DNA of 64,000 bases, from NCBI RefSeq assembly GCF_001049755.1, contig NZ_CVLB01000002.1, forward strand, positions 295,743 through 359,742, read 5' to 3'. This stretch comes from Brachyspira suanatina (lineage in GTDB: Bacteria; Spirochaetota; Brachyspiria; Brachyspirales; Brachyspiraceae). The notes under the pieces were generated by a model, which worked only from the letters and a program-made list of their open reading frames with translations, was not told the DNA's origin and did not search any database. This document shows, piece by piece, positions 1 through 64,000 of the stretch (its first letter is position 1; every line of letters begins with the position of its first letter). Position numbers and translations under genes: made by a program.

Positions 1-1179
1 ACCTAAAACAAGTCCTGATAATGATATAATATTCAAAGTTATTCCCATAAAATACATCAATGTAAATGTAATTATAATAGATATAGGAATTGAAACTGCT
101 ATTATAGAAACTGTTTTTACATTCCATAAGTAAAGCATTAATATAATAACGGCAAATAATCCTCCCTGCCAAGCTGTATCTAATACTCCGTTTATAGCCT
201 CATTTACATTATCAGCACTATTAAATAATATTTCATACTCTACGCCTTCAGGAAGATTAAGATTAGCTAATTGCTTTTTTACAGCCTTTGATACATTAAC
301 AGAATTTCCGCCTGATTCTTTATTAACTGATACTGATATTGCAGGCATTCCATTGATTTTTACTATCTCAGAGTCATCACTGTATCCTTGATAAACTCTT
401 CCTATATCCTTTAATTTTATAGGAGTATCATTTGTTTTTAAAGCCACAACAGTATTTTCAATATCTTCAGGAGTTGTAAACTCTCCCATAGTTCTTAGAG
501 TATACTTATAAACTCCTTCATAAGTATCACCGCCTGATAGATTCTGATTTTCTGATGATAAAAGAGAAACTATACTGTTAATATCTATTCCATAAGCATG
601 AAGTCTATTTAAAACTAAATCGACTTTCATCTCACTTTTAAGTCCGCCTCTTATTTCAGCTCTTGCTACTCCTGAAGCCTGCTCTATTTTATTTAATATC
701 TGATTATCTATTAATGTATATAATGCTCCTAAATTATCTGTACCGAAAAAAGCTATTTCCATTATAGGAGTCATATCTGTAGAAAATTTAAGTACTGTAG
801 GGCTGTCTGCATCATCCGGAAGCGAATTTTTTATTCCGTCTATAGCTTCTCTTACATCTGCTGTAGCAACTGCTAAATCAGTACCCCAGTTAAATTCTAT
901 AAATACGCTTGATTTACCTTCTTCCGAAGTAGAAGTGATTGTATTAATATCGCTTACAGTGGCAACTGCATTTTCAACTATTCTTGTAACTGATTTTTCT
1001 ACTTCTTCAGGACCAGCATTCTCATACTCTGTACTTACTGTTATATAGGGAAGCTCCATATCCGGTAAAAAATCAACTGCTAATTTACTTAAACTTACAA
1101 ACCCTAATATCAATACTGCTATCATACACATAAAAACCGCTACGGGTCTTTTTACTACTAATTCTATAAAATTTCTCAT
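1..1179 (-). CDS. RND efflux transporter, inner-membrane pump (N-terminal 393 residues, cut by window edge)
   Basis: My translation from the ATG at 1179 is open to the window edge, so the gene is partial. It starts MRNFIELVVKRPVAVF, the usual first transmembrane helix of AcrB/HAE-type proton-driven pumps. A long periplasmic porter region follows, with typical phrases such as LAVDFLPDMELPYITVST and VSVNKESGGNSVNVSKAV. Near the edge come two further membrane helices (FAVIILMLYLW and ISIIITFTLMYFMG). A ribosome site, AGGTAGGGTG, precedes the start. Such pumps export drugs, metals or lipophiles together with a periplasmic adaptor and an outer-membrane channel. Neither partner is visible here; they may lie outside the window. 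Substrate is unknown. Confidence 0.9.
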   Translation of the reverse strand, partial: MRNFIELVVKRPVAVFMCMIAVLILGFVSLSKLAVDFLPDMELPYITVSTEYENAGPEEVEKSVTRIVENAVATVSDINTITSTSEEGKSSVFIEFNWGTDLAVATADVREAIDGIKNSLPDDADSPTVLKFSTDMTPIMEIAFFGTDNLGALYTLIDNQILNKIEQASGVARAEIRGGLKSEMKVDLVLNRLHAYGIDINSIVSLLSSENQNLSGGDTYEGVYKYTLRTMGEFTTPEDIENTVVALKTNDTPIKLKDIGRVYQGYSDDSEIVKINGMPAISVSVNKESGGNSVNVSKAVKKQLANLNLPEGVEYEILFNSADNVNEAINGVLDTAWQGGLFAVIILMLYLWNVKTVSIIAVSIPISIIITFTLMYFMGITLNIISLSGLVLG

Positions 1180-1303
1180 TCGCTTCACCCTACCTTTTAT
1201 ATAGCATACTATATATGTTAAACTCTTATTAAATTCTTTATTTTAGACGAATAATTAAAAAAAAAGTTGCAATATAAACTATTTTTTTATCAATATAATT
1301 ATT

Positions 1304-2383
1304 TTATTTTTCAAATTTTTCTAATTCTTCACATAACTTTATAAAGTCTTCATAAACTTTTATAGACTGCAAATATCTTAAATCTATCATATATCCTGAA
1401 TCAATATGTTTAAAAAATTCAGCATCCCAAAGTTCTGTTTCTATAAAGCCTTTTTTATAATCATATTTATAAGGTTCAAATTTAAACATGTAGGTTCTAA
1501 AATATTTAACTTTAGCAAAACATAATTTATATATTCTGAATAATATACCTATAGTATCATTCCTATTCAAAAATTTGTCAGTAAATATTAATGTCTTATG
1601 TGAGTTTTCTTTCTCCTGATACCAAGAATCTCCTTCTTTGATAAGATCATATTTTTTTATTATATTTTCTTTGTCAGCGGTATAGAGAGAAGTAAAATTA
1701 TAATCATATACTACCTCTTTATAAATAAAATCTATCCCATCGCATGCTATATAAAAATAACTGTTCATATCATCTGCTTTAATTTTTATCATTATAGAAT
1801 ATTTACCGTTAATAACATTTTTATATTTTTTTATTACTTCTTCAATTTCATCATTACTGCATAAATGAAATATATCATATTCATTTGGGCATGCATTAAA
1901 ATACTTTGAGCATTGCACAAAAGAAGCATTTCTAAAAATAATTTCTATAATATGACTGCAGCTTAAATCATTACCTCCTACTATATTCAAGTTATTTCCA
2001 TAATTAGAAATCATAAAATCAAGCCACATATTATTTTTTATTGAATTATTTATATTTTCTATCTTCTCTTTTGCAATCAATATATTAATTTCATCTATAT
2101 AGCTTTTAAACTCTCTTTCCATATATTTAAAATTTGTAAAAGCAACTTTATCATCATGCATAAGCACTTTTATACATATAGCATCATTATCTGATATATA
2201 AAATAAATATTTTTTTTCATCATTAAACAATAAAAAACCTTCATCTGATTGTTCTATTTTTGCATTTATTTTGGATTTTATATATTTCATAAGTGAAAAC
2301 ATAGCTTTTTCATCATTACTTTTATTGTCATAAAGAAGTTTTATTGTTTTTGATTTACCGTCTAAAAAAATTATTTTATACAT
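1304..2383 (-). CDS. Hypothetical protein, 359 aa
   Basis: I do not recognise this family. The 359-residue product has no signal peptide or transmembrane segment. It is rich in Lys, Ile, Asp and Tyr and looks like a soluble cytoplasmic alpha/beta protein. A GGATAA ribosome-site-like sequence precedes the ATG. It stands alone: downstream is the start of the RND pump on the same strand, about 125 bp away, and upstream is the divergent ECF sigma operon. No catalytic motif could be picked out by eye. Confidence 0.75.
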   Translation of the reverse strand: MYKIIFLDGKSKTIKLLYDNKSNDEKAMFSLMKYIKSKINAKIEQSDEGFLLFNDEKKYLFYISDNDAICIKVLMHDDKVAFTNFKYMEREFKSYIDEINILIAKEKIENINNSIKNNMWLDFMISNYGNNLNIVGGNDLSCSHIIEIIFRNASFVQCSKYFNACPNEYDIFHLCSNDEIEEVIKKYKNVINGKYSIMIKIKADDMNSYFYIACDGIDFIYKEVVYDYNFTSLYTADKENIIKKYDLIKEGDSWYQEKENSHKTLIFTDKFLNRNDTIGILFRIYKLCFAKVKYFRTYMFKFEPYKYDYKKGFIETELWDAEFFKHIDSGYMIDLRYLQSIKVYEDFIKLCEELEKFEK

Positions 2384-2470
2384 TAGTTATCCAAATCATA
2401 TGAAAATATATTGTTTTATTATAATATAAATACTTTATTTTTTAAAGCATAAAAAGATATGATCATTTTA

Positions 2471-2498
2471 GGAACTTTTTAATAATTCATTCGTCTAA
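2471..2498 (+). promoter_or_regulatory. ECF sigma-type promoter 1
   Basis: The sequence GGAACTTTTT at 2471-2480 matches the GGAAC-type -35 of ECF sigma factors. It is followed 16 bases after GGAAC by CGTCTAA at 2492-2498, a CGTC-type -10. The same pair recurs at 2930-2958 ahead of the next gene. Transcription would start about 20 bases before the ATG at 2529, in a short leader with an AAGAGG ribosome site at 2516-2521. Confidence 0.8.
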
Positions 2499-2528
2499 AT
2501 GATAAATAATCAATTAAGAGGTTTTTAT

Positions 2529-2927
2529 ATGAAAAAAATAATGATTATTGCCATATTAATTTTTAATATATATAGTTTATATGCCGAAGAACATTTTATA
2601 ATAAATGATGCTTCTATGAAAGTGTTAACTGATGCCGGAGTGGATATAAGTCTAGAAAAAAAATACACTATAAATTCAATCACAAAGAAATACTTAAAAG
2701 ATGCTAGAAAGATTTTATTTGAAATAAATAAAATCGATATGAAAATAAATGATGAATTTAAAAAAGAAGATATAGATTTAGACAGTGTTAAACAGTTAAT
2801 ATTCGAGAAAAAAGCAAAAGAAGCCGATTTTGATTATACTATAATGTCATGCGACTTGGATATATTATCATTATTTTCAAATAATGAGATAAAAAGGATA
2901 AAATATTATATTATTTTTAAAAAATAG
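2529..2927 (+). CDS. Periplasmic Spy/CnrX-like protein, paralogue of the next gene
   Basis: A 132-residue exported protein with signal peptide MKKIMIIAILIFNIYSLYAE followed by an all-helical, charged region. I chose the ATG at 2529 because AAGAGG lies seven bases upstream; a longer reading from 2499 would run into the promoter -10. It aligns end to end with the neighbour at 3011, sharing the pattern IxKIDxKIN...KQLIxEKKxKEA...DLDIL. That is the two-long-helix arrangement of Spy/CpxP/CnrX and 'Metal_resist' proteins. It lacks the His/Gly/Pro-rich N-terminal stretch of its neighbour. It probably acts as a periplasmic chaperone or sensor in the ECF circuit; the stimulus is unknown. Confidence 0.7.
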   Translation: MKKIMIIAILIFNIYSLYAEEHFIINDASMKVLTDAGVDISLEKKYTINSITKKYLKDARKILFEINKIDMKINDEFKKEDIDLDSVKQLIFEKKAKEADFDYTIMSCDLDILSLFSNNEIKRIKYYIIFKK

Positions 2928-2929
2928 CG

Positions 2930-2958
2930 GGAACTTTTTATATAAGAATTACGTCTAA
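2930..2958 (+). promoter_or_regulatory. ECF sigma-type promoter 2
   Basis: GGAACTTTTT at 2930-2939 and CGTCTAA at 2952-2958 repeat the elements of the upstream promoter, with a spacer of 17 instead of 16 bases. The -35 begins three bases after the stop codon of the preceding gene. It would drive the gene at 3011 and, read on, the sigma and anti-sigma genes, implying autoregulation. Confidence 0.8.
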
Positions 2959-3010
2959 CAATGCAAAAGATAATATAATATTGAAAGTTATGGAGTGATA
3001 AGGAGAGTTT

Positions 3011-3469
3011 ATGAATAAAATATTTTATACTGTATCTTTAATATTATTATTATCTTTGTCAATTTTTGCACAACCGGGTCCTAAAGGTCCCGGTCCTCAT
3101 GGGCCTGGACATGGAAGAAACAGAAGAGGGGGCGAATTTGATAAAAGATTAGGACATGATCCTTTACAGTTTTTTAGAAAAATTGGTATAACTCTAACTG
3201 ATGAACAGGCTGAAAGAATGTATGATATAGCCATCAAATTTATTACAGAAGAAGAACCTATCAGATTAGAAATAGAAAGAATAGAGAACAGTATAAGATT
3301 GGAGTTAATGAAAGACAATACTGATAGAAATGCTATTAAAGAGCTGATAAAACAGAAAAAAGAACAAGAGGCTTTAAGAGATTATTTAAGGATAGTGAGA
3401 GATTTGGATATTATAGCTGTTCTTACTCCAGAGCAAAAAGCTCAGCTAAACAGTTGCATGATGAGATAG
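3011..3469 (+). CDS. Periplasmic Spy/CpxP/CnrX-like protein with LTxxQ motifs
   Basis: A 152-residue exported protein. After the signal peptide (about residues 1-21, ending IFAQ) comes a Gly/Pro/His-rich segment (PGPKGPGPHGPGHGRNRRGG) that could bind metal. Then comes a helical domain with LTDEQ near residue 60 and LTPEQ near residue 140. Paired LTxxQ motifs mark the Spy/CpxP family; the fold is shared with the metal sensors CnrX and ZraP. AGGAGAG at 3001-3007 is an excellent ribosome site. The sigma gene starts 21 bases downstream, so the four genes look like one operon. By analogy with CnrX, it may sense periplasmic metal or misfolded protein and act on the anti-sigma factor. This is inference. 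Confidence 0.8.
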   Translation: MNKIFYTVSLILLLSLSIFAQPGPKGPGPHGPGHGRNRRGGEFDKRLGHDPLQFFRKIGITLTDEQAERMYDIAIKFITEEEPIRLEIERIENSIRLELMKDNTDRNAIKELIKQKKEQEALRDYLRIVRDLDIIAVLTPEQKAQLNSCMMR

Positions 3470-3490
3470 GTAATTTTTATAAGGATAAAT

Positions 3491-4036
3491 ATGAGCAGCG
3501 CTATGGCTTATGAAGATAATATAGATGCATTCAAAACAGGTAATGAGGAAGCTTACAAAGAGCTTATAGAAATGTATAAAAAACCATTATTCAATTTGGT
3601 TTATTCTATCATTTCTAATAAAGATGAAGCTGAAGAGATTGTGCAGGACGTTTTTGTAAGTTTTTACATAAAACGTGAAAGTTTTGAAGGAAGAAGTAAA
3701 ATATACACTTGGCTTTATAGGGTTTCTTTTAACAGGGCTGTTGATCATATAAGAAAAAAAGAGCGAGAAAAAAAATACCGCTTAAAAGAATATAGAAATT
3801 CTGAAGTACAGGAATCTGGAAATGATGACAGCATACATAGAATTATATTAGCCGAGGCTTTGGAAAAATTGGAAGATGATTTCAGAATTCCGCTTATGAT
3901 GGCTGAATATGAAAATTATTCTTACAATGAAATATCCGAAAAATTGGATCTGCCGGTTAATACTGTTAGAACTAGGATATTCAGAGCTAGAAAAAAACTT
4001 CTATCTATTATGAAAAAAATGGGGGTGAGCTTATGA
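3491..4036 (+). CDS. ECF-type RNA polymerase sigma factor
   Basis: A 181-residue sigma-70 family protein with only regions 2 and 4. Region 2 (about residues 20-90) contains DEAEEIVQDVFVSFY and the promoter-melting stretch TWLYRVSFNRAVDHIRKK. Region 4 (about 120-178) has the helix-turn-helix YNEISEKLDLPVNTVRTRIF. The length and two-domain layout fit the extracytoplasmic-function group. The last codons overlap the anti-sigma start (ATGA), a sign of translational coupling. Its likely targets are the two GGAAC/CGTC promoters upstream in the same operon. Which ECF subgroup it belongs to cannot be settled by eye. Confidence 0.95.
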   Translation: MSSAMAYEDNIDAFKTGNEEAYKELIEMYKKPLFNLVYSIISNKDEAEEIVQDVFVSFYIKRESFEGRSKIYTWLYRVSFNRAVDHIRKKEREKKYRLKEYRNSEVQESGNDDSIHRIILAEALEKLEDDFRIPLMMAEYENYSYNEISEKLDLPVNTVRTRIFRARKKLLSIMKKMGVSL

Positions 4037-4557
4037 AAAATAATCATGAATATTATGAAATGCTTATCAGCAGACATAAGGACAATGATTTAGATGCTAA
4101 TGAAATATTTGAAATGGAAAAACATTTAGCTTCTTGTAAATCTTGTCAGAAATTCAGAGATGAAATCAATTCTATGTCATCTATACTTTTAGGTATGTCA
4201 AATATCAAAATAAATAAGAAGCCTGCAAGCATTTTCAATAAAAAGAGAGTTATAGCATCTATAAGTTCAATAGCTGCTGCTTTACTCATATTTGGTGCTG
4301 TAAGTACAATATACAACAATAATAATATTCCAGGCAATTCAAATGATGCTGCTAAATTAATGGTTGCTGATTTGAATGATTCTATAATAAGAACTAGCAT
4401 AGATGATTATAATACTGAAGAGGATTATGCTCCTTTATCAAGCTATTTTAGTTATGGGGATCTTGACCCTGAAGCAGCAGAAGCATCATCAGATGAAAAT
4501 TATAATAATGCCGAGATATCTATAATGTCTGCATATATTTATTATATGGGTAAATAA
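4033..4557 (+). CDS. Anti-sigma factor with zinc-finger (zf-HC2) domain, membrane-anchored
   Basis: A 174-residue protein beginning in the overlap with the sigma gene. The N-terminal domain carries H31-x3-C35-x2-C38 in HLASCKSCQ, the signature of zinc-binding anti-sigma factors that hold ECF sigmas at the membrane. One transmembrane helix follows at roughly residues 73-95 (VIASISSIAAALLIFGAVS). The C-terminal half is periplasmic, acidic and serine-rich with no recognisable domain. Topology and gene order fit an inner-membrane anti-sigma factor whose outer part receives a signal, perhaps from the Spy/CnrX-like proteins encoded upstream. Confidence 0.9.
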   Translation: MKNNHEYYEMLISRHKDNDLDANEIFEMEKHLASCKSCQKFRDEINSMSSILLGMSNIKINKKPASIFNKKRVIASISSIAAALLIFGAVSTIYNNNNIPGNSNDAAKLMVADLNDSIIRTSIDDYNTEEDYAPLSSYFSYGDLDPEAAEASSDENYNNAEISIMSAYIYYMGK

Positions 4558-4752
4558 CGCATGCTAAATAGATAAAAAATATAAATTAATTTGAAATTCA
4601 CAATTATACAATATGATTAAAAATAACTAAGCATGCGTTTAACAAAGCTATAAATCTAATCCCAGCTTGGGCGGGCATTGCTTTTTCTTATAAAAATAAA
4701 AAAACAATGACTATTATATTTATAATGTCTACAATAAACTTAAAGGGTGGGG
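4557..4752 (+). repeat. Composite dispersed repeat, copy A
   Basis: This 196-bp intergenic element opens with AACGCATGCT, closes an inverted repeat at about 4629-4639 (AAGCATGCGTT), then has GCTTGGGCGGGC at 4665-4676 and AAAGGGTGGGG at 4742-4752. Copies with the same order and nearly the same spacing are at 56211-56409 (same orientation) and 57023-57218 (opposite). It lies between the convergent 3' ends of the anti-sigma gene and purN. No protein is encoded. Part may act as a transcription end, but no classic stem plus T-run was seen. Confidence 0.75.
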
Positions 4753-4778
4753 AATTAGAATAAAGCCCAAATTTAAAA

Positions 4779-5339
4779 TCACATTTTAGAAAGTTTTTTC
4801 ACAGTAGCAGGAAGTAATTTATGTTCTTCTACTAATACACGTTTTTGTAAAATTTCTGCAGTATCATCTTCTTTTACTTCAACTTTAGTCTGCATTATAA
4901 TGTCTCCGCCGTCTATAGTATCAGTAACATAATGAACAGTACAGCCTGATTCTTTTTCCTTGTTTACAATTACAGCCTCATGAACATGAATACCATACAT
5001 TCCCTTTCCACCATATTTAGGAAGAAGAGATGGATGAATATTAATAATTTTTCCTTCCCATTTTCTTATAAAGGCACTGTCTACTATTGATAAAAATCCT
5101 GCCAATACAACCAAATCTATATTAGAAATCTCTTCATCTATTTTTTTGAATAAATCTTTTTTATATACTTTTCTATCTAATAATACGGCCTTTATTCCAG
5201 CATTTTCAGCAATATTAAGTCCGCCGCAATCCCTATCTGCAATAACTATATCTATTTTATAATAATCATTATCTTGTGAATCTATCAAAGATTTTAAATT
5301 ACTTCCGCCTCCGGAAATTAAAACGGCTACTCTAAGCAT
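4779..5339 (-). CDS. purN: Phosphoribosylglycinamide formyltransferase (GAR transformylase 1)
   Basis: A 186-residue protein that transfers a formyl group from 10-formyl-tetrahydrofolate to GAR, the third step of purine synthesis. The glycine-rich start VLISGGGSNLKSLI is typical. The catalytic Asn and His are in INIHPSLLP. The conserved Asp loop is GCTVHYVTDTIDGGDI. Its start overlaps the end of purM by 13 bases, so the two are translationally coupled in one minus-strand operon. Length is slightly below the usual 190-210 residues, with no motif missing. Confidence 0.96.
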   Translation of the reverse strand: MLRVAVLISGGGSNLKSLIDSQDNDYYKIDIVIADRDCGGLNIAENAGIKAVLLDRKVYKKDLFKKIDEEISNIDLVVLAGFLSIVDSAFIRKWEGKIINIHPSLLPKYGGKGMYGIHVHEAVIVNKEKESGCTVHYVTDTIDGGDIIMQTKVEVKEDDTAEILQKRVLVEEHKLLPATVKKLSKM

Positions 5340-6340
5340 ATATCACTCTTATCCTCATTATCATTTTTAGCAATATACCCTATTTCATAAGCGGATTCAT
5401 TTTTCTCTTTCAAATCATTTATGATACTATCTTTATCCTCTTTAGAAGCTATTATTACAAATCCGATACCCATATTGAAAGTATTATACATTTCTTCTTC
5501 TTTTATATTACCAAGATACTGAATATAATTAAATATATTAGGGGTAACAAAACTATCCTTTTTAATTACAGCCTTATATCCTTTAGCAACAGAACGAGGA
5601 ACATTTTCTATTAAACCGCCTCCTGTGATATGAGCCATACCTTTAATATTATATTTTTCTAATAAAGGAAGTACTTTTTTTACATATATTTTAGTAGGTG
5701 TTAAAAGAGTTTCTCCTATTTTTTCACCCTCATATACAGCATTATAATCCCTCACAAGTTTTCTTATAAGTGAATATCCATTACTGTGAAAACCAGATGA
5801 AGCAATACCTATAATAGCATCTCCTTCACTAACTTTAGAGCCGTCAATAATTTTATCCTTCTCTACAACTCCCACACAAAAACCAGCTATATCATAATCT
5901 CCATCTTTATAAAAACCAGGCATTTCGGCAGTTTCTCCGCCTATTAAAGCAGCACCAGCCTCATAACATCCGTCAGCAATACCTTTAACTATTAAAGCAG
6001 CAGTCTCTCCATTTAATCTTCCGCATGCAAGATAATCCAAAAAGAAAATAGGCTTAGCACCATGACAAAGCACATCATTAACACACATAGCAACAGCATC
6101 TATTCCGACAGTATCATACTTCTTCATAGAAAATGCTATTTCTAACTTTGTACCTACTCCGTCAGTTCCGGATACAAGTACTGGATTATTATACTTACCA
6201 AGCTCATACAAAGCACCGAAACTTCCTATATTATTAAGTACATTTGTATGCATAGTTTTAGCCACAACTTCTTTCATCAGAGATACAGCTTTATAACCTT
6301 CTTCTCTGCTGACTCCGCTGTCTTTATAAGAAATGCCCAT
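5327..6340 (-). CDS. purM: Phosphoribosylformylglycinamidine cyclo-ligase (AIR synthetase)
   Basis: A 337-residue enzyme that closes the imidazole ring of AIR using ATP, the fifth purine step. Family landmarks are SGTDGVGTKLEIAF near residue 60, DAVAMCVNDVLCHGAKPIFFLDY near residue 80 and GGETAEMPGFY near residue 135. Length matches the family. It is the first gene of a purM-purN pair. The 200 bases between it and infB hold the infB terminator and AT-rich DNA. No PurR or riboswitch-like element was recognised. Confidence 0.97.
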   Translation of the reverse strand: MGISYKDSGVSREEGYKAVSLMKEVVAKTMHTNVLNNIGSFGALYELGKYNNPVLVSGTDGVGTKLEIAFSMKKYDTVGIDAVAMCVNDVLCHGAKPIFFLDYLACGRLNGETAALIVKGIADGCYEAGAALIGGETAEMPGFYKDGDYDIAGFCVGVVEKDKIIDGSKVSEGDAIIGIASSGFHSNGYSLIRKLVRDYNAVYEGEKIGETLLTPTKIYVKKVLPLLEKYNIKGMAHITGGGLIENVPRSVAKGYKAVIKKDSFVTPNIFNYIQYLGNIKEEEMYNTFNMGIGFVIIASKEDKDSIINDLKEKNESAYEIGYIAKNDNEDKSDICLE

Positions 6341-6481
6341 AAATAATTCCCTTATTTGATAAATTAAAAATTAGAAAAAATATTTATTAAGTATACCAAT
6401 ATTTTATTATATTTACAAGAATTTTTTTTTATTTGTAAGAATCAATATAACAATATATACAACTTATCTTACTAAAGTAAT

Positions 6482-6514
6482 AAAAAAGGCAATACATTCA
6501 AGATGCACTGCCTA
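6482..6514 (-). terminator. Rho-independent terminator of infB
   Basis: On the minus strand, GGCAGTGCAT (6503-6512) pairs with ATGTATTGCC (6488-6497) across a five-base loop, with one G-U wobble, and is followed by six Ts. It sits about 30 bases after the infB stop. Confidence 0.85.
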
Positions 6515-6540
6515 TAATTTTTCATCAATGAATTTAATAT

Positions 6541-8877
6541 TTATAAATCCTGAGCTATTTCTTCAATCTTGAATATCTCAAGAACATCACCTTTTTTAAT
6601 ATCATTAAAGTTCTCTATAGAAGCACCGCATTCATAACCGCTAGCTACTTCTTTAACATCGTCCTTAATTCTTCTTAAACTAGAAATCTTGCTTGTATAA
6701 ATAAGAACATTATCTCTCATTACTCTTACACCAGCATTTCTTTCTATTTTACCATTAGTTACATAACAGCCGGCAATAGTACCAACTTTAGGTACATGGA
6801 ATACATCTCTAACCTCAACAGTACCAATATCAACTTCTTTTTTGAGTCTTTCAAGAGAACCTTTCATAGCATTTTGAATAGCCTCTATTGCCTCATAAAT
6901 GATATCATATCTTTCTATAGGTATTCCAAGTTTTTCAGCTAATTCTCTAGCCTTTCCGGAAGGACGAACTCTATAAGCTATAATAATAGCATTGGAAGCA
7001 TGAGCCAAGTTTACATCGCTTTCAGTAACCGCACCTGATGCACTATATATTGAAACAAATCTTATTTTATCACTTTGTATTTTATTTAAAGCATCTCTCA
7101 AAGCCTCCGCACTACCCTGAACATCGGCTTTAATGATTACTTTGAACTCTTTCATAGATTCAGAAGCTATTTTCTCATAAAGGTTTTCTAATGTAACTTT
7201 AACATTAGCCTTTAAAGCTTCCTGCTGTTTTAATTGAACTCTCTTATCAGCTATAGCCTTAGCTTCTTTTTCATCAAGCATAACATTGAATGATTCTCCA
7301 GCTTCAGGAGTCTTTTCAAAACCTAAAACTTCAACAGGAGTAGAAGGTAAAGCCTTTGTAACTCTCTGTCCTAAATCATTAACCATAGCACGTACTTTAC
7401 CAACCGAAAGCCCACATACAAAATAATCGCCTATTTTCAAAGTACCATTTTGTACAAGAACAGTACCTACAGGACCTCTGCCCGGATCAAGTGAAGCCTC
7501 TAATACTATACCTATTGCTTCTCTATTAGGATTAGCCTTTAATTCAAGCATTTCAGCTTGTAATATAATAGCTTCTAATAAATCGTTAATACCTTGTTTA
7601 GTTAAGGCACTCACACCTATATATTGAGTATCCCCGCCCCATTCTTCTGGAGTAAGTCCGTACTCTGATAATGCTGCTTTTACCTTATCCATACTGGCAT
7701 TAGGCAAATCCATTTTATTAACAGCAACTATTATAGGAACATTAGCCTCTTTAGCATGATTTAATGCTTCAACTGTTTGAGGCATTACACCATCATCTGA
7801 AGCAACAACAAGTATTACTATATCAGTACTTTTAGCTCCTCTTGCTCTCATCATAGTAAATGCAGCGTGTCCTGGAGTATCAATAAAAGCTATTTCTCCG
7901 CTAGGTATTTTTACTTTGTAAGCACCGATATTTTGAGTGATTCCGCCGCTTTCTTTTGATGTAATATTACTATGTCTTATAGCGTCAAGAAGAGAAGTTT
8001 TACCATGGTCAACGTGTCCCATTATTGTTACAACAGGAGGACGAGGTTTTAAATCTTCTTCTCTGTCTTCTTTTACTTCAATAGTTGCCTCTTCCTGTAA
8101 AGATATAACATTAACCTTACATCCGAAATCATCGGCAATAATTGTAGCGGTATCAGAATCGATTATATCATTAACTCTAGCCATAGTACCCATACCCATA
8201 AGTTTGGATATTATGTCAGAAGCTCTTAAATTCATCTTTTTAGCTAAGTCACCAACAGTAATAGTTTCCATTATGCTAATTTCTTTTTCAACACTTGCAA
8301 GTCTTTGTTCCTGCTGACGTTTTTTAGCCTGAAGTTTATTAAATATTTTATTTTCCTGTCTTTGTGCTGCTTCTGCTTTAGAATCTTTTTGAGATGATTT
8401 TTTATCGTATTCTTTATCTTTCTTCTCGTAGTCTCTTTTCTTATTATCTTTTTTATTGTCTTTCTTGAAAGAAGATACATCTTCAACAGGAGCTTCCATA
8501 GGAGAAGAATCTTTATATGATTTATTTTCTTTAAAATCTCTATTTTCTCTATTATGAGAATAATTTTTATTCTTAGATTCTTTATTGTTATCTCTAGTAT
8601 CTCTATTTTCTTTTGCTATATTATTTTTTTCAGGAGTATTATTGTTATTATTATCCTGTTTTTGAGCATCAGGCTTATCTGATTTATTATGTATTATTAT
8701 TTTCTTTTTTACTATAACTTTTTTTACTTTCTTAACAGCTGCTGCAGCTTGATTATCATCATTATTATTATTATTATTAGATGCATTATTTTTCTTAATA
8801 ATAACTTTTGGTTTATTATCAGCTGCAGAGCTTTCCTGATTTAAATTTTTTTCATTATTCTCATTTTTTTGAGACAT
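6541..8877 (-). CDS. infB: Translation initiation factor IF-2
   Basis: A 778-residue GTPase that places fMet-tRNA on the 30S subunit. The first ~190 residues are a Lys/Asn/Asp-rich low-complexity arm with runs of AAT/AAC codons. An IF2_N-type domain follows ([20 protein letters not shown]). The G domain has [22 protein letters not shown] and NKMD. The C-terminal domains follow, ending in the IF2 C2 region ([21 protein letters not shown]). The preceding SurA-like lipoprotein gene is only 28 bases upstream, so they are probably co-transcribed. The usual nusA-infB-rbfA neighbours are absent. Confidence 0.98.
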
Positions 8878-8905
8878 TCTTTTCCTTTCCCATTAATATT
8901 AAATT

Positions 8906-9676
8906 TTAATTATTTGTTCTTGGTAATAAATTATCACCTTGTTGAGGTAAAGCTGCTGGGTTATTTGTACCTTGCGGTATAGCTGTAGCATTAGTATCTC
9001 CTATTTGAGGAGGAAGTATGCTTGCCTCACCTAATACAGTAGTATTTCTTTCTATTACTGCTTTATCTTTTAAATCTTGTATATCTCTTTGTACTAATTG
9101 TTCAGCATAAGCATTTTTATATAACTGAGCAATATAAGGAGCTGTTTCTGTATTATAAGCTGTAATTCCATACATTTGAGTCAATTGCTGTTTAGCTTGT
9201 TCAAAGAATGCCTGAGCCTGTTCTGGAGTAGGATCTGGTATATTTTTAGCAGCATCTGCCATAAGTTTTGTAACATAATACTGGAATTTTATATTTCTTA
9301 TTGAAAGATTAATAAAATCTTTAGCTTCTTGTGTTTCGAAGAATTTTTCTTCTTCTGCTTTATTTATTAATAAAATAGAATTTATCAACTGATCTGCATA
9401 GATTTGTTTAGTAGTAGCATCATTAGCATACATAGCTATTTGTTCTGGTGTAGCACCTTGAAGTATTAAAGAAGCTTCTAAATCTTTACTAAAATTAGTT
9501 TGATTAATAGTAAAATCATCTACTTTTAATACCCATTCACCTTCTCCGCCTTTCAAATAAGCTAGAGAATCTGATGAAGTTGTTGATCCACTTCCGCTTC
9601 CTTGAGTCTGTGAGCAAGCTATTATAGAAAATGAAGATATTATCAATATTAATTTTTTCAGGTTTTTCAAACTCAT
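8906..9676 (-). CDS. SurA N-terminal-like lipoprotein (putative periplasmic chaperone)
   Basis: A 256-residue lipoprotein: signal sequence LKKLILIISSFSIIAC with the lipobox Cys, then a Gly/Ser linker. The body resembles the helical N-terminal half of SurA/PrsA-type chaperones (VDDFTINQTNFSKDLEAS..., then helices around YADQLINSILLINKAEEEKFF). No parvulin prolyl-isomerase domain is visible; the C-terminus is Pro/Asn/Gln-rich. It lies just upstream of infB on the same strand. The role as an outer-membrane protein chaperone is inferred from the family only. Confidence 0.65.
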   Translation of the reverse strand: MSLKNLKKLILIISSFSIIACSQTQGSGSGSTTSSDSLAYLKGGEGEWVLKVDDFTINQTNFSKDLEASLILQGATPEQIAMYANDATTKQIYADQLINSILLINKAEEEKFFETQEAKDFINLSIRNIKFQYYVTKLMADAAKNIPDPTPEQAQAFFEQAKQQLTQMYGITAYNTETAPYIAQLYKNAYAEQLVQRDIQDLKDKAVIERNTTVLGEASILPPQIGDTNATAIPQGTNNPAALPQQGDNLLPRTNN

Positions 9677-9815
9677 AAATACTCCTTAAAATAAAAAAAC
9701 AATTTAATAATAGTATAGTGTATCATATATAAATATTTCTGCAAGTATAAAACATATAAAATTTACATATATAAACTTGACAAAAATAATTAATTCCTAA
9801 ATAAATAAAGAAATA

Positions 9816-11309
9816 TTATTTTTTTCCTGAATACATATTAATTACTAAATTAGGAAGTTCTTTTTCTAATATTCCATACCAAATAGATTTTCTTCTTTTT
9901 AGTGTTTTACTGCTCATAGCAATATTCATTAATTTATTATAGGTTTCATTAGCCTTCTGAACATTCTGAAATATTGGTATATGATTAGCAGGGAAAATCT
10001 CTGATATATTAGCTTCTATATCTTTCTTAATAACAACATCATATATAGGCAAAACTTTTTCATATCCGGCACAAATACTTTCTGCATATTCTAAAACCAT
10101 TTTATCAAAATCCGGAATAGTTTTTAGCAACTTAATAATCAAAGCAAAAGTATCTATAGCCTCTTTATAATTTTCTTTAACTACATAAGCTCCGTTTGCC
10201 TTATCGCATAAATCACATATAGTTGAATTTGTATAGCTTGATATATATTCATTTACATGCTCATCTATTTGGAAAGGAGGCATTGATTTAGCAACTTTTG
10301 ATATCAAATCTAAAATTGCTGTAAACATTCTCTGCTTCCATAAATTACCTTTAACACTTTTAACAAGCTCTTCCATCTCTGTGAAGAAATGCTCTTTATA
10401 TTTTTCATCCGGATTGAATATCGCTTCTACTATCGGTATTTCAGTACCTTTAAATGATATCATACCATTATCATAAAAAGATATTATATCCTTTTCAAAT
10501 ATTTCACTTTTAACTTTACTGTTTTCTTTCAAAAAGTTAAACTGTAAATTTTTAGTTACTATCACTTTATTTTCTTTAGGGGCCAAAGTATTTGCTCTTG
10601 CCTGCATTCTAGCCGCATTATTAATTAAAAATCCTGATAAATCTCCGTCTTCAGTAATAATCAAAGAACTATTGGTATTACCTCCGGATATTCCAGCACT
10701 GATTTTAAACTCAGGCAAACCGCTTGTATCTACACTTGGGTATTCATTCAATAATCTTTTCTTGCTTAACACACCTATTATAGCAATGGTAGCACTCAAA
10801 GCATCTGTTGCTGTAGGGCATACCATAATTATTTCATCACCCTGTTTTCTATGTGATATAACATTATAAAATCTTGTTACTTCGCTTACTTTATTTTGCA
10901 TTAAATCATCTAAGGCATGCATTTTGGAAAGATTATTTTTATTTTCTTCGCAGAACTTTGTATAACCATGTATATCAAGCATTGCTATATAAATATCAGC
11001 TATTGAAAGGCTTAATTTTAAATCTCCAGCAAAATTATATTTTTGATTTTCAGTAACGAATTGGGACCATAATTTCGGGTAGAGTTCTTTATCTAAATTA
11101 TTAAAAAAACCCCAATTAATTTTTCGTATGAGATCAAATAAACCTTTTAATATTTTCTTATGGTCATGTACTTTTTCAAAATTAACATTTTTAGCATAAG
11201 TAAAAATTTCTGAAAATGTTTTTATTTCTCCTGATACTATTTTTTCACTTAAATGAGTGTATAATTCATATTTGGAAGTGGATTGGTTAAATTCTTCTAT
11301 TTTGTTCAC
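9816..11309 (-). CDS. Class III adenylate/guanylate cyclase-like protein
   Basis: A 497-residue soluble protein. Residues ~105-245 show the layout of a class III nucleotidyl cyclase. The first metal-site Asp is in MLDIHGYTKF, the second in RKQGDEIIM, a glycine turn in KISAGISGG, and the transition-state Asn/Arg pair in LINNAARMQ. At the usual purine-contacting Lys (KxxGD) there is Arg-Lys-Gln, and the second purine-contacting position is Phe. Substrate choice (ATP or GTP) and activity are therefore open. The flanking N-terminal ~100 and C-terminal ~250 residues are helical and unrecognised. The gene stands alone, divergent from trmL. Confidence 0.75.
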   Translation of the reverse strand: MNKIEEFNQSTSKYELYTHLSEKIVSGEIKTFSEIFTYAKNVNFEKVHDHKKILKGLFDLIRKINWGFFNNLDKELYPKLWSQFVTENQKYNFAGDLKLSLSIADIYIAMLDIHGYTKFCEENKNNLSKMHALDDLMQNKVSEVTRFYNVISHRKQGDEIIMVCPTATDALSATIAIIGVLSKKRLLNEYPSVDTSGLPEFKISAGISGGNTNSSLIITEDGDLSGFLINNAARMQARANTLAPKENKVIVTKNLQFNFLKENSKVKSEIFEKDIISFYDNGMISFKGTEIPIVEAIFNPDEKYKEHFFTEMEELVKSVKGNLWKQRMFTAILDLISKVAKSMPPFQIDEHVNEYISSYTNSTICDLCDKANGAYVVKENYKEAIDTFALIIKLLKTIPDFDKMVLEYAESICAGYEKVLPIYDVVIKKDIEANISEIFPANHIPIFQNVQKANETYNKLMNIAMSSKTLKRRKSIWYGILEKELPNLVINMYSGKK

Positions 11310-11462
11310 TTTCTTCCCTTACCTTAATTTGATCTAAATAGCCATGTTATTACTTTAACTTATAAACAAAAAAAATCAATAGATATTATAAAACATATTG
11401 AAAAAAATATAATCTATACTAGAATAAAATAAAAATAAATTGATAAAATTTAGTGTGGAATT

Positions 11463-11957
11463 ATGTATCAAAAAAAAATAAATGATGATTTTAATATAAT
11501 TATAGCTCTATATCGTCCTGAAATACCTGCTAATACAGGAAATATTGGAAGATTATGTGTTGGACTTAATATACCTTTACATATAGTTTCCAAGCCTTCT
11601 TTCATAATAAGTTCTAAAGAAGTAAAACGTGCTGGACTTGATTATTGGGAACATTTGCAATTAGTAAAGCATGAAAATGAAAATACTTTTTTAGAATACT
11701 GCAATAATAACAATAAAAGAATAGTGCCTATTACGAAATTTGGAAAACATAGATATGATGAGTTTCTATATTCTAATAATGATATACTTTTATTTGGCAG
11801 AGAATCAACTGGGCTTAGAGAATCATTATGGGAAAATGATTTAGAGAATTCTGTATATATACCTATGAGTGATAATATACGTTCTATAAATGTATCGAAC
11901 ACTGCAGCTATAGTTGCTTATGAAGCATACAGACATATTGTTCTAATTAATAATTAA
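11463..11957 (+). CDS. trmL: tRNA (cytidine(34)-2'-O)-methyltransferase
   Basis: A 164-residue SPOUT-class enzyme that methylates the wobble ribose of certain leucine tRNAs using S-adenosylmethionine. All three SPOUT motifs are clear: RPEIPANTGNIGRLC near the start, LLFGRESTGLRE near residue 105 and the knot segment IPMSDNIRSINVSNTAAIVAYEA near the end. The length is the usual 150-170 for TrmL, shorter than TrmH or RlmB. It is a single-gene unit; the following DNA is repeat and pseudogene. Confidence 0.92.
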   Translation: MYQKKINDDFNIIIALYRPEIPANTGNIGRLCVGLNIPLHIVSKPSFIISSKEVKRAGLDYWEHLQLVKHENENTFLEYCNNNNKRIVPITKFGKHRYDEFLYSNNDILLFGRESTGLRESLWENDLENSVYIPMSDNIRSINVSNTAAIVAYEAYRHIVLINN

Positions 11958-12085
11958 ATTATTTATTATAAAATTATTAACTATAAATAACACAGTTAGA
12001 AAATTTTATATAAATATTATTATATTTATTAATTAATAAAAATTTATTTTGCATTCGGTAATAATATTTTTAAATTCTAAATAAA

Positions 12086-12096
12086 TTTTGGGTGGG
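12086..12096 (+). repeat. Solo GGGTGGG block of the composite repeat
   Basis: TTTTGGGTGGG followed by a TTTTATAATTGTAG stretch resembles the first G-block of the 196-bp composite repeat. The inverted-repeat half and second G-block are not evident. It lies directly at the broken 3' end of the fumarase remnant. Confidence 0.45.
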
Positions 12097-12129
12097 TTTT
12101 ATAATTGTAGTGTTAACCTGTAAAAAAAT

Positions 12130-12611
12130 TATTGATACTAAAATATTTAATAAACATAATTTTTACTGCTGAAACCTTTAAGTCAGTTGTGATTCTCAAT
12201 TTATCAGTATCTAAAATATTATAATGTATTATTGCAGGAGTATTATTAGTAGTATTTTTTCTGTCTATCGGATCATTTAATACCGACTTTCTCAAATAGC
12301 TTTTTGTATATCCTAAAGCAACACCTTTATTAATAGCATCTGTTAAATTAACGCCGGTAAAATGCACATCCATTCCTATTATCCATATATATAATAGCCA
12401 TACCAGTATCCTAACATATAGTCTTCAATTATTTAGAAGCTAAATCAGCATTTTCTATCAAAACATCAAGAATATTTTGCAATTTTATTTTCTTCATTAT
12501 TATTTTTAATTTTAATAATAGATTTTTTAATATAATCATTCAAATAAATACTAGAATTTGTACGTAATTAAGCACAGTTTCTGTTATAAGATTAACATCT
12601 ATCTCACGCAT
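12130..12611 (-). pseudogene. Fumarate hydratase class I alpha (FumA/TtdA N-terminal) remnant
   Basis: Reading the minus strand from the ATG at 12611 gives MREIDVNLITETVLNY, the usual start of class I fumarase alpha chains. Stops and frameshifts follow, with recognisable pieces such as IENADLASK, DTGMAI, then in another frame GVNLTDAINKGVALGYTKSYLRKSVLNDPI and RKNTTNNTPAIIHYNI. After DKLRIT the frame slips again and the KGFSS piece (family KGFGSEN) lies one frame over. The rest of the alpha chain and the beta chain are gone. The longest open piece, 12113-12373, is therefore not an intact gene. Upstream is flaB. Confidence 0.88.
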
Positions 12612-12657
12612 AAAAATCCTTTTATAAATAAAAACATTAAATTTAAATAAAAAAATA

Positions 12658-12691
12658 AAAGCCCACTAATATTTCTATTAATGGGCTTTAT
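12658..12691 (-). terminator. Rho-independent terminator of flaB
   Basis: On the minus strand, a near-perfect stem of about 14 bases (AAAGCCCATTAATA with TATTAGTGGGCTTT) closes a four-base loop about 30 bases after the flaB stop and is followed by a T-rich stretch. Confidence 0.85.
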
Positions 12692-12723
12692 ATCTACATT
12701 TGTAATAAGTCGCTTAAATCAAA

Positions 12724-13560
12724 TTATCCAATAATTCTCATTATAGATTGGTTTTTCATATTAGCGTTAGCTAACATAGCAGCACCTGTTTGTTGTAAGA
12801 TTTGTTCACGAGTATAAGCAACCATAGCAGAAGCCATATCAGCATCACGTATAACACTTTCAGAAGCGATAGTATTTTCAGTAGCGATCATTAAGCTTTT
12901 TACCATAGATTCCATTCTATTTTGAACAGCACCTAATTCAGCTCTTTGAGCTACAACCATTTGAATACCTTCATCAATTCTTCCTAAAGCTTGGTTAGCA
13001 GTTTCAACAGAAGAAATAGAAATAGGAGTATCTCCTCCAACTTGTAAGTTAGCAGCAGTCATAGAACCTATATTAACAGATACTCTTTGATCCATATTAG
13101 CGCCTATGTGGAAAGTCATAGGAGTTTGACCATCAGCAGCAAAACGTCCTGTTAACATGTTCATTTTGTTGAATTCAGCTTGAGAAGCGATTCTGTCAAC
13201 TTCAGCTACTAATTGATTAACTTCTACTTGGATTAAAGCTCTGTCGCTGTCAGAATATATACCGTTAGCAGATTGAATAGCTAACTCTCTCATTCTTTGC
13301 ATAATGTTAGTAGTTTCATTTAAATAACCTTCAGTTGTTTGAATGAAAGATATACCGTTTTGAGCGTTTCTAGTAGCTTGTTGTAAACCACGATATTGAG
13401 AACGCATTTTTTCAGATACTGCTAATCCAGAAGCATCATCTCCAGCAGTGTTAATTCTCATACCGCTAGAAAGCTGTGCTATAGTTTTAGTCATTGAACT
13501 TCCTGTTAAGTTCAATTGTCTGTTTGCATTTAATGCAGAAATATTATTGTTGATAATCAT
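12724..13560 (-). CDS. flaB: FlaB flagellin, periplasmic flagellar filament core protein
   Basis: A 278-residue flagellin. The N-terminal D0/D1 helix MIINNNISALNANRQLNLTG and the motif LSSGMRINTAGDDASGLAVS are conserved. So is the C-terminal D0 helix ending QQTGAAMLANANMKNQSIMR. The variable middle region of enteric flagellins is reduced to about 50 residues, as in spirochaete FlaB proteins, which build the core of the periplasmic filaments. GGAGGG is the ribosome site. I cannot tell which FlaB paralogue it is. No convincing sigma-28 promoter was found in the 300 bases upstream. It is monocistronic with its own terminator. Confidence 0.96.
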   Translation of the reverse strand: MIINNNISALNANRQLNLTGSSMTKTIAQLSSGMRINTAGDDASGLAVSEKMRSQYRGLQQATRNAQNGISFIQTTEGYLNETTNIMQRMRELAIQSANGIYSDSDRALIQVEVNQLVAEVDRIASQAEFNKMNMLTGRFAADGQTPMTFHIGANMDQRVSVNIGSMTAANLQVGGDTPISISSVETANQALGRIDEGIQMVVAQRAELGAVQNRMESMVKSLMIATENTIASESVIRDADMASAMVAYTREQILQQTGAAMLANANMKNQSIMRIIG

Positions 13561-13864
13561 AACTACCCTCCATGAATAGTGCTTAAAATATTTTGTAATT
13601 TTATTTTCTAAAGCTATCTATATTATGCATTTTATATCTGTTTAGTCATCCCCTACAAAACAGTAACATAATATTAACTTCACGTACCCCATATTATAAT
13701 ATCTTTTAAAAAAAAGTAAAGACTAAATTTTTATAAAAAAATTCCGATAGAACTTTTTACTGTATTATCATACATTAAAACAGGCTATTTTATTGACTTT
13801 TTGTTATTATTAAATTAAAATTAATGAACATAATATAAATAAAAATACTTGGTTGCAAAAAAAT
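13561..13864. other. Intergenic region between flaB and the M28 peptidase
   Basis: About 300 AT-rich bases. On the minus side is the flaB leader with its GGAGGG ribosome site. On the plus side a vegetative promoter is likely: TTGACT at 13793-13798, a 17-base spacer and TAAAAT at 13816-13821, about 45 bases before the peptidase ATG. No gene or repeat was recognised. Confidence 0.6.
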
Positions 13865-14854
13865 ATGAAATATATCACAATGCTTTTTATAGTAATGACT
13901 ATATTATTATCTTCATGCAGTAATGCTAAAGCAAATACAGCTCAAAAAGAAAACAATCAAAAAATTAATGAAAATTTTTATTTCAATGCTGATAATGCAT
14001 ATAATTATATAAAGAAACAAACAGATTTAGGTCCACGCAATTACGGCAGTGAAGCTCATAAAAAAGTAAGAGAGTTTTTCAAACAAGAAATTTCTAATCT
14101 TGGATATGAAGTTCATAGTCATAATTTTGAAGCTCCTTACATAAAAGGAAGAAAAGGAGAAAATATATATGCATTTCTTAAAGGCAAAACTGATGATTAT
14201 ATAATTATTACTAGTCATTTCGACAGCCGTTCTGTTGCTGAAAAAGACCCTGTACAATTTAATAGAGATAAACCTATAAGCGGTGCTAATGACGGAGCAA
14301 GCAGCAGTGGAGTTTTACTTGAACTTATGAAGGCTTTAAAAAATTATAATGATTTGCCTTATAGTGTATGCTTTGTACTATTTGATTTGGAAGATGATGG
14401 AAATCTATTTGATGTGGAAGGTGATTCTTTAATAGAAACCGATTGGATACAGGGAAGCATTGCTTTTTTGAATGAAATTATATTAAGAGATAAAGTAATA
14501 AATAAACAAAAAATAAAATTTGGTATACTTCTTGATATGGTTGGAAGTAAGAATGCAAAATTCAGATATGAAAGTTTTGCTCATACATATTATTCTGCAA
14601 TATACGATAAAGTTTGGAATTATGCTGATAACTTGGGATACAAAGAATATTTTATTGAAGGACATTATGGTACTATAGTAGATGATCATACTCCGTTTTT
14701 AATTGAGAGAATACCTTTCATCGATGTTATAGATATGGGATATCCATTTCATCATACATCACAGGATACTATCGATAAATTAGATAAAAAGACTTTAGAA
14801 GCAGTAGGAAAGACAATCGAATATACGATAAAGAACGCTAATAAAGTTTATTAA
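13865..14854 (+). CDS. M28-family zinc peptidase / glutaminyl cyclase-like lipoprotein
   Basis: A 329-residue lipoprotein: MKYITMLFIVMTILLSSCSN ends in a lipobox. I chose the ATG at 13865 because the signal peptide starts there; a TTG four codons earlier is possible. The mature part has the M28 metal ligands in order: HFDS, GANDGASSSG, DLEDDG, LLDMVG and FHHTSQDTIDKLD, with DDHTPFL before the last. This pattern and spacing resemble glutaminyl-peptide cyclotransferases as much as aminopeptidases. Either N-terminal pyroglutamate formation or exopeptidase activity in the periplasm is possible. Confidence 0.82.
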   Translation: MKYITMLFIVMTILLSSCSNAKANTAQKENNQKINENFYFNADNAYNYIKKQTDLGPRNYGSEAHKKVREFFKQEISNLGYEVHSHNFEAPYIKGRKGENIYAFLKGKTDDYIIITSHFDSRSVAEKDPVQFNRDKPISGANDGASSSGVLLELMKALKNYNDLPYSVCFVLFDLEDDGNLFDVEGDSLIETDWIQGSIAFLNEIILRDKVINKQKIKFGILLDMVGSKNAKFRYESFAHTYYSAIYDKVWNYADNLGYKEYFIEGHYGTIVDDHTPFLIERIPFIDVIDMGYPFHHTSQDTIDKLDKKTLEAVGKTIEYTIKNANKVY

Positions 14855-15047
14855 TTTTCAGTCATAAACGAGCAGCTGATAACTTATGAATAAAAATAAA
14901 ATTGTAATCTATTATAAAATAATTATATAACATACAAAATTTAATTTTACATTAAAACTATTAACATTGTTATAGAAAAATGTTATAATTATTGCAATTA
15001 ATTCATATATTTACAAATGAAAAATACTAAAAAATAGGAGGTTTTTA

Positions 15048-15755
15048 ATGTTTGGATATTTTGAATATTATTTCGGATATATATGGATACTAATTCCGGG
15101 AATACTTCTCGGTTTCTGGGCACAGATGAAAGTAAAAAGTACTTATGCTAAATATAGCAGAATGGAAAATAAAAGAGGTATTACAGGAGCACAAACTGCA
15201 AGATATATTTTAGAAGGATATGGAATAGATATACCTGTTGAAAGAATAGGCGGTACATTAACAGATCATTACGATCCTTCTGCAAGAGTATTAAGGCTTT
15301 CTTATGGAGTTTATGATGGTACAGATGTTGCTGCTTTGGGGGTTGCTGCTCATGAGGTAGGACATGCCATACAGCATAACAGAGGATATGCTCCGCTTTC
15401 TATAAGAAACGGTTTTTATCCTTTATGTGCTATAGGTGATCAATTCGGACCTTTCTTAGTATTATTGGGTATTATGATAGGAGGTGCCGGAAGTTTTTCA
15501 TATTATATTATGATGGCTGGTATTATACTTTTTGCATTTGCTGTATTCTTCTCTTTAGTTACTTTACCCGTAGAATTTGATGCGTCTAACAGAGCTATAA
15601 AGATATTGGATAAAGGCGGATTTTTAGACAGTGAAGAACTTGACGGAGCTAAAAAAGTTTTATCTGCTGCCGCTTTAACTTATGTTGCTGCTGCTGTTAC
15701 TGCTATACTTACACTTTTAAGACTTTTAATGTTAGCACAAAGAAGAAGAGATTAA
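15048..15755 (+). CDS. YugP-type membrane zinc metallopeptidase
   Basis: A 235-residue integral membrane protein of the Zn_peptidase_2 family. One N-terminal helix (about residues 8-25) precedes HEVGH at residues 102-106, the HExxH zinc site. Two helices at about 130-170 and one at the C-terminus (LTYVAAAVTAILTLLRLLMLA) follow. AGGAGG ahead of the ATG is a strong ribosome site. The cellular role of this family is not well defined. It ends against the first vsp terminator, which serves both strands. Confidence 0.9.
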   Translation: MFGYFEYYFGYIWILIPGILLGFWAQMKVKSTYAKYSRMENKRGITGAQTARYILEGYGIDIPVERIGGTLTDHYDPSARVLRLSYGVYDGTDVAALGVAAHEVGHAIQHNRGYAPLSIRNGFYPLCAIGDQFGPFLVLLGIMIGGAGSFSYYIMMAGIILFAFAVFFSLVTLPVEFDASNRAIKILDKGGFLDSEELDGAKKVLSAAALTYVAAAVTAILTLLRLLMLAQRRRD

Positions 15756-15782
15756 AATTTTTAAATTAAAAAATATAAATAA

Positions 15783-15823
15783 AATGGTAGGTATTTACTA
15801 TTAACAAATAAATACCTACCATT
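15783..15823. terminator. Bidirectional terminator between yugP-like gene and vsp 1
   Basis: A perfect 15-base stem, AATGGTAGGTATTTA (15783-15797) with its complement at 15809-15823, is followed by Ts on the plus strand and preceded by As, so it can end both converging transcripts. The same position after the other two vsp genes carries related hairpins. Confidence 0.9.
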
Positions 15824-15855
15824 TTTTATTTTATCATATAAATTTTTCTTTATAA

Positions 15856-17025
15856 TTAAAATTCAGGTAAATACCAAGTTATTCCTGTAGTAGAAGCAAA
15901 ACTAACAGGTACACCTGTAGAATCTGAATCACTATTATTAACATCCATTTCAAAATACCATTCTAAATCTTTTACCGGTGTTATATAAAGCTCTGCATAA
16001 GCACCCCAAGATAAATAATGATTAACTTTAAAATCATAATTAACTTTTTCATCTGGATCTTCATATTGTATTTTTCCTAAATATCTAGCCTTATAACCTA
16101 AAGAAGGCTCAACATAAAGTGATACTATATCACTATTAGCGGTTACTCCCAATACTGCCTGCACTGTTACATCATAAGGATTCTTATCCCATTTAGCATT
16201 GATATTTGCTGGTGCTGAAACAGGACGATCTGGATAATAACCTTCTATTGGTTCAAACATACCATCTAATGATCTTACCATAGTATTAAATCCATGCAAA
16301 GCTGTATTATATGCTATTTTAATAAAAGGATTGATAGTTACATTTCCAACAGCAGTATTCAAAAAATAGAATCTTGTTTCAAAACCAAATGATCTTGCAA
16401 AAAATTCTTCCTCATAATTTTTAATAGTATGTGGAGCATTTTTGTATCCTAATTGTCCATATTTTACATATAATCTTATTTCATTAAAAGCATCTATACC
16501 TGTATAATATCTTATTTGCGTATCAGTGCTTATACCTAAATAATCATATGAATAAGAGATATTACCTTGTTTATCAACTTTTTGAACATTACCATTATAT
16601 ACTAATATTTGTACAGGAATAACTATCCTCAAATTATCATTTAAAGCATTAATCATAAGTACTGGAGTATGAGAACCAAAATTATCACTAATAGGAAGCG
16701 GTGTAGTATAATTATAACCTAAACCTATACTAAAAGCCTCGGAAGTATATCCTATACCGCCGGAAATGGTTGCTCCAAAATAAGTACCAACATTATTATT
16801 CAACAAAATATATCCTAATTGAGTTGGTAAACTTTGAGTTCTAAAACCGAAAGTACCTTTAATTGTACTATTACCTAAAACAAATCCTAATTGATCCATT
16901 CTAGCTCTAAACTGATTGCCGTCTGTAAGAAAATCAATCCAATCGTCCTGATCTCCATACATACCAAATATTGAACAATATGACATACTTAGTAATGCCA
17001 TCATAATTAGAAAAAACTTTTTCAT
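15856..17025 (-). CDS. Variable surface protein (Vsp family), paralogue 1
   Basis: A 389-residue outer-membrane protein resembling the 39-kDa variable surface proteins of Brachyspira. A signal peptide (residues 1-20, MKKFFLIMMALLSMSYCSIF) precedes a body of alternating beta-strand-like, Tyr/Gly-rich blocks ending in GITWYLPEF. The terminal aromatic residue is typical of outer-membrane barrels. The start is the ATG at 17025, eight bases after AGGTG; the in-frame GTG nine bases earlier is part of that ribosome site. Compared with its two neighbours, differences cluster at about 107-114, 142-161, 194-208 and 246-277, as expected of surface loops. Confidence 0.9.
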   Translation of the reverse strand: MKKFFLIMMALLSMSYCSIFGMYGDQDDWIDFLTDGNQFRARMDQLGFVLGNSTIKGTFGFRTQSLPTQLGYILLNNNVGTYFGATISGGIGYTSEAFSIGLGYNYTTPLPISDNFGSHTPVLMINALNDNLRIVIPVQILVYNGNVQKVDKQGNISYSYDYLGISTDTQIRYYTGIDAFNEIRLYVKYGQLGYKNAPHTIKNYEEEFFARSFGFETRFYFLNTAVGNVTINPFIKIAYNTALHGFNTMVRSLDGMFEPIEGYYPDRPVSAPANINAKWDKNPYDVTVQAVLGVTANSDIVSLYVEPSLGYKARYLGKIQYEDPDEKVNYDFKVNHYLSWGAYAELYITPVKDLEWYFEMDVNNSDSDSTGVPVSFASTTGITWYLPEF

Positions 17026-17056
17026 TGTACACACCTAAATTTAAGTTTATATTGTT

Positions 17057-17084
17057 ATTATACTAAAAAATATAAAAATGTAAA
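17057..17084 (-). promoter_or_regulatory. Promoter of vsp 1
   Basis: On the minus strand, TTTACA (17079-17084), 16 bases, then TATAAT (17057-17062). The same pair with the same spacing precedes vsp 2, in an otherwise diverging spacer, which supports function. Confidence 0.75.
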
Positions 17085-17110
17085 ATTACCGAAGAAGTCA
17101 TTTAATAAAA

Positions 17111-17150
17111 TTGGAAGTATTGATTATAAAAAACAAATGCCTCCCATTTT
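17111..17150 (-). terminator. Probable terminator of vsp 2 (weakened copy)
   Basis: The minus-strand hairpin pairs a GGGAGGCATT-type arm (17136-17145) with AATACTTCC (17112-17120). One mismatch and one wobble make it weaker than the matching hairpins after vsp 1 and vsp 3. Confidence 0.55.
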
Positions 17151-17179
17151 TTATTTTGTCATATAAATTTGCTTTAGAA

Positions 17180-18340
17180 TTAAAATTCTGGCAAATACCA
17201 AGTTATTCCTGTAGTAGAAGCAAAACTAATAGGTATACCTGTAGAATCTGAATCACTGTTATTAACATCCATTTCAAAATACCATTCCAAATCTTTTACA
17301 GGTGTTATATAAAGCTCTGCATAAGCACCCCAAGATAAATAATGATTAACTTTAAAATCAAAATTAACTTTTCCATCTTGATCTTCATATGTCAATTTTC
17401 CTAAATATTTAGCCCTATAACCTAAAGAAGGCTCAACATAAAGTGATACTATATCACTATTAGCTGTTACTCCCAATACTGCCTGCACAGTTACATCATA
17501 AGGATTCTTATCCCATTTAGCATTAATATTTCCTGCTGCTGTAGCGGTACGATCTGAACTATAACCTTCTATTTCTTCAATAACACTATCTAATGATCTT
17601 ACCATAGTACTAAATCCATGCAAAGCTGTATTATATGCTACTTTAATAAAAGGATTAATAGTTACATTTCCAACAGCAGTATTCAAAAAATAGAATCTTG
17701 TTTCGAAACCAAATGATCTTGCAAAAAATTCTTCATCATAACTTTTATCCGTATATGAACCGCCTTTATATCCTAATTGTCCATATTTTATATATAATCT
17801 TATTTCATTAAAAGCATCTATACCTGTATAATATCTTATTTGAGTATCAGTACTTATACCTAAAAAATTATATAAATAATTAATATTATCCGTCATATTC
17901 ATATTGCCATAATGTACTAATATTTGTATAGGAATAACTATCCTCAAATTATCATTTAAAGCATTAATCATAAGTACTGGAGTATGAGAACCAAAGTTAT
18001 AACTAATAGGAAATGGGGTAGTATAATTATAACCTAAACCTATACTAAAAGCCTCAGAAGTATATCCTATACCGCCGGAAATAGTTGCTCCAAAATAAGT
18101 ACCAACATTATTATTCAACAAAATATATCCTAATTGAGTTAATGAACTCTGAGTTCTAAAACCGAAAGTACCTTTAATTGTACTATTACCTAAAACAAAT
18201 CCTAATTGATCCATTCTAGCTCTAAACTGATTGCCGTCTGTAAGAAAATCAATCCAATCGTCCTGATCTCCATACATACCAAATATTGAACAATATGACA
18301 TACTTAGTAATGCTGTCATAATTAGAAAAATTTTTTTCAT
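17180..18340 (-). CDS. Variable surface protein (Vsp family), paralogue 2
   Basis: A 386-residue paralogue of the flanking vsp genes. The first ~105 residues and the last ~110 are nearly identical to them. Its loop segments differ (HYGNMNMTDNINYLYN, KGGSYTDKSYDEE and SVIEEIEGYSSDRTATAAGN, for example). The same GTG/ATG start situation applies and the ATG at 18340 was chosen. It has its own promoter and a hairpin after it, so the array is built of single-gene units that could be expressed separately. Which copies are expressed cannot be read from sequence. Confidence 0.9.
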   Translation of the reverse strand: MKKIFLIMTALLSMSYCSIFGMYGDQDDWIDFLTDGNQFRARMDQLGFVLGNSTIKGTFGFRTQSSLTQLGYILLNNNVGTYFGATISGGIGYTSEAFSIGLGYNYTTPFPISYNFGSHTPVLMINALNDNLRIVIPIQILVHYGNMNMTDNINYLYNFLGISTDTQIRYYTGIDAFNEIRLYIKYGQLGYKGGSYTDKSYDEEFFARSFGFETRFYFLNTAVGNVTINPFIKVAYNTALHGFSTMVRSLDSVIEEIEGYSSDRTATAAGNINAKWDKNPYDVTVQAVLGVTANSDIVSLYVEPSLGYRAKYLGKLTYEDQDGKVNFDFKVNHYLSWGAYAELYITPVKDLEWYFEMDVNNSDSDSTGIPISFASTTGITWYLPEF

Positions 18341-18371
18341 TGTATACACCTAAATTTAAGTTTATATTTTT

Positions 18372-18399
18372 ATTATACTAAAAAATATATAAATGTAAA
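18372..18399 (-). promoter_or_regulatory. Promoter of vsp 2
   Basis: On the minus strand, TTTACA (18394-18399), a 16-base spacer and TATAAT (18372-18377), identical in layout to the vsp 1 promoter. Confidence 0.75.
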
Positions 18400-18422
18400 A
18401 TTACTGAAGAAGTCATTTAATA

Positions 18423-18464
18423 AAATTGGAAGTATTGATTATAAAAAATAAATACTTCCAATTT
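18423..18464 (-). terminator. Terminator of vsp 3
   Basis: AAATTGGAAGTATT (18423-18436) pairs perfectly with AATACTTCCAATTT (18451-18464), 30 bases after the vsp 3 stop. The arms differ from the vsp 1 terminator but keep pairing, which indicates selection for the hairpin. Confidence 0.75.
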
Positions 18465-18494
18465 TTATTTTATCATATAAAATTTTCTTTATAA

Positions 18495-19655
18495 TTAAAA
18501 TTCTGGCAAATACCAAGTTATTCCTGTAGTAGAAGCAAAACTAACAGGTATTCCTGTAGAATCTGAATCACTATTATTAACATCCATTTCAAAATACCAT
18601 TCCAAATCTTTTACAGGTGTTATATAAAGCTCTGCATAAGCACCCCAAGATAAATAATGATTAACTTTAAAATCAAAATTAAATTTTCCATCTTGATCTT
18701 CATATGTCAATTTTCCTAAATATTTAGCCCTATAACCTAAAGAAGGCTCAACATAAAGTGATACTATATCACTATTAGCTGTTACTCCCAATACTGCCTG
18801 CACAGTTACATCATAAGGATTCTTATCCCATTTAACATTAATATCTTCATATGATTGAGCAGGACTATCTGGATAATAACCTTCTATTTCTTCATACATA
18901 CCATCCAATGCTCTTACCATGATACTATATCCATGCAAAGCCGTATTATATGCCACTTTAATAAAAGGATTGATAGTTACATTTCCAACAGCAGTATTCA
19001 AAAAATAGAATCTTGTTTCAAAACCAAATGATCTTGCTAAAACTTCTTGCGTATAATTTATAGTATCATGCGGATTAATTTTATATCCTAATTGCCCATA
19101 TTTTACATATAATCTTATTTCATTAAAAGCATCTATACCTGTATAATATCTTATTTGCGTATCAGTACTTATACCTAAATAATTATCTCTATAGTACCCA
19201 AGTTGATCAATACTTTCATTATGTACTAATATTTGCACAGGAATAACTATCCTCAAATTATCATTTAAAGCATTAATCATAAGTACAGGAGTATGAGAAC
19301 CAAAGTTATCGCTAGTAGGAAATAAGGAATGGCTAGTATAATTATAGCCTATGCCTATACTAAAAGCCTCGGAAGTATATCCTATACCGCCGGAAATGGT
19401 TGCTCCAAAATAAGTACCAACATTATTATTCAACAAAATATATCCTAATTGAGTTGATGAACTTTGAGTTCTAAAACCGAAAGTACCTTTAATAGTACTA
19501 TTACCTAAAACAAATCCTAATTGATCCATTCTAGCTCTAAACTGATTGCCGTCTGTAAGAAAATCAATCCAATCGTCCTGATCTCCATACATACCAAATA
19601 TTGAACAATATGACATACTTAGTAATGCCATCATAATTAAAAAAATCTTTTTCAT
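18495..19655 (-). CDS. Variable surface protein (Vsp family), paralogue 3
   Basis: A 386-residue Vsp protein, first of the tandem array in transcription order. The ATG at 19655 was chosen over the GTG nine bases upstream for the reasons given for paralogue 1. Distinct loops include TSHSLFPTSD, HNESIDQLGYYRDN, INPHDTINYTQEV and GMYEEIEGYYPDSPAQSYED. Between them the framework is almost unchanged from the other copies. Its promoter region differs from theirs: TTTACA and TATAAT are present (19687-19712) but only 14 bases apart, so strength may differ. The upstream 270 bases to the AAA gene are plain AT-rich DNA. Confidence 0.9.
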   Translation of the reverse strand: MKKIFLIMMALLSMSYCSIFGMYGDQDDWIDFLTDGNQFRARMDQLGFVLGNSTIKGTFGFRTQSSSTQLGYILLNNNVGTYFGATISGGIGYTSEAFSIGIGYNYTSHSLFPTSDNFGSHTPVLMINALNDNLRIVIPVQILVHNESIDQLGYYRDNYLGISTDTQIRYYTGIDAFNEIRLYVKYGQLGYKINPHDTINYTQEVLARSFGFETRFYFLNTAVGNVTINPFIKVAYNTALHGYSIMVRALDGMYEEIEGYYPDSPAQSYEDINVKWDKNPYDVTVQAVLGVTANSDIVSLYVEPSLGYRAKYLGKLTYEDQDGKFNFDFKVNHYLSWGAYAELYITPVKDLEWYFEMDVNNSDSDSTGIPVSFASTTGITWYLPEF

Positions 19656-19924
19656 TTTGCACACCTAAATTATATTGATATAATATATTATACAAAATTA
19701 AACAAATGTAAATACATATACATTATTTAATATTCATATAATATAAAAATAATAATGTAAAAAAATATATATACTTAAAATAAAACCAAACATAGATATA
19801 AAAAATAGATAAAAATTCATATTAGTAATTAATAAATAAAAATGGTATATATTTTTTTAATAATATTTCGATATTATTATTTTTTATGATATAATTAATT
19901 AACCTTATTCAAGGATAAAACATA

Positions 19925-21343
19925 ATGGAATTAAATATAAAAAATTTCTCAAAAATAAAAGAAGCTAATATAATAATAGACGGTATTACTGTAATAGCTG
20001 GAGAGAATAATACAGGAAAAAGCACTATAGGAAAAATTTTATTTTCTTCTTTTAACAGCACTCAAAATATATTTGATGAAATATACGAATCAAAATTTAC
20101 ACCTATTATAAAAAACTTAAAAGATTTTATGAAAGAATTATCTGAAAATAATGAATCAATAAAAAAATTAATTCCAAACTTTAACAATAATAACAATAAT
20201 AACAATAATAACAATACACCTTTTTTTTGGGGTATCATATCATCTATAGTCTCAGCAGCTGCAGATGTTTTACCTTTATTGTTATTAGAATTTAGATTAT
20301 ATGGTACTTTATCTGGTATAAATAAAAAAAAAGAAAAAAGAAATATTGAAAGTACAAGTGACTTAATTATTAATATTATAGTTGATTTGACAAATGAAAA
20401 TGATAAAAAAAACACCTATGATGTTTTAAAAGATAATCTCAAAGAATACATTGATATAGAAGATGAAAAAAATATTGAAATTATAAAGAAATATGCTTCT
20501 AAAATTGAAGAATATATAAGTATCCCAAATGAAAAAATAGCATATAAAAAGATTGATAAATATTTTAACTCAATTTTTAATAATCAAATAAATAGCAGAA
20601 TAGATAAAAATACTGTATCAGAAATCAATGTAATGGATTTATCATTTAAATTTCAAGATGATATATGTATAGAATCAAAATATAATAATACTTATGATAA
20701 AAATGTTTATTTTATAGATAATCCTTTTGTATTGGATAAAAAACGTGATGAAAAATATATGACTAAGTATGAATATCATTTAATTGAAAAAATATATAAT
20801 AATACCAACAAAATTAACATAGCAGACATAATATTAGCAGAAGAAAAACTTGAAAAAATATATAATAAATTATCAGAAGCTATAAATGGTAAAATCATAA
20901 ACAAAGACGATGATTTTTATTTAGAAGAAGAAAATTTTATAGAACCAATTTCAATACATAGCTTATCAGCAGGATTAAAATCATTTGCTATAATAAAAAT
21001 GTTAATAGAAAGAAATGCATTGAAAGAAGAAGATATTTTAATTTTGGACGAACCTGAAATACATCTTCATCCTAAATGGCAGCTGCTATATGCTGAAATA
21101 ATAGTATTATTGCAAAAGATATTCAATGTTTATATAATAATAACAACACATAGCCCTTATTTCTTAGAGGCCATAGAAATGTACTCAAAAAAACATAATT
21201 TAAATGAAAAGACAAATTATTATCTATCAGATATAGAAAACAATTATTCTATTTTTTATTTAGTTAATAAAAATATAGAAAAAATATATTATAAAATGGT
21301 AAAGCCTATAGATGAGCTTGAAGATTTATCAAATATGTTTTAA
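19925..21343 (+). CDS. AAA/ABC-type ATPase, defence-like, first of a two-gene unit
   Basis: A 472-residue ATPase of the SMC/RecF/OLD-like class. Walker A is GENNTGKST at residues 26-34. The signature SLSAGLKS lies near residue 345, Walker B LILDEPEIHLHP near 373 and the His switch TTHSPYFLEA near 408. No TOPRIM nuclease domain follows; the protein ends about 65 residues after the switch. An asparagine run at ~85-96, encoded by AAC/AAT repeats (20180-20213), sits just before a hydrophobic stretch (WGIISSIVSAAADVLPLLLL). The next gene starts 35 bases downstream. ATPases of this class are partners of nucleases in Septu, PARIS and similar systems. Function here is inferred from that layout only. 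Confidence 0.85.
   Translation: MELNIKNFSKIKEANIIIDGITVIAGENNTGKSTIGKILFSSFNSTQNIFDEIYESKFTPIIKNLKDFMKELSENNESIKKLIPNFNNNNNNNNNNNTPFFWGIISSIVSAAADVLPLLLLEFRLYGTLSGINKKKEKRNIESTSDLIINIIVDLTNENDKKNTYDVLKDNLKEYIDIEDEKNIEIIKKYASKIEEYISIPNEKIAYKKIDKYFNSIFNNQINSRIDKNTVSEINVMDLSFKFQDDICIESKYNNTYDKNVYFIDNPFVLDKKRDEKYMTKYEYHLIEKIYNNTNKINIADIILAEEKLEKIYNKLSEAINGKIINKDDDFYLEEENFIEPISIHSLSAGLKSFAIIKMLIERNALKEEDILILDEPEIHLHPKWQLLYAEIIVLLQKIFNVYIIITTHSPYFLEAIEMYSKKHNLNEKTNYYLSDIENNYSIFYLVNKNIEKIYYKMVKPIDELEDLSNMF
20180..20213 (+). repeat. AAC/AAT trinucleotide microsatellite inside the ATPase gene
   Basis: About eleven AAC/AAT codons in a row encode a poly-asparagine run. The unit is three bases, so slippage would alter run length without shifting the frame. 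Confidence 0.85.
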
Positions 21344-21378
21344 TGAAGTATTATAAAATATAAAAAAGGTATAACTAT

Positions 21379-22260
21379 ATGGATCCAAATATAATTGATA
21401 ATCTACCTGATATATTGAAAAACAATATGGATACATTTAAAAAAACATCTGAAGATTTTTCTAAGAAAGATAATCCTGAATATATGACTGATTGCGAATA
21501 TTCTGTTATTAATTTTGATGAAGTTACTAAAGAATATAAAAGAAATAATAAAATAAATATGGATCCTAAATCTAATGATGCACTTTATATTGATGATGAA
21601 AATTTGTATTTTATAGAATTTAAAAATGGATATTTTAATGTTAATTTTAATGTAAACCATATAAAAGGATCTATTTCTAATGCTTTTATTGATGCTGAAG
21701 ATAACAAAACAAAAGAAAAGATAGTTTTTAATAATTTTAAAGGAAGCATTAAAGGAGGGTTCACAGGATATTGTGAAGGAAGTTTTAATACTAATATGAA
21801 TAGTGAGAACAATTATAACTTTGATGGCTCTATTGAAGGATATTCTTCTAAATGTGAGATAACAGATAAAAATACAAATGAAAAATACAATATTAGAGGA
21901 GACATTAAAGGAAATTTTAGAGGATATATCAATGGTAATACTATACTGGATGATTTAAAAACAAAAATATATGACAGCTTATTCGTTTTATCTAATATTA
22001 AGCATAGTAATGGTGATTATTATATAGAAAATATACTTGATTTTTCTAGAAAAAATATAATATATATAGCTGTATATAACGAAGAAAATAATCCCAAAAC
22101 TAGACAATCACATTTCAAAAAAAGAGCAAATATGCCGGAAATAACAAAAAGATACAATATGGATAAAATACTATCATTAAAAAATTTCATATTTAAAGAA
22201 GTATATTTATATAGTAAAGAACAATTTAGAATGAATTTTATTGATAAAATTAAGATTTAA
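21379..22260 (+). CDS. PD-(D/E)XK nuclease-like protein with Gly-rich repeat insertion
   Basis: A 293-residue protein with no signal peptide. Residues 65-83 read SNDALYIDDENLYFIEFKN. This places D67, E80 and K82 as a candidate D...ExK metal site, with E40 upstream, as in small PD-(D/E)XK nuclease-like families. The expected following helix (LKTKIYDSLFVLSNI, 193-207) and strand (NIIYIAVYNEE, 226-236) are present. They are separated from the core by about 95 residues with four G-[SD]-I-x-G or similar repeats at ~98, 122, 150 and 174, suggesting a beta-helix-like insert. Translation is likely coupled to the ATPase gene. The nuclease assignment is by motif, not by overall similarity. Confidence 0.6.
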   Translation: MDPNIIDNLPDILKNNMDTFKKTSEDFSKKDNPEYMTDCEYSVINFDEVTKEYKRNNKINMDPKSNDALYIDDENLYFIEFKNGYFNVNFNVNHIKGSISNAFIDAEDNKTKEKIVFNNFKGSIKGGFTGYCEGSFNTNMNSENNYNFDGSIEGYSSKCEITDKNTNEKYNIRGDIKGNFRGYINGNTILDDLKTKIYDSLFVLSNIKHSNGDYYIENILDFSRKNIIYIAVYNEENNPKTRQSHFKKRANMPEITKRYNMDKILSLKNFIFKEVYLYSKEQFRMNFIDKIKI

Positions 22261-22289
22261 TAATACTAAAATATTATTTTAATAATAAA

Positions 22290-22330
22290 AAGGCATAGAC
22301 TTAAAGAATAAGCCTATGCCTTATATTTTT
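22290..22330. terminator. Bidirectional terminator between the ATPase/nuclease unit and the NSS operon
   Basis: AAGGCATAGACTTA (22290-22303) pairs with TAAGCCTATGCCTT (22309-22322) with one wobble. There are As on the left and Ts on the right, serving both convergent units. Confidence 0.88.
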
Positions 22331-22345
22331 AATTCAAATTATAAT

Positions 22346-22441
22346 TTACATCTTTCTTAAAGCTATTCCTAAAAAGAAAGCAAATCCTCCCCAAATAGCT
22401 AATAAGCTGAATCCCATAAATATAGCAGAATCTAATCCCAT
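22346..22441 (-). CDS. MetS-like small subunit of NSS transporter, 31 aa
   Basis: A very short gene, found by translating the gap after the transporter. It reads from ATG at 22441 through one hydrophobic helix (IFMGFSLLAIWGGFAFFLGIAL) to the end RKM. AAGGAGGAATTAATT precedes it, a perfect ribosome site. It starts 19 bases after the NSS transporter stop. One-helix proteins in exactly this position are known as MetS, needed with MetP for methionine/alanine import in Corynebacterium. Function here is by analogy of sequence type and position. Confidence 0.8.
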   Translation of the reverse strand: MGLDSAIFMGFSLLAIWGGFAFFLGIALRKM

Positions 22442-22460
22442 AATTAATTCCTCCTTTTAT

Positions 22461-23963
22461 TTATTTTGTTTGATGAGGTATATTAGGCTGTCTGTCTTTA
22501 AATTTAGCCAATAATATTCCAGCTATAAATGCTATAACAGGCATTGACCAACCTAAAGCGAATAATGCCCAAGTAGGATAACCGCCATAAGGTGTTTTGA
22601 AATCATTTATTAATTTTAATGATAACATTATAGCCAAGAATACAGGAGTTAAGAATTTCAAACAGAAATCCCACCAATTACCTACTCTGAATTCACTTAC
22701 TGTATTAATAGTTTCTTTAAATGATCCAAGTTTATATACCCAAGCAACTAATATAATCTCTATTAAACCACTTACTACAATATTGTAATTGTTTATGAAA
22801 GCATCAACTATATCAAGTATAGAAAGTCCGCTTCCTGTAGCATATACCATAGATATAGCACCTTGTATTATAATAATAACAATACTTACTTTTTTTCTAT
22901 TGAAATGGAATTTATCTATAAATGAAGATATAACAACTTCAGCAAGTGAAATAGCAGATGTTAATCCTGCAAATGAAAGTACCAAGAAGAATACTACTCC
23001 AAATAATCCATTAAAACCAGGTAAAGAGTTAATAGCTTCAGGGAATACCATAAATGCTAAACCTATACCGCCGCTTCCTGCAACTTCAGCAACTGGTTTT
23101 CCTTGAGAATAAGCCATATAACCAATTATACTGAATACTGTTATACCAGCAAATAAACTGAAACTAGTATCAGCAAAACCTGTCATAAATGCATTATTTG
23201 CTATATCTGAATCATCAGGCAAATAACTAGAATAAGTAATCATTATACCGAACGCTACAGACATACTATAGAATACCTGACCATAAGCATCTATCCAAAT
23301 TTTAGGATTAGCAAGTTTAGAAAAATCAGGTTTGAACATATAATCAAGTCCAGCTAAAGCTCCAGGTAAAGTTACACCTCTAATAAGAATAATTACAACT
23401 AATATAGCTAATAAAGGCATAAATATTTTATTTGCTTTTTCTATACCATCTTTAACACCGCCAATAACAGAAACTAATATAATAACCCAAACAATAATTA
23501 ATGGTATAGCAACTCCAATATTAAAATTGCTGAGTGAAAAACCATCTTGAAGTTTTAAATACTCTTTTGTGAAGAAACCAGCTGTATCAGCTCCCCATTT
23601 TAAACCTTGAATAGAAAAGAGTCCGTAAGATAATGACCAAGCAATAATGACTGAATAATAAATAACTATTGCAAAACATGTAAATACTTGTAACCAACCT
23701 AACCATTCCCAAGAAGGGTTCAATGCCTTCAAAGCACCAGGTGCACTTTTATGAGTTTTATGACCTATAGAAAACTCTAGTATCATTATAGGTATGCCCG
23801 CAGTAAGCATAGCTAAAAGGAAAACTATCATAAAAGCACCACCACCATTAGATGCAACCATATATGGGAAACGCCATATATTACCTAAACCAACAGCAGA
23901 ACCTATAGCAGCAAGTATGAATCCAGCTCTAGTTCCCCACTGTCCTCTGTGATGATGACTCAT
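22461..23963 (-). CDS. Sodium-dependent amino-acid symporter, NSS/SNF family
   Basis: A 500-residue membrane transporter with about twelve hydrophobic helices. The family signature lies at the N-terminus: WGTRAGFILAAIGSAVGLGNIWRFPY, the sodium/substrate-binding first helix of LeuT-type carriers. Later conserved stretches include YSVIIAWSLSYGLFS and QVFYSMSVAFGIMITYSSYL. The His-rich start MSHHHRGQWG is natural and typical of bacterial members. It is followed by a MetS-like 31-residue gene, so methionine or alanine is a plausible substrate, though the family also carries tryptophan, tyrosine and leucine. Confidence 0.93.
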   Translation of the reverse strand: MSHHHRGQWGTRAGFILAAIGSAVGLGNIWRFPYMVASNGGGAFMIVFLLAMLTAGIPIMILEFSIGHKTHKSAPGALKALNPSWEWLGWLQVFTCFAIVIYYSVIIAWSLSYGLFSIQGLKWGADTAGFFTKEYLKLQDGFSLSNFNIGVAIPLIIVWVIILVSVIGGVKDGIEKANKIFMPLLAILVVIILIRGVTLPGALAGLDYMFKPDFSKLANPKIWIDAYGQVFYSMSVAFGIMITYSSYLPDDSDIANNAFMTGFADTSFSLFAGITVFSIIGYMAYSQGKPVAEVAGSGGIGLAFMVFPEAINSLPGFNGLFGVVFFLVLSFAGLTSAISLAEVVISSFIDKFHFNRKKVSIVIIIIQGAISMVYATGSGLSILDIVDAFINNYNIVVSGLIEIILVAWVYKLGSFKETINTVSEFRVGNWWDFCLKFLTPVFLAIMLSLKLINDFKTPYGGYPTWALFALGWSMPVIAFIAGILLAKFKDRQPNIPHQTK

Positions 23964-24195
23964 CTTTCCTCTCCTTATTTTTATTTTTTCATTATCAATT
24001 TTTTATAATATATGTAAAATCATAAAATATCAATACTTTTTATAGAAATTTTTTATTTATTTTTTCACATAAAATTTATATTAAAACCATTAAATTATTT
24101 TTTACATAATTAGATATTATTAATAATATAGCATTTATATATACTTAAAATTGTAATGAATATCACAATATTTTATAATACTTACAATTAAACAA

Positions 24196-25323
24196 CTATT
24201 TTTCTAATAAAGCTGCTATAATATAAAATTTGATTCTATCTGTATGATTTTTAATAGGATCAAGACATAAAACTTCTTTAATTTTTTTCATTCTATGCAA
24301 AATAGTATTTCTATGAAGAGATAATTCTTCACAGGTTTTATTAATATTAAGATCATATTTACATATAGTTATTATAGTTTCTCTGAAAGTAGAATTTTTA
24401 TTAATAATATTCAATGTATTTTTTAGAATCATAGAAGAGCTAAAATAACCTTCGTTTAAAACAATATATTCTAATATATAATCTTCTATAAAGTAAATAT
24501 CGTTATTTGTATATTTAATATAATTAAAAAGAAAATTAGCCTGTTCAAAACTATTAGGTATATTATCTAAACTATTAACTATACATCCGCACATAACAGA
24601 AAATTTTATTTTTATTTCTTTTCTGAGATATTTAAAAAATGATGATACTGTTTTATTTTTATCATTATCATTCAAACTTTTTATAATGATAAACTGCCTG
24701 TTTCCAATATTAGAAATTATATCCTGATTGCTAAAGTATTTTATTAATTTTATTTTCTGAAATATACATTCAGATATTTTTTTTATATCATACTCATCAT
24801 TTTTTTCTATTTTAATTAAACATACCATTCTATTAATATTAAATGAATAGCCATTATTTTCAGCCCATATATTAATAGATGATAAATATTTATAATTTTC
24901 TTTGGATATGATTTTATATATATAATTATTTAATGTTGTTTGTTTTAATGTTTTTTTATCAATATCAATCTCTCTTTCAATTAATATTTCAGTAGTCATT
25001 TTTATGATATTTGCTATTAATTTTATTTCTTTAGGATCTCCTGTAACTCCTACAACTCCTATAAGTTCATTATTAAATATAAGAGGCATATTAATACCTG
25101 GTCTGCTGCTTTCCTTATCATTATCTATAAAATTAAAATAATTCATATTTTTAGAATTTTTTAATACTTCCAAAGCTCCCAAATTTATTTTTCCAATTCT
25201 CCCCTTATCTCCGCTTGCAATAATCTCCCCATATTCATTCATAATATTAATATTGACTTCATAATCTATAACTTTCATTATCTTATCTAATAATCTTTGA
25301 GCCATTTCATTATCAATATACAT
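24196..25323 (-). CDS. CdaR-type sugar-diacid transcriptional regulator
   Basis: A 375-residue regulator. The N-terminal ~135 residues match the sugar-diacid recognition domain (NEMAQRLLDKIMKVIDYEVNIMN..., MPLIFNNELIGVVGVTGDP). The C-terminus is a PucR/CdaR helix-turn-helix (DLNINKTCEELSLHRNTILHRMKKIKEV). I used the ATG at 25323, five bases after AAGGTG, rather than the GTG two codons earlier. It is divergent from the glycerate kinase gene; in E. coli, CdaR activates glycerate/glucarate use, so it probably controls that neighbour. Confidence 0.88.
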   Translation of the reverse strand: MYIDNEMAQRLLDKIMKVIDYEVNINIMNEYGEIIASGDKGRIGKINLGALEVLKNSKNMNYFNFIDNDKESSRPGINMPLIFNNELIGVVGVTGDPKEIKLIANIIKMTTEILIEREIDIDKKTLKQTTLNNYIYKIISKENYKYLSSINIWAENNGYSFNINRMVCLIKIEKNDEYDIKKISECIFQKIKLIKYFSNQDIISNIGNRQFIIIKSLNDNDKNKTVSSFFKYLRKEIKIKFSVMCGCIVNSLDNIPNSFEQANFLFNYIKYTNNDIYFIEDYILEYIVLNEGYFSSSMILKNTLNIINKNSTFRETIITICKYDLNINKTCEELSLHRNTILHRMKKIKEVLCLDPIKNHTDRIKFYIIAALLEK

Positions 25324-25702
25324 AAGCACCTTGAAAATAATTAATTTTTTATATATTATCCTTTAATATATAAAAAAAACAAGAAAATATTTGCACTTTA
25401 AAATACATATATGCCTAGCAGGATTAAATACTAGGCATATAATATGGTATTGGAACAAATTTATTATAAAAAATAATTATGATTAGTATCACTAAAATTA
25501 ATGTATTGTATCAACAAAATAAAAAACTATATAAAACTCCTTACATAATTCAATTATATTTGTTTTAGTTATTTTAATTATATCAAAATTGTATATATAT
25601 TTCTTTGTATCATAAATACAATTTTTTAAATATTTATTGTGTATATTAAACAAAAAAGTAGATATAAAAAATATAATAGATAAATAATAAAAGGAATATA
25701 GT
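25324..25702. promoter_or_regulatory. Divergent control region with inverted repeat
   Basis: The 379-base gap between the CdaR-type regulator and glycerate kinase holds a perfect inverted repeat: ATATGCCTAG (25409-25418) and CTAGGCATAT (25431-25440) around a 12-base centre. It could be an operator for the regulator or a hairpin in its leader. The rest is AT-rich with no gene I can support. Confidence 0.55.
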
Positions 25703-26833
25703 ATGAAAAAAATCATAATAATACCGGATTCTTTCAAAGGCAGTGCAAGCAGTTTAGAAATTTGCAATTATATAGAAAGAGGAGTATTAAAAGTTATTAA
25801 AGATGCTGATATAATAAAAATTCCTGTTGCTGACGGAGGAGAAGGAACTGTAGAATCTATACTTTATGCAGCAGGCGGAAATATCAAAAAAATAAATGTA
25901 AGAAATCCTGAAGGCAAAATAATAGAAGCTAAATACGGAATCATTAATAAAGAAAAGGCTGTTATAGAAATGGCAGAAGCTTCAGGACTTACTTTAGTTG
26001 ATGATAAAACAAGGAATCCTTTAAAATATTCTACTTACGGAACTGGCGAATTTATAAAAGATGCTGTCAATAACAATATAAAAGAAATTTTAATAGGAAT
26101 AGGCGGAAGTGCAACCAATGACTGCGGTATAGGTATGGCTAATGCTTTAGGATATAAATTTCTTGATAAAGATAATAATGAGCTTGAAGCAATTGCTGAA
26201 AACATGATGCATGTTGCTGATATAGATGATAGTAATGTTGATAAAAGAATATTTGATATAAAAATAACTGTTGCATGCGATGTGAAAAATCCTCTTTATG
26301 GAAAGAATGGTGCAACTGCTATATATGGAAAACAGAAGGGTGTTACAGAAGAAACTTTTTATATACTTGATGACGGACTTAAAAATATAGCAAAAATCAT
26401 AAAAGAAAAATTTGGAAAGGAAATAGACTATATGGAAGGTGCCGGTGCTGCAGGAGGACTAGGAGGAGGACTTGTTGCTTTTTGTAATGCTAAGCTAAAA
26501 AGTGGAATAGATGCTGTGCTTGATATAATAGATTTTGAATCAAAAATAAAAGATGCTTCTCTTATAATAACGGGAGAGGGAGCTATTGACGGACAAACTA
26601 AAGAAGGAAAAGTGCCTGTAGGAGTTGCAAAAAGAGCCGGAAATATACCGGTAATTGCTATAGTTGGTGAGATAAGAGAAGGAGCTGAAATTGTATACGA
26701 TTTGGGTATTAAATCTATAATGCCTCTATGCCCAAAAGCTATGACTCTTGAAGAATCTATTTATAATACTTCTGTTTTAGTGGAAAATGCTTCTGAAAGA
26801 GCATTAAGATTTATAAATATAGATTTAAAATAA
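25703..26833 (+). CDS. Glycerate kinase (GarK/GlxK family)
   Basis: A 376-residue enzyme that phosphorylates D-glycerate with ATP, feeding serine/glyoxylate and sugar-acid carbon into lower glycolysis. Landmarks are IIPDSFKGSASSLE at the start, PVADGGEGTVES near residue 45, GIGGSATNDCGIGMA near 135, AGAAGGLGGGL near 255 and ITGEGAIDGQTKEGKVPVGVA near 290. Length is normal for the family. It is regulated most simply by the divergent CdaR-type gene. It is a single gene with a repeat region behind it. Confidence 0.95.
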   Translation: MKKIIIIPDSFKGSASSLEICNYIERGVLKVIKDADIIKIPVADGGEGTVESILYAAGGNIKKINVRNPEGKIIEAKYGIINKEKAVIEMAEASGLTLVDDKTRNPLKYSTYGTGEFIKDAVNNNIKEILIGIGGSATNDCGIGMANALGYKFLDKDNNELEAIAENMMHVADIDDSNVDKRIFDIKITVACDVKNPLYGKNGATAIYGKQKGVTEETFYILDDGLKNIAKIIKEKFGKEIDYMEGAGAAGGLGGGLVAFCNAKLKSGIDAVLDIIDFESKIKDASLIITGEGAIDGQTKEGKVPVGVAKRAGNIPVIAIVGEIREGAEIVYDLGIKSIMPLCPKAMTLEESIYNTSVLVENASERALRFINIDLK

Positions 26834-27309
26834 ATATTATAAAATATTATAATAAAAAACATAATTGAAATATATTGAAATGATTTTAGTTTATCAAATA
26901 TTAGCCATATGGGCTTTCCGCACGGTACTGCAAATTATTATATATAGACAACTATACGTGCGGCTGATTACTTATTATTATACGAAAATTAATAATTTAT
27001 ATTATTCTTTTTACAGCGACAGCGTCAAAGAACATTATATCCTCGATAAACTTGGATACGCTTCGCGAAAGGCTGCATTTTGATTTAAATTTAGTAATTT
27101 ATCTTACATGCAAAACAATTTTAGTATGATTTAGTACTAATTTTATACTTGCACTTTCGCGAAGCGTGCCTGTGGCAGCAACTTTGGCGAAGCCCGCAGA
27201 GCGTAAGCGGCGGGAAAAAATTGACTAAAAAAATGACAAACTCTAAAATTTTAGTATATATAGATGCGTACAAAGTATATTTGTTTCAATATATTAATTT
27301 TTTAATTAT
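26834..27309. repeat. Non-coding repeat cluster with GC-rich islands
   Basis: No gene is supported in this 476-base gap. It holds CCGCACGGT at 26918-26926 with ACGTGCGG at 26956-26963, related to the inverted repeat of the composite element but only 46 bases across. It also holds a segment around CGCTTCGCGAAAGGCTGCA at 27058-27076, and a strikingly GC-rich stretch at 27151-27216 (GCGAAGCGTGCC, GCGAAGCCCGCAGAGCG, AAGCGGCGGG) with short self-complementary arms. These look like degraded dispersed repeats. A 72-codon open frame across them has no coding character. Confidence 0.6.
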
Positions 27310-27759
27310 TTATGATTGATGTAAGTTATCAGAAACACCATAAATATTAAAATATCTCACTTCTATATTTTCTATATCATCATCTATTTCTTTCAATGAA
27401 AATTTTAAATTTAGTCCCATTAAATATGTATTATCTAAAGCTATATATCTTTCATTCTTATTATCACCTTTAGGCATATAATCATATACTTTAATGTTAA
27501 CATCTATATGAACATCGCTGATTATATATCCTTCTTCAAATACTTCTGTAGTAATAAGCATATAATTATTTATATAATCATATTCGCTATAGGCATTATC
27601 AGAATACTTTTTTAATATAAATAAATCTAAATAATTCTCCACGCCTTCTTTTATTTTCTTCTCAATATTAGAATCTTTATAAATTTTATCTCTCACTTCT
27701 TCTTTTGTAATTCTAGGTTTATAATCATTAAAACTATTCATAGCATCTAAATTATTCAT
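27310..27759 (-). CDS. Hypothetical protein, 149 aa
   Basis: I do not recognise the family. The product is soluble, acidic and rich in Tyr, Asn and Asp, with no signal peptide. The middle and C-terminal parts alternate hydrophobic and polar residues in a way that suggests beta strands (YMLITTEVFEEGYIISDVHIDVNIKVYDY). The ATG is preceded by AGGAGAAATAATA. It stands alone, divergent from hisB and next to a repeat cluster, consistent with an accessory gene. No function can be proposed. Confidence 0.65.
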   Translation of the reverse strand: MNNLDAMNSFNDYKPRITKEEVRDKIYKDSNIEKKIKEGVENYLDLFILKKYSDNAYSEYDYINNYMLITTEVFEEGYIISDVHIDVNIKVYDYMPKGDNKNERYIALDNTYLMGLNLKFSLKEIDDDIENIEVRYFNIYGVSDNLHQS

Positions 27760-27898
27760 TATTATTTCTCCTAAACATTTATTAAAAATACTTTTATCAA
27801 TTAAAATATATTATTGCAATTATATATTAAAAATGATATATATATCAAATATTAATAATAATAAATAATTATAATTTTTATAAATGGAGAATAATAAA

Positions 27899-28501
27899 AT
27901 GAGAGTTTCTGAAATAGAAAGAAATACTAATGAAACAAAGATAAAAATTAAATTAAATATAGACGGAACAGGAAAATACAAAAACAATACTAAAGTAGGA
28001 TTTTTGGATCATATGCTTGATTTGTTTGCACGCCATGGGAGATTCGATTTAGAAACTATATGCGATGGGGATATTCATATTGATTATCATCATTCTGTGG
28101 AAGATGTAGGAATTGTATTAGGTAAATGTTTTGCTGAGGCTTTAGGAGATTTGAAAGGAATTAAAAGATATGGTAATTTTAGTATGCCTATGTGCGAGGC
28201 CCTTACTATGGCTGCAGTTGATATATGCGGAAGAAGTCATTTAGTTTTTAACAGCGATTTAAAACATGAAAAAGTTGGGGACTTCGATACTGAACTTGTT
28301 AAAGAATTTTTTACAGCATTTACTAATTCTATGAATATTACTTTGCATATAAATACTTTATATGGAGAGAATACTCATCATATAATAGAATCTATTTTTA
28401 AAGGTGTGGCAAGAGCTTTAGCACAGGCTTGTGAAATAGATGAAAAATATAAAAATGAAGTATTATCTACAAAGGGAATGCTTGAAAATAATAAAAATTA
28501 A
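27899..28501 (+). CDS. hisB: Imidazoleglycerol-phosphate dehydratase
   Basis: A 200-residue enzyme for the sixth histidine-synthesis step, making imidazole-acetol phosphate. The manganese-binding duplicates are DYHHSVED near residue 65 and THHIIESIFK near residue 162. FLDHMLDLFARHGRFDL is also typical. I chose the ATG at 27899, which has GGAG nine bases upstream and gives the usual MR-EIER-T start; the ATG at 27884 lacks a ribosome site. It is the monofunctional form without the phosphatase domain. hisH follows 140 bases later, but no other his gene is in the window. Confidence 0.96.
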   Translation: MRVSEIERNTNETKIKIKLNIDGTGKYKNNTKVGFLDHMLDLFARHGRFDLETICDGDIHIDYHHSVEDVGIVLGKCFAEALGDLKGIKRYGNFSMPMCEALTMAAVDICGRSHLVFNSDLKHEKVGDFDTELVKEFFTAFTNSMNITLHINTLYGENTHHIIESIFKGVARALAQACEIDEKYKNEVLSTKGMLENNKN

Positions 28502-28562
28502 AAAATTGATTTTTTGCTTTTATTATAAAAGGCATATAATTAATATTTTTTAATTTATTCTG

Positions 28563-28578
28563 CCCGCCCACCCGCCCC
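28563..28578 (-). other. Perfect G-quadruplex motif (four runs, one-base loops)
   Basis: The plus strand reads CCCGCCCACCCGCCCC. The minus strand is therefore GGGGCGGGTGGGCGGG, four runs of at least three G separated by single bases, the most stable class of predicted intramolecular quadruplex. It is an isolated GC island in AT-rich DNA, 64 bases ahead of hisH. Confidence 0.85.
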
Positions 28579-28641
28579 TATACTTTGACTTTTATGTTTT
28601 ATTTTAGTATAATGACTTTAATAAATTAATAGGATTTTTTT

Positions 28642-29274
28642 ATGACAGCTATAATAGATTATGAAGTAGGAAATTTATTCTCTCTTATGTCATCATTAAA
28701 GTATATAGGAATAGATGCTAAACTTACAGATGATGAAAAAACTATAAAAGAAGCCGATGCTTTGATACTGCCGGGAGTAGGAGCTTTCAGAGATGCTTTA
28801 GCAAAACTTGAAAGAAGAAAAGACGGAACATTAAAGAATACTATTATAGAAGAAGCTAAAAAAGGAAAATTAATTTTGGGTATATGCTTGGGTATGCAAA
28901 TGCTTTTTGATAAGAGCTATGAATACGGTGAGTATAATGGACTTGGACTTATAAAAGGAAATATATGCCCTATAGAAAAAGATTTAAAAAATAAAGATTT
29001 GAAAGTGCCTCATATGGGCTGGAATAATCTTAATATAAAGAAAGAAGATAAACTATTTAAATATATTAATAATATGGAATATGTTTATTTTGTACATTCA
29101 TACTATGGTAAGGATTGTGATGAAAGTATAATAGCTGACAGTGAATATGATGTTCAAATACCAGCTATAGTAAAAAATTATAATGTATACGGAATACAGT
29201 TTCACCCTGAAAAAAGCGGAAATACAGGACTTAATATATTAAGAGGCTTCAAAGATTTAGTACAAAAAAATTAA
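28642..29274 (+). CDS. hisH: Imidazole glycerol phosphate synthase, glutamine amidotransferase subunit
   Basis: A 210-residue class I amidotransferase that supplies ammonia to HisF for IGP and AICAR formation. The nucleophile is C82 in LGICLGMQMLF, and the His-Glu pair is in YGIQFHPEKSG near the end. The start TAIIDYEVGNLFSLMSSLKYIG is typical of HisH. hisF, its obligate partner, is not in the window. The gene ends one base from the converging glycerol-3-phosphate dehydrogenase gene, with no room for a terminator between them. Confidence 0.95.
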   Translation: MTAIIDYEVGNLFSLMSSLKYIGIDAKLTDDEKTIKEADALILPGVGAFRDALAKLERRKDGTLKNTIIEEAKKGKLILGICLGMQMLFDKSYEYGEYNGLGLIKGNICPIEKDLKNKDLKVPHMGWNNLNIKKEDKLFKYINNMEYVYFVHSYYGKDCDESIIADSEYDVQIPAIVKNYNVYGIQFHPEKSGNTGLNILRGFKDLVQKN

Positions 29275-29275
29275 A

Positions 29276-30829
29276 TTAAAATAAAGCTACTCTTGCCCTT
29301 TTAATCTCTGTTCTGTATCTTTTTATTTCCCATTCAGTTCTGTTTTTATCCCATTTAAGTATATTAGCCATTTCTTCTGCTATATGCTCTGATATTAAAG
29401 TACCGCAGTCATTCTCTGTTAATATAAATCTTAGTCTTCTTATCATTATATCATCTAAATGCATAGCATGTTCAACTTCTACAAAATATTTTATGAGTCC
29501 TCTGTTGATTCTATAATCAAGACCAACCTCCACTAAAAGAGATGAATCATTTTTGCAAAGCTCATTTAATTTTAAAATCAAATTAACAGAACCGAAATAA
29601 TCTATAAGGAATTTAACTAAATCTTCATTTAAAACCAATTCAACATTTTTCTCAAATTTATTATTAACAACTTTCTGATTACTAAACCATTTATAAGGCT
29701 TGCCGTACATTTTTACTAATGTCTTCATAGTAACAGCAGAAGAAGTTGTAAAGTTTCCGCCTTCAACTAAAAAGAGTCTGTATTGAGGATGAGAATGTAT
29801 TTTTACCTGTGAAGGATTAAGAGGCATCATTCCGGATTGAGTAGTTATTATATGGTTTTTATTAACAATAGAGCTGAAATAAGTATTATATATATCAAGC
29901 AAATATTCAGCTTCATCACTTGTAGTGTATATACAATTTAAATCATGAGTATTTTTTTTAATTGTAGGTCCTATGATGGTATTGTTCTTCCAACGCATTA
30001 AAAATACATTAGGTCTTGATTTTATCTTAGGAAGAATAACAGATTTATTTATATGAATCAAATCGCTGTCTATGATTAAATGACTTCCCTTAACATAAAC
30101 AAGTCTGTCTTCAAAATTTCCATTAGGAAGAAGAGAACTTATACTATGTCCCCAAGCTCCTGCAGCTATTAATATAGTTTTAGCATTTGCTGTATATACT
30201 CTTCCTGTTATATGATCCGTAAAAACTACATTTTCTATTTCTTTCTGATTATATTCAAAAGCCTTAACTTCACAGTAGTTTAATATATCCGCTCCGAACT
30301 CTTCAGCTTTCAAAAGAAGTTCTATAACATATCTGGAATCATCTAATAAGCCTTCATAATATTCTACAGATGCTATAACATCATTATTTATCAAATCGGG
30401 CAATGCATCTAATGTTTCATTTCTGCTAAGTGATTTATGTCTTTTAGTTTTTCCAAACAGGGAAAACATATCATATAGCATCATTTTTATTTCTTCTCTT
30501 AAAAGCCCTGTACTACTATGTTCATATATAGGATTGATAATGCCAAAATGTTCGGATGAAGCCTTATACATAAGGTTATTTCTTTCTCTTACTCTATGAA
30601 TTGTATACATTAAATTTTTACTATTCATATCATTAAATCCGCCTGAAAGCATTTTGGAAGTTCTGGAAGAAGAACCGAAAGCAAAATCATGCTTATCAAG
30701 CAAAAGTACGGAAAGTCCTACTCTGGAAGCCTTTAATGCTATAGTAGCACCAATAACCCCGCCGCCTATAATAATAATATCATATTTTTTATTACTATTT
30801 TGGAGTATCTCAGCTCTTGTTTTTGGCAT
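29276..30829 (-). CDS. glpD: FAD-dependent glycerol-3-phosphate dehydrogenase
   Basis: A 517-residue flavoenzyme oxidising glycerol-3-phosphate to dihydroxyacetone phosphate. The N-terminal dinucleotide fold is DIIIIGGGVIGATIALKAS. The following family motif is DFAFGSSSRTSKMLSGG, where usual members read ASGTSSRSSKLIHGGLRYL; the HGGLRYL part is divergent. The FAD second motif is ILIAAGAWGHSISSL. The C-terminal helical DAO_C-like domain is present. GGAGAG provides the ribosome site. Because HGGLR is altered, a related FAD oxidoreductase cannot be excluded. Its leader contains a 26-base direct repeat. Confidence 0.82.
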   Translation of the reverse strand: MPKTRAEILQNSNKKYDIIIIGGGVIGATIALKASRVGLSVLLLDKHDFAFGSSSRTSKMLSGGFNDMNSKNLMYTIHRVRERNNLMYKASSEHFGIINPIYEHSSTGLLREEIKMMLYDMFSLFGKTKRHKSLSRNETLDALPDLINNDVIASVEYYEGLLDDSRYVIELLLKAEEFGADILNYCEVKAFEYNQKEIENVVFTDHITGRVYTANAKTILIAAGAWGHSISSLLPNGNFEDRLVYVKGSHLIIDSDLIHINKSVILPKIKSRPNVFLMRWKNNTIIGPTIKKNTHDLNCIYTTSDEAEYLLDIYNTYFSSIVNKNHIITTQSGMMPLNPSQVKIHSHPQYRLFLVEGGNFTTSSAVTMKTLVKMYGKPYKWFSNQKVVNNKFEKNVELVLNEDLVKFLIDYFGSVNLILKLNELCKNDSSLLVEVGLDYRINRGLIKYFVEVEHAMHLDDIMIRRLRFILTENDCGTLISEHIAEEMANILKWDKNRTEWEIKRYRTEIKRARVALF

Positions 30830-30842
30830 AAATAAACTCTCC

Positions 30843-30946
30843 TTTTATTGTTTATAAATAAACTCGCTATACATTAGCTGACAACTTCCTTCGTCAGTTA
30901 TCAGCTGCTCGTTTATCGTTTTTTATTGTTTATAAATAAACTCGCT
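30843..30946. repeat. 26-base direct repeat flanking an inverted-repeat fragment
   Basis: The sequence beginning TTTTATTGTTTATAAATAAA is found at 30843-30868 and again, identical for 26 bases, at 30921-30946. Between them is a segment (30896-30916) whose reverse complement is identical over 21 bases to 14864-14884 after the M28 gene. The core around TCAGCTG is a dispersed repeat. The array sits just upstream of the glpD ribosome site, so it is in the leader or promoter of that gene. Confidence 0.75.
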
Positions 30947-31009
30947 TTGTATTAGCAATAATAAAAAAATAATATATAAGCCTCATATATTCTAGTATAT
31001 ACAAAATCA

Positions 31010-32407
31010 TTATAAATACAAATATTTTAACAATTCTCTCAAACTCATACGATTTTTACTACTTTTCAAAAAAGCCTGCATCTCTTTAACCTTGCCATGA
31101 TTATCTATATAATGCCCCTCAAACTCACCAAGATATGATATAGGAAAACTTAAATAAGCATTATAAGCCAAAACAGAAAAATTCGGACTAAATACTATAT
31201 AATTACCCTTATTTTTCTTGGCAAAATCAATCATATTATCATTATCATCTAATGAGTCGCCTACTATAATAAATTTTTTAAATTTTTCATTATATATATA
31301 ATTATCGTCAAATATAGAATGCTTTATATCCTGCTTTAAATCTCTTATAGAAAAATCATTAATATTTGTATAATTATCTCTGATATTTTTTGAATTGGTA
31401 GCCATTCTATTTTTTTTGAATATTAAATTTTGTATTCCCAAAGAATCAATAAATTCATTGAAAGCCTTAATATCTTCAATAGGATACATACTAGAGTTTA
31501 AAGCCAAAGTAGATTCTGCCTCAATATCATTAATAAATTTATGATACAATTCTTTAGCCTCATCAAACTCATACTGCATACCGCTGTAAAAAGGCTTTTC
31601 TAATGTATTATTTGAATAATAATCCAGCTTTCTTCCATAATCGCATATTCCGTATTTTTTGCCCTTTGGAGATGATATATCTTTTATACTATAATCAATA
31701 TAACTGTATTTAGCATCGCATAAATGATTGCATCCTATACAAAAACTGTCTATGCTTCTTACTGTACTTATATCATCATTGATTTTATTATCTATATCCC
31801 TTTGAACTTCAAATACATGAGTAGGACATAAATCTGTTATCATAGAATTATATCCGTCTACAACTTTATAATCTTCGCATATACCGCAATTAATACATCT
31901 GTCAAAATTGACATTTATAAAGTTAGGAAGATTCATTTTTTCTACTATATTCTTTAATTCTATTAAGTTAATATCATTTTCATCGAATGCATTTGGAGAT
32001 GCCTCTATTGAAACATTATAAATATCTAAATATTTTTTTAATCTGCATATATAGTCAGCCTTACAGCTTTCACATATAGGCTCATGCATATAAAGCATAG
32101 CCTTTAATAAAGAAGTTCTATATCTTATAATATCATCATCATGCTCATTTAAAACACTCATTCCATTTTCTACTATTTCATTGCAGGCATATTTATAAGA
32201 ATAATCATTTTCATTTTTTTTCTTTACTTTAACCAAGCATAATTTGCATCTTAGAATATTATTTTTATCTTCAAAAGTATTTGTACTATTTATTTTATAT
32301 GAGCATAAATGAGGTATATCTATATTGATGTAGGACAGTGCCTGAAGTATAGTATATCCTTTCTGAGATGATACCGTCTTTCCATCAACATTAAATTTTA
32401 CTATCAT
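31010..32407 (-). CDS. NuoG/HndD-like iron-sulfur protein without catalytic domain
   Basis: A 465-residue protein resembling the N-terminus of NADH dehydrogenase subunit G. It keeps ligands for four clusters: a [2Fe-2S] set C35, C54, C57, C75; H108-x3-C112-x2-C115-x5-C121; a ferredoxin set C171, C174, C177 with C194; and the molybdopterin-type 4Fe-4S set C223, C226, C230, C255. The C-terminal ~200 residues are a short, degenerate remainder of the molybdopterin-type domain. It is third in an E-F-G-like operon, 30 bases after the NuoF-like gene. It probably carries electrons within a complex whose catalytic partner is not in the window. Confidence 0.8.
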   Translation of the reverse strand: MIVKFNVDGKTVSSQKGYTILQALSYINIDIPHLCSYKINSTNTFEDKNNILRCKLCLVKVKKKNENDYSYKYACNEIVENGMSVLNEHDDDIIRYRTSLLKAMLYMHEPICESCKADYICRLKKYLDIYNVSIEASPNAFDENDINLIELKNIVEKMNLPNFINVNFDRCINCGICEDYKVVDGYNSMITDLCPTHVFEVQRDIDNKINDDISTVRSIDSFCIGCNHLCDAKYSYIDYSIKDISSPKGKKYGICDYGRKLDYYSNNTLEKPFYSGMQYEFDEAKELYHKFINDIEAESTLALNSSMYPIEDIKAFNEFIDSLGIQNLIFKKNRMATNSKNIRDNYTNINDFSIRDLKQDIKHSIFDDNYIYNEKFKKFIIVGDSLDDNDNMIDFAKKNKGNYIVFSPNFSVLAYNAYLSFPISYLGEFEGHYIDNHGKVKEMQAFLKSSKNRMSLRELLKYLYL

Positions 32408-32437
32408 TAAATAAAACCTCTAATATAAAAAAGATTT

Positions 32438-33601
32438 TTAACTTTTTAAAAAACTATATAATGTTATCTTATTCTCTATCAAATACACAAACTCATCTCT
32501 AAACATTTCCATAGCAGATAATATACAGTTAGCAAGACTTCTTATATATAAACATGAAGCCCCTATTTTAATCATTTCAACAGCTTCTTTCAAATTAGAA
32601 TAATCATCAAAATTTGAATTTCCTAAAAGCATTCTATTAATATAATATTCGCATAAATCGAATCCATTATGACAAGGAGAACATTTTCCGCATGATATGC
32701 TTTTACCAAACTGAATTATTTTTACTACAACCCTTATTATACATCTATCCTCTTGTATGAAACATATACCGCCATTTCCCATCTTCATATTAAGACTGTC
32801 AAAACATTCATAATCTAAAGTCATTTTCTGGAAAGTTTCAAAATCAATAGGAGGGTTTAAAAAACCATTAGTAAATACACATTTTATAGTATATTCTTTT
32901 ACCGTTCCGCCGGCAGCTTTGACAATATTTCTTAATGGAGTATACATTTCAAATTCATATAGATTAGGACTAATAATATCCCCTGTAATAGAAAGTATAT
33001 TACTTCCTTTATACTCTCCATTTCCATAATCTTTGAAAGTAAATCCTCCGATATGAGCCAAATATGCAATTTGTGATATAGTTTCCAAATCAAATATATA
33101 TTTTTTATTTTCTAAAAAAGAAGGTGTGATTCTGATATTATATTTATTATAGTAGCCATATTCATCATATATATTTATTTCTATATCAGCTGCAAAATTG
33201 GCATCTTCCGCTTCAACTATGGCTTTTAATAAAATATCTCTTTCTTCCAAATAATAATCTTTTAATATTATATCTATTCTTTTAATATTTAAAATTTTGG
33301 CTATAAAAACAGAACCATCTAATATAAGATGCGGATTATTTTTTAATAGAAATTTATCTTTGAAAACCAAATAATCAAATGAAGCGGCATTTACTAGAAT
33401 ATAATCTTCTTTAATATTTCCGTCAGTTAATAATTGATATATAGAAGTTTGTGTAATATCTCTTTTAAATAAAGGATATTCTTTTAAATCTTCAAAAAAA
33501 GAATTACCTATTTTTTGAACTGCTAAATATTCTCCGAAATGATCTCTGTATGACTGAATATTTTCTATATTATTTTCACTATGCAGTACAAATTTCTTCA
33601 T
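32438..33601 (-). CDS. NuoF-like protein lacking NADH/FMN-binding motifs
   Basis: A 387-residue homologue of the 51-kDa NADH dehydrogenase subunit. The iron-sulfur end is intact: C304-x2-C307-x2-C310 in SCGKCSPCHNG plus C350. The SLBB-like middle (GDIISPNLYEFEMYTPLRNIV) is recognisable. However, the glycine-rich RGRGGAGFPTG loop is missing, and the usual CNADEGEPGTFKDR region reads VNAASFDYLVFKDK. It therefore probably no longer binds FMN and NADH normally. Its start overlaps the NuoE-like stop (ATGA). A structural or electron-relay role is inferred. Confidence 0.78.
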   Translation of the reverse strand: MKKFVLHSENNIENIQSYRDHFGEYLAVQKIGNSFFEDLKEYPLFKRDITQTSIYQLLTDGNIKEDYILVNAASFDYLVFKDKFLLKNNPHLILDGSVFIAKILNIKRIDIILKDYYLEERDILLKAIVEAEDANFAADIEINIYDEYGYYNKYNIRITPSFLENKKYIFDLETISQIAYLAHIGGFTFKDYGNGEYKGSNILSITGDIISPNLYEFEMYTPLRNIVKAAGGTVKEYTIKCVFTNGFLNPPIDFETFQKMTLDYECFDSLNMKMGNGGICFIQEDRCIIRVVVKIIQFGKSISCGKCSPCHNGFDLCEYYINRMLLGNSNFDDYSNLKEAVEMIKIGASCLYIRSLANCILSAMEMFRDEFVYLIENKITLYSFLKS

Positions 33602-33867
33602 CTTTTTCTTACATGTATAGCTTCTATATACTTAATAATACTTTTAAAAGACGATTTTGTACATTCCATACCATTAATAAGGATAGGTACGGCATTATGG
33701 CAATCATGCATACACTCCATCTCTTTAAGGAGCATACCATCAGATGACGGCACTCCTATTTCTAAATCATAATGGGAACGAATAGCTTCTAAAAGACCAT
33801 AAGCCCCTTTCATAGAGCAATGAAGTCCTACGCATACTTCTATGACAGTTTTTACATTGCTTGCCAT
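33598..33867 (-). CDS. NuoE-like thioredoxin-fold [2Fe-2S] ferredoxin
   Basis: An 89-residue protein equal to the C-terminal domain of NuoE/HndA. The [2Fe-2S] ligands are C12-x4-C17 in VCVGLHCSMKG and C52-x3-C56 in ECMHDCHNA. The N-terminal helical ~80 residues found in NuoE are absent, as in stand-alone thioredoxin-like ferredoxins. It is first in the three-gene operon, with a 4-base overlap into the NuoF-like gene. It would pass electrons among the clusters of that complex. Confidence 0.82.
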   Translation of the reverse strand: MASNVKTVIEVCVGLHCSMKGAYGLLEAIRSHYDLEIGVPSSDGMLLKEMECMHDCHNAVPILINGMECTKSSFKSIIKYIEAIHVRKR

Positions 33868-33935
33868 ATTATTTTCCCATTAAAAATACAAATTCCAAGA
33901 GATGAAAACATTAATATGTATAATGTTATATTATA

Positions 33936-34025
33936 TTACTTTTTCTTATGCCTATTTTTGCGTAAACGTTTTTTACGTTTATGCGTAGCCATCTTTTGAC
34001 GAAGTCTTTTTCTTCCTGAAGGCAT
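33936..34025 (-). CDS. Small mS38/COX24-family (bS22-like) ribosomal protein, 29 aa
   Basis: Translating the gap upstream of the NuoE-like gene gives a 29-residue, extremely basic protein starting MPSGRKRLRQKMATHKRKKR and ending NRHKKK. GGGAG lies five bases before the ATG at 34025. The KMATHKRKKR core matches the AURKAIP1/COX24 C-terminal family, which includes mitochondrial ribosomal protein mS38 and the mycobacterial bS22, bound near the decoding site of the small subunit. Such genes are often missed because of size. The assignment rests on motif and composition. Confidence 0.82.
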   Translation of the reverse strand: MPSGRKRLRQKMATHKRKKRLRKNRHKKK

Positions 34026-34185
34026 ATACACTCCCATTTTTATCTAATTTGAAAATTCATTATAACATTTTACACAAATAATTTCAAGTTTAAACTAAAA
34101 ACTAATTTTATTTTTTTATATTTATTTAAAAGATAATATTTAAATATAGAATAATTAAATATACTAATAAAAAATATTATTATAG

Positions 34186-34229
34186 ATAAAAAAATAATCA
34201 TAGCATTTTATAAAAACACTATGATTATT
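34186..34229 (-). terminator. Terminator of pepA
   Basis: On the minus strand AATAATCATAG (34219-34229) pairs with CTATGATTATT (34193-34203), followed by a run of Ts, about 40 bases after the pepA stop. Confidence 0.85.
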
Positions 34230-34265
34230 CTTATAACTATTAAAAAATTAATTAATATTCACAAA

Positions 34266-35741
34266 TTAAAATTTATCTATATCAACAAGTTTTTCTACTG
34301 TTTTAGCAAGTAAATACACACCTACTCCTGTAGCACCTTTAGATATATATTTTACATTTACATCACTCATATCTGTACCTGCTATATCCAAATGAGCCCA
34401 TCTTGCTCCTTCTGTAAAGTATGATAAGAATTGTGCTGCTGTTATAACTCCAGCATATCTTCCGCCTGAATTTTTTATATCAGCAATATCAGATCTTATA
34501 TCTTCTTTATATTCATCAAACATAGGAAGTTCCCATACTCTCTCATAAGTATCATTGCCTGCCTCTTTTAAAGCAGCAGATAAAGCTTCATCATTAGAAA
34601 GAAGTCCTGAAGCATGCTTTCCTAAAGCTATTGAACAAGCTCCTGTTAAAGTAGCAATATCTATTACGAAATCAGGATTATATTTTTTTATTCCATAAGC
34701 CAAAGCATCAGCAAGTATAAGTCTTCCTTCAGCATCTGTATTAACAACCTCTACAGTAACACCATTATACATTTTCAATATATCACCAGGATTTATAGCA
34801 GCACTTCCTGTTTTATTATCAGTTAAAGGACATATTACAGTAACATTTGCTTCCAAATTCATATCAGATATTAAGAACAAAGCTCCGCAAACAGCAGCAG
34901 CACCAGCCATATCGTCTTTCATACCAAGCATACTTGTACTAGGCTTTAATACCATTCCACCTGTATCGAAAGTAATACCTTTTCCTACTAATAAAATATG
35001 TTTTTTAGCCTTAGCTTTCTTATATTGAGCAATAAACACTCTAGGAGGATTCTTACTTCCGGCATTAACACCTAATATTCCATTCATACCAAGAGTTTTT
35101 AATTCTTTTTCAGTAAGAACTGTAGTAGTTATTTTTCTGCTTTCAGCCTGTTTTTTAGCTCTGTCAACAAATGTCAAAGAATTTATAACATTGCTAGGTT
35201 CATTAACCATATCTCTTGCCCAAAATATGCTGCTTGCTATCTGATTGGCCTTAGATATAGCATTTTCAGTATCTTTTTTATGCTCAGAAACTAAAAGTAT
35301 ATTTTTAATATTAGATTGTTCTTTCAATCTCTTATTGCCTAAATAATTATCAAAGCTATAAGAAGAAAGTAAAATACCTAAACAAAATTGAATATATGAT
35401 TCTTCAGAAGCTATTTCAGCAAATAATTCAGCCATATCAACTTCTATATCATCTATATGTAAATCTTTCATTATTTTTACTAATGAAGCACCAGCATTCT
35501 TCCAAGTTTCATACATATAATTTTTTACTTCTTTATATGTAATATAAATCACTCTTGTATTGCTTGCAAATGCGAATGCGAATGGAGTAGAAGTATTATA
35601 ATATTTATCTTTTACCAAACTATTAAATAACTTTATGTATTCTTCATTAAATGAGCATACTTTAAGCTGCTCTTTCTCTACTTTTACAAATACTGCTACA
35701 GTATGTTTTTTAATGAAATTGATTGTATGTTTTAATTTCAT
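34266..35741 (-). CDS. pepA: Leucyl aminopeptidase, M17 family
   Basis: A 491-residue cytosolic enzyme that removes N-terminal residues, with two metal ions per subunit. The catalytic region contains VGKGITFDTGGM with its metal-binding Lys and Asp, the MKDDMAGAAAV segment, and NTDAEGRLILADAL with the signature Asp, Glu and Arg. The N-terminal regulatory domain is present but divergent, as usual. Length is typical. It is monocistronic with its own terminator; the small ribosomal protein gene lies 240 bases downstream. Confidence 0.95.
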   Translation of the reverse strand: MKLKHTINFIKKHTVAVFVKVEKEQLKVCSFNEEYIKLFNSLVKDKYYNTSTPFAFAFASNTRVIYITYKEVKNYMYETWKNAGASLVKIMKDLHIDDIEVDMAELFAEIASEESYIQFCLGILLSSYSFDNYLGNKRLKEQSNIKNILLVSEHKKDTENAISKANQIASSIFWARDMVNEPSNVINSLTFVDRAKKQAESRKITTTVLTEKELKTLGMNGILGVNAGSKNPPRVFIAQYKKAKAKKHILLVGKGITFDTGGMVLKPSTSMLGMKDDMAGAAAVCGALFLISDMNLEANVTVICPLTDNKTGSAAINPGDILKMYNGVTVEVVNTDAEGRLILADALAYGIKKYNPDFVIDIATLTGACSIALGKHASGLLSNDEALSAALKEAGNDTYERVWELPMFDEYKEDIRSDIADIKNSGGRYAGVITAAQFLSYFTEGARWAHLDIAGTDMSDVNVKYISKGATGVGVYLLAKTVEKLVDIDKF

Positions 35742-35839
35742 TTTTTGTTCCTTTATGATTTTAAAATAACTTCGATTAATAATTATATATAATGTTTATT
35801 TTATGTCAATTATAATATAAAAAAATATTATAAAAGATA

Positions 35840-35867
35840 TTGCAATATACTACTAAAGGTATATAAT
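35840..35867 (+). promoter_or_regulatory. Promoter of LPP20-type lipoprotein 1
   Basis: TTGCAA (35840-35845), 16 bases, TATAAT (35862-35867). An equivalent promoter with the same spacing precedes the paralogous gene at 36627, so the control region was duplicated with the gene. Confidence 0.75.
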
Positions 35868-35911
35868 CGCATATAAACTTACATATTATTTTATCAGGAG
35901 GTTAAAAATAT

Positions 35912-36409
35912 ATGATAAGAAAAATGTTTAATGTAGCAATTTCTATTTCTCTGCTATTATTTGTAGTATCATGCGGAACAGGTGTAAGCAGAAGCCAACC
36001 AGAAGGCTGGATTAACGATGATACATTCAGAGTAATGGGAATGGGCTCTCCTTCAGATGATATAGACGATAAATTCAGAAGAGAAGTAGTAGCAAAACAA
36101 GCAGCTGAATTAGATGCTAAAAATAAAATCGCTGCAAAAATTGTAGGTTCCTATATAGAATCTTTAAGCTCTACTGAAAAAGGTATGATAGATGAATATG
36201 TTATACAAGAAAGAGTTGCTGGAAGAATAAGAGGTACTTCTGTTATAGAAAGCAAATGGGATTCTAAACAAAACTGTACTATAGTAATGGAGCTATATTC
36301 AAAAAATCTTAAAAAACAAATGGATAATTTAGTAACTCAATACCTTAACGAGGTTGGTATGCAATATACTGCTCAAGATGTTGCAGGAATGGTAAGAACT
36401 TATAAATAA
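35912..36409 (+). CDS. LPP20-type lipoprotein, paralogue 1
   Basis: A 165-residue lipoprotein: signal MIRKMFNVAISISLLLFVVSC with lipobox Cys. It continues with PEGWINDDTFRVMGMGSP and a charged helical stretch (AKQAAELDAKNKIAAKIVGSYIESL), features of the LPP20 family of outer-membrane-associated lipoproteins. AGGAGG precedes the start. Promoter upstream and terminator downstream make it a single-gene unit. The following gene is a close tandem duplicate. Function is unknown. Confidence 0.85.
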   Translation: MIRKMFNVAISISLLLFVVSCGTGVSRSQPEGWINDDTFRVMGMGSPSDDIDDKFRREVVAKQAAELDAKNKIAAKIVGSYIESLSSTEKGMIDEYVIQERVAGRIRGTSVIESKWDSKQNCTIVMELYSKNLKKQMDNLVTQYLNEVGMQYTAQDVAGMVRTYK

Positions 36410-36429
36410 TTATTAAAATATGATATTAA

Positions 36430-36462
36430 AAAAGGGCTCCTTAATGGGAGTCCTTATTTTTT
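36430..36462 (+). terminator. Terminator of LPP20-type lipoprotein 1
   Basis: AAGGGCTCC, a five-base loop, and GGGAGTCCTT, with one wobble, followed by eight Ts after one A, about 20 bases after the stop. Confidence 0.85.
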
Positions 36463-36570
36463 TTAAAATTAACAATAATAATAATCGATAATTAATCAAA
36501 GCAATTAAAATTTGCTATATTTTTTTATTATATTTAAAATATACGGAGAAAATTATTTTTTATCATGGTA

Positions 36571-36598
36571 TTGCAATATAGTATTCAAAATATATAAT
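36571..36598 (+). promoter_or_regulatory. Promoter of LPP20-type lipoprotein 2
   Basis: TTGCAA (36571-36576), 16 bases, TATAAT (36593-36598), matching the promoter of the first copy in sequence and spacing. Confidence 0.75.
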
Positions 36599-36626
36599 AC
36601 TACAATCAAATTATGAAGGATTAAAT

Positions 36627-37127
36627 ATGAATAAATTTATAAAATTATTTATTATGACATCAATACTTTCACTATTCGTTATTTCATGTGGAAGCGGAGT
36701 AAGCAGAGAAAGACCAGAAGGTTGGATCAATGATGATACATTCAGAGTAATGGGAATGGGTTCTCCAGCAGAAGATATAGATATAGATGATAAATTTAGA
36801 AGAGAATTAACATCAAAACAAGCAGCTGAACTAGATGCTAAAAACAAAATAGTAGCAAGAATAGTAGGTTCTTATATAGAATCTTTAAGCTCTACTGAAA
36901 AAGGTATGATAGATGAATATGTTATACAGGAAAGAGTTGCTGGAAGAATAAGAGGAGCTTCTGTTGTAGAAACTAAATGGGATTCTAAGCAGAATTGTAC
37001 TGTGGTTATGGAACTTTATTCTAAAGGATTAAAAAAACAGGTAGATGCATTAATCACAAAATATCTTAATGAAGTTGGTATGCAATATACGGCTCAAGAT
37101 GTTGCTGGAATGGTAGAAACTTATTGA
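36627..37127 (+). CDS. LPP20-type lipoprotein, paralogue 2
   Basis: A 166-residue tandem duplicate of the preceding lipoprotein. The signal peptide (MNKFIKLFIMTSILSLFVISC) has diverged, while from residue ~30 the two are largely identical, including SSTEKGMIDEYVIQERVAGR and NEVGMQYTAQDVAGMV. A two-residue insertion (IDIDDKF against IDDKF) distinguishes them. It lacks an obvious terminator of its own. The following spacer holds a long inverted repeat ahead of the SDR gene. Function is unknown. Confidence 0.85.
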   Translation: MNKFIKLFIMTSILSLFVISCGSGVSRERPEGWINDDTFRVMGMGSPAEDIDIDDKFRRELTSKQAAELDAKNKIVARIVGSYIESLSSTEKGMIDEYVIQERVAGRIRGASVVETKWDSKQNCTVVMELYSKGLKKQVDALITKYLNEVGMQYTAQDVAGMVETY

Positions 37128-37157
37128 TAATTATAATAGGTGAAAAAATAATAAAAA

Positions 37158-37228
37158 GCTAATCATAAAAATTATTTTCTTCTGGCAAGTTTACTTGACA
37201 TAACCTCTAAAAAATAATTTTTATTAGC
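37158..37228. repeat. Long inverted repeat between LPP20 copy 2 and the SDR gene
   Basis: Arms GCTAATCATAAAAATTATTTT-like (37158-37178) and the matching AT-rich sequence ending TTTTTATTAGC (37210-37228) are near-complementary. They enclose a smaller CAAGT/ACTTG hairpin at 37186-37197. The right arm ends 16 bases before the SDR ATG, with no T-run, so it is more like a leader structure than a simple terminator. Confidence 0.65.
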
Positions 37229-37244
37229 AATTAAGGAATTCATT

Positions 37245-38024
37245 ATGTATGTAGAAAATATTAAAGGAAGAACCGCATTTGTATCAGGAGCAAGTGCAGG
37301 TATTGGAGAAGCTGTAGCTAAAATGCTTGCTTCTAATGGTGTTAATCTTATATTAGCTGCCAGAAGAATAGAAAAACTTGAAACTTTAAAAAATGAATTA
37401 GAAAAAAATCATAATGTAAAAGTAAAAGTAATAAAATTGGACTTTGCAAAACCTGAAGATATAGTAAAAGCAATAGATTCTCTTAAGGATGAAGATAAAA
37501 AAATAGATATACTTATAAATAATGCCGGCTTAGCTTTAGGTAAAGACTTCTATTATAATAACCCAATAGAAGATTCTCTACAAATGATTAGAGTTAATTG
37601 CGAAGGATTAATAGTATTAACAAGACTTCTTCTTCCTTATATATTAGAGAGCAAACATGGTCATATAGTGAATTTATCTTCTACTGCTGCAGATGAAGCC
37701 TACAGCGGAGGGGCAATATACTGTGCCACTAAATCTTTTGTTGAGATGTTTGGAGACAGTTTAAGAGTAGAATTAATAGATAAGCCTGTAAAAATAACAA
37801 ATATAAAACCAGGTGCTGTTAATACAGAGTTTTCAACTGTAAGATTCAAAGGAGATAAAGAAAAAGCTGATAATGTATATAAAGGATTTAATCCTTTATA
37901 TGCAGAAGATATAGCCGATAATATAGAGTATGCATTAACTAGAAAAAGTCATGTACAAATATCGAGTATGACTATTATGGCAGAAAATCAAGGTAGTGCT
38001 ACTATAATATACAAAAACAATTAA
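37245..38024 (+). CDS. Short-chain dehydrogenase/reductase, YdfG-like
   Basis: A 259-residue classical SDR. The cofactor loop is TAFVSGASAGIGEAVAKML, with ARR after the second strand suggesting NADP preference. NNAG is at about residue 88. The catalytic Ser (NLSSTAADEA) and Tyr-x3-Lys (YCATKSF) are in place. The closest recognisable relatives are serine/3-hydroxy acid dehydrogenases of the YdfG type (GAVNTEFSTVRFKGD). The substrate is not certain. The next gene starts 26 bases later, so co-transcription is likely. Confidence 0.9.
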   Translation: MYVENIKGRTAFVSGASAGIGEAVAKMLASNGVNLILAARRIEKLETLKNELEKNHNVKVKVIKLDFAKPEDIVKAIDSLKDEDKKIDILINNAGLALGKDFYYNNPIEDSLQMIRVNCEGLIVLTRLLLPYILESKHGHIVNLSSTAADEAYSGGAIYCATKSFVEMFGDSLRVELIDKPVKITNIKPGAVNTEFSTVRFKGDKEKADNVYKGFNPLYAEDIADNIEYALTRKSHVQISSMTIMAENQGSATIIYKNN

Positions 38025-38050
38025 GAAATAAATATTTAGGGAGTTTATTT

Positions 38051-40066
38051 ATGGGTGATATAGATAACACTAGAGATAGATTAAAGTTAGATGAACTTAA
38101 TAAAGATGCAAGAAAAGATTTATTTAATAAATTTGTAGATGCAGGCGGAGAAGTAGTAGCCGACAAAAAAAAAGATAACGGCAATACTCTTGTAGGATCA
38201 TCAAAAAAAAGTCAAAACACTGTGGTAGGAGGAAATAGCAGCAGAAGCTCTAGAGGCTCAAGTTCTGCTAATTCAAAAAACGATAGTAAAAATAATAAAT
38301 CTTCTTCTACTACCATAAGTATTCCAAATAAAAAAAATAATGGATTATTTTTTAATGTTAAATTATGGTTCAATGCTTTAAGCTCTGGTGTAATCACATT
38401 AATGGGCGGGAATGTTAATCCTAAATTTTTAAACTTTATAGATAAAAATGTCATAGCTGCCCTTTTAGAAATGGATACTTTAATATTCAATGCATTAAAC
38501 CCAAGTGAAGCTTCTGATATAGATGCAAAAGCCAAACATCAGAAAGTAGTTTCTCAATTTGCTAAAACATTGGATGATTTGGAGCTTTTAGAGAGAATAA
38601 AAGATCAATATAATGAAGGCGTATATAAAGACTTTTTAAGACCATATAAAGAATTAAACAGTGCTGTTATGGCTGAAAGTTATGTAAAAGAAATAAAGGC
38701 TATGTTCAGACCGCTTTATGTTCTTCATGCTTATTCTTCAAGAATAAAATTAGCTGGTGAAAAAGCTATGTTTGCATATGCAATGGTTGATAATATAAGC
38801 AAAGGAATAGTAAACTCAAGAATATCCGCTTTTAAAAGAGCTGTAGATTTAATATATGGAAAATATTATCCAAAACTATTTACTCTTTTACAGTATGCTT
38901 CAAAAGAACCATTAGAAACTATAAATGATTTTAACCGTTATCTTAATATTACTGATGAAGATATATTAGGATATTACACAAAATTAAGAAAAGAAAAAGA
39001 AAAATTACAAGAAACTAAAATAGAACAGGCAAAAGAAAATATAGGTAAGCAAAAAGATAATGAGGAAGAAAAATTAAGCAAAGTAGAATCTATAGGTATA
39101 AAACTTATAGAAAAATGCGTATCATTCAAAAAATCTGACAATAATATAGAATATGAAGCAGATCCGTTTTTCATTGTACCTATAAAAGATAAAATATATA
39201 GAATAAAAGTATTGATAGACTTTTTGGATAGAGAATATTCTGCTGTATTTGTTTCTAATAAAGTAAGATATAACTTAGTTTACGATAATCAGGTAAGAAC
39301 AGATTATAAAAATGATTTTAATAATATATTTTTATCATTATCAGATACTAATTCAAGATTAAATGAATACAGCGAACTTTGCAAAACAATAAACAAAGTT
39401 GAAGAAGACAAAACTATGCGTTTTGAACAAAGAGTTTCTATGCTTTCAGATAAAAACGGACAGCGTTCTTATTTAGCTAAAAATTTAAGAAACACTTTCG
39501 TATCAATAATAACACCTTTTAAAAGAAAATTAGATAAATTATTATTGGACAAAGAAGAAAGAGAAAGAATAATAGAAAACCCTAATGATATATTAAGTTT
39601 CTCAGCAGAAGTAGGAAAAAGTAAAAAAAGAATACAAGGTTATAATGTAATGAAAGCTTTAACTGAAGCTTATTATTTCATATCTGGATTTAACTACTTA
39701 ATTACTCAAGGAGAATTATCCGGAGCTGGTATTTTAATAGAAGGAGATGATAACGAAGAAATGGATACTAGTGTTGCAGAAAAAAAAGAAAATACTGCAT
39801 ATACTGAAGTATCTAATAATACAACAGAAAACATTAATGCAGAAAATAATCCTGAAAATAATAATACAGAAAATAATAATTCTGAAAATCAAACAGATGA
39901 AAATAACATCACAAATGAAGAACAAAATTATAATGCAGACAATTCTGATGCTGATGAATCAGGTTCAGATGAAATGGTATTAGGAAATGACGGATTTAAT
40001 GAATCTTTAAAAGACGAAGATTTGTTTGATGATGTAGAAAAAGAAGATGAAGATTTAAAACAGTAA
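38051..40066 (+). CDS. Conserved spirochaete-like hypothetical protein, 671 aa, coiled and low-complexity ends
   Basis: I do not recognise a named domain. The N-terminal 95 residues are Ser/Asn/Lys-rich and probably disordered. Residues ~100-560 are mainly helical, with a coiled-coil-prone stretch (YYTKLRKEKEKLQETKIEQAKENIGKQKD). The last ~100 residues are an acidic Asn/Glu run built of repeated AAT and GAA codons. No signal peptide or clear membrane helix, so probably cytoplasmic. It lies between the SDR and acyltransferase genes with short gaps on both sides, suggesting an operon. No function is proposed. Confidence 0.75.
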   Translation: MGDIDNTRDRLKLDELNKDARKDLFNKFVDAGGEVVADKKKDNGNTLVGSSKKSQNTVVGGNSSRSSRGSSSANSKNDSKNNKSSSTTISIPNKKNNGLFFNVKLWFNALSSGVITLMGGNVNPKFLNFIDKNVIAALLEMDTLIFNALNPSEASDIDAKAKHQKVVSQFAKTLDDLELLERIKDQYNEGVYKDFLRPYKELNSAVMAESYVKEIKAMFRPLYVLHAYSSRIKLAGEKAMFAYAMVDNISKGIVNSRISAFKRAVDLIYGKYYPKLFTLLQYASKEPLETINDFNRYLNITDEDILGYYTKLRKEKEKLQETKIEQAKENIGKQKDNEEEKLSKVESIGIKLIEKCVSFKKSDNNIEYEADPFFIVPIKDKIYRIKVLIDFLDREYSAVFVSNKVRYNLVYDNQVRTDYKNDFNNIFLSLSDTNSRLNEYSELCKTINKVEEDKTMRFEQRVSMLSDKNGQRSYLAKNLRNTFVSIITPFKRKLDKLLLDKEERERIIENPNDILSFSAEVGKSKKRIQGYNVMKALTEAYYFISGFNYLITQGELSGAGILIEGDDNEEMDTSVAEKKENTAYTEVSNNTTENINAENNPENNNTENNNSENQTDENNITNEEQNYNADNSDADESGSDEMVLGNDGFNESLKDEDLFDDVEKEDEDLKQ

Positions 40067-40080
40067 GTAGAGAGGTTGTT

Positions 40081-41013
40081 TTGGCTTATAAATCCCCAAA
40101 GGTTATAATGCTTGAATATATTCCGCTTCGTATATTAATGGAAATAATTGCATTTATGCCTTATATTATAGTTATATTATTTGCTAAGTTAATAGGTACT
40201 TTAATGTACTATTTCGTACCAAGTGCAAGAAAAGTTGCTTTGATTAATTTAAAGCAGGCATTCCCAGAAAAAAGTTTTCATGAAAGGAAAATAATTGCAA
40301 AAAGATCTATGAAATCTATGATAATGACTTTTGCCGAATTCATAAAATCATCAAGAATGTCTAATGATAAAATATTAAAAAGAATAACGATAGAAGGTCA
40401 GGACAAATTTGATGAAGCTATGAACAAGAAAAAAAGAGGAATCATAGCAATTACAGGACATATAGGAAACTGGGAATATATAGCATTTTATTTTGCTATT
40501 AAAGGATATAATCCTGGAGTAATATTCAGACCATTAGACAATCCTAAACTTGATGCATATATGCGTTCTTGGAGAGAAAAGAGAGGAATGAAATGTATAT
40601 CAAGATGGGGAGATTTAAGAGAAATATTTCAAGTATTAAATAATAATAGCCCTGTTGCTTTCTTATGTGATCAAAATTATTTAGATGGAATTTTTGTTAA
40701 TTTTTTTGGATATCCATGTGCCACAGCAGTAGGTCCTGTTGCTATTGCTATGAAAACAGGCTCCCCAATTGCTATACTTTATAATCTTCCAGACAGATAT
40801 GGACATCATAAAATCATAGTTCATGATATAATGTATATAGAAGAAAAAGAGACTAAAGAAGAAACAATAAAGCATAATGTTCAAAGATATACAAAAAAAT
40901 TGGAGGAAATAATATCAAAACATCCTGAGAATTGGCTTTGGGTTCATCCTAGATGGAATACAAGACCAAAAGGAGAACCTGAAATTTTTTACAAACATAA
41001 TAATTATAAATAG
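40081..41013 (+). CDS. LpxL/HtrB-type lysophospholipid acyltransferase, TTG start
   Basis: A 310-residue membrane-associated acyltransferase. After a hydrophobic N-terminal segment (residues ~20-45) comes the catalytic H127-x4-E132 in GHIGNWE. The acceptor-site block PVAFLCDQNYLDGIFVNFFG follows near residue 195. The C-terminal WLWVHPRWNTRP is characteristic. The family adds secondary acyl chains to lipid A precursors. The best start is TTG at 40081, five bases after AGAGAGG; no in-frame ATG precedes residue 10. Whether the product acts on a lipid A-like lipooligosaccharide is inferred. Confidence 0.9.
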   Translation: MAYKSPKVIMLEYIPLRILMEIIAFMPYIIVILFAKLIGTLMYYFVPSARKVALINLKQAFPEKSFHERKIIAKRSMKSMIMTFAEFIKSSRMSNDKILKRITIEGQDKFDEAMNKKKRGIIAITGHIGNWEYIAFYFAIKGYNPGVIFRPLDNPKLDAYMRSWREKRGMKCISRWGDLREIFQVLNNNSPVAFLCDQNYLDGIFVNFFGYPCATAVGPVAIAMKTGSPIAILYNLPDRYGHHKIIVHDIMYIEEKETKEETIKHNVQRYTKKLEEIISKHPENWLWVHPRWNTRPKGEPEIFYKHNNYK

Positions 41014-41263
41014 TTTTTTACTTTGTTTTTTTTTAATAGGTTTATATTATATATTAAATGTACTAAAACAATAATAATTGTCAGAATAACATTATATAAA
41101 TTTCTTGATTTTATAAAACGATGAGGTAATGATCTTCATATAATATATTCTATTTTATTATGATTTTTTATTTAAAAATTGATATTTTTTTACTATAATA
41201 AAGTTGTGGCAAATTATTAAAATTTTAGTCTGAAAAATACATTAAACTGGAGGTTATGAGTAT

Positions 41264-42775
41264 ATGGAGCAAAAAAAACGTTCATTTATGTTCTTTTTAA
41301 ACCTTGGGCTTACATTTACTTTGGTTGGTATAATTATTTCGTTTTTCATATTTTCTTATGAAAAAAACTATAAAAAAGACGAGTTCTTGGTTCATGCACA
41401 AGCAGCACCTGAAAAAACATCTTTTACAGGTTCTTTAGATGGTGCTTTAGCTGTTGAAAATGCTATAAGAGATGTTGTTGATAAAAATATGCCTGCTGTA
41501 GTTAATATATCTACTGAAATAGAAGCAGGACAAACTGAAGAAGATAGATATGCTGATGAATTCTTTAGATTTTTCTTTGGCGATCAAATGCCTAGACAAA
41601 AAAGAAGTCAGAAATCTTTAGGAAGCGGTTTCATAATCAATGAAGAAGGATATGTACTTTCCAATTACCATGTTGTGAAAGGTGCTACTAAAATTATGAT
41701 TACACTTTATGGAGAAGAAGGAGAACTTCCTGCAAAACTTATAGGATATGATGAGGCTTATGACTTGGCATTATTAAAAATAGAAGCAAATAACAGAACT
41801 TTTCCTTATGTTGCTTTAGGAGATAGCGATGCTATAGAACCTGGAGAATTTGCTATTGCTATAGGAAACCCTTACGGACTTAATAATACAGTTACTTTCG
41901 GTATTGTAAGTGCTAAAGGAAGAAGCGATGTTGGTGCAAATAAATATCAAAGATATATACAGACTGATGTTGCTATAAACCCTGGTAACTCTGGAGGGCC
42001 TTTATTTAATATCCATGGTCAGGTTATAGGAATAAATACATTAATATATTCTACTTCAGGAGGAAGCATAGGTATAGGATTTGCTACTCCTATTAATCTA
42101 GCTACTTCAGTAATGACTGACTTAAAAGAAAATGGAAGAGTGACAAGAGGATATTTAGGTATATATTTACAAGACATTGATGAAAATCTTTCAAGAGGTT
42201 TAAATGTTAAGCAAAACAGTGGAGTATATGTAAGTGAAGTTGTACCTGATTCACCTGCTGCAAAAGGAGGTTTACAGGACGGAGATATTATAATAGAGTA
42301 TGACGGCGAAAAAATGACTAAATCAGGAGATTTATTCAATAAAGTAGCTACTACTAAAGTAGGAAAAGAGGTTAATGTTAAATATTTAAGAAACGGAAGA
42401 GAAAGAAGTACTAAAATCACTATAGAAGCTAGAGTTGAAGATGAGGAAGTTGTTCCTACAAGACAATCTCAGAATAATTCACAAGGCAGTACTCGTTCTT
42501 GGATGGGATTAGATGTTTCTAATATCACTCCTGAAATATCTCAAAGACTTCAGATAAGAAGCAATGAGAGAGGTGTTGTAGTTCTTAATATGACTCAGAA
42601 CTCAAAAGCCTATCAATACGGACTTAGACCTGGAGATGTTATCAAAGCTATTAACGGCATAACAATATCAAATACTGATGATTATGACAACTTTGTAAAA
42701 TCTTATGGTAATGATAAGTCTTTTACAATAACTATAAAACGAGCAAGAATGACTTATGTTATAATTATAGAATAG
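41264..42775 (+). CDS. htrA: HtrA/Do-family periplasmic serine protease
   Basis: A 503-residue protease and chaperone for damaged envelope proteins. An N-terminal anchor helix (residues ~9-31) precedes the trypsin-like domain with the triad H136 (SNYHVVKGA), D167 (DEAYDLALLKIE) and S243 (NPGNSGGPLFN). Two PDZ domains follow (from about residues 280 and 405), the first with GYLGIYLQDID and VVPDSPAAKGGLQDGDII. AGGAGG-like GGAGG lies before the ATG. It is monocistronic with a clear terminator. It may belong to the same envelope-stress response as the ECF unit, but no ECF promoter is visible ahead of it. Confidence 0.95.
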   Translation: MEQKKRSFMFFLNLGLTFTLVGIIISFFIFSYEKNYKKDEFLVHAQAAPEKTSFTGSLDGALAVENAIRDVVDKNMPAVVNISTEIEAGQTEEDRYADEFFRFFFGDQMPRQKRSQKSLGSGFIINEEGYVLSNYHVVKGATKIMITLYGEEGELPAKLIGYDEAYDLALLKIEANNRTFPYVALGDSDAIEPGEFAIAIGNPYGLNNTVTFGIVSAKGRSDVGANKYQRYIQTDVAINPGNSGGPLFNIHGQVIGINTLIYSTSGGSIGIGFATPINLATSVMTDLKENGRVTRGYLGIYLQDIDENLSRGLNVKQNSGVYVSEVVPDSPAAKGGLQDGDIIIEYDGEKMTKSGDLFNKVATTKVGKEVNVKYLRNGRERSTKITIEARVEDEEVVPTRQSQNNSQGSTRSWMGLDVSNITPEISQRLQIRSNERGVVVLNMTQNSKAYQYGLRPGDVIKAINGITISNTDDYDNFVKSYGNDKSFTITIKRARMTYVIIIE

Positions 42776-42796
42776 TGCTTTAATAAAAGTTAATAA

Positions 42797-42834
42797 AAAA
42801 GAATTGCAGGTAAATGCTTGCAATTCTTTTTTTA
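42797..42834 (+). terminator. Terminator of htrA
   Basis: AAAAGAATTGC and GCAATTCTTTT pair across about twelve bases and run into seven further Ts, about 20 bases after the htrA stop. Confidence 0.9.
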
Positions 42835-42989
42835 TGTTCAATACTTTCTATTAATTATGTTAACTATTTTTGTATTTTGTACTTGCATTCATAATTGATT
42901 TAATATATTATTAATGAAATATATTATTTGACAATAAAAATTTAAATTTTCATATATATAAATGTTCTTAAAAATAGGAGTAGTTTATT

Positions 42990-45593
42990 ATGACACATTT
43001 AGAATTGAGAGAAAAATTTAAAGAGTTTTTTAAAAGTAAAAAGCATGCTATAGAAAAATCATCATCTCTTATACCAATAGATGACCCTAGCCTATTATTT
43101 ACAACAGCGGGAATGTTACAATTCAAACCTTATTATGCCGGTATAAAAAAAGCACCATATTCAAGAGTGGCTACTATACAAAAATGTTTCAGACTTTCTG
43201 ACTTAGAAAATATAGGAAAAACAGCAAGACACCATACATTCTTTGAGATGTTCGGTAATTTCTGTTTTATGGGCGATTATTTCAAAAAAGAAGCTATAGA
43301 ATTTGCTTGGGAATTTTCTACTCAAGTTATTAAACTTCCTATTGAAAGAATATATGTTTCTATTTATGAAAAAGACGATGATGCTTTTAAAATTTGGAAT
43401 GAACATATTGGAGTACCAAAAGAAAAGATAGTAAGACTTGGAAAGAAAGATAATTTCTGGGGACCTGCTGGAGATTCAGGAGCTTGCGGACCTTGCAGTG
43501 AGCTTTATATTGATATGGGAGAAGAGAAAGGATGCGGAAAGCCTGATTGTTTTGTTGGATGCGATTGCGAAAGATATTTAGAGTTCTGGAATTTAGTATT
43601 CAATGAATTTTTCCAAGATACTGAAGGAAATTTATCTCCTCTTCCAAATGTTGGTATAGATACAGGAATGGGACTTGAAAGATTATGCTATATTACTCAA
43701 GGCGTAGAAAGCAATTATCAAACTGATGTAATGAAGCCTATAGTTGATGCTATAGCTAAAAAATTGAATGTTAAATATGATGATAAAAATAAAACTAAAA
43801 TCAATTTAATAGCAGATCACTTAAGAGCATTAGTATTCGTAATATCTGAAGGCTGTACTCCTTCTAATGAGGGAAGAGGCTATGTACTTAGAAGACTTTT
43901 AAGAAGAGCTTTGAAAACTGCAAGCGATTTAGGACATAAAGGTTCTTTCTTAAATGAAATTACATCATCTGTAGTTAATGTATATAAAGAAATATATGAT
44001 TATCTTCCTAAAGAAGAAGAAAATGTAAAAAGAATATTAAAAGATGAAGAAAATAAATTTATTAATACAATATCTGCCGGTATGAATAAACTTTATGCTG
44101 TAATGGAAGAAAATAAAGACAGCAAAGTAATATCAGGTAAAGATGCTTTCATGCTATTTGATACTTACGGACTTCCTATAGACATAACAGAAGAAGAAGC
44201 ATCAGATCATGGCTTTACAGTTGATAAGGCTGGATTTGAAGAGGCTATGGAAGAGCAAAAGAAAAGAAGCAGAGGAGCAGGAGAAGATAAAAGATCTAAA
44301 TTCGGATATGTTGAAAATTATGAAACTAAATATGTCGGAGAAGAAACTGATAATCTTATAAACGGAGTTAATGCAAAAATAGTTGCTGTATATGAAGATA
44401 ATGCAAAAAAAGATAAAACATCATCTTCAAATGCTGTTATCATCACAGATGTTTCACCTTTCTACGGAGAAATGGGCGGACAGATTGGAGATAATGGATA
44501 TATAGAAAACAGCAAAAAAGAAATAATAAAAATTATAGATACTCAAAAGAAAGAAAATACTATTATACATATAGCAGACTGCAGCAGTCATTCTTTAAGT
44601 GTAGGAGAAGAAATAAAGTTATTTGTTAATTTCGACAGAAGATGTGCTATAAGAAAAAATCATACAGCTACTCATATACTTCAAAAGGTATTAGAGCTTA
44701 CATTAGGAAGCCATGTTAATCAGGCTGGAAGTTTTGTAAATGATGAATATTTGAGATTTGACTTTACTCATCCTGATTCAATTTCTGAAGATACATTAAT
44801 AAGTATAGAAAATCAGGTTAATGAGGTTGTATTCAAATCAATGCCTGCTGTTATAAAATATATGCCTAAAGAAGAGGCTATTGCCTGCGGTGCTAAGGCT
44901 TTATTTGGGGAAAAATATCCCGATACTGTAAGAATATTAGATATAGGAAATGGTTTTTCAGTAGAACTTTGCGGAGGAAGCCATTTGACAAATACATCAG
45001 AAGTTGGTTTTTTCCATATAGTGAGTGAAGGTTCTGTAGCTAGCGGAGTAAGAAGAATAGAAGCTATCACAGGATTAAAAGCTGCTAATGAAGCTAGTAA
45101 ATTATTTAGTAAAGTGAAAAATTTAGCACATATACTTAATGCTTCAAAAACAGATGAACTTACTGTAAGAGCCGAAAGTCTTCAAAATGAAGTAAAAAAA
45201 TTACAGAAAGAAATTAAACAGCTTAAAACTTCAGGTGCTTCTGCTGTTTCATTTATGGATAATTTTGAAGATTTGAAAGGAATTAAATTCTATAATTTAG
45301 AGTTTAATGAAGATATTAAAGAAGTTAGGCTATATGCTGATACTATAAAAGAGAGAGTAAAAGACAGTATTGCTGTAATGATAAGCAAAACTGATTCTTC
45401 CAACTCTATACTTGTACAGATAACAGGTAATGCATTAAAAGAAAAGAAATTATCAGCTAATAATATAATAAAAGATATTATTGCTGCTGCAGGAGGACGC
45501 GGAGGCGGAAAAGATACTTTCGCTCAGGGTTCTATAGAAAATATAGAAAAAGCTAAAGAAGAAATTAATAAATTAAAGAGTAAATGGTTATAA
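42990..45593 (+). CDS. alaS: Alanyl-tRNA synthetase
   Basis: An 867-residue class II synthetase that charges tRNA-Ala and edits mischarged serine or glycine. The N-terminal catalytic domain has TTAGMLQFKPYY and TARHHTFFEMFGNFCFMGDY. The editing domain carries HTATH near residue 560 and CGGSH near 660, the zinc/editing residues. The C-terminal DHHA1 domain ends AAAGGRGGGKDTFAQG. Length is full. No T-box or other leader was found in the 210 bases upstream. The next lipoprotein gene starts nine bases after the stop. Confidence 0.98.
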   Translation: MTHLELREKFKEFFKSKKHAIEKSSSLIPIDDPSLLFTTAGMLQFKPYYAGIKKAPYSRVATIQKCFRLSDLENIGKTARHHTFFEMFGNFCFMGDYFKKEAIEFAWEFSTQVIKLPIERIYVSIYEKDDDAFKIWNEHIGVPKEKIVRLGKKDNFWGPAGDSGACGPCSELYIDMGEEKGCGKPDCFVGCDCERYLEFWNLVFNEFFQDTEGNLSPLPNVGIDTGMGLERLCYITQGVESNYQTDVMKPIVDAIAKKLNVKYDDKNKTKINLIADHLRALVFVISEGCTPSNEGRGYVLRRLLRRALKTASDLGHKGSFLNEITSSVVNVYKEIYDYLPKEEENVKRILKDEENKFINTISAGMNKLYAVMEENKDSKVISGKDAFMLFDTYGLPIDITEEEASDHGFTVDKAGFEEAMEEQKKRSRGAGEDKRSKFGYVENYETKYVGEETDNLINGVNAKIVAVYEDNAKKDKTSSSNAVIITDVSPFYGEMGGQIGDNGYIENSKKEIIKIIDTQKKENTIIHIADCSSHSLSVGEEIKLFVNFDRRCAIRKNHTATHILQKVLELTLGSHVNQAGSFVNDEYLRFDFTHPDSISEDTLISIENQVNEVVFKSMPAVIKYMPKEEAIACGAKALFGEKYPDTVRILDIGNGFSVELCGGSHLTNTSEVGFFHIVSEGSVASGVRRIEAITGLKAANEASKLFSKVKNLAHILNASKTDELTVRAESLQNEVKKLQKEIKQLKTSGASAVSFMDNFEDLKGIKFYNLEFNEDIKEVRLYADTIKERVKDSIAVMISKTDSSNSILVQITGNALKEKKLSANNIIKDIIAAAGGRGGGKDTFAQGSIENIEKAKEEINKLKSKWL

Positions 45594-45602
45594 GATTTTA
45601 AT

Positions 45603-46274
45603 ATGAAGAAAAAGATTATAATTTTCATATTTATAGTAAGTTCTATGCTTATTATTTCATGCTCTGCCAAGGATGTTACATTAAGAAGAATCGAAGATGT
45701 ACATAAAGCAGAGCAAAAACTTGCTAAAAACCCTGATGATGAAGAAACTATATTAGAAGTACTCAATGCTGCTCAAAATGGAGGCAGAGAAGTACGTGCT
45801 GAAGCTATATGGGTACTTGGAAAAATAGAAGCAGATATTGCATACAGTGATTTTCTACGTGCTAGTGTTGAAGATCCTGATTTTAATGTGAGATGTTTAG
45901 CCGTTTTGGGACTAGGTAAATTAGAAGCAAATAATCCTGAAGCTATCGATAGAATAAAAAGAGCTATATCTGATACTGATTTGCAGGTTCAGATAGAAGG
46001 TCTTAAAGTAGCTGGAAGAATAAATGCTAAAGAGCTTTTAAACTCTATACTAGATAGTCTATCAAGTAAAAATAAATGGGTGAGAATGGCTGCTGTTGAG
46101 GCTTTAAAAGATTATGATGATGTTAGAGTTGATAGATCCTTAAATCTATTGGCTTCTACAGATAAAGATTATGCAGTAAGATCTACTATTAATCAGGTAA
46201 TAGAGTATAGAAAAAATAAGAAAAATACTCCGGCAGAAGAAGAGGAAGTAAAAGAAACAGCATCAGCAGAATAA
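45603..46274 (+). CDS. HEAT-repeat lipoprotein
   Basis: A 223-residue lipoprotein with signal MKKKIIIFIFIVSSMLIISC ending at the lipobox Cys. The body is four or five helical HEAT/PBS-like repeats of about 30 residues, for example EVRAEAIWVLGKIE, FNVRCLAVLGLGKLE, LQVQIEGLKVAGRI and KWVRMAAVEALKDY. The C-terminal tail is acidic. Such repeats mediate protein contacts, so it is probably an envelope scaffold. It is close behind alaS and 26 bases ahead of the next lipoprotein gene, likely in one transcript. Confidence 0.82.
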   Translation: MKKKIIIFIFIVSSMLIISCSAKDVTLRRIEDVHKAEQKLAKNPDDEETILEVLNAAQNGGREVRAEAIWVLGKIEADIAYSDFLRASVEDPDFNVRCLAVLGLGKLEANNPEAIDRIKRAISDTDLQVQIEGLKVAGRINAKELLNSILDSLSSKNKWVRMAAVEALKDYDDVRVDRSLNLLASTDKDYAVRSTINQVIEYRKNKKNTPAEEEEVKETASAE

Positions 46275-46300
46275 TAACATAGCAGAGGAAAATATATTAA

Positions 46301-47089
46301 ATGAATAATAAAATTAATTTTCTTTTTATATCTATAATAATATTATCTTTATTTATTACTGTATCATGTGCATCAAAATATTCTTATGTTAGAGTAGATG
46401 ATATAATAGAAAAAAATAGGACTATTGCTGTTGCTTCTTTCACTTTTCCAAAGAGTATGACTAATCAGTATTGGGATAGATTAAAATATTTAAATACTGA
46501 GATATACACCGATTTTGTGCTAAACAGCTTCATTAGTAATTTTAACTCTCAAAATGAAATGGTTAAACTTATCACTTTAGAAGAAGCTATAGGAAACAAA
46601 GAATTTGCTAATTTACCTAATCATTCTATATTGGGTGCTGATTATGTTGCAGCTACCGGAACACTTGCAACCAACAGATTAAGCGAAGAAACTTTAACAT
46701 TGCTTGCTGATAAAGTAGACGGAGTAATGTATGCTGAATCGGCTATGTCTTTTTGGTCTCAAAAAGTTACTATAGACTTTGAAATTTATGATATAGATGG
46801 AAATTATTTATGGATAGATACTTTGAATGGAGCTTCCTATTATATAATAGGAGATACAGGAGCACCTACCAGACAAACTGCTTATGAAATAGTTATAGCT
46901 GATGTTATGAAATATCAAAAAAGACATGCTGAAGAATTGTATATAGTTATAGATCAGGCCATATCAAATGGAGTAAGCGGTTTAAAAGGAAAAGTTCCTT
47001 ATGCATTCAATACCAATGATATTATATTCACACAAAAAACATTTAGTTTAACTAATGAAGATTATGCAAAAAAGGCGGGTATATATTAA
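46301..47089 (+). CDS. Hypothetical lipoprotein, 262 aa
   Basis: An unrecognised lipoprotein. The signal sequence FLFISIIILSLFITVSCAS has a lipobox. The mature part begins SYVRVDDIIEKNRTIAVASFTFP and alternates strands and helices, somewhat like small periplasmic proteins that assemble lipid or surface structures (TIDFEIYDIDGNYLWIDTLNG). Its stop codon overlaps the start of the next gene (TAATG), so the two are translated together. No enzyme motif is visible. Confidence 0.75.
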   Translation: MNNKINFLFISIIILSLFITVSCASKYSYVRVDDIIEKNRTIAVASFTFPKSMTNQYWDRLKYLNTEIYTDFVLNSFISNFNSQNEMVKLITLEEAIGNKEFANLPNHSILGADYVAATGTLATNRLSEETLTLLADKVDGVMYAESAMSFWSQKVTIDFEIYDIDGNYLWIDTLNGASYYIIGDTGAPTRQTAYEIVIADVMKYQKRHAEELYIVIDQAISNGVSGLKGKVPYAFNTNDIIFTQKTFSLTNEDYAKKAGIY

Positions 47090-47379
47090 TGGCACAAAAA
47101 CAAAAAATAGAATTAAATTTTAGTGATGTAGATGATTTTCATTTTAAAAAAACATTGAAAGGTTATATGTTAAAGATAGCAGATGATCATTATGTTATAG
47201 GCAATGAAGATTTGGCTATTAAAGCAACAGGAAAAACTCCAAAAGAGGCTGCTGAGATGCTTAAAGAACAATTTATAGTGCTTGCTAATGATATAATGTA
47301 CAAATCTAAGTATGCACCTTTAAGTGAAAGAGAAAGAAAAAAAGTAAATATTATCAATTCTATATGTGATATTGTTTAA
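47089..47379 (+). CDS. Hypothetical small protein, 96 aa
   Basis: A 96-residue soluble protein that starts inside the stop codon of the preceding lipoprotein gene. The segment DDHYVIGNEDLAIKATGKTPKEAAEMLKEQF faintly recalls HicB-like domains, but there is no toxin gene beside it, so I make no assignment. The tail is basic and helical. Last gene of the alaS-led run; the strands converge just after it. Confidence 0.65.
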   Translation: MAQKQKIELNFSDVDDFHFKKTLKGYMLKIADDHYVIGNEDLAIKATGKTPKEAAEMLKEQFIVLANDIMYKSKYAPLSERERKKVNIINSICDIV

Positions 47380-47394
47380 AAGTATTTACATAGA

Positions 47395-47443
47395 GTTTTA
47401 AAAAGTGAGTATTATTTAATACTCTACCTTTTTAAAACTTTAT
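47395..47443. terminator. Bidirectional terminator at convergent gene ends
   Basis: The sequence AGTTTTAAAAAGT...GAGTATT pairs with AATACTC...CTTTTTAAAACT, forming a long interrupted stem between the plus-strand alaS run and the minus-strand C_GCAxxG_C_C/fabH pair. Confidence 0.75.
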
Positions 47444-47446
47444 AAA

Positions 47447-47866
47447 TTAATTTTTTCTATAATCCTTATATTTTTCCATTAATTCATCGAATATTTTAGC
47501 AGCTTCAAATATTAAATAATCGCATCCTTTTTCTTCATCTCTGTAATGTTCTACCAAATAATCGCAATTAATACTATTCATTTTATCATTAAACTTATTT
47601 ATATATTCTGCTTCTATTTCTTTTAAAAGAGTGCCTTCATGTCCTCTATCTTCTATAAAAGCCTTAGCAAAAGCCATTATTCCTCCTGTTAATATACCGC
47701 AAGTTATACCAACAGCCATTCCGCCTCCGAAACCTGCTGCCAATTTCAAATCATTTCTATTTATACCAAGTTCATAAACTTTATTAGCTCCGTAAAGCAT
47801 TTTCTCAGCACAATTTAAATCTTCTGCTTTACCAAATCCTGAATATAAATATTCATATAATGTCAT
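47447..47866 (-). CDS. C_GCAxxG_C_C family putative redox protein
   Basis: A 139-residue protein with the Cys pattern of the C_GCAxxG_C_C family: LNCAEKMLYGA near residue 20, FGGGMAVGITCGILTGG near residue 48, then INCDYL and KGCDYLIFEAA in the C-terminal half. Members often sit beside redox and electron-transfer genes. I chose the ATG at 47866, ten bases after AGAGG, over a TTG six codons upstream that overlaps the ribosome site. It follows fabH closely and is probably co-transcribed with it. Confidence 0.82.
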   Translation of the reverse strand: MTLYEYLYSGFGKAEDLNCAEKMLYGANKVYELGINRNDLKLAAGFGGGMAVGITCGILTGGIMAFAKAFIEDRGHEGTLLKEIEAEYINKFNDKMNSINCDYLVEHYRDEEKGCDYLIFEAAKIFDELMEKYKDYRKN

Positions 47867-47884
47867 AAACAATACACCTCTCAA

Positions 47885-48862
47885 TTAAAATTTAATTAAA
47901 GTAGAACCCCAAGTAAGACCGGCTCCGAAAGCAGTAAGAAGAACATAATCTCCTTCTTTTATAGCATTAGATTCAAAAGCCTCTGTAAACGCTATACCTA
48001 CACTTGCTGCAGATGTATTACCATACTTTTGTATATTAATATAAAATTTATCATCATTCAAGCCTAAAGTCTTTGCAACTGCATTCATTATTCTAGTATT
48101 AGCCTGATGAGTTATTATAAGTGATAAATCTTTTAACTCTAAATCAGCATTTTTTACTGTTTTATTAATAGTTTCATCGAAAGTTTTTACAGCCTTTTTA
48201 AACACTTCAGTACCTGCCATACTTATAGTATTGGTATTATCTTCAACATTCTCCTCTGTAATAGGATTAACACTTCCCCCACCCTTTACTATAAGTATTT
48301 CATCATTAGATTCAGCACCTATATCTGTTGAAATAATGCCTTTAGAATCATCTGAAGAAGCCTCTAATAAAGCACTGCTTACACCATCTCCGAATAATAT
48401 GGCAGTTGTTCTATCCTCCCAATTAAGTATATCAGAGCATTTTTCAGCAGCAACTATCAAAACTTTCTTACATTCCCCGCTTTCTATAAGTGAAGAAGCT
48501 GTATTTAAAGCATATATATATCCGGAACAAGCAGCAGATATATCAAATGCAAGACATGAATTCTTTATATTAAATGCCTTTTGAACAAGTCCTGCAGTAG
48601 ATGGAAATGTATATGATTTTGTTGAAGTGGCTACTATTACAGCATCAGCATCTTCTATTACTGCACCTTTATCTTTTAATTTTGATACAGCCTTAACAGC
48701 CATATCTCCTGTACTTTCTTTTTTATCAGCTATTCTTCTCTCTTCTATTCCTGTTCTTGATACTATCCAATCATTATTAGTATCTAATTTCTTTTCTAAA
48801 TCATAATTAGTCATTACATTTTCAGGTAAATATGATGATAAATATTTAATACTAGCTTTCAT
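47885..48862 (-). CDS. fabH: 3-oxoacyl-ACP synthase III
   Basis: A 325-residue condensing enzyme that starts fatty-acid synthesis by joining acetyl-CoA and malonyl-ACP. The catalytic Cys is C112 in DISAACSGYIYAL. The active-site His and Asn lie in ITHQANTRIM and YGNTSAAS. WIVSRTGIEERR near residue 32 and the C-terminal GAGLTWGSTLI are typical. Length is standard. No other fab gene is nearby. Confidence 0.96.
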   Translation of the reverse strand: MKASIKYLSSYLPENVMTNYDLEKKLDTNNDWIVSRTGIEERRIADKKESTGDMAVKAVSKLKDKGAVIEDADAVIVATSTKSYTFPSTAGLVQKAFNIKNSCLAFDISAACSGYIYALNTASSLIESGECKKVLIVAAEKCSDILNWEDRTTAILFGDGVSSALLEASSDDSKGIISTDIGAESNDEILIVKGGGSVNPITEENVEDNTNTISMAGTEVFKKAVKTFDETINKTVKNADLELKDLSLIITHQANTRIMNAVAKTLGLNDDKFYINIQKYGNTSAASVGIAFTEAFESNAIKEGDYVLLTAFGAGLTWGSTLIKF

Positions 48863-48984
48863 ATTAATTAAACTCTCTCTTTATATTATTTTATTAATTT
48901 TCTTAAAATCAATTTTTATTTACAAAAAGATAACAATCATATGATTTTATGTCAATAGTATTTATAGTTATAATTAACTATATT

Positions 48985-49611
48985 TTATATATTTTTATCT
49001 TTTACTAAATATATCATAGGAACGCTTATCACTGTAACAGCATATTTTACTATGAAATTAAATATAAATATTCCTACTAAAGCATCAAAAGGCAAAGCTC
49101 CCCAGAACGCTATAGCAACAAATACCAAATTATCTACAGGTATACTGAAAGCATTACTTATTAATACTCTAAGCCATTGATGTTTCTTTGTTATCTTGGT
49201 TACAAAAAGATGATATATCTCTGTGTCAACAAGTTCTGATAATGTAGAACCTACTATAGATGCTATTGCTATTCTTAAAACAGGGCTTAATGTCAATTGA
49301 AAAGCCTCATTAAACTCCCAGCTAGCATCTGCTGGTATTTGAGACACTATATAAAAATATATAGGTGAAAAAATATTAATAATTGCTGACACTATTATAA
49401 GTTTTTGAGTGTTTTTCTTCCCTATAGTTTTATGCGCCATATCCCTAATTGTAAAAGCTAAAGGATATAAAAATGTACCGCCATCAACAGCTAGATTTAA
49501 AACATTAGCTATCTTAACACTTGCTATATTTGATATCATTTGGCAAGCTATATAAGAACAAATAATCAGTATAGTAATAAATGAAATACTAAAATTTTCT
49601 TCTTTTTCCAT
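48985..49611 (-). CDS. VUT-family queuosine precursor transporter
   Basis: A 208-residue membrane protein with about six helices. Family features are YIACQMISNIASVKIANV near the start, DGGTFLYPLAFTIRDMAHKTIGKK in the second loop, and FSIPVDNLVFVAIAFWG. Members (YhhQ type) import queuosine precursors such as preQ0, preQ1 or queuine for tRNA modification. I looked for a preQ1 riboswitch in the short leader and saw none. It is a single gene, divergent from the TPR gene. Confidence 0.88.
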   Translation of the reverse strand: MEKEENFSISFITILIICSYIACQMISNIASVKIANVLNLAVDGGTFLYPLAFTIRDMAHKTIGKKNTQKLIIVSAIINIFSPIYFYIVSQIPADASWEFNEAFQLTLSPVLRIAIASIVGSTLSELVDTEIYHLFVTKITKKHQWLRVLISNAFSIPVDNLVFVAIAFWGALPFDALVGIFIFNFIVKYAVTVISVPMIYLVKDKNI

Positions 49612-49772
49612 AATTAAAACCCATTAATTTTATATAAGCTGATATATAATATACTAAAAAAATATTTTAGTCTATAATTTTTTTTATAATAAAAAAATTG
49701 ATTTTATGTAAAAAAATTATATAATTTTTATTATATTTATTGTATATAGATATAAGTAAAAAGGTTATAAAA

Positions 49773-51407
49773 ATGGTATATATTATATTATCAGCAATAG
49801 TATTATTAATTTTAATTATTATTCTTATAAAAAGAATTTTCAATAACAAGAAAACTTTATCGCCAAAATATGTAAAAAAGCAAATAGAAGAATTGACAAA
49901 AAAAATTAATGAAGATGAAAAAGATTATGTATCTCTTTACCAATTAGCAAAACTTAAAGAACAGATAGGCGAAATAGAAGAATCATTAAAAATATACGAA
50001 AAATTGATGCAGCTTTCTTTCTTTAAAGAAAAAGAAGAATTAGAAATATGTCAAAAACTCGAAAGCTTTTATGAAAATTTTGATAAAAATGATGAAGCTT
50101 TCAAATATACTCTAAAAATTGCCAGATTAGATTCCAATAATATGCCTTGTAATATTAAAGCAGGAACTACTCTTTGTAATGAAGGATATTATATACTTGC
50201 CTGCGATTATTTTAATAAAGCTATATTAAACAAAAATGAATTTGATACAGATAATCTTAAAGCAGCTGCTTTTAGTTTTTTTAAAACAAAAGATTATAAA
50301 AAATCTATTGTATTTTTAGAAGAACTTCAAAAAAGATTAGCAAAAGAAAATGATAAAGATATAGATAATATTAATAAAACTTTAATATCTATGTATATGC
50401 TTTCTGATGAATTAAATATAGCAAGAGGTTTTATAGAGCAGATTATAATCAATAAACATATTAATAATCAATTATATATGGATAGAATTTATTTGCATAT
50501 ATTGTATAAAGTTCTTGATAATGAAAAGTTTAGAGAATTATATGATAATCTATATAAAAAATATAATATATCAAACCCTAATAAAAAAATATCAGATTTA
50601 ATATTAGACTATTCTTTCTACTCATATTTTTTAAGAGATATATCTTTATCAAAAAGATTATTTGAAATTATAAATGAGTTAAAATTAACTGAATTAAATA
50701 ATTATAATTTTGATCTTATAATAAAATATTTATCAGATATAAGTAAAGCTACAGAGCAGCTTAATAAATTAAGAAATTTAATGAAATTGGATAATTCTAA
50801 AAATGATAATTATGAAAAATATGTAGAAAAAGAAGATATTCAAAATTGGGAGAGAGCTGTTGATTTATGGGAAGGTTCTTTTATAGATATAAGTTATTTG
50901 GCTTCTCTTATAACAATAAAAAATAATATAAATATTAAGAAAATATTAGATGAATTAAAAATAAATGATAATAACAGCAATAATGAAATAAGCTTAAAGA
51001 TTGTTCAGAAAGTAGATCACATTTATAATATGAATATGATTGACTTTAAAAAATTATGTCAGAATTTAATACGCACAAAATTATCATATTCTATAATACA
51101 GGAATATACTGATGCTGCTTCTAAAAGTGATTACGGTGATGAGGTTAATTATATAACATACAATACTAAAGGAAATAAAAGAGATACCACTTTAATATCT
51201 TTCAAAAGATGGAAAAAAATTGAAATAGGAGAATTATTAATAAGAGATTTCCAAATGATGATTAATGAATCAGGAGCTAAAAACGGTATTTTAATAGTGC
51301 CTGTAACATTAAGTAATAGTGCTAAAAGCTATGTTTCATACAATGATAAAATAACAGTTTATTCAAGAAATCAATTTAATAATCTTCTTAAAGATGAAAA
51401 ACTATAA
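49773..51407 (+). CDS. Membrane-anchored TPR protein with Mrr-like C-terminal domain
   Basis: A 544-residue protein. I chose the ATG at 49773 (AAAAGG upstream), which places an N-terminal membrane helix at the start (VYIILSAIVLLILIIILI). Residues ~30-330 form TPR-like helical pairs (YQLAKLKEQIGEIEESLKIYEKLM, for example). The last ~110 residues recall an Mrr-type PD-(D/E)XK domain: YGDEVNYITYN, LISFKRWKKIEIGELLIRDF, GILIVPVTLSNSA and VYSRNQFNNLL. The usual QxK is SFK, so catalysis is doubtful. It may be a binding platform on the cytoplasmic membrane. Confidence 0.72.
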   Translation: MVYIILSAIVLLILIIILIKRIFNNKKTLSPKYVKKQIEELTKKINEDEKDYVSLYQLAKLKEQIGEIEESLKIYEKLMQLSFFKEKEELEICQKLESFYENFDKNDEAFKYTLKIARLDSNNMPCNIKAGTTLCNEGYYILACDYFNKAILNKNEFDTDNLKAAAFSFFKTKDYKKSIVFLEELQKRLAKENDKDIDNINKTLISMYMLSDELNIARGFIEQIIINKHINNQLYMDRIYLHILYKVLDNEKFRELYDNLYKKYNISNPNKKISDLILDYSFYSYFLRDISLSKRLFEIINELKLTELNNYNFDLIIKYLSDISKATEQLNKLRNLMKLDNSKNDNYEKYVEKEDIQNWERAVDLWEGSFIDISYLASLITIKNNINIKKILDELKINDNNSNNEISLKIVQKVDHIYNMNMIDFKKLCQNLIRTKLSYSIIQEYTDAASKSDYGDEVNYITYNTKGNKRDTTLISFKRWKKIEIGELLIRDFQMMINESGAKNGILIVPVTLSNSAKSYVSYNDKITVYSRNQFNNLLKDEKL

Positions 51408-51430
51408 TAAAAAAATAATCATAAAAATAA

Positions 51431-51468
51431 AAAAGTGATAGTTTATTTTTATATAAACTATCACTTTT
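51431..51468. terminator. Bidirectional terminator
   Basis: AAAAGTGATAGTTTAT (51431-51446) and its perfect complement (51453-51468) around a six-base loop, with flanking As and Ts. It serves the TPR gene and the converging lipoprotein gene. Confidence 0.92.
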
Positions 51469-51492
51469 TGAAAACAAAAAATAAGCGAAAAT

Positions 51493-52425
51493 TTATTTTA
51501 ACATTTCTCTATCTACTAAATCATTAGCAGGAACATAGTCATTTATTACTTGTGAGAAAACTAAAGTATCAACAAAACCGCCTCTTTTTATAGAAAGGAA
51601 AAGATCATTATATTCATTTTCAGGCATACCTAATTTCTTCATAGTTACAGCTTTATAGAATACAGCATCATTAGCAAATCTAGTTCTAGGATATTCTGTA
51701 ATTACTCTGTCAAATAAAGCAATAGCTTCCTGAAGTTCATTTTTATCACTTGAGTAAGTTTGATAAAGCATACCATTCCATAATAATGAAAGAGGTTTAA
51801 ATTTTTCTATGGAAGTTAATCCTTCTACTTTCTTAAAGCATTCATTAGCTGAAGTAATATGATTTTTAGCTATAGTATTATTAGATTTTAATTCTTTAGC
51901 AAGGAAATAATGAACTATACCTTTAAATTGATATAAATGCCCTACATCAACATCTTCAGGTAAATTATTAAAATCTAATTTATTTATATAGTTTAGAGCC
52001 TGACTATATTCTTTATTTGCTATCATAACTCTTATTTCTCTAATCATCAAAGGATCATCTTGAGAAGTCCAAGGGCTATAGAAATTATATATAGTAGCTT
52101 TTAATGGTCTTTTCTTAACAGGTGCTGCAGATGATGTCACTGTATTATCTGTGTTATCAATATTAGGAATATTTTGACTAGGCTTATTATTTACTGCTTG
52201 ATTGTTATTATTTGCTGCAGATGACATATTATTTGATGTATTTCCAATATTATCAGAAACGCCATTATTAGTTTCTACAACAACATCATTACTTGATGAA
52301 TTTTGATATTCCTTTTCTATTTCATTGATATAATCATCTTCTATATTACCTTCTGACGGTTTTTTACATGATATTGTAAAAACTATCAATAAAGCTATTA
52401 ATATTGCTAAAGACTTCTTTATCAT
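51493..52425 (-). CDS. TPR-like lipoprotein with Asn/Ser-rich linker
   Basis: A 310-residue lipoprotein. Signal MIKKSLAILIALLIVFTISC ends in a lipobox. A disordered Asn/Ser-rich segment (about residues 30-105) tethers a helical domain made of TPR-like pairs, for example YSQALNYINKLDF, ECFKKVEGL and AIALFDRVITEYPRTRFANDAVFYKA. This is reminiscent of outer-membrane assembly lipoproteins of the BamD/YfiO type, though that match is loose. The ATG at 52425 has GGAG eight bases before it; a TTG four codons upstream overlaps that site. Confidence 0.75.
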   Translation of the reverse strand: MIKKSLAILIALLIVFTISCKKPSEGNIEDDYINEIEKEYQNSSSNDVVVETNNGVSDNIGNTSNNMSSAANNNNQAVNNKPSQNIPNIDNTDNTVTSSAAPVKKRPLKATIYNFYSPWTSQDDPLMIREIRVMIANKEYSQALNYINKLDFNNLPEDVDVGHLYQFKGIVHYFLAKELKSNNTIAKNHITSANECFKKVEGLTSIEKFKPLSLLWNGMLYQTYSSDKNELQEAIALFDRVITEYPRTRFANDAVFYKAVTMKKLGMPENEYNDLFLSIKRGGFVDTLVFSQVINDYVPANDLVDREMLK

Positions 52426-52503
52426 TTTCCGCTCCAAACTTATTTTAATATTGTTTTTTTATTTTCGGAAATTATAAAAAAACCGTTAGAATAATATTTA
52501 TTG

Positions 52504-53445
52504 TTACAATATATAATTTTCTATGTTTTTATAATATGATTTTTGTTTATATTCTTCTTCTGCACTTCTGACATAATTATGTATTTTTTTGTCTGCATCT
52601 GCAAAATATCTGTCGTAGGCTTTTTTACAGTAATTATCATGCTTGCCTTTTATGCCTGTAGGAGGATTTTCAAACTTGTAAACACCATTAACCCTCCAAA
52701 AGTTTAATATTCCTATATTTATAGCATCAACAGGACATCTGAAAGCACAGCTTGTACACATTACGCATTTATTTTTGAATTTGATATTTCCATTTTCATC
52801 ATTATAAATATTATTAACAGGACATTTTTTAACACATAAATTACAATGAGTACAAATCTTTTTCACTCTAAATAAATTGCCATTAACTTTCATAGCAGGA
52901 TGCTCTATTCTAAATAAAAAGGCAATGAATCTGCCGAATGGAAATTTCTTTAAAAAGCACTCTTTGCCTTGTAGAACTTCATTAGCCTCTATAACACATA
53001 AAGCCTTAGCAGTTTTCCACATCTTAGCAGCAAACTCATCAGTATGTCTGAATATTATATTATAAGGCATTATATAATGATATTCATTGGTAAGTATATA
53101 ACCCTTTGGCTTAAGTCTTGCCATCAAAGGCTCTGAAGAAATATTATTAATTGTTAAAGGCTCTCCTGAAGTCTTTATAATGAATATCTTCTTATTATCT
53201 AACTTTGGAAATAATTTAATTAAATCAAAAATAGGATAAGGGGCATTGAAGCCATGTATAGGATAAGCAAGCCCTACATAATCATAATTTTCAGGATTAG
53301 GCATATTATCAAAATTATCACCTACATTATATAATAAAGTTTCAATGCTGTTTTCTTCAAATATTTTTTTATATTCCTTGGCTGCTTTTTCAGTATTTCC
53401 TGTTCCAGAAAAACAATATATTACAGCTTTTTTATTTTCTGACAT
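52504..53445 (-). CDS. EFR1-family ferredoxin with flavodoxin-like domain
   Basis: A 313-residue electron-transfer protein. The N-terminal flavodoxin fold has the FMN phosphate loop FSGTGNTEKAA at residues ~12-22. The C-terminal part has two 4Fe-4S motifs, CTHCNLCVKKCP and CVMCTSCAFRCP. This pairing defines the EFR1 group, common in anaerobes. The redox partner is unknown. It is a stand-alone gene, upstream (in transcription) of the TPR-like lipoprotein on the same strand. Confidence 0.9.
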   Translation of the reverse strand: MSENKKAVIYCFSGTGNTEKAAKEYKKIFEENSIETLLYNVGDNFDNMPNPENYDYVGLAYPIHGFNAPYPIFDLIKLFPKLDNKKIFIIKTSGEPLTINNISSEPLMARLKPKGYILTNEYHYIMPYNIIFRHTDEFAAKMWKTAKALCVIEANEVLQGKECFLKKFPFGRFIAFLFRIEHPAMKVNGNLFRVKKICTHCNLCVKKCPVNNIYNDENGNIKFKNKCVMCTSCAFRCPVDAINIGILNFWRVNGVYKFENPPTGIKGKHDNYCKKAYDRYFADADKKIHNYVRSAEEEYKQKSYYKNIENYIL

Positions 53446-53528
53446 ATTATTATCCTATTATGAGTTTTTATATACATCTAATATTAATTATAATTTAATC
53501 ATAACTAATATAATTAAAAAAATGATTA

Positions 53529-55091
53529 TTATTGATCAATTTTCTTATGATGAGCTTTAAAATCCTCATCAAAATAATAAAGCATATTTTCATCTTCTTT
53601 ATGAGAATCATACCAAACTTGGGCAAAGTAAGGATTTTTCTTAGCAAGCATATCGAAGTTCCAAGTATAATCAGGCATACATTCCATACACCAATGGCCA
53701 GCTTTTATTACAGTAAATGGTGAAGCCTCAAATTCATGTCCTTCAGCACAAGCCCATTTTAATTTTGTATGCAAATCACCTTTAGTCATGCTAGTGCTTA
53801 AAAGTTTACCGCCTCTGAACTCGGCAGCTTTTTTAAGATCTTCTATATCAATCTCACTATCTTTTTTACTTTCATCATAACCATGATTAAGAAGTTTAGC
53901 ATTCTTTATATCAAGTAAAGCTTTATAATCTATATAATTTCCTTCTGAGTCTTTATTTTCAAATAATAAATTAAAATTCTCCCATTTCTTAGGAAGATTA
54001 TCAAAATTTTCTAAACTTCCGAATGTAGCTATAATCTTTCCGTCTTCTCCATTTCTTCTCCAATATGTAGGCGAATTAGGATGAGGCAAAAGTCTTTGTA
54101 TAGCAAAGAATGATATTAAAGAAGAAGGTACTATTTTTCCAAATGCATAATACCAATGTGTTTTTCCTATTTCATTCCAATAATCTGTAACAGACTCTTT
54201 CTGATAAGAGAATAATTCTTCAAGTTTGTATCCGTCATAATACCAAAGTCCATGGAAATTTCTTGTAGCATTCCAATTAGGCTTCATATATGTTTTAGTT
54301 GATCCGCCTATAAGTTTGAATCCGTCATTAAATGTATCATAACCTAAGAGTCTGTTTTCTGATTTGCTTCCCAAATTGAAACAGCCTTTCCAGAAATAAT
54401 CATCTAAATTTCCTTTAATATCTTCTTCAATTATTCTTTTCATCAATAGTCCGCTGTCTCTTGCAGTTGCCCATTCAAGCGGGGCATTATAACATGTATG
54501 AAACATTAATCCATCACTCATATTATCAGTAAGCATTCTGCTATGAAGCATTGCTGTTTGTCTTATTATGACTCTGTTTTCTAATGATGAATCAAGTACA
54601 TATCTTTCACCTTTTAATTTTGAAAAAGAATATGCATCGTAAGGGCTTATTAATAATGGATCGCCTACCCTGCCCCAAGGGTGTTTTTCATTTCTGTTAC
54701 CGTAAAGTGCTACTGTTGATATATGCACAAGTTTAGGGCGTTTATCTTTTTCCATTGATTCCAATATATCTACTATATGCTTAACTCCAACAAAATTTGT
54801 AAGATGCGCTAATTTAGGGTATCTGTCAGATTTCGGAGGTATCACTGCAGCAAGATTAAGTACATAATGACAGTCTTTCAATAATTTTTCGCAGTCATCT
54901 CTTTCATATAAATAACCTGTAACTATCTCTACTCTTTTTCCATATTGTTTTTTAAATTTTTCACCTATTTTTCTGCTTTCTTTTCTTATAAGCACTTTTA
55001 CAAGCTCAATATCTTCTATTTCCATTAATTGTCTTAATGTTTCAAGGCCCATATTTCCAGTGGCACCTGTTAAAGCTATCGTATATTTCAT
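53529..55091 (-). CDS. Extended SDR (epimerase/dehydratase-like) fused to a zinc-ribbon domain
   Basis: A 520-residue protein. The N-terminus is an NAD-binding extended SDR: ALTGATGNMGLETLRQL, NLAAVIPPKSD, then YGNRNEKHPWGR and a YxxxK candidate (YDAYSFSKLKGE). The C-terminal ~100 residues carry a treble-clef/zinc-ribbon pattern: LLSTSMTKGDLHTKLKWAC with C448, H452, then GHWCMEC with C468 and C471. This is the repeat style of the DUF4379-type zinc ribbons. The combination is unusual. The substrate is unknown; sugar-nucleotide or sterol-like SDR functions are possible. Confidence 0.8.
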   Translation of the reverse strand: MKYTIALTGATGNMGLETLRQLMEIEDIELVKVLIRKESRKIGEKFKKQYGKRVEIVTGYLYERDDCEKLLKDCHYVLNLAAVIPPKSDRYPKLAHLTNFVGVKHIVDILESMEKDKRPKLVHISTVALYGNRNEKHPWGRVGDPLLISPYDAYSFSKLKGERYVLDSSLENRVIIRQTAMLHSRMLTDNMSDGLMFHTCYNAPLEWATARDSGLLMKRIIEEDIKGNLDDYFWKGCFNLGSKSENRLLGYDTFNDGFKLIGGSTKTYMKPNWNATRNFHGLWYYDGYKLEELFSYQKESVTDYWNEIGKTHWYYAFGKIVPSSLISFFAIQRLLPHPNSPTYWRRNGEDGKIIATFGSLENFDNLPKKWENFNLLFENKDSEGNYIDYKALLDIKNAKLLNHGYDESKKDSEIDIEDLKKAAEFRGGKLLSTSMTKGDLHTKLKWACAEGHEFEASPFTVIKAGHWCMECMPDYTWNFDMLAKKNPYFAQVWYDSHKEDENMLYYFDEDFKAHHKKIDQ

Positions 55092-55232
55092 ATAATAATC
55101 CTTTATTATTAATAAACCAACTTAAAAAATTTACTATTATTTTACATACTTTAAAAATAAACAGTTTTTATCATATGTAGTATTATATAAGAAATATAAT
55201 TTTTGTAAATAATGTATTCAAAAGGACTAAAA

Positions 55233-56060
55233 ATGAAATATTGTAAAACAGCATATTTAATATTATTAAGTTTAATAGTTTTTACTCAAATATCTTTTGC
55301 TCAAAACAATAATGAAGCATCTCAATTATTTAAATTAATAAATGATGAAAGAAAAAAATCAGGTCTTGATGAATACAAAACGGAAACTCAATTACAAAAT
55401 GCTGCCAATCAAAGAGTAAAAGAAATAGCAGGCGGAATAAGAAAATCTACTGCTTTACAGGATAATAATATACAATTTTCATCATACTCTGAAGGTTCCA
55501 TCATAGCAGATATGACTGTAGAAGAAGTATTTGCTCAAATGCTTAAATCACAAAAAAATTTAATACTAAATAATAAATTTACTCATGCTGCTACATCTGT
55601 ATATGAAAGCAATGGTAAAAAATATTGGGTAATGATTTATGTAGTATCAAGAAATGACAGCATAGTAAAACAGGAATTGAACATACAAAAAGAGAGAGAA
55701 AGAGTTGTTGAGTTATGCAATGAAGCTAGAAAGCAAAATAATGTATCTGTTAGTTTAGTTTTAGATGCAAAATTAAGCGAAGCTGCACAGAAAAGAGCTG
55801 AAGAGTTAATAAAATTATTCTCACATACAAGACCGAACAGAACAGATTTCTCTACAGTATTAAAAGAATATAACATTGCTTATAAAACAGCTGGTGAAAA
55901 TATAGCTAACGGACAATTTGATGCTGATGATGTTATGAAGTCTTGGCTTAAATCACCGGGTCATAGAGCAAATATACTTCAGAAAAATTTCGGTAAAATA
56001 GGTGTTGGTGTATTTGAATATAATGGCAGATTATATTGGGTGCAGGTATTTACCGATTAA
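55233..56060 (+). CDS. Secreted protein with two CAP (SCP/PR-1) domains
   Basis: A 275-residue exported protein. I chose the ATG at 55233 (AAAGGA five bases upstream), which starts a signal peptide ending FAQ. Residues ~27-140 look like a degenerate first CAP domain (LFKLINDERKKSGLDEY... HAATSVYESNGKKYWVMIYV). Residues ~150-275 are a canonical CAP domain: VVELCNEARKQNN, FSHTRPNR, AGENIANGQ, WLKSPGHRANILQ and IGVGVFEYNGRLYWVQVF. CAP proteins act outside the cell. The role here is unknown; a complete cavity is predicted only in the second domain. Confidence 0.88.
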   Translation: MKYCKTAYLILLSLIVFTQISFAQNNNEASQLFKLINDERKKSGLDEYKTETQLQNAANQRVKEIAGGIRKSTALQDNNIQFSSYSEGSIIADMTVEEVFAQMLKSQKNLILNNKFTHAATSVYESNGKKYWVMIYVVSRNDSIVKQELNIQKERERVVELCNEARKQNNVSVSLVLDAKLSEAAQKRAEELIKLFSHTRPNRTDFSTVLKEYNIAYKTAGENIANGQFDADDVMKSWLKSPGHRANILQKNFGKIGVGVFEYNGRLYWVQVFTD

Positions 56061-56434
56061 TAAGTTTATAATTTATAGAAAATAAATTTTATATAATCTT
56101 TTTAATAAAATACAAAAGGTTAATTATAATATAGTATTAATAAAACTGAAAATATTATTTATGTTAAAAACATGACCGCCAAAGTATTAATTAAATTTAT
56201 GAATTTCCTAAACGCACGGTGAATATATTTTTATATATTATTTTCATTGCATTTATAATCAAATTAATATTTTTAATATTACTCTGCGTGCGGTTAATTA
56301 GATAAAAAATTTAAATAAAACTTGGGCGGGTACTGTAATTTCTAATTAAGCTATAAAGATAATTAATATTAAAATTCAAAAATAAAGCAGCAAACTTTAA
56401 AGGGTGGGGTATGTAATTAATTTTCATAAATTTA
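56061..56434. other. Intergenic region dominated by composite repeat copy B
   Basis: The 374 bases between two convergent genes contain AT-rich DNA (56061-56210), then the full composite repeat at 56211-56409. No gene or terminator with a T-run was recognised. Confidence 0.6.
56211..56409 (+). repeat. Composite dispersed repeat, copy B
   Basis: AACGCACGGT at 56211-56220 and TGCGTGCGGTT at 56285-56295 form the inverted-repeat half. CTTGGGCGGG at 56321-56330 and AAAGGGTGGGG at 56399-56409 are the two G-blocks. Total 199 bp, in the same order and spacing as copy A. Confidence 0.78.
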
Positions 56435-56938
56435 TTACTGTGCATTTAATTGTTTTTCATAATTGTATTTTAATATTTCATAAAATATCTTGCAGGTTTT
56501 GCTATTTATCTTATATCTATTTGTATCATTTTCTGTAACATATTCTAAATAAACATTTCCATTATAAAAAAATTCTATAAGCTTATCTATACTATTGATA
56601 TTGTTAAAACCTATAAAAACTAAACTATTTTCTGCATAAATTAAATTAATCTTAGGAATTACAAAAGTATCGACTTCATTATTAAATTGTACTTCTTTTA
56701 AACCTTCTAATTGTTTATCAAATCTAATTATAGTTTGTATAACAAATAAATTCTCTTCTATTTTTAGAGTTTTAAAAGATAATGTATTAAATTTTTTCAT
56801 ATTAAATACATAACTGTTTGATTTTTTATCATAACTAAAATATTTTTTTAAAAAATTTTCATCGGCATGAAAACTAATAGAATATCCAGCAAAAACAAAG
56901 CTAAAAATTAAAATAAAAATTAATAATATTTTTTTCAT
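56435..56938 (-). CDS. Hypothetical exported protein, 167 aa, flanked by inverted composite repeats
   Basis: Not recognised. A signal peptide (MKKILLIFILIFSFVFAGYS) precedes about 145 residues with alternating strands (KTLKIEENLFVIQTIIRF, KINLIYAENSLVFIGF). No Cys lipobox. The gene lies between copy B (plus orientation) and copy C (minus orientation) of the 196-199 bp repeat, so gene and repeats could form a unit that moved together. Base use is as AT-rich as its surroundings. Confidence 0.7.
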   Translation of the reverse strand: MKKILLIFILIFSFVFAGYSISFHADENFLKKYFSYDKKSNSYVFNMKKFNTLSFKTLKIEENLFVIQTIIRFDKQLEGLKEVQFNNEVDTFVIPKINLIYAENSLVFIGFNNINSIDKLIEFFYNGNVYLEYVTENDTNRYKINSKTCKIFYEILKYNYEKQLNAQ

Positions 56939-57022
56939 GATAAAAACCCTAAATATGATTATTTAATTATAGTTTATTATTAGGAAAATACAATTAAATA
57001 AGTTTTTTAATGTATTTTAAAT

Positions 57023-57218
57023 CCCGCCCTTTTAAATTTATAGTTTTAATTTCAATTAAAAATTTTATTTATGTTAGAAGCTAAATAAGAAAAAGCACAC
57101 CCACCCAAGCGTTATTTAAATTTATAATGCATATACCGCACGGTAAATGCATTTAAATATATTATTTAAATTGAATTGATAATGAAATTTATATTTTTAG
57201 CTTTGCCCACCGTGCGTT
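57023..57218 (-). repeat. Composite dispersed repeat, copy C (inverted)
   Basis: In minus orientation: AACGCACGGT (57209-57218), ACCGTGCGGT (57135-57144), GCTTGGGTGGGT (57099-57110) and AAAAGGGCGGG (57023-57033). It spans 196 bp, equal to copy A. It fills most of the 364-base gap between the hypothetical exported gene and argH. Confidence 0.78.
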
Positions 57219-57233
57219 AAAAATCATGCAATA

Positions 57234-57274
57234 AAAAAACAAGAGTACCATTTTTCAACAGCACCCTTGTTTTA
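57234..57274 (-). terminator. Terminator of argH
   Basis: In the minus-strand transcript AAAACAAGGGT pairs with ACTCTTGTTTT (one G-U wobble), followed by a T-rich tail, about 30 bases after the argH stop. Confidence 0.82.
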
Positions 57275-57302
57275 TATTTTTTATTAATTAAAAATAATAA
57301 AT

Positions 57303-58691
57303 TTATTTTCCGTTTGATTTAAGCCACTCTTCGTTTATCTTTATTACTTCTAAAACAGCATTCTCGCTAGGACTTCCAATCATTGTCTTGTTGGAAACCT
57401 GAGCCTCTGGAGTTATACAAGCATAAATATCATCTTCAAATAAATCGGACTCTTTTTTATATTCTTCTATAGAAAGAGTAGAAAGATTTTTGTTATTGTT
57501 TATTGAATATACTACAAGACGTCCAGAAACAGCATGTGCATCTCTAAAAGGTATACCCTTCCTTACAAGATAATCAGCAACCTCAGTAGCATTCAAAAAT
57601 CCTTCATTAACAGAATTAAGCATATTATCTTTATTAACTTTCATTGTTTTTAATACATTAGGAAGTATTGATAAACAATTCTTAACATTCTCTAAAGAAT
57701 CAAATATACCCTCTTTGTCCTCCTGCATATCTTTATTGTATGCTAAAGGTAAAGACTTCATAACTGTCAATATAGAAAATAAATTTCCGTAAACCCTTCC
57801 TGTCTTTCCGCGAATAAGTTCAAGTATATCCGGATTCTTCTTTTGAGGCATTAAACTTGAACCTGTTGTAAACTCATCATCAAATTCTACAAATTTGAAT
57901 TCTGAAGTAGAATATAATATCAGCTCCTCAGAAAAACGGCTTAAATGCATCATTATTATTGATAAAGCAGATTCCACCTCAATAACAAAATCCCTGTCAG
58001 ATACTGCATCTAAAGAATTAAGCATAACATTCTTGAAATTGAGAGTTTCAGCAGTTTTTTTGTTGTCTATCTTGTAAGTAGAACAAGCCAAAGCACCTGC
58101 TCCTAAAGGCATAACATCTATTCTCTTGTAGGCATCAGTTAATCTGTCAAAATCTCTTTTGAACATCTCTACATAAGCACCTAAATAATGTGCAAATGTT
58201 ATAACCTGTGCCCTTTGAAGATGTGTATATCCGCTCATATAGGTTTTTGTATGCTCTTTTTGAATGCTTACCAATGTAGAAATTAAATCTAGTATTAAAG
58301 ATTTCATATTTTCTACTTTGTTTTTTAAATGCATTCTCAAATCAAGTGCCACCTGATCATTTCTGCTTCTTCCAGTATGAACTTTTTTTCCTACTTCGCC
58401 TACTCTGTCAATAAGCCATCTTTCAACTTGAGTATGTATATCTTCTAATTCAAAATCGAATTGAAGTTTATTATTTTCAATATCATCTAAAATTTGTTTT
58501 AGACCATTTATTATAGTTACGCTTTCATCAAGAGGAATAATTGAGCATTCTCCAAGCATTTTTGCATGTGCTATGCTTCCTAATATATCCTCTTTGTACA
58601 TCTTACAATCGAAAGATAATGAAGAATTAAAATCATTAGCTTCCTTGTTAAGCTCTTTAGAAAAGCGTCCTCCCCATAATTTTTCTTTCAT
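57303..58691 (-). CDS. argH: Argininosuccinate lyase
   Basis: A 462-residue enzyme cleaving argininosuccinate to arginine and fumarate, the last arginine step. Signature GSSLMPQKKNPDILELIRGK lies near residue 275. GRSRNDQVALDLRMHL and SGYTHLQRAQ are also conserved. It starts two bases after the argG stop, so the two are tightly coupled. The order argF-argG-argH on the minus strand follows the pathway. Confidence 0.98.
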   Translation of the reverse strand: MKEKLWGGRFSKELNKEANDFNSSLSFDCKMYKEDILGSIAHAKMLGECSIIPLDESVTIINGLKQILDDIENNKLQFDFELEDIHTQVERWLIDRVGEVGKKVHTGRSRNDQVALDLRMHLKNKVENMKSLILDLISTLVSIQKEHTKTYMSGYTHLQRAQVITFAHYLGAYVEMFKRDFDRLTDAYKRIDVMPLGAGALACSTYKIDNKKTAETLNFKNVMLNSLDAVSDRDFVIEVESALSIIMMHLSRFSEELILYSTSEFKFVEFDDEFTTGSSLMPQKKNPDILELIRGKTGRVYGNLFSILTVMKSLPLAYNKDMQEDKEGIFDSLENVKNCLSILPNVLKTMKVNKDNMLNSVNEGFLNATEVADYLVRKGIPFRDAHAVSGRLVVYSINNNKNLSTLSIEEYKKESDLFEDDIYACITPEAQVSNKTMIGSPSENAVLEVIKINEEWLKSNGK

Positions 58692-58693
58692 AA

Positions 58694-59917
58694 TTAAATA
58701 TTTAACCCCATTTTTTTAGCTTGCTCTTTCATTAAAGCATTAACTTTTAAAGGTAAACCGAATAATGTAATGAAGCCTTGAGCATCATGGTGATCATATA
58801 ATTCGCCTGTAGTAAAGCTAGCCAAACTCTGATTATAAAGTGAATAAGGAGAAGTAACACCAGCAGGTATAATATTACCTTTATATAATTTTAATTTTAC
58901 TTTTCCTGTTACAGTTTGCTGAGTGCTGTCAATGAATGCACATAAAGCCTCTCTTAAAGGAGTAAACCATCTTCCGCTATATACTAAGTCAGTTAATTTA
59001 TGAGAAACTACATGTTTGAAATATAATGTTTCTCTGTCTAAACATAAATGTTCAATTTCTCTATGAGCAGCATAAAGTATAGTGCCTCCTGGAGTTTCAT
59101 ATACACCGCGGCATTTTATTCCTACTACTCTGTTTTCTAATAAATCAACTATACCAACTGCATGCTTTCCGCCTATCTCATTTAAGTATTTAACTAAATC
59201 AGAAGGATAGAAAGTTTTTCCGTCTACTTTAGTTGGTATGCCTTTTTCAAATTCTAATTCTACAAACTGACCTTCATTAGGAGCATTCTCTATAGTGTTT
59301 GATAATTTAAGAAGTCTTTCATAATTAGGCATATTAGCAGGGTCTTCAAGCTCTAATCCCTCATGTGATAAATGCCAAAGGTTCTTATCTCTTGAATAAG
59401 AATCATCTTTCTTCATAGGAACTTCTATATTTCTGTCTTCCAAATATTTGATTTCTTCTTCTCTTGAAGATATATTCCATTCTCTCCAAGGAGCAATTAT
59501 TTCAAAGTTAGGAGCTAATGCTTTAACAGTCAATTCAAATCTTACTTGGTCATTACCTTTTCCTGTAGCACCATGAGCTATAGCAGTAGCACCTTCTTCT
59601 AAAGCAACTTCAACAAGTTTTTTTGCTATTAAAGGTCTTGCTGCAGAAGTACCAAGTAAATATTTATCCTCATAAGTAGCTTCAGCTTTAACTATAGGAT
59701 AAATATAATCTGTAACAAACTCGTCTTCGCATTTAACTAATCTGTATTTTACAGCACCAGTTTTTAAAGCTCTTTCCTCTAAGCCGTCAGTTTCTGTACC
59801 TTGACCAACATCTACACATACAGCGATTACATCATAATCATAATTCTCTTTAAGCCATGGTATAATAACTGTAGTGTCCAAACCGCCTGAATAGGCTAAT
59901 ACTAATTTTTTTTTCAT
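58694..59917 (-). CDS. argG: Argininosuccinate synthase
   Basis: A 407-residue ATP-dependent ligase joining citrulline and aspartate. The N-terminal PP-loop is LAYSGGLDTTVIIPWLKENY. AHGATGKGNDQVRFE near residue 115 and the C-terminal SLYNQSLASFTTGELYDHHDA are typical. Length is standard. Immediately followed by argH. Upstream is a 418-base non-coding repeat region separating it from argF, so argG may have its own promoter. Confidence 0.98.
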   Translation of the reverse strand: MKKKLVLAYSGGLDTTVIIPWLKENYDYDVIAVCVDVGQGTETDGLEERALKTGAVKYRLVKCEDEFVTDYIYPIVKAEATYEDKYLLGTSAARPLIAKKLVEVALEEGATAIAHGATGKGNDQVRFELTVKALAPNFEIIAPWREWNISSREEEIKYLEDRNIEVPMKKDDSYSRDKNLWHLSHEGLELEDPANMPNYERLLKLSNTIENAPNEGQFVELEFEKGIPTKVDGKTFYPSDLVKYLNEIGGKHAVGIVDLLENRVVGIKCRGVYETPGGTILYAAHREIEHLCLDRETLYFKHVVSHKLTDLVYSGRWFTPLREALCAFIDSTQQTVTGKVKLKLYKGNIIPAGVTSPYSLYNQSLASFTTGELYDHHDAQGFITLFGLPLKVNALMKEQAKKMGLNI

Positions 59918-60335
59918 GATAAATCCCTTCTTTACTTATAAAATGTTTTTTCAATTATTATATTTATTGGGCTTTGCCCTTGAGAAGTACACAGATGTAC
60001 AAGAAGCATACCCGAATGAAGTCTATATTACGTGAGGGTAACATCTATTTACTTTACTGAGGCTCTACATACCTACAATAAAAAAGTTTATGATACATAT
60101 ATAAAAAATATATGAGTTGGCAAACTGTAATTGTTTCAATATATACTTAAAACATTAGTTTTCCAAAAATAACATTTTAAATTTATATTATTTGTGGGGA
60201 CTAGCCCCCACACCCCCAGTTCTTTTGTTGACACAAAGAACCAAAAAGACTGCATTTTTTATATCTTATATTTTTAATAAAAATCAATAAAATAGAATTT
60301 TATATTATCAATAATTTATTATTACATTCTAAAAA
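59918..60335. repeat. Non-coding region with dispersed repeat modules between argF and argG
   Basis: Several repeat-like pieces and no gene: GGGCTTTGCCC hairpin at 59969-59979 followed by a module with GTGAGGGTAAC near 60033; a GC-rich hairpin GTGGGGACTAGCCCCCAC at 60194-60211; and a near-palindrome from 60219 to 60241 (GTTCTTTTGTT... CAAAGAAC). These resemble dispersed repeats of other intergenic DNA in this window in style, though they are not copies of the composite element. They may affect argG transcription. Confidence 0.6.
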
Positions 60336-61277
60336 TTATTCTTTTACTATACTGCTCATTATAGCCATTTGAGCATGCATTCTGTTTTCTGCCTCTTCAT
60401 AAATATATTGAGAATTCATATTGAATACTTCTTCGCTTATCTCCTCTCCTTTATGAGCAGGCAAACAGTGAAGTGCTATAGCTCCTTTATTAGCAAGATC
60501 AAATAATTCTTTAGTAAGAGTAAAGCCCTTAAATATATTAAGTCTTTTTTCTTTTTCACTCTCCTGTCCCATAGAAGCCCATACATCTGTATAAACTACA
60601 TCGGCTCCACTTACTGCCTCTTTTACATCATTAACAATATCAACAGTACATCCTGTATTTTTTGCTATGTTCTTAGCTACTTCTATAGTTTTTGCATCCG
60701 GTTCATAACCTTTAGGAACTCCTACTTTAATATTAACTCCTAAAGATGTACAGCCTGTTAAAAGACTATTACAAACATTATTACCATCGCCTATATATGT
60801 TAATGTTAAGCCTTTCAATTTACCAAAATGTTCTTTCATAGTAAATAAATCCGCCATAATCTGACAAGGATGTGAAAGATCTGTCAAAGCATTTATAACA
60901 GGTACTTTTGAATATTTAGCAAAGTCTTCAACATCACTATGAGCAAAAGTTCTAATCATAATCAAATCGCAGTATCTAGAAATAACATTAGAACTGTCTT
61001 CAATACTTTCTCTCTGTCCTAATATAATCTCATCTTGCTTTAGTACGAAAGCATCTCCTCCTAATTTCTTCATTCCTATTTCAAAACTTAAACGAGTCCT
61101 TAAACTAGGCTTTGAAAAATACATCACCATAGTTCTATTTTTCATTATATCAATTTCTTCTCTATTTCTTACCTTTGATTTTAACTCGAAGGTATAATCA
61201 ATCAATGCTGATAACTCTTCGCTTGTAAAATCTTCCAAATTAATAAAATGTCTTCCTGATAAATTAACTTTTTTCAT
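60336..61277 (-). CDS. argF: Ornithine carbamoyltransferase
   Basis: A 313-residue enzyme making citrulline from ornithine and carbamoyl phosphate. The carbamoyl-phosphate motif is SLRTRLSFE (usual STRTR). HPCQIMADLFT and HCLPAHKGEE follow. DVWASMGQE marks the ornithine side. Length is normal. A TTGCAA, 16-base spacer, TATAGT promoter-like sequence lies about 55 bases upstream. The catabolic use (arginine deiminase) cannot be excluded, but argG and argH follow, so biosynthesis is the simpler reading. Confidence 0.96.
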   Translation of the reverse strand: MKKVNLSGRHFINLEDFTSEELSALIDYTFELKSKVRNREEIDIMKNRTMVMYFSKPSLRTRLSFEIGMKKLGGDAFVLKQDEIILGQRESIEDSSNVISRYCDLIMIRTFAHSDVEDFAKYSKVPVINALTDLSHPCQIMADLFTMKEHFGKLKGLTLTYIGDGNNVCNSLLTGCTSLGVNIKVGVPKGYEPDAKTIEVAKNIAKNTGCTVDIVNDVKEAVSGADVVYTDVWASMGQESEKEKRLNIFKGFTLTKELFDLANKGAIALHCLPAHKGEEISEEVFNMNSQYIYEEAENRMHAQMAIMSSIVKE

Positions 61278-61396
61278 AATTTTTTCCCGTTTAAATTTTA
61301 ATATTATTTTTTTGAGTAATACTATATATCGTTTTTATAATTTTGCAATATTATGTTTCTATAATTTTATAAATTTGAAAATAAAATATATAAAAA

Positions 61397-61428
61397 AAAC
61401 GTATAACATAAAACTATGCCATACGTTT
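61397..61428 (-). terminator. Terminator of the flgN-like gene
   Basis: On the minus strand AAACGTAT and ATACGTTT close a hairpin followed by a T-run, 24 bases after the stop and ahead of argF. Confidence 0.75.
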
Positions 61429-61451
61429 AATTAAGATATAAATATTCTATA

Positions 61452-61961
61452 TTAAACTTGCTTATTTACTAATACTGATAATTTCCTATTAACAACATGC
61501 TCTTTACCTTTGTTGTTATAGCCTACTTTTTTGCTTTCATTCAAAACTTCTTTCATATTTGCAAATAAATCTAAAGCTTCATCAAAAAGTTTAGGAGCCA
61601 ATTTATTTAAATGTTTTAATCTAGCCATTAAAGTAACTAATTCAAGGCGTAAAGCTGATATTCTAGCTGTTTTATTCAATGGTATTCTTCTAATAATATC
61701 AGATAATGTTGCTGTTTCTGATAAATGAGGGAATTTATTTAATACTATCAAATCAATAACATTTTCTCTCATTTTTCTAAGCTCATTAGCTTCAGTCATT
61801 TTTTCATTTTGATGATCACAATATAAATGTATATCCTGTAATCTTGTATTGATTATAGAATTAACCTTTTTTTCTTCATCTTCTAATATTATTTTGTAAA
61901 CTTCTATTTCTTTGGATAAAAGAATCTCTATTTTTGTAAGTTCTTCATATAAGTTAAACAT
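61452..61961 (-). CDS. flgN: FlgN-like flagellar export chaperone
   Basis: A 169-residue, almost wholly helical protein. The layout matches FlgN: a long N-terminal helix (NLYEELTKIEILLSKEIEVYKIILEDEEKKV), a central ELRKMRENVIDLI pattern, and a C-terminal helix pair (LRLELVTLMARLKHLNKLAPKLFDEALDLFANM). FlgN chaperones the hook-associated proteins FlgK and FlgL. The ATG at 61961 has AGGTGG five bases upstream; a GTG three codons earlier overlaps that site. The assignment rests on pattern, since FlgN proteins are poorly conserved. The usual neighbours flgK and flgL are not in the window. Confidence 0.68.
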   Translation of the reverse strand: MFNLYEELTKIEILLSKEIEVYKIILEDEEKKVNSIINTRLQDIHLYCDHQNEKMTEANELRKMRENVIDLIVLNKFPHLSETATLSDIIRRIPLNKTARISALRLELVTLMARLKHLNKLAPKLFDEALDLFANMKEVLNESKKVGYNNKGKEHVVNRKLSVLVNKQV

Positions 61962-62066
61962 AAATACCACCTTTAAGTTAAAGCCGATCGAAATTATTAA
62001 TCAGCTATGTGAGAATTTATCGGCAGTTATTATGATTACTTTACATAATTTTTTTAAATATTTTTA

Positions 62067-63362
62067 TTAATTTTCTATATCTATGGATTTTATAGCCTCT
62101 AAACAGATATCTCTATATTCAGGCTCAGAATAAGTAAACCAAGCAAGCAAAGCAAGTTTTTTAGCCGCACAAGCTACTGTAATAATATGATCATTATCTT
62201 CTAATTCTTTTTCATATACTATACTTTCTATTTTACCGCTTTGAGATTTTATATCTAGCTTTTCCCCTTTATCTTCTCCGGCAATATCTATCTGTTTTAG
62301 TACATATTCCATTATTACATCTATCTCTTCATTAGCAAAAGAGTAAACCTGCATAGCTATATATACATTAATATCTTTGAATTCTATTAAAGATTTATCA
62401 TTTTTGAATACATTCATACGCATAGGCAGAATAATAGTGAATCCTGCCGCTATAGGATAACGAGCCTTTTCAAGTCTGAATCCTATTTGAAGAGACTGCT
62501 GCTGATTAACAGTCTTTTTACTTTCTATAAATTTAGCCAAATTTTCATCATCTAAATAATGAGCAATATCAATAAGTATATCCCAAGGATATTTTAATGA
62601 AGCATCCTTTTTATATGATTCCTGAAAAGCATACATAATTTTTTTATACATAGTCTTTTCTTTGTTGTCAATAGCCTCTCTAAATGGGAAATAAAGCCAA
62701 ATCATACTAATAAAGCTTTTAAACCAAAATTTAGCATTCATTTCTTCAGTATCCCATATGAAGAAATCTGCTGCTAAGGTTAATCTATCCTCTTCACTAG
62801 CATCTATAAAATCAGTAAACCAATTTTTGCCCCAATATCCTAAAGAAGACAAAGCAAAATACTCCTTTTCTATTACAGGGTAATTGTAAGGCATAGATAT
62901 CAAGAAATTGCTGAAACCATTATCATGATGAGTTATAAGCATTTTAGCATAATCAGCCAGAGAATTAACAAAAAATTTCTTTAAAGCTTCAAAATCTCTG
63001 CTATTAAAATAACCGCTAGGATCTTTATGAACAGAATCCTCTCTAAATTCTATATCAAGCCTTCTAGCTATTCTATCCAAAACACCTACTATAAATCTAT
63101 GATATCCGGCCCCGAAAGAACCTGTAGTTATAGTTATGAATAAAGTATCTGTTTTAAACTCAAAATATATAGGATCAGCGGAAGGATGAAAAGAATATAT
63201 AAGAGTGCTGCCGTCTTCTATTATAGAAAACTCCGAAATCATAACAAGCGGATTAATATTAACTTCATTTAAAGAAGAAACTATCGCTTTAAATAATCTG
63301 TCTTGGTTAGGAATAACCCTTCTATTATCAAATGTCGCTGACAGCAAAAATTCTACATTCAT
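62067..63362 (-). CDS. Hypothetical protein, 431 aa
   Basis: Not recognised. A soluble 431-residue protein without signal peptide. It has an alpha/beta N-terminal half (FLLSATFDNRRVIPNQDRLFKAIV, TLFITITTGSFGAGYHRFIV) and a helical C-terminal half rich in Trp and Phe (WFKSFISMIWLYFPFRE). The TGSFGAGYH turn looks like a loop but not a Walker A. It is about 95 bases upstream (in transcription) of the flgN-like gene, so the two may be one unit; a motility link is only suggested by that. Confidence 0.72.
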   Translation of the reverse strand: MNVEFLLSATFDNRRVIPNQDRLFKAIVSSLNEVNINPLVMISEFSIIEDGSTLIYSFHPSADPIYFEFKTDTLFITITTGSFGAGYHRFIVGVLDRIARRLDIEFREDSVHKDPSGYFNSRDFEALKKFFVNSLADYAKMLITHHDNGFSNFLISMPYNYPVIEKEYFALSSLGYWGKNWFTDFIDASEEDRLTLAADFFIWDTEEMNAKFWFKSFISMIWLYFPFREAIDNKEKTMYKKIMYAFQESYKKDASLKYPWDILIDIAHYLDDENLAKFIESKKTVNQQQSLQIGFRLEKARYPIAAGFTIILPMRMNVFKNDKSLIEFKDINVYIAMQVYSFANEEIDVIMEYVLKQIDIAGEDKGEKLDIKSQSGKIESIVYEKELEDNDHIITVACAAKKLALLAWFTYSEPEYRDICLEAIKSIDIEN

Positions 63363-63507
63363 TTTAATAAAATTCTACTTATTTTTTTATAATATTTACA
63401 TTATAATATAATAACATTTTTTATTATTTTAGCAATATATATTTGATAAAGTTTTATATATAAATAGTAAAAATATAAAATTTAATACACTTTAACGATA
63501 TAAATAC

Positions 63508-63536
63508 TTGACTTTTTTTTAATGATATGCTATTAT
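63508..63536 (+). promoter_or_regulatory. Promoter of tRNA-Val
   Basis: TTGACT (63508-63513), 17 bases, TATTAT (63531-63536), about 20 bases ahead of the tRNA 5' end. Confidence 0.7.
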
Positions 63537-63557
63537 AAATTAACATTTCAAAAGAAA

Positions 63558-63630
63558 GGGCGATTAGCTCAGCTGGGAGAGCGGGTGCCTTACAAGCACT
63601 AGGTCGGCGGTTCGAGCCCGTCATCGCCCA
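63558..63630 (+). tRNA. tRNA-Val (anticodon UAC)
   Basis: A 73-base cloverleaf: acceptor GGGCGAT/ATCGCCC, D-arm TAGCTCAGCTGGGAGAGC, anticodon loop CTTACAA with UAC at its centre, and T-arm GGCGGTTCGAGCCCGTC-like. CCA is not encoded. A short T-run follows immediately. Confidence 0.95.
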
Positions 63631-63776
63631 ATTTTTCCCCTTTACAGATAAATCTTTTTTGATAAAACTTCCTATTAAATATGATTTTTTTAACGATAAT
63701 AAATTTGAATTTAATATTAATACATGTTAATATTATGTAAACAAATAATTTTTTTATAGAGTAATGATAGAATAAT

Positions 63777-64000
63777 ATGACCGTTTTTCAATATGTTTTA
63801 GTAATAACAACTATACTAGTAGTACTAGCACTGATAAGCTTTATAATAAAGGCCGGATCTAAATACAAAATATTTACAATAGCTCTTATGACAGTAATTG
63901 TATCATCTATATCAGCGGTAGGAATTATATATATAAACAATACTAAAGATATAATGTCCGGTTCTGATTTAAAGCAAATTCAGCTTGAAGAAGAGAAAAA
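63777..64000 (+). CDS. Membrane protein, N-terminal part (cut by window edge)
   Basis: An open frame from ATG at 63777 to the window end, 74 full codons. It begins MTVFQYVLVITTILVVLALI, a membrane helix, with a second helix (IFTIALMTVIVSSISAVGIIYI) at residues ~30-53 and a charged stretch after it. Two N-terminal helices followed by an acidic tail could start many protein families; I make no functional call. The ribosome site is weak. Confidence 0.65.
   Translation, partial: MTVFQYVLVITTILVVLALISFIIKAGSKYKIFTIALMTVIVSSISAVGIIYINNTKDIMSGSDLKQIQLEEEK

Follow-up and report, generated by a model that had tools for sequence, protein, structure and literature searches.

A mobile ABC/OLD-like ATPase and PD-(D/E)XK-type nuclease gene pair of Brachyspira, a candidate antiphage system with a fast-evolving insert in its effector

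Two adjacent genes of the gut spirochaete Brachyspira suanatina, located in a stretch of 64,000 nucleotides (the window), most probably encode an antiphage system in which an ABC-ATPase would act as sensor and a PD-(D/E)XK nuclease as effector of abortive infection (probability roughly 0.7). As the pair is carried by prophages and occurs as a swappable chromosomal cassette, antiphage defense is the best reading of this two-gene unit, in line with the original prediction of a system analogous to known ATPase-nuclease defenses. The following features were delineated:

19735..22287, no strand assigned: approximate extent of the cassette (the pair and its upstream region), from junction alignment with L103, L104 and L105
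19925..21343, plus strand: ABC/OLD-like ATPase gene, 472 aa (listed ORF; motifs, Pfam and phrog_14430 match)
20177..20329, plus strand: extra ATPase segment, about residues 85-135, present in G000 (the genome of the window), G003 and G008 and missing from G023 and the other relatives compared
21379..22260, plus strand: gene of the PD-(D/E)XK-type effector, 293 aa (listed ORF; conserved motif residues)
21637..21945, plus strand: effector insert, about residues 87-189 (missing from relatives of 186-220 aa; modelled strands; dN/dS)
22290..22322, minus strand: stem-loop terminator of the operon of the SNF transporter and its small subunit, also situated 3' of the pair (terminator scan; kept in empty sites)

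The ATPase harbors a Walker A motif (GENNTGKS, residues 26-33), the signature LSAG (residues 347-350), a Walker B motif (ILDEPE, residues 373-378) and a switch histidine (His409, within THS at 408), and its conserved C-terminal extension reaches residue 472. In Pfam the protein matched AAA_21 (7e-17), and neither a Toprim nor any other nuclease domain was found, confirming the predicted ATPase without a nuclease of its own. In PHROGs, phrog_14430 matched over the full length (E 1.4e-34). The extra segment consists of an asparagine tract, which is encoded by a (AACAATAAT)n repeat, followed by a hydrophobic stretch. That this stretch might touch the membrane is a guess from sequence, because its Kyte-Doolittle peak of 2.0-2.2 (over 19 residues) barely exceeds the 1.8 of an ordinary conserved helix in the same protein. 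The repeat, at positions 20181-20217 of the window, is in-frame, so that a change in copy number would alter the length of the ATPase and not its frame.

The effector gene follows on the same strand after 35 bases, and the coordinates, the gap and the length of the 293-residue product were all as predicted. In the first Brachyspira alignment, D67, E80, K82, K196, Y198 and D199 (the latter three within K196xYD199) were invariant in 13 of 13 sequences, and the N-terminal S24..YMT35-37..INxD47 was likewise invariant in Brachyspira. The D, E and K remained invariant when viral and phage relatives joined the alignment, which upholds the D67...E80-x-K82 site proposed earlier. In PD-(D/E)XK proteins an acid-x-lysine usually ends a hydrophobic strand, and the spacing in the effector fits this pattern. 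No significant match to the window effector was obtained from Pfam or PADLOC, and a search of the effector profile against the sequences of solved structures yielded nothing relevant. The model of the window effector had a mean pLDDT of 61.9, with good values across the insert (82-91 for the greater part) and low ones in the core, and the insert-less relative L063, which served as core model, had a mean pLDDT of 47.6. Foldseek searches with the core model gave no match at E <= 0.001. Thirteen of the 20 top rows were enzymes that we take to be of the PD-(D/E)XK type (EcoO109I, HamA, Avs3/Avs4, EndoMS/NucS, Card1, Cap4 and the La Crosse endonuclease). VIA-align returned, among neighbors presumed to be of the same type, Can2 (Z 6.9), Card1 (6.4), EndoMS (6.0), Avs4 (5.3), EcoO109I (5.1), PspGI (5.0) and Shedu (5.0), although unrelated proteins reach similar Z in the same list. 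Because the list of neighbors is consistent and the motif invariant, while no single match is significant, the effector core is likely PD-(D/E)XK-like; the fold that the original prediction depended on was thus recovered, at low model confidence.

Brachyspira genomes (26) and wider spirochaete genomes were searched for the pair. The effector family was detected at 19 loci in 12 of the 26 Brachyspira genomes, spirochaete matches being confined to that one genus, and at all 19 loci an ATPase gene lay directly upstream. Both genes, ATPase then effector, were also present in four viral contigs (L062, L063, L064 and L066) and in the phage record MT835532 (L073). The two genes thus co-occur beyond close relatives, a point on which the earlier proposal had hinged. 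At the 21 loci measured, the gap between them ranged from -29 to +35 bases, with many overlapping. In L062 the pair is located between a HTH repressor with an IrrE-like gene on one side and a serine recombinase on the other, and in L066 it lies beside terminase genes. The copy in MT835532 (L073, 4706-7876) lies downstream of a MobL-type relaxase gene; therefore what carries it may not be a plain phage but a mobilisable plasmid or phage-plasmid. Another viral contig, L065 (5992-7317), carries the same ATPase type with no recognisable nuclease partner and with a DnaB-like helicase gene downstream. The effector had no match in the plasmid collection and none among phages by tblastn, the phage copy having been reached via the ATPase. 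Most Brachyspira copies stand alone amid housekeeping genes at several further sites and not in multi-system defense islands, a point that speaks against the defense reading. Directly downstream of one copy, a DUF4132 protein of 1144 residues is encoded (L030, 4465-7899). Decayed copies were found as well, with a split ATPase in L029 (8096-9408, G024) and a split effector in L031 (8586-9193, G003).

In G000 and G008 the pair lies between a transporter gene and a vsp gene, and in G003 and G023 it lies at the transporter, with no vsp genes. The same site is empty in related species (G012, G013 and G004), where a vsp gene comes immediately after the transporter. One close relative's genome is named B. 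hampsonii. Among the four carriers, identity was 91-99% for the flanking proteins, 61-79% for the ATPases and 41-73% for the effectors. Between the sister genomes G000 and G008, dS was 0.12 for the transporter and 0.08 for the adjacent vsp gene, compared with 0.48 for the ATPase and 0.91 for the effector. The effector tree grouped G000 with G003 and G008 with G023 (98/98 and 100/99), contrary to the flanking genes, in which G000 is closest to G008 and G003 to G023. Given that the dS of the cassette is far above that of its flanks and that the trees conflict, the cassette has been exchanged in place inside conserved flanks. The pair is under purifying selection (dN/dS 0.37 and 0.32 vs G003). 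As the species with empty sites are closer relatives of the window than are G003 and G023, both loss in some genomes and replacement elsewhere may have shaped the history of the cassette.

The pair had further been described as closed by a terminator and as adjoining the vsp array, and both statements held in part. A stem-loop does lie past the 3' terminus of the pair, but it is on the minus strand. Related genomes without the pair have it too, at the empty sites, where it follows a small ORF that neighbors the transporter gene; it is therefore mainly the terminator of the transporter operon. Since it serves at least this opposite operon, the stem-loop cannot be taken as a sign that the pair is built as a closed unit. 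The vsp genes adjoin the pair in some carriers (the window and G008), while G003 and G023 have the pair and no vsp genes. The neighboring surface-protein gene that was tested matched Serpulina_VSP in Pfam. The vsp array beside the transporter (window 15856-19664; L019, L020 and L021) varies: the window has three genes and G008 four, and G003 and G023 have none there. On the minus strand, immediately after the SNF transporter gene, a small ORF (MGLDSAIFMGFSLLAIWGGFAFFLGIALRKM) that is not among the listed ones was noticed (22346-22441 of the window); it has a good ribosome-binding site, is conserved in the relatives aligned and looks like the small subunit of a NSS-type transporter.

The effector insert follows the ExK strand and precedes the helix bearing K196 and Y198. 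It contains GxIxG at 122, 150, 174 and 182 and GxFxG at 126 and 178, so the predicted insertion with four Gly-Ile-Gly type repeats was found, as were relatives of 186-220 residues without it. Only four loci (G000, G003, G008 and G023) have the insert, all of them adjoining the same transporter gene, and it is missing elsewhere; two subtypes were distinguished, G000/G003 and G008/G023. The suggestion of a beta-helix was abandoned, as the model shows four long beta strands with turns between them (residues 89-108, 114-141, 145-163 and 169-189). The structural neighbors of the modelled insert scored low (Z no higher than 4.4) and were of mixed kinds, and no fold was assigned for this reason. Between G000 and G003, dN/dS of the insert was 0.60, compared with 0.18 and 0.21 in the flanking parts of the core. 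The insert is thus the fastest-evolving part of the effector, at a ratio that does not demonstrate positive selection. Judged by its position, it is expected close to the active-site side of the nuclease. It is conceivable, though quite unlikely, that the extra pieces of both proteins are exchangeable recognition parts, with the beta arm beside the nuclease active site and the hydrophobic ATPase segment forming a membrane-linked sensor whose specificity would be changed by cassette swaps at one chromosomal site.

Contrary to the original view of an undescribed system that matches no named one, the architecture is that of a published kind, 'OLD-ABC ATPase + novel REase' (PMC12137116). To this kind belongs WonAB, a prophage-borne OLD-like ABC ATPase and PD-(D/E)XK nuclease that are both needed for protection; WonAB acts by abortive infection with translation shut-off, sparing phage DNA entry and replication, and protection is lost in ATPase mutants as well as in the nuclease mutant K71A (Adams et al., PMC12137116). 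Its authors call the family of ATPase-nuclease pairs largely uncharacterised. By architecture, the window pair fits WonAB as a two-gene operon of an OLD-like ABC ATPase without Toprim and a small PD-(D/E)XK protein, and shares with it carriage by prophages and an ATPase with a C-terminal extension. The hosts differ, and WonB is smaller (16.1 kDa), with no such insert mentioned in the passages that describe it (PMC12137116). Within PADLOC, PD-T4-4 and HEC-02 are likewise of this kind. PD-T4-4 of E. coli is also an ATPase and PD-(D/E)XK pair; ATPases of the window family scored up to 4e-23 with PD-T4-4_A, and no match to PD-T4-4_B was found among the effectors scanned. In PHROGs, where neither family has an assigned function, the full-length match of the ATPase to phrog_14430 was accompanied by weak matches of the effector family to phrog_25533 (8e-5 to 3e-3), and within the window effector the matching region is confined to the core.

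Septu, PARIS and Gabija/OLD share a related ABC ATPase domain, and the ATPase profile also matched PtuA, GajA and AriA as well as solved PtuA structures. The Septu partner PtuB is an HNH protein. In PARIS the partner AriB is a Toprim protein, and in Gabija a Toprim is fused within GajA and accompanied by an UvrD helicase (PMC10568477). No HNH, Toprim or UvrD helicase was found in the ATPase or the effector with Pfam and PADLOC, the neighbors being vsp genes and the transporter, and these three systems were rejected on that ground.

By analogy with WonAB, the ATPase would probably dimerise around ATP and the small nuclease would probably be held on the C-terminal extension of the ATPase. A phage-derived trigger meeting the ATPase might then release or switch on the nuclease, which would cut nucleic acid and so stop the infected cell before phage maturation. 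The fast-evolving beta insert beside the active site would most likely tune trigger, substrate or docking.

Alternatively, the ATPase might recognise foreign DNA and the nuclease degrade that DNA as in restriction, like other DNA-targeting pairs of ATPase and nuclease, leaving the host alive. The ATPase matches to PtuA, GajA and AriA would suit such a role, as would the resemblance of the core model to the restriction enzymes EcoO109I and PspGI. However, no DNA-recognition domain was evident, and WonAB, the closest studied system by architecture, spares phage DNA and shuts translation (PMC12137116), leaving direct restriction unlikely. An addiction cassette kept for its own persistence, with the effector as toxin and the ATPase as antitoxin, would agree with the occurrence of lone two-gene cassettes at many places in the chromosomes, with tight gene overlap, with the decayed copies and with the Pfam label of AAA_21 ('putative AbiEii toxin, Type IV TA'). 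Yet an antitoxin should neutralise, whereas the WonAB ATPase is required for toxicity (PMC12137116), and prophage carriage and in-place swapping suit immunity at least equally, so we regard this explanation as highly improbable. Archaeal OLD-family ATPases can have cellular roles, as stated for Cran1 (abstract of PMC12796447), and the pair might similarly process DNA or RNA for the cell with no part in defense; patchy presence in 12 of 26 genomes, empty sites, swapped alleles and phage carriage make this extremely improbable. Abortive antiphage defense therefore remains the preferred reading.

In the literature that we found, there is little work on the phages of Brachyspira or on its antiphage systems, and the pair represents a common two-gene immune candidate for this genus. 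It adds a clear variant to the family of ATPase-nuclease pairs, in which the general kind is known and the fast-changing nuclease insert is unusual. Because some natural alleles have the insert and others lack it, its role can be tested directly.

HEC-02 (an Hma-embedded candidate in PADLOC) also combines an ATPase with a protein of about 180 residues that has a D...FIELKN motif. The window ATPase matched HEC-02A at 2.8e-20, and HEC-02B did not match the window effector and matched some relatives weakly (about 1e-3). A true HEC-02 candidate defense pair in the window's own genome (L101, 7421-9279, G000:C1), an ATPase with a D..FIELKN protein, scored 7.8e-79 and 1.7e-21, and identity of the window pair with HEC-02 was rejected by profile. 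Profile comparison of the effector with the HEC-02 partner family placed the active sites in register (E 0.004 over 46 columns, at a low probability of 8.4); therefore a distant link is possible. Literature searches under the names HEC-02 and NsnB returned nothing useful. A decayed second copy of the HEC-02 partner is present at G000:C3:127520-127993. In G003 (L027, 3900-9825) and G019 (L058, 6304-12252), pairs of the HEC-02 type and of the window type sit within a few kb of each other around chromate-transporter-like genes, in a small shared insertion area.
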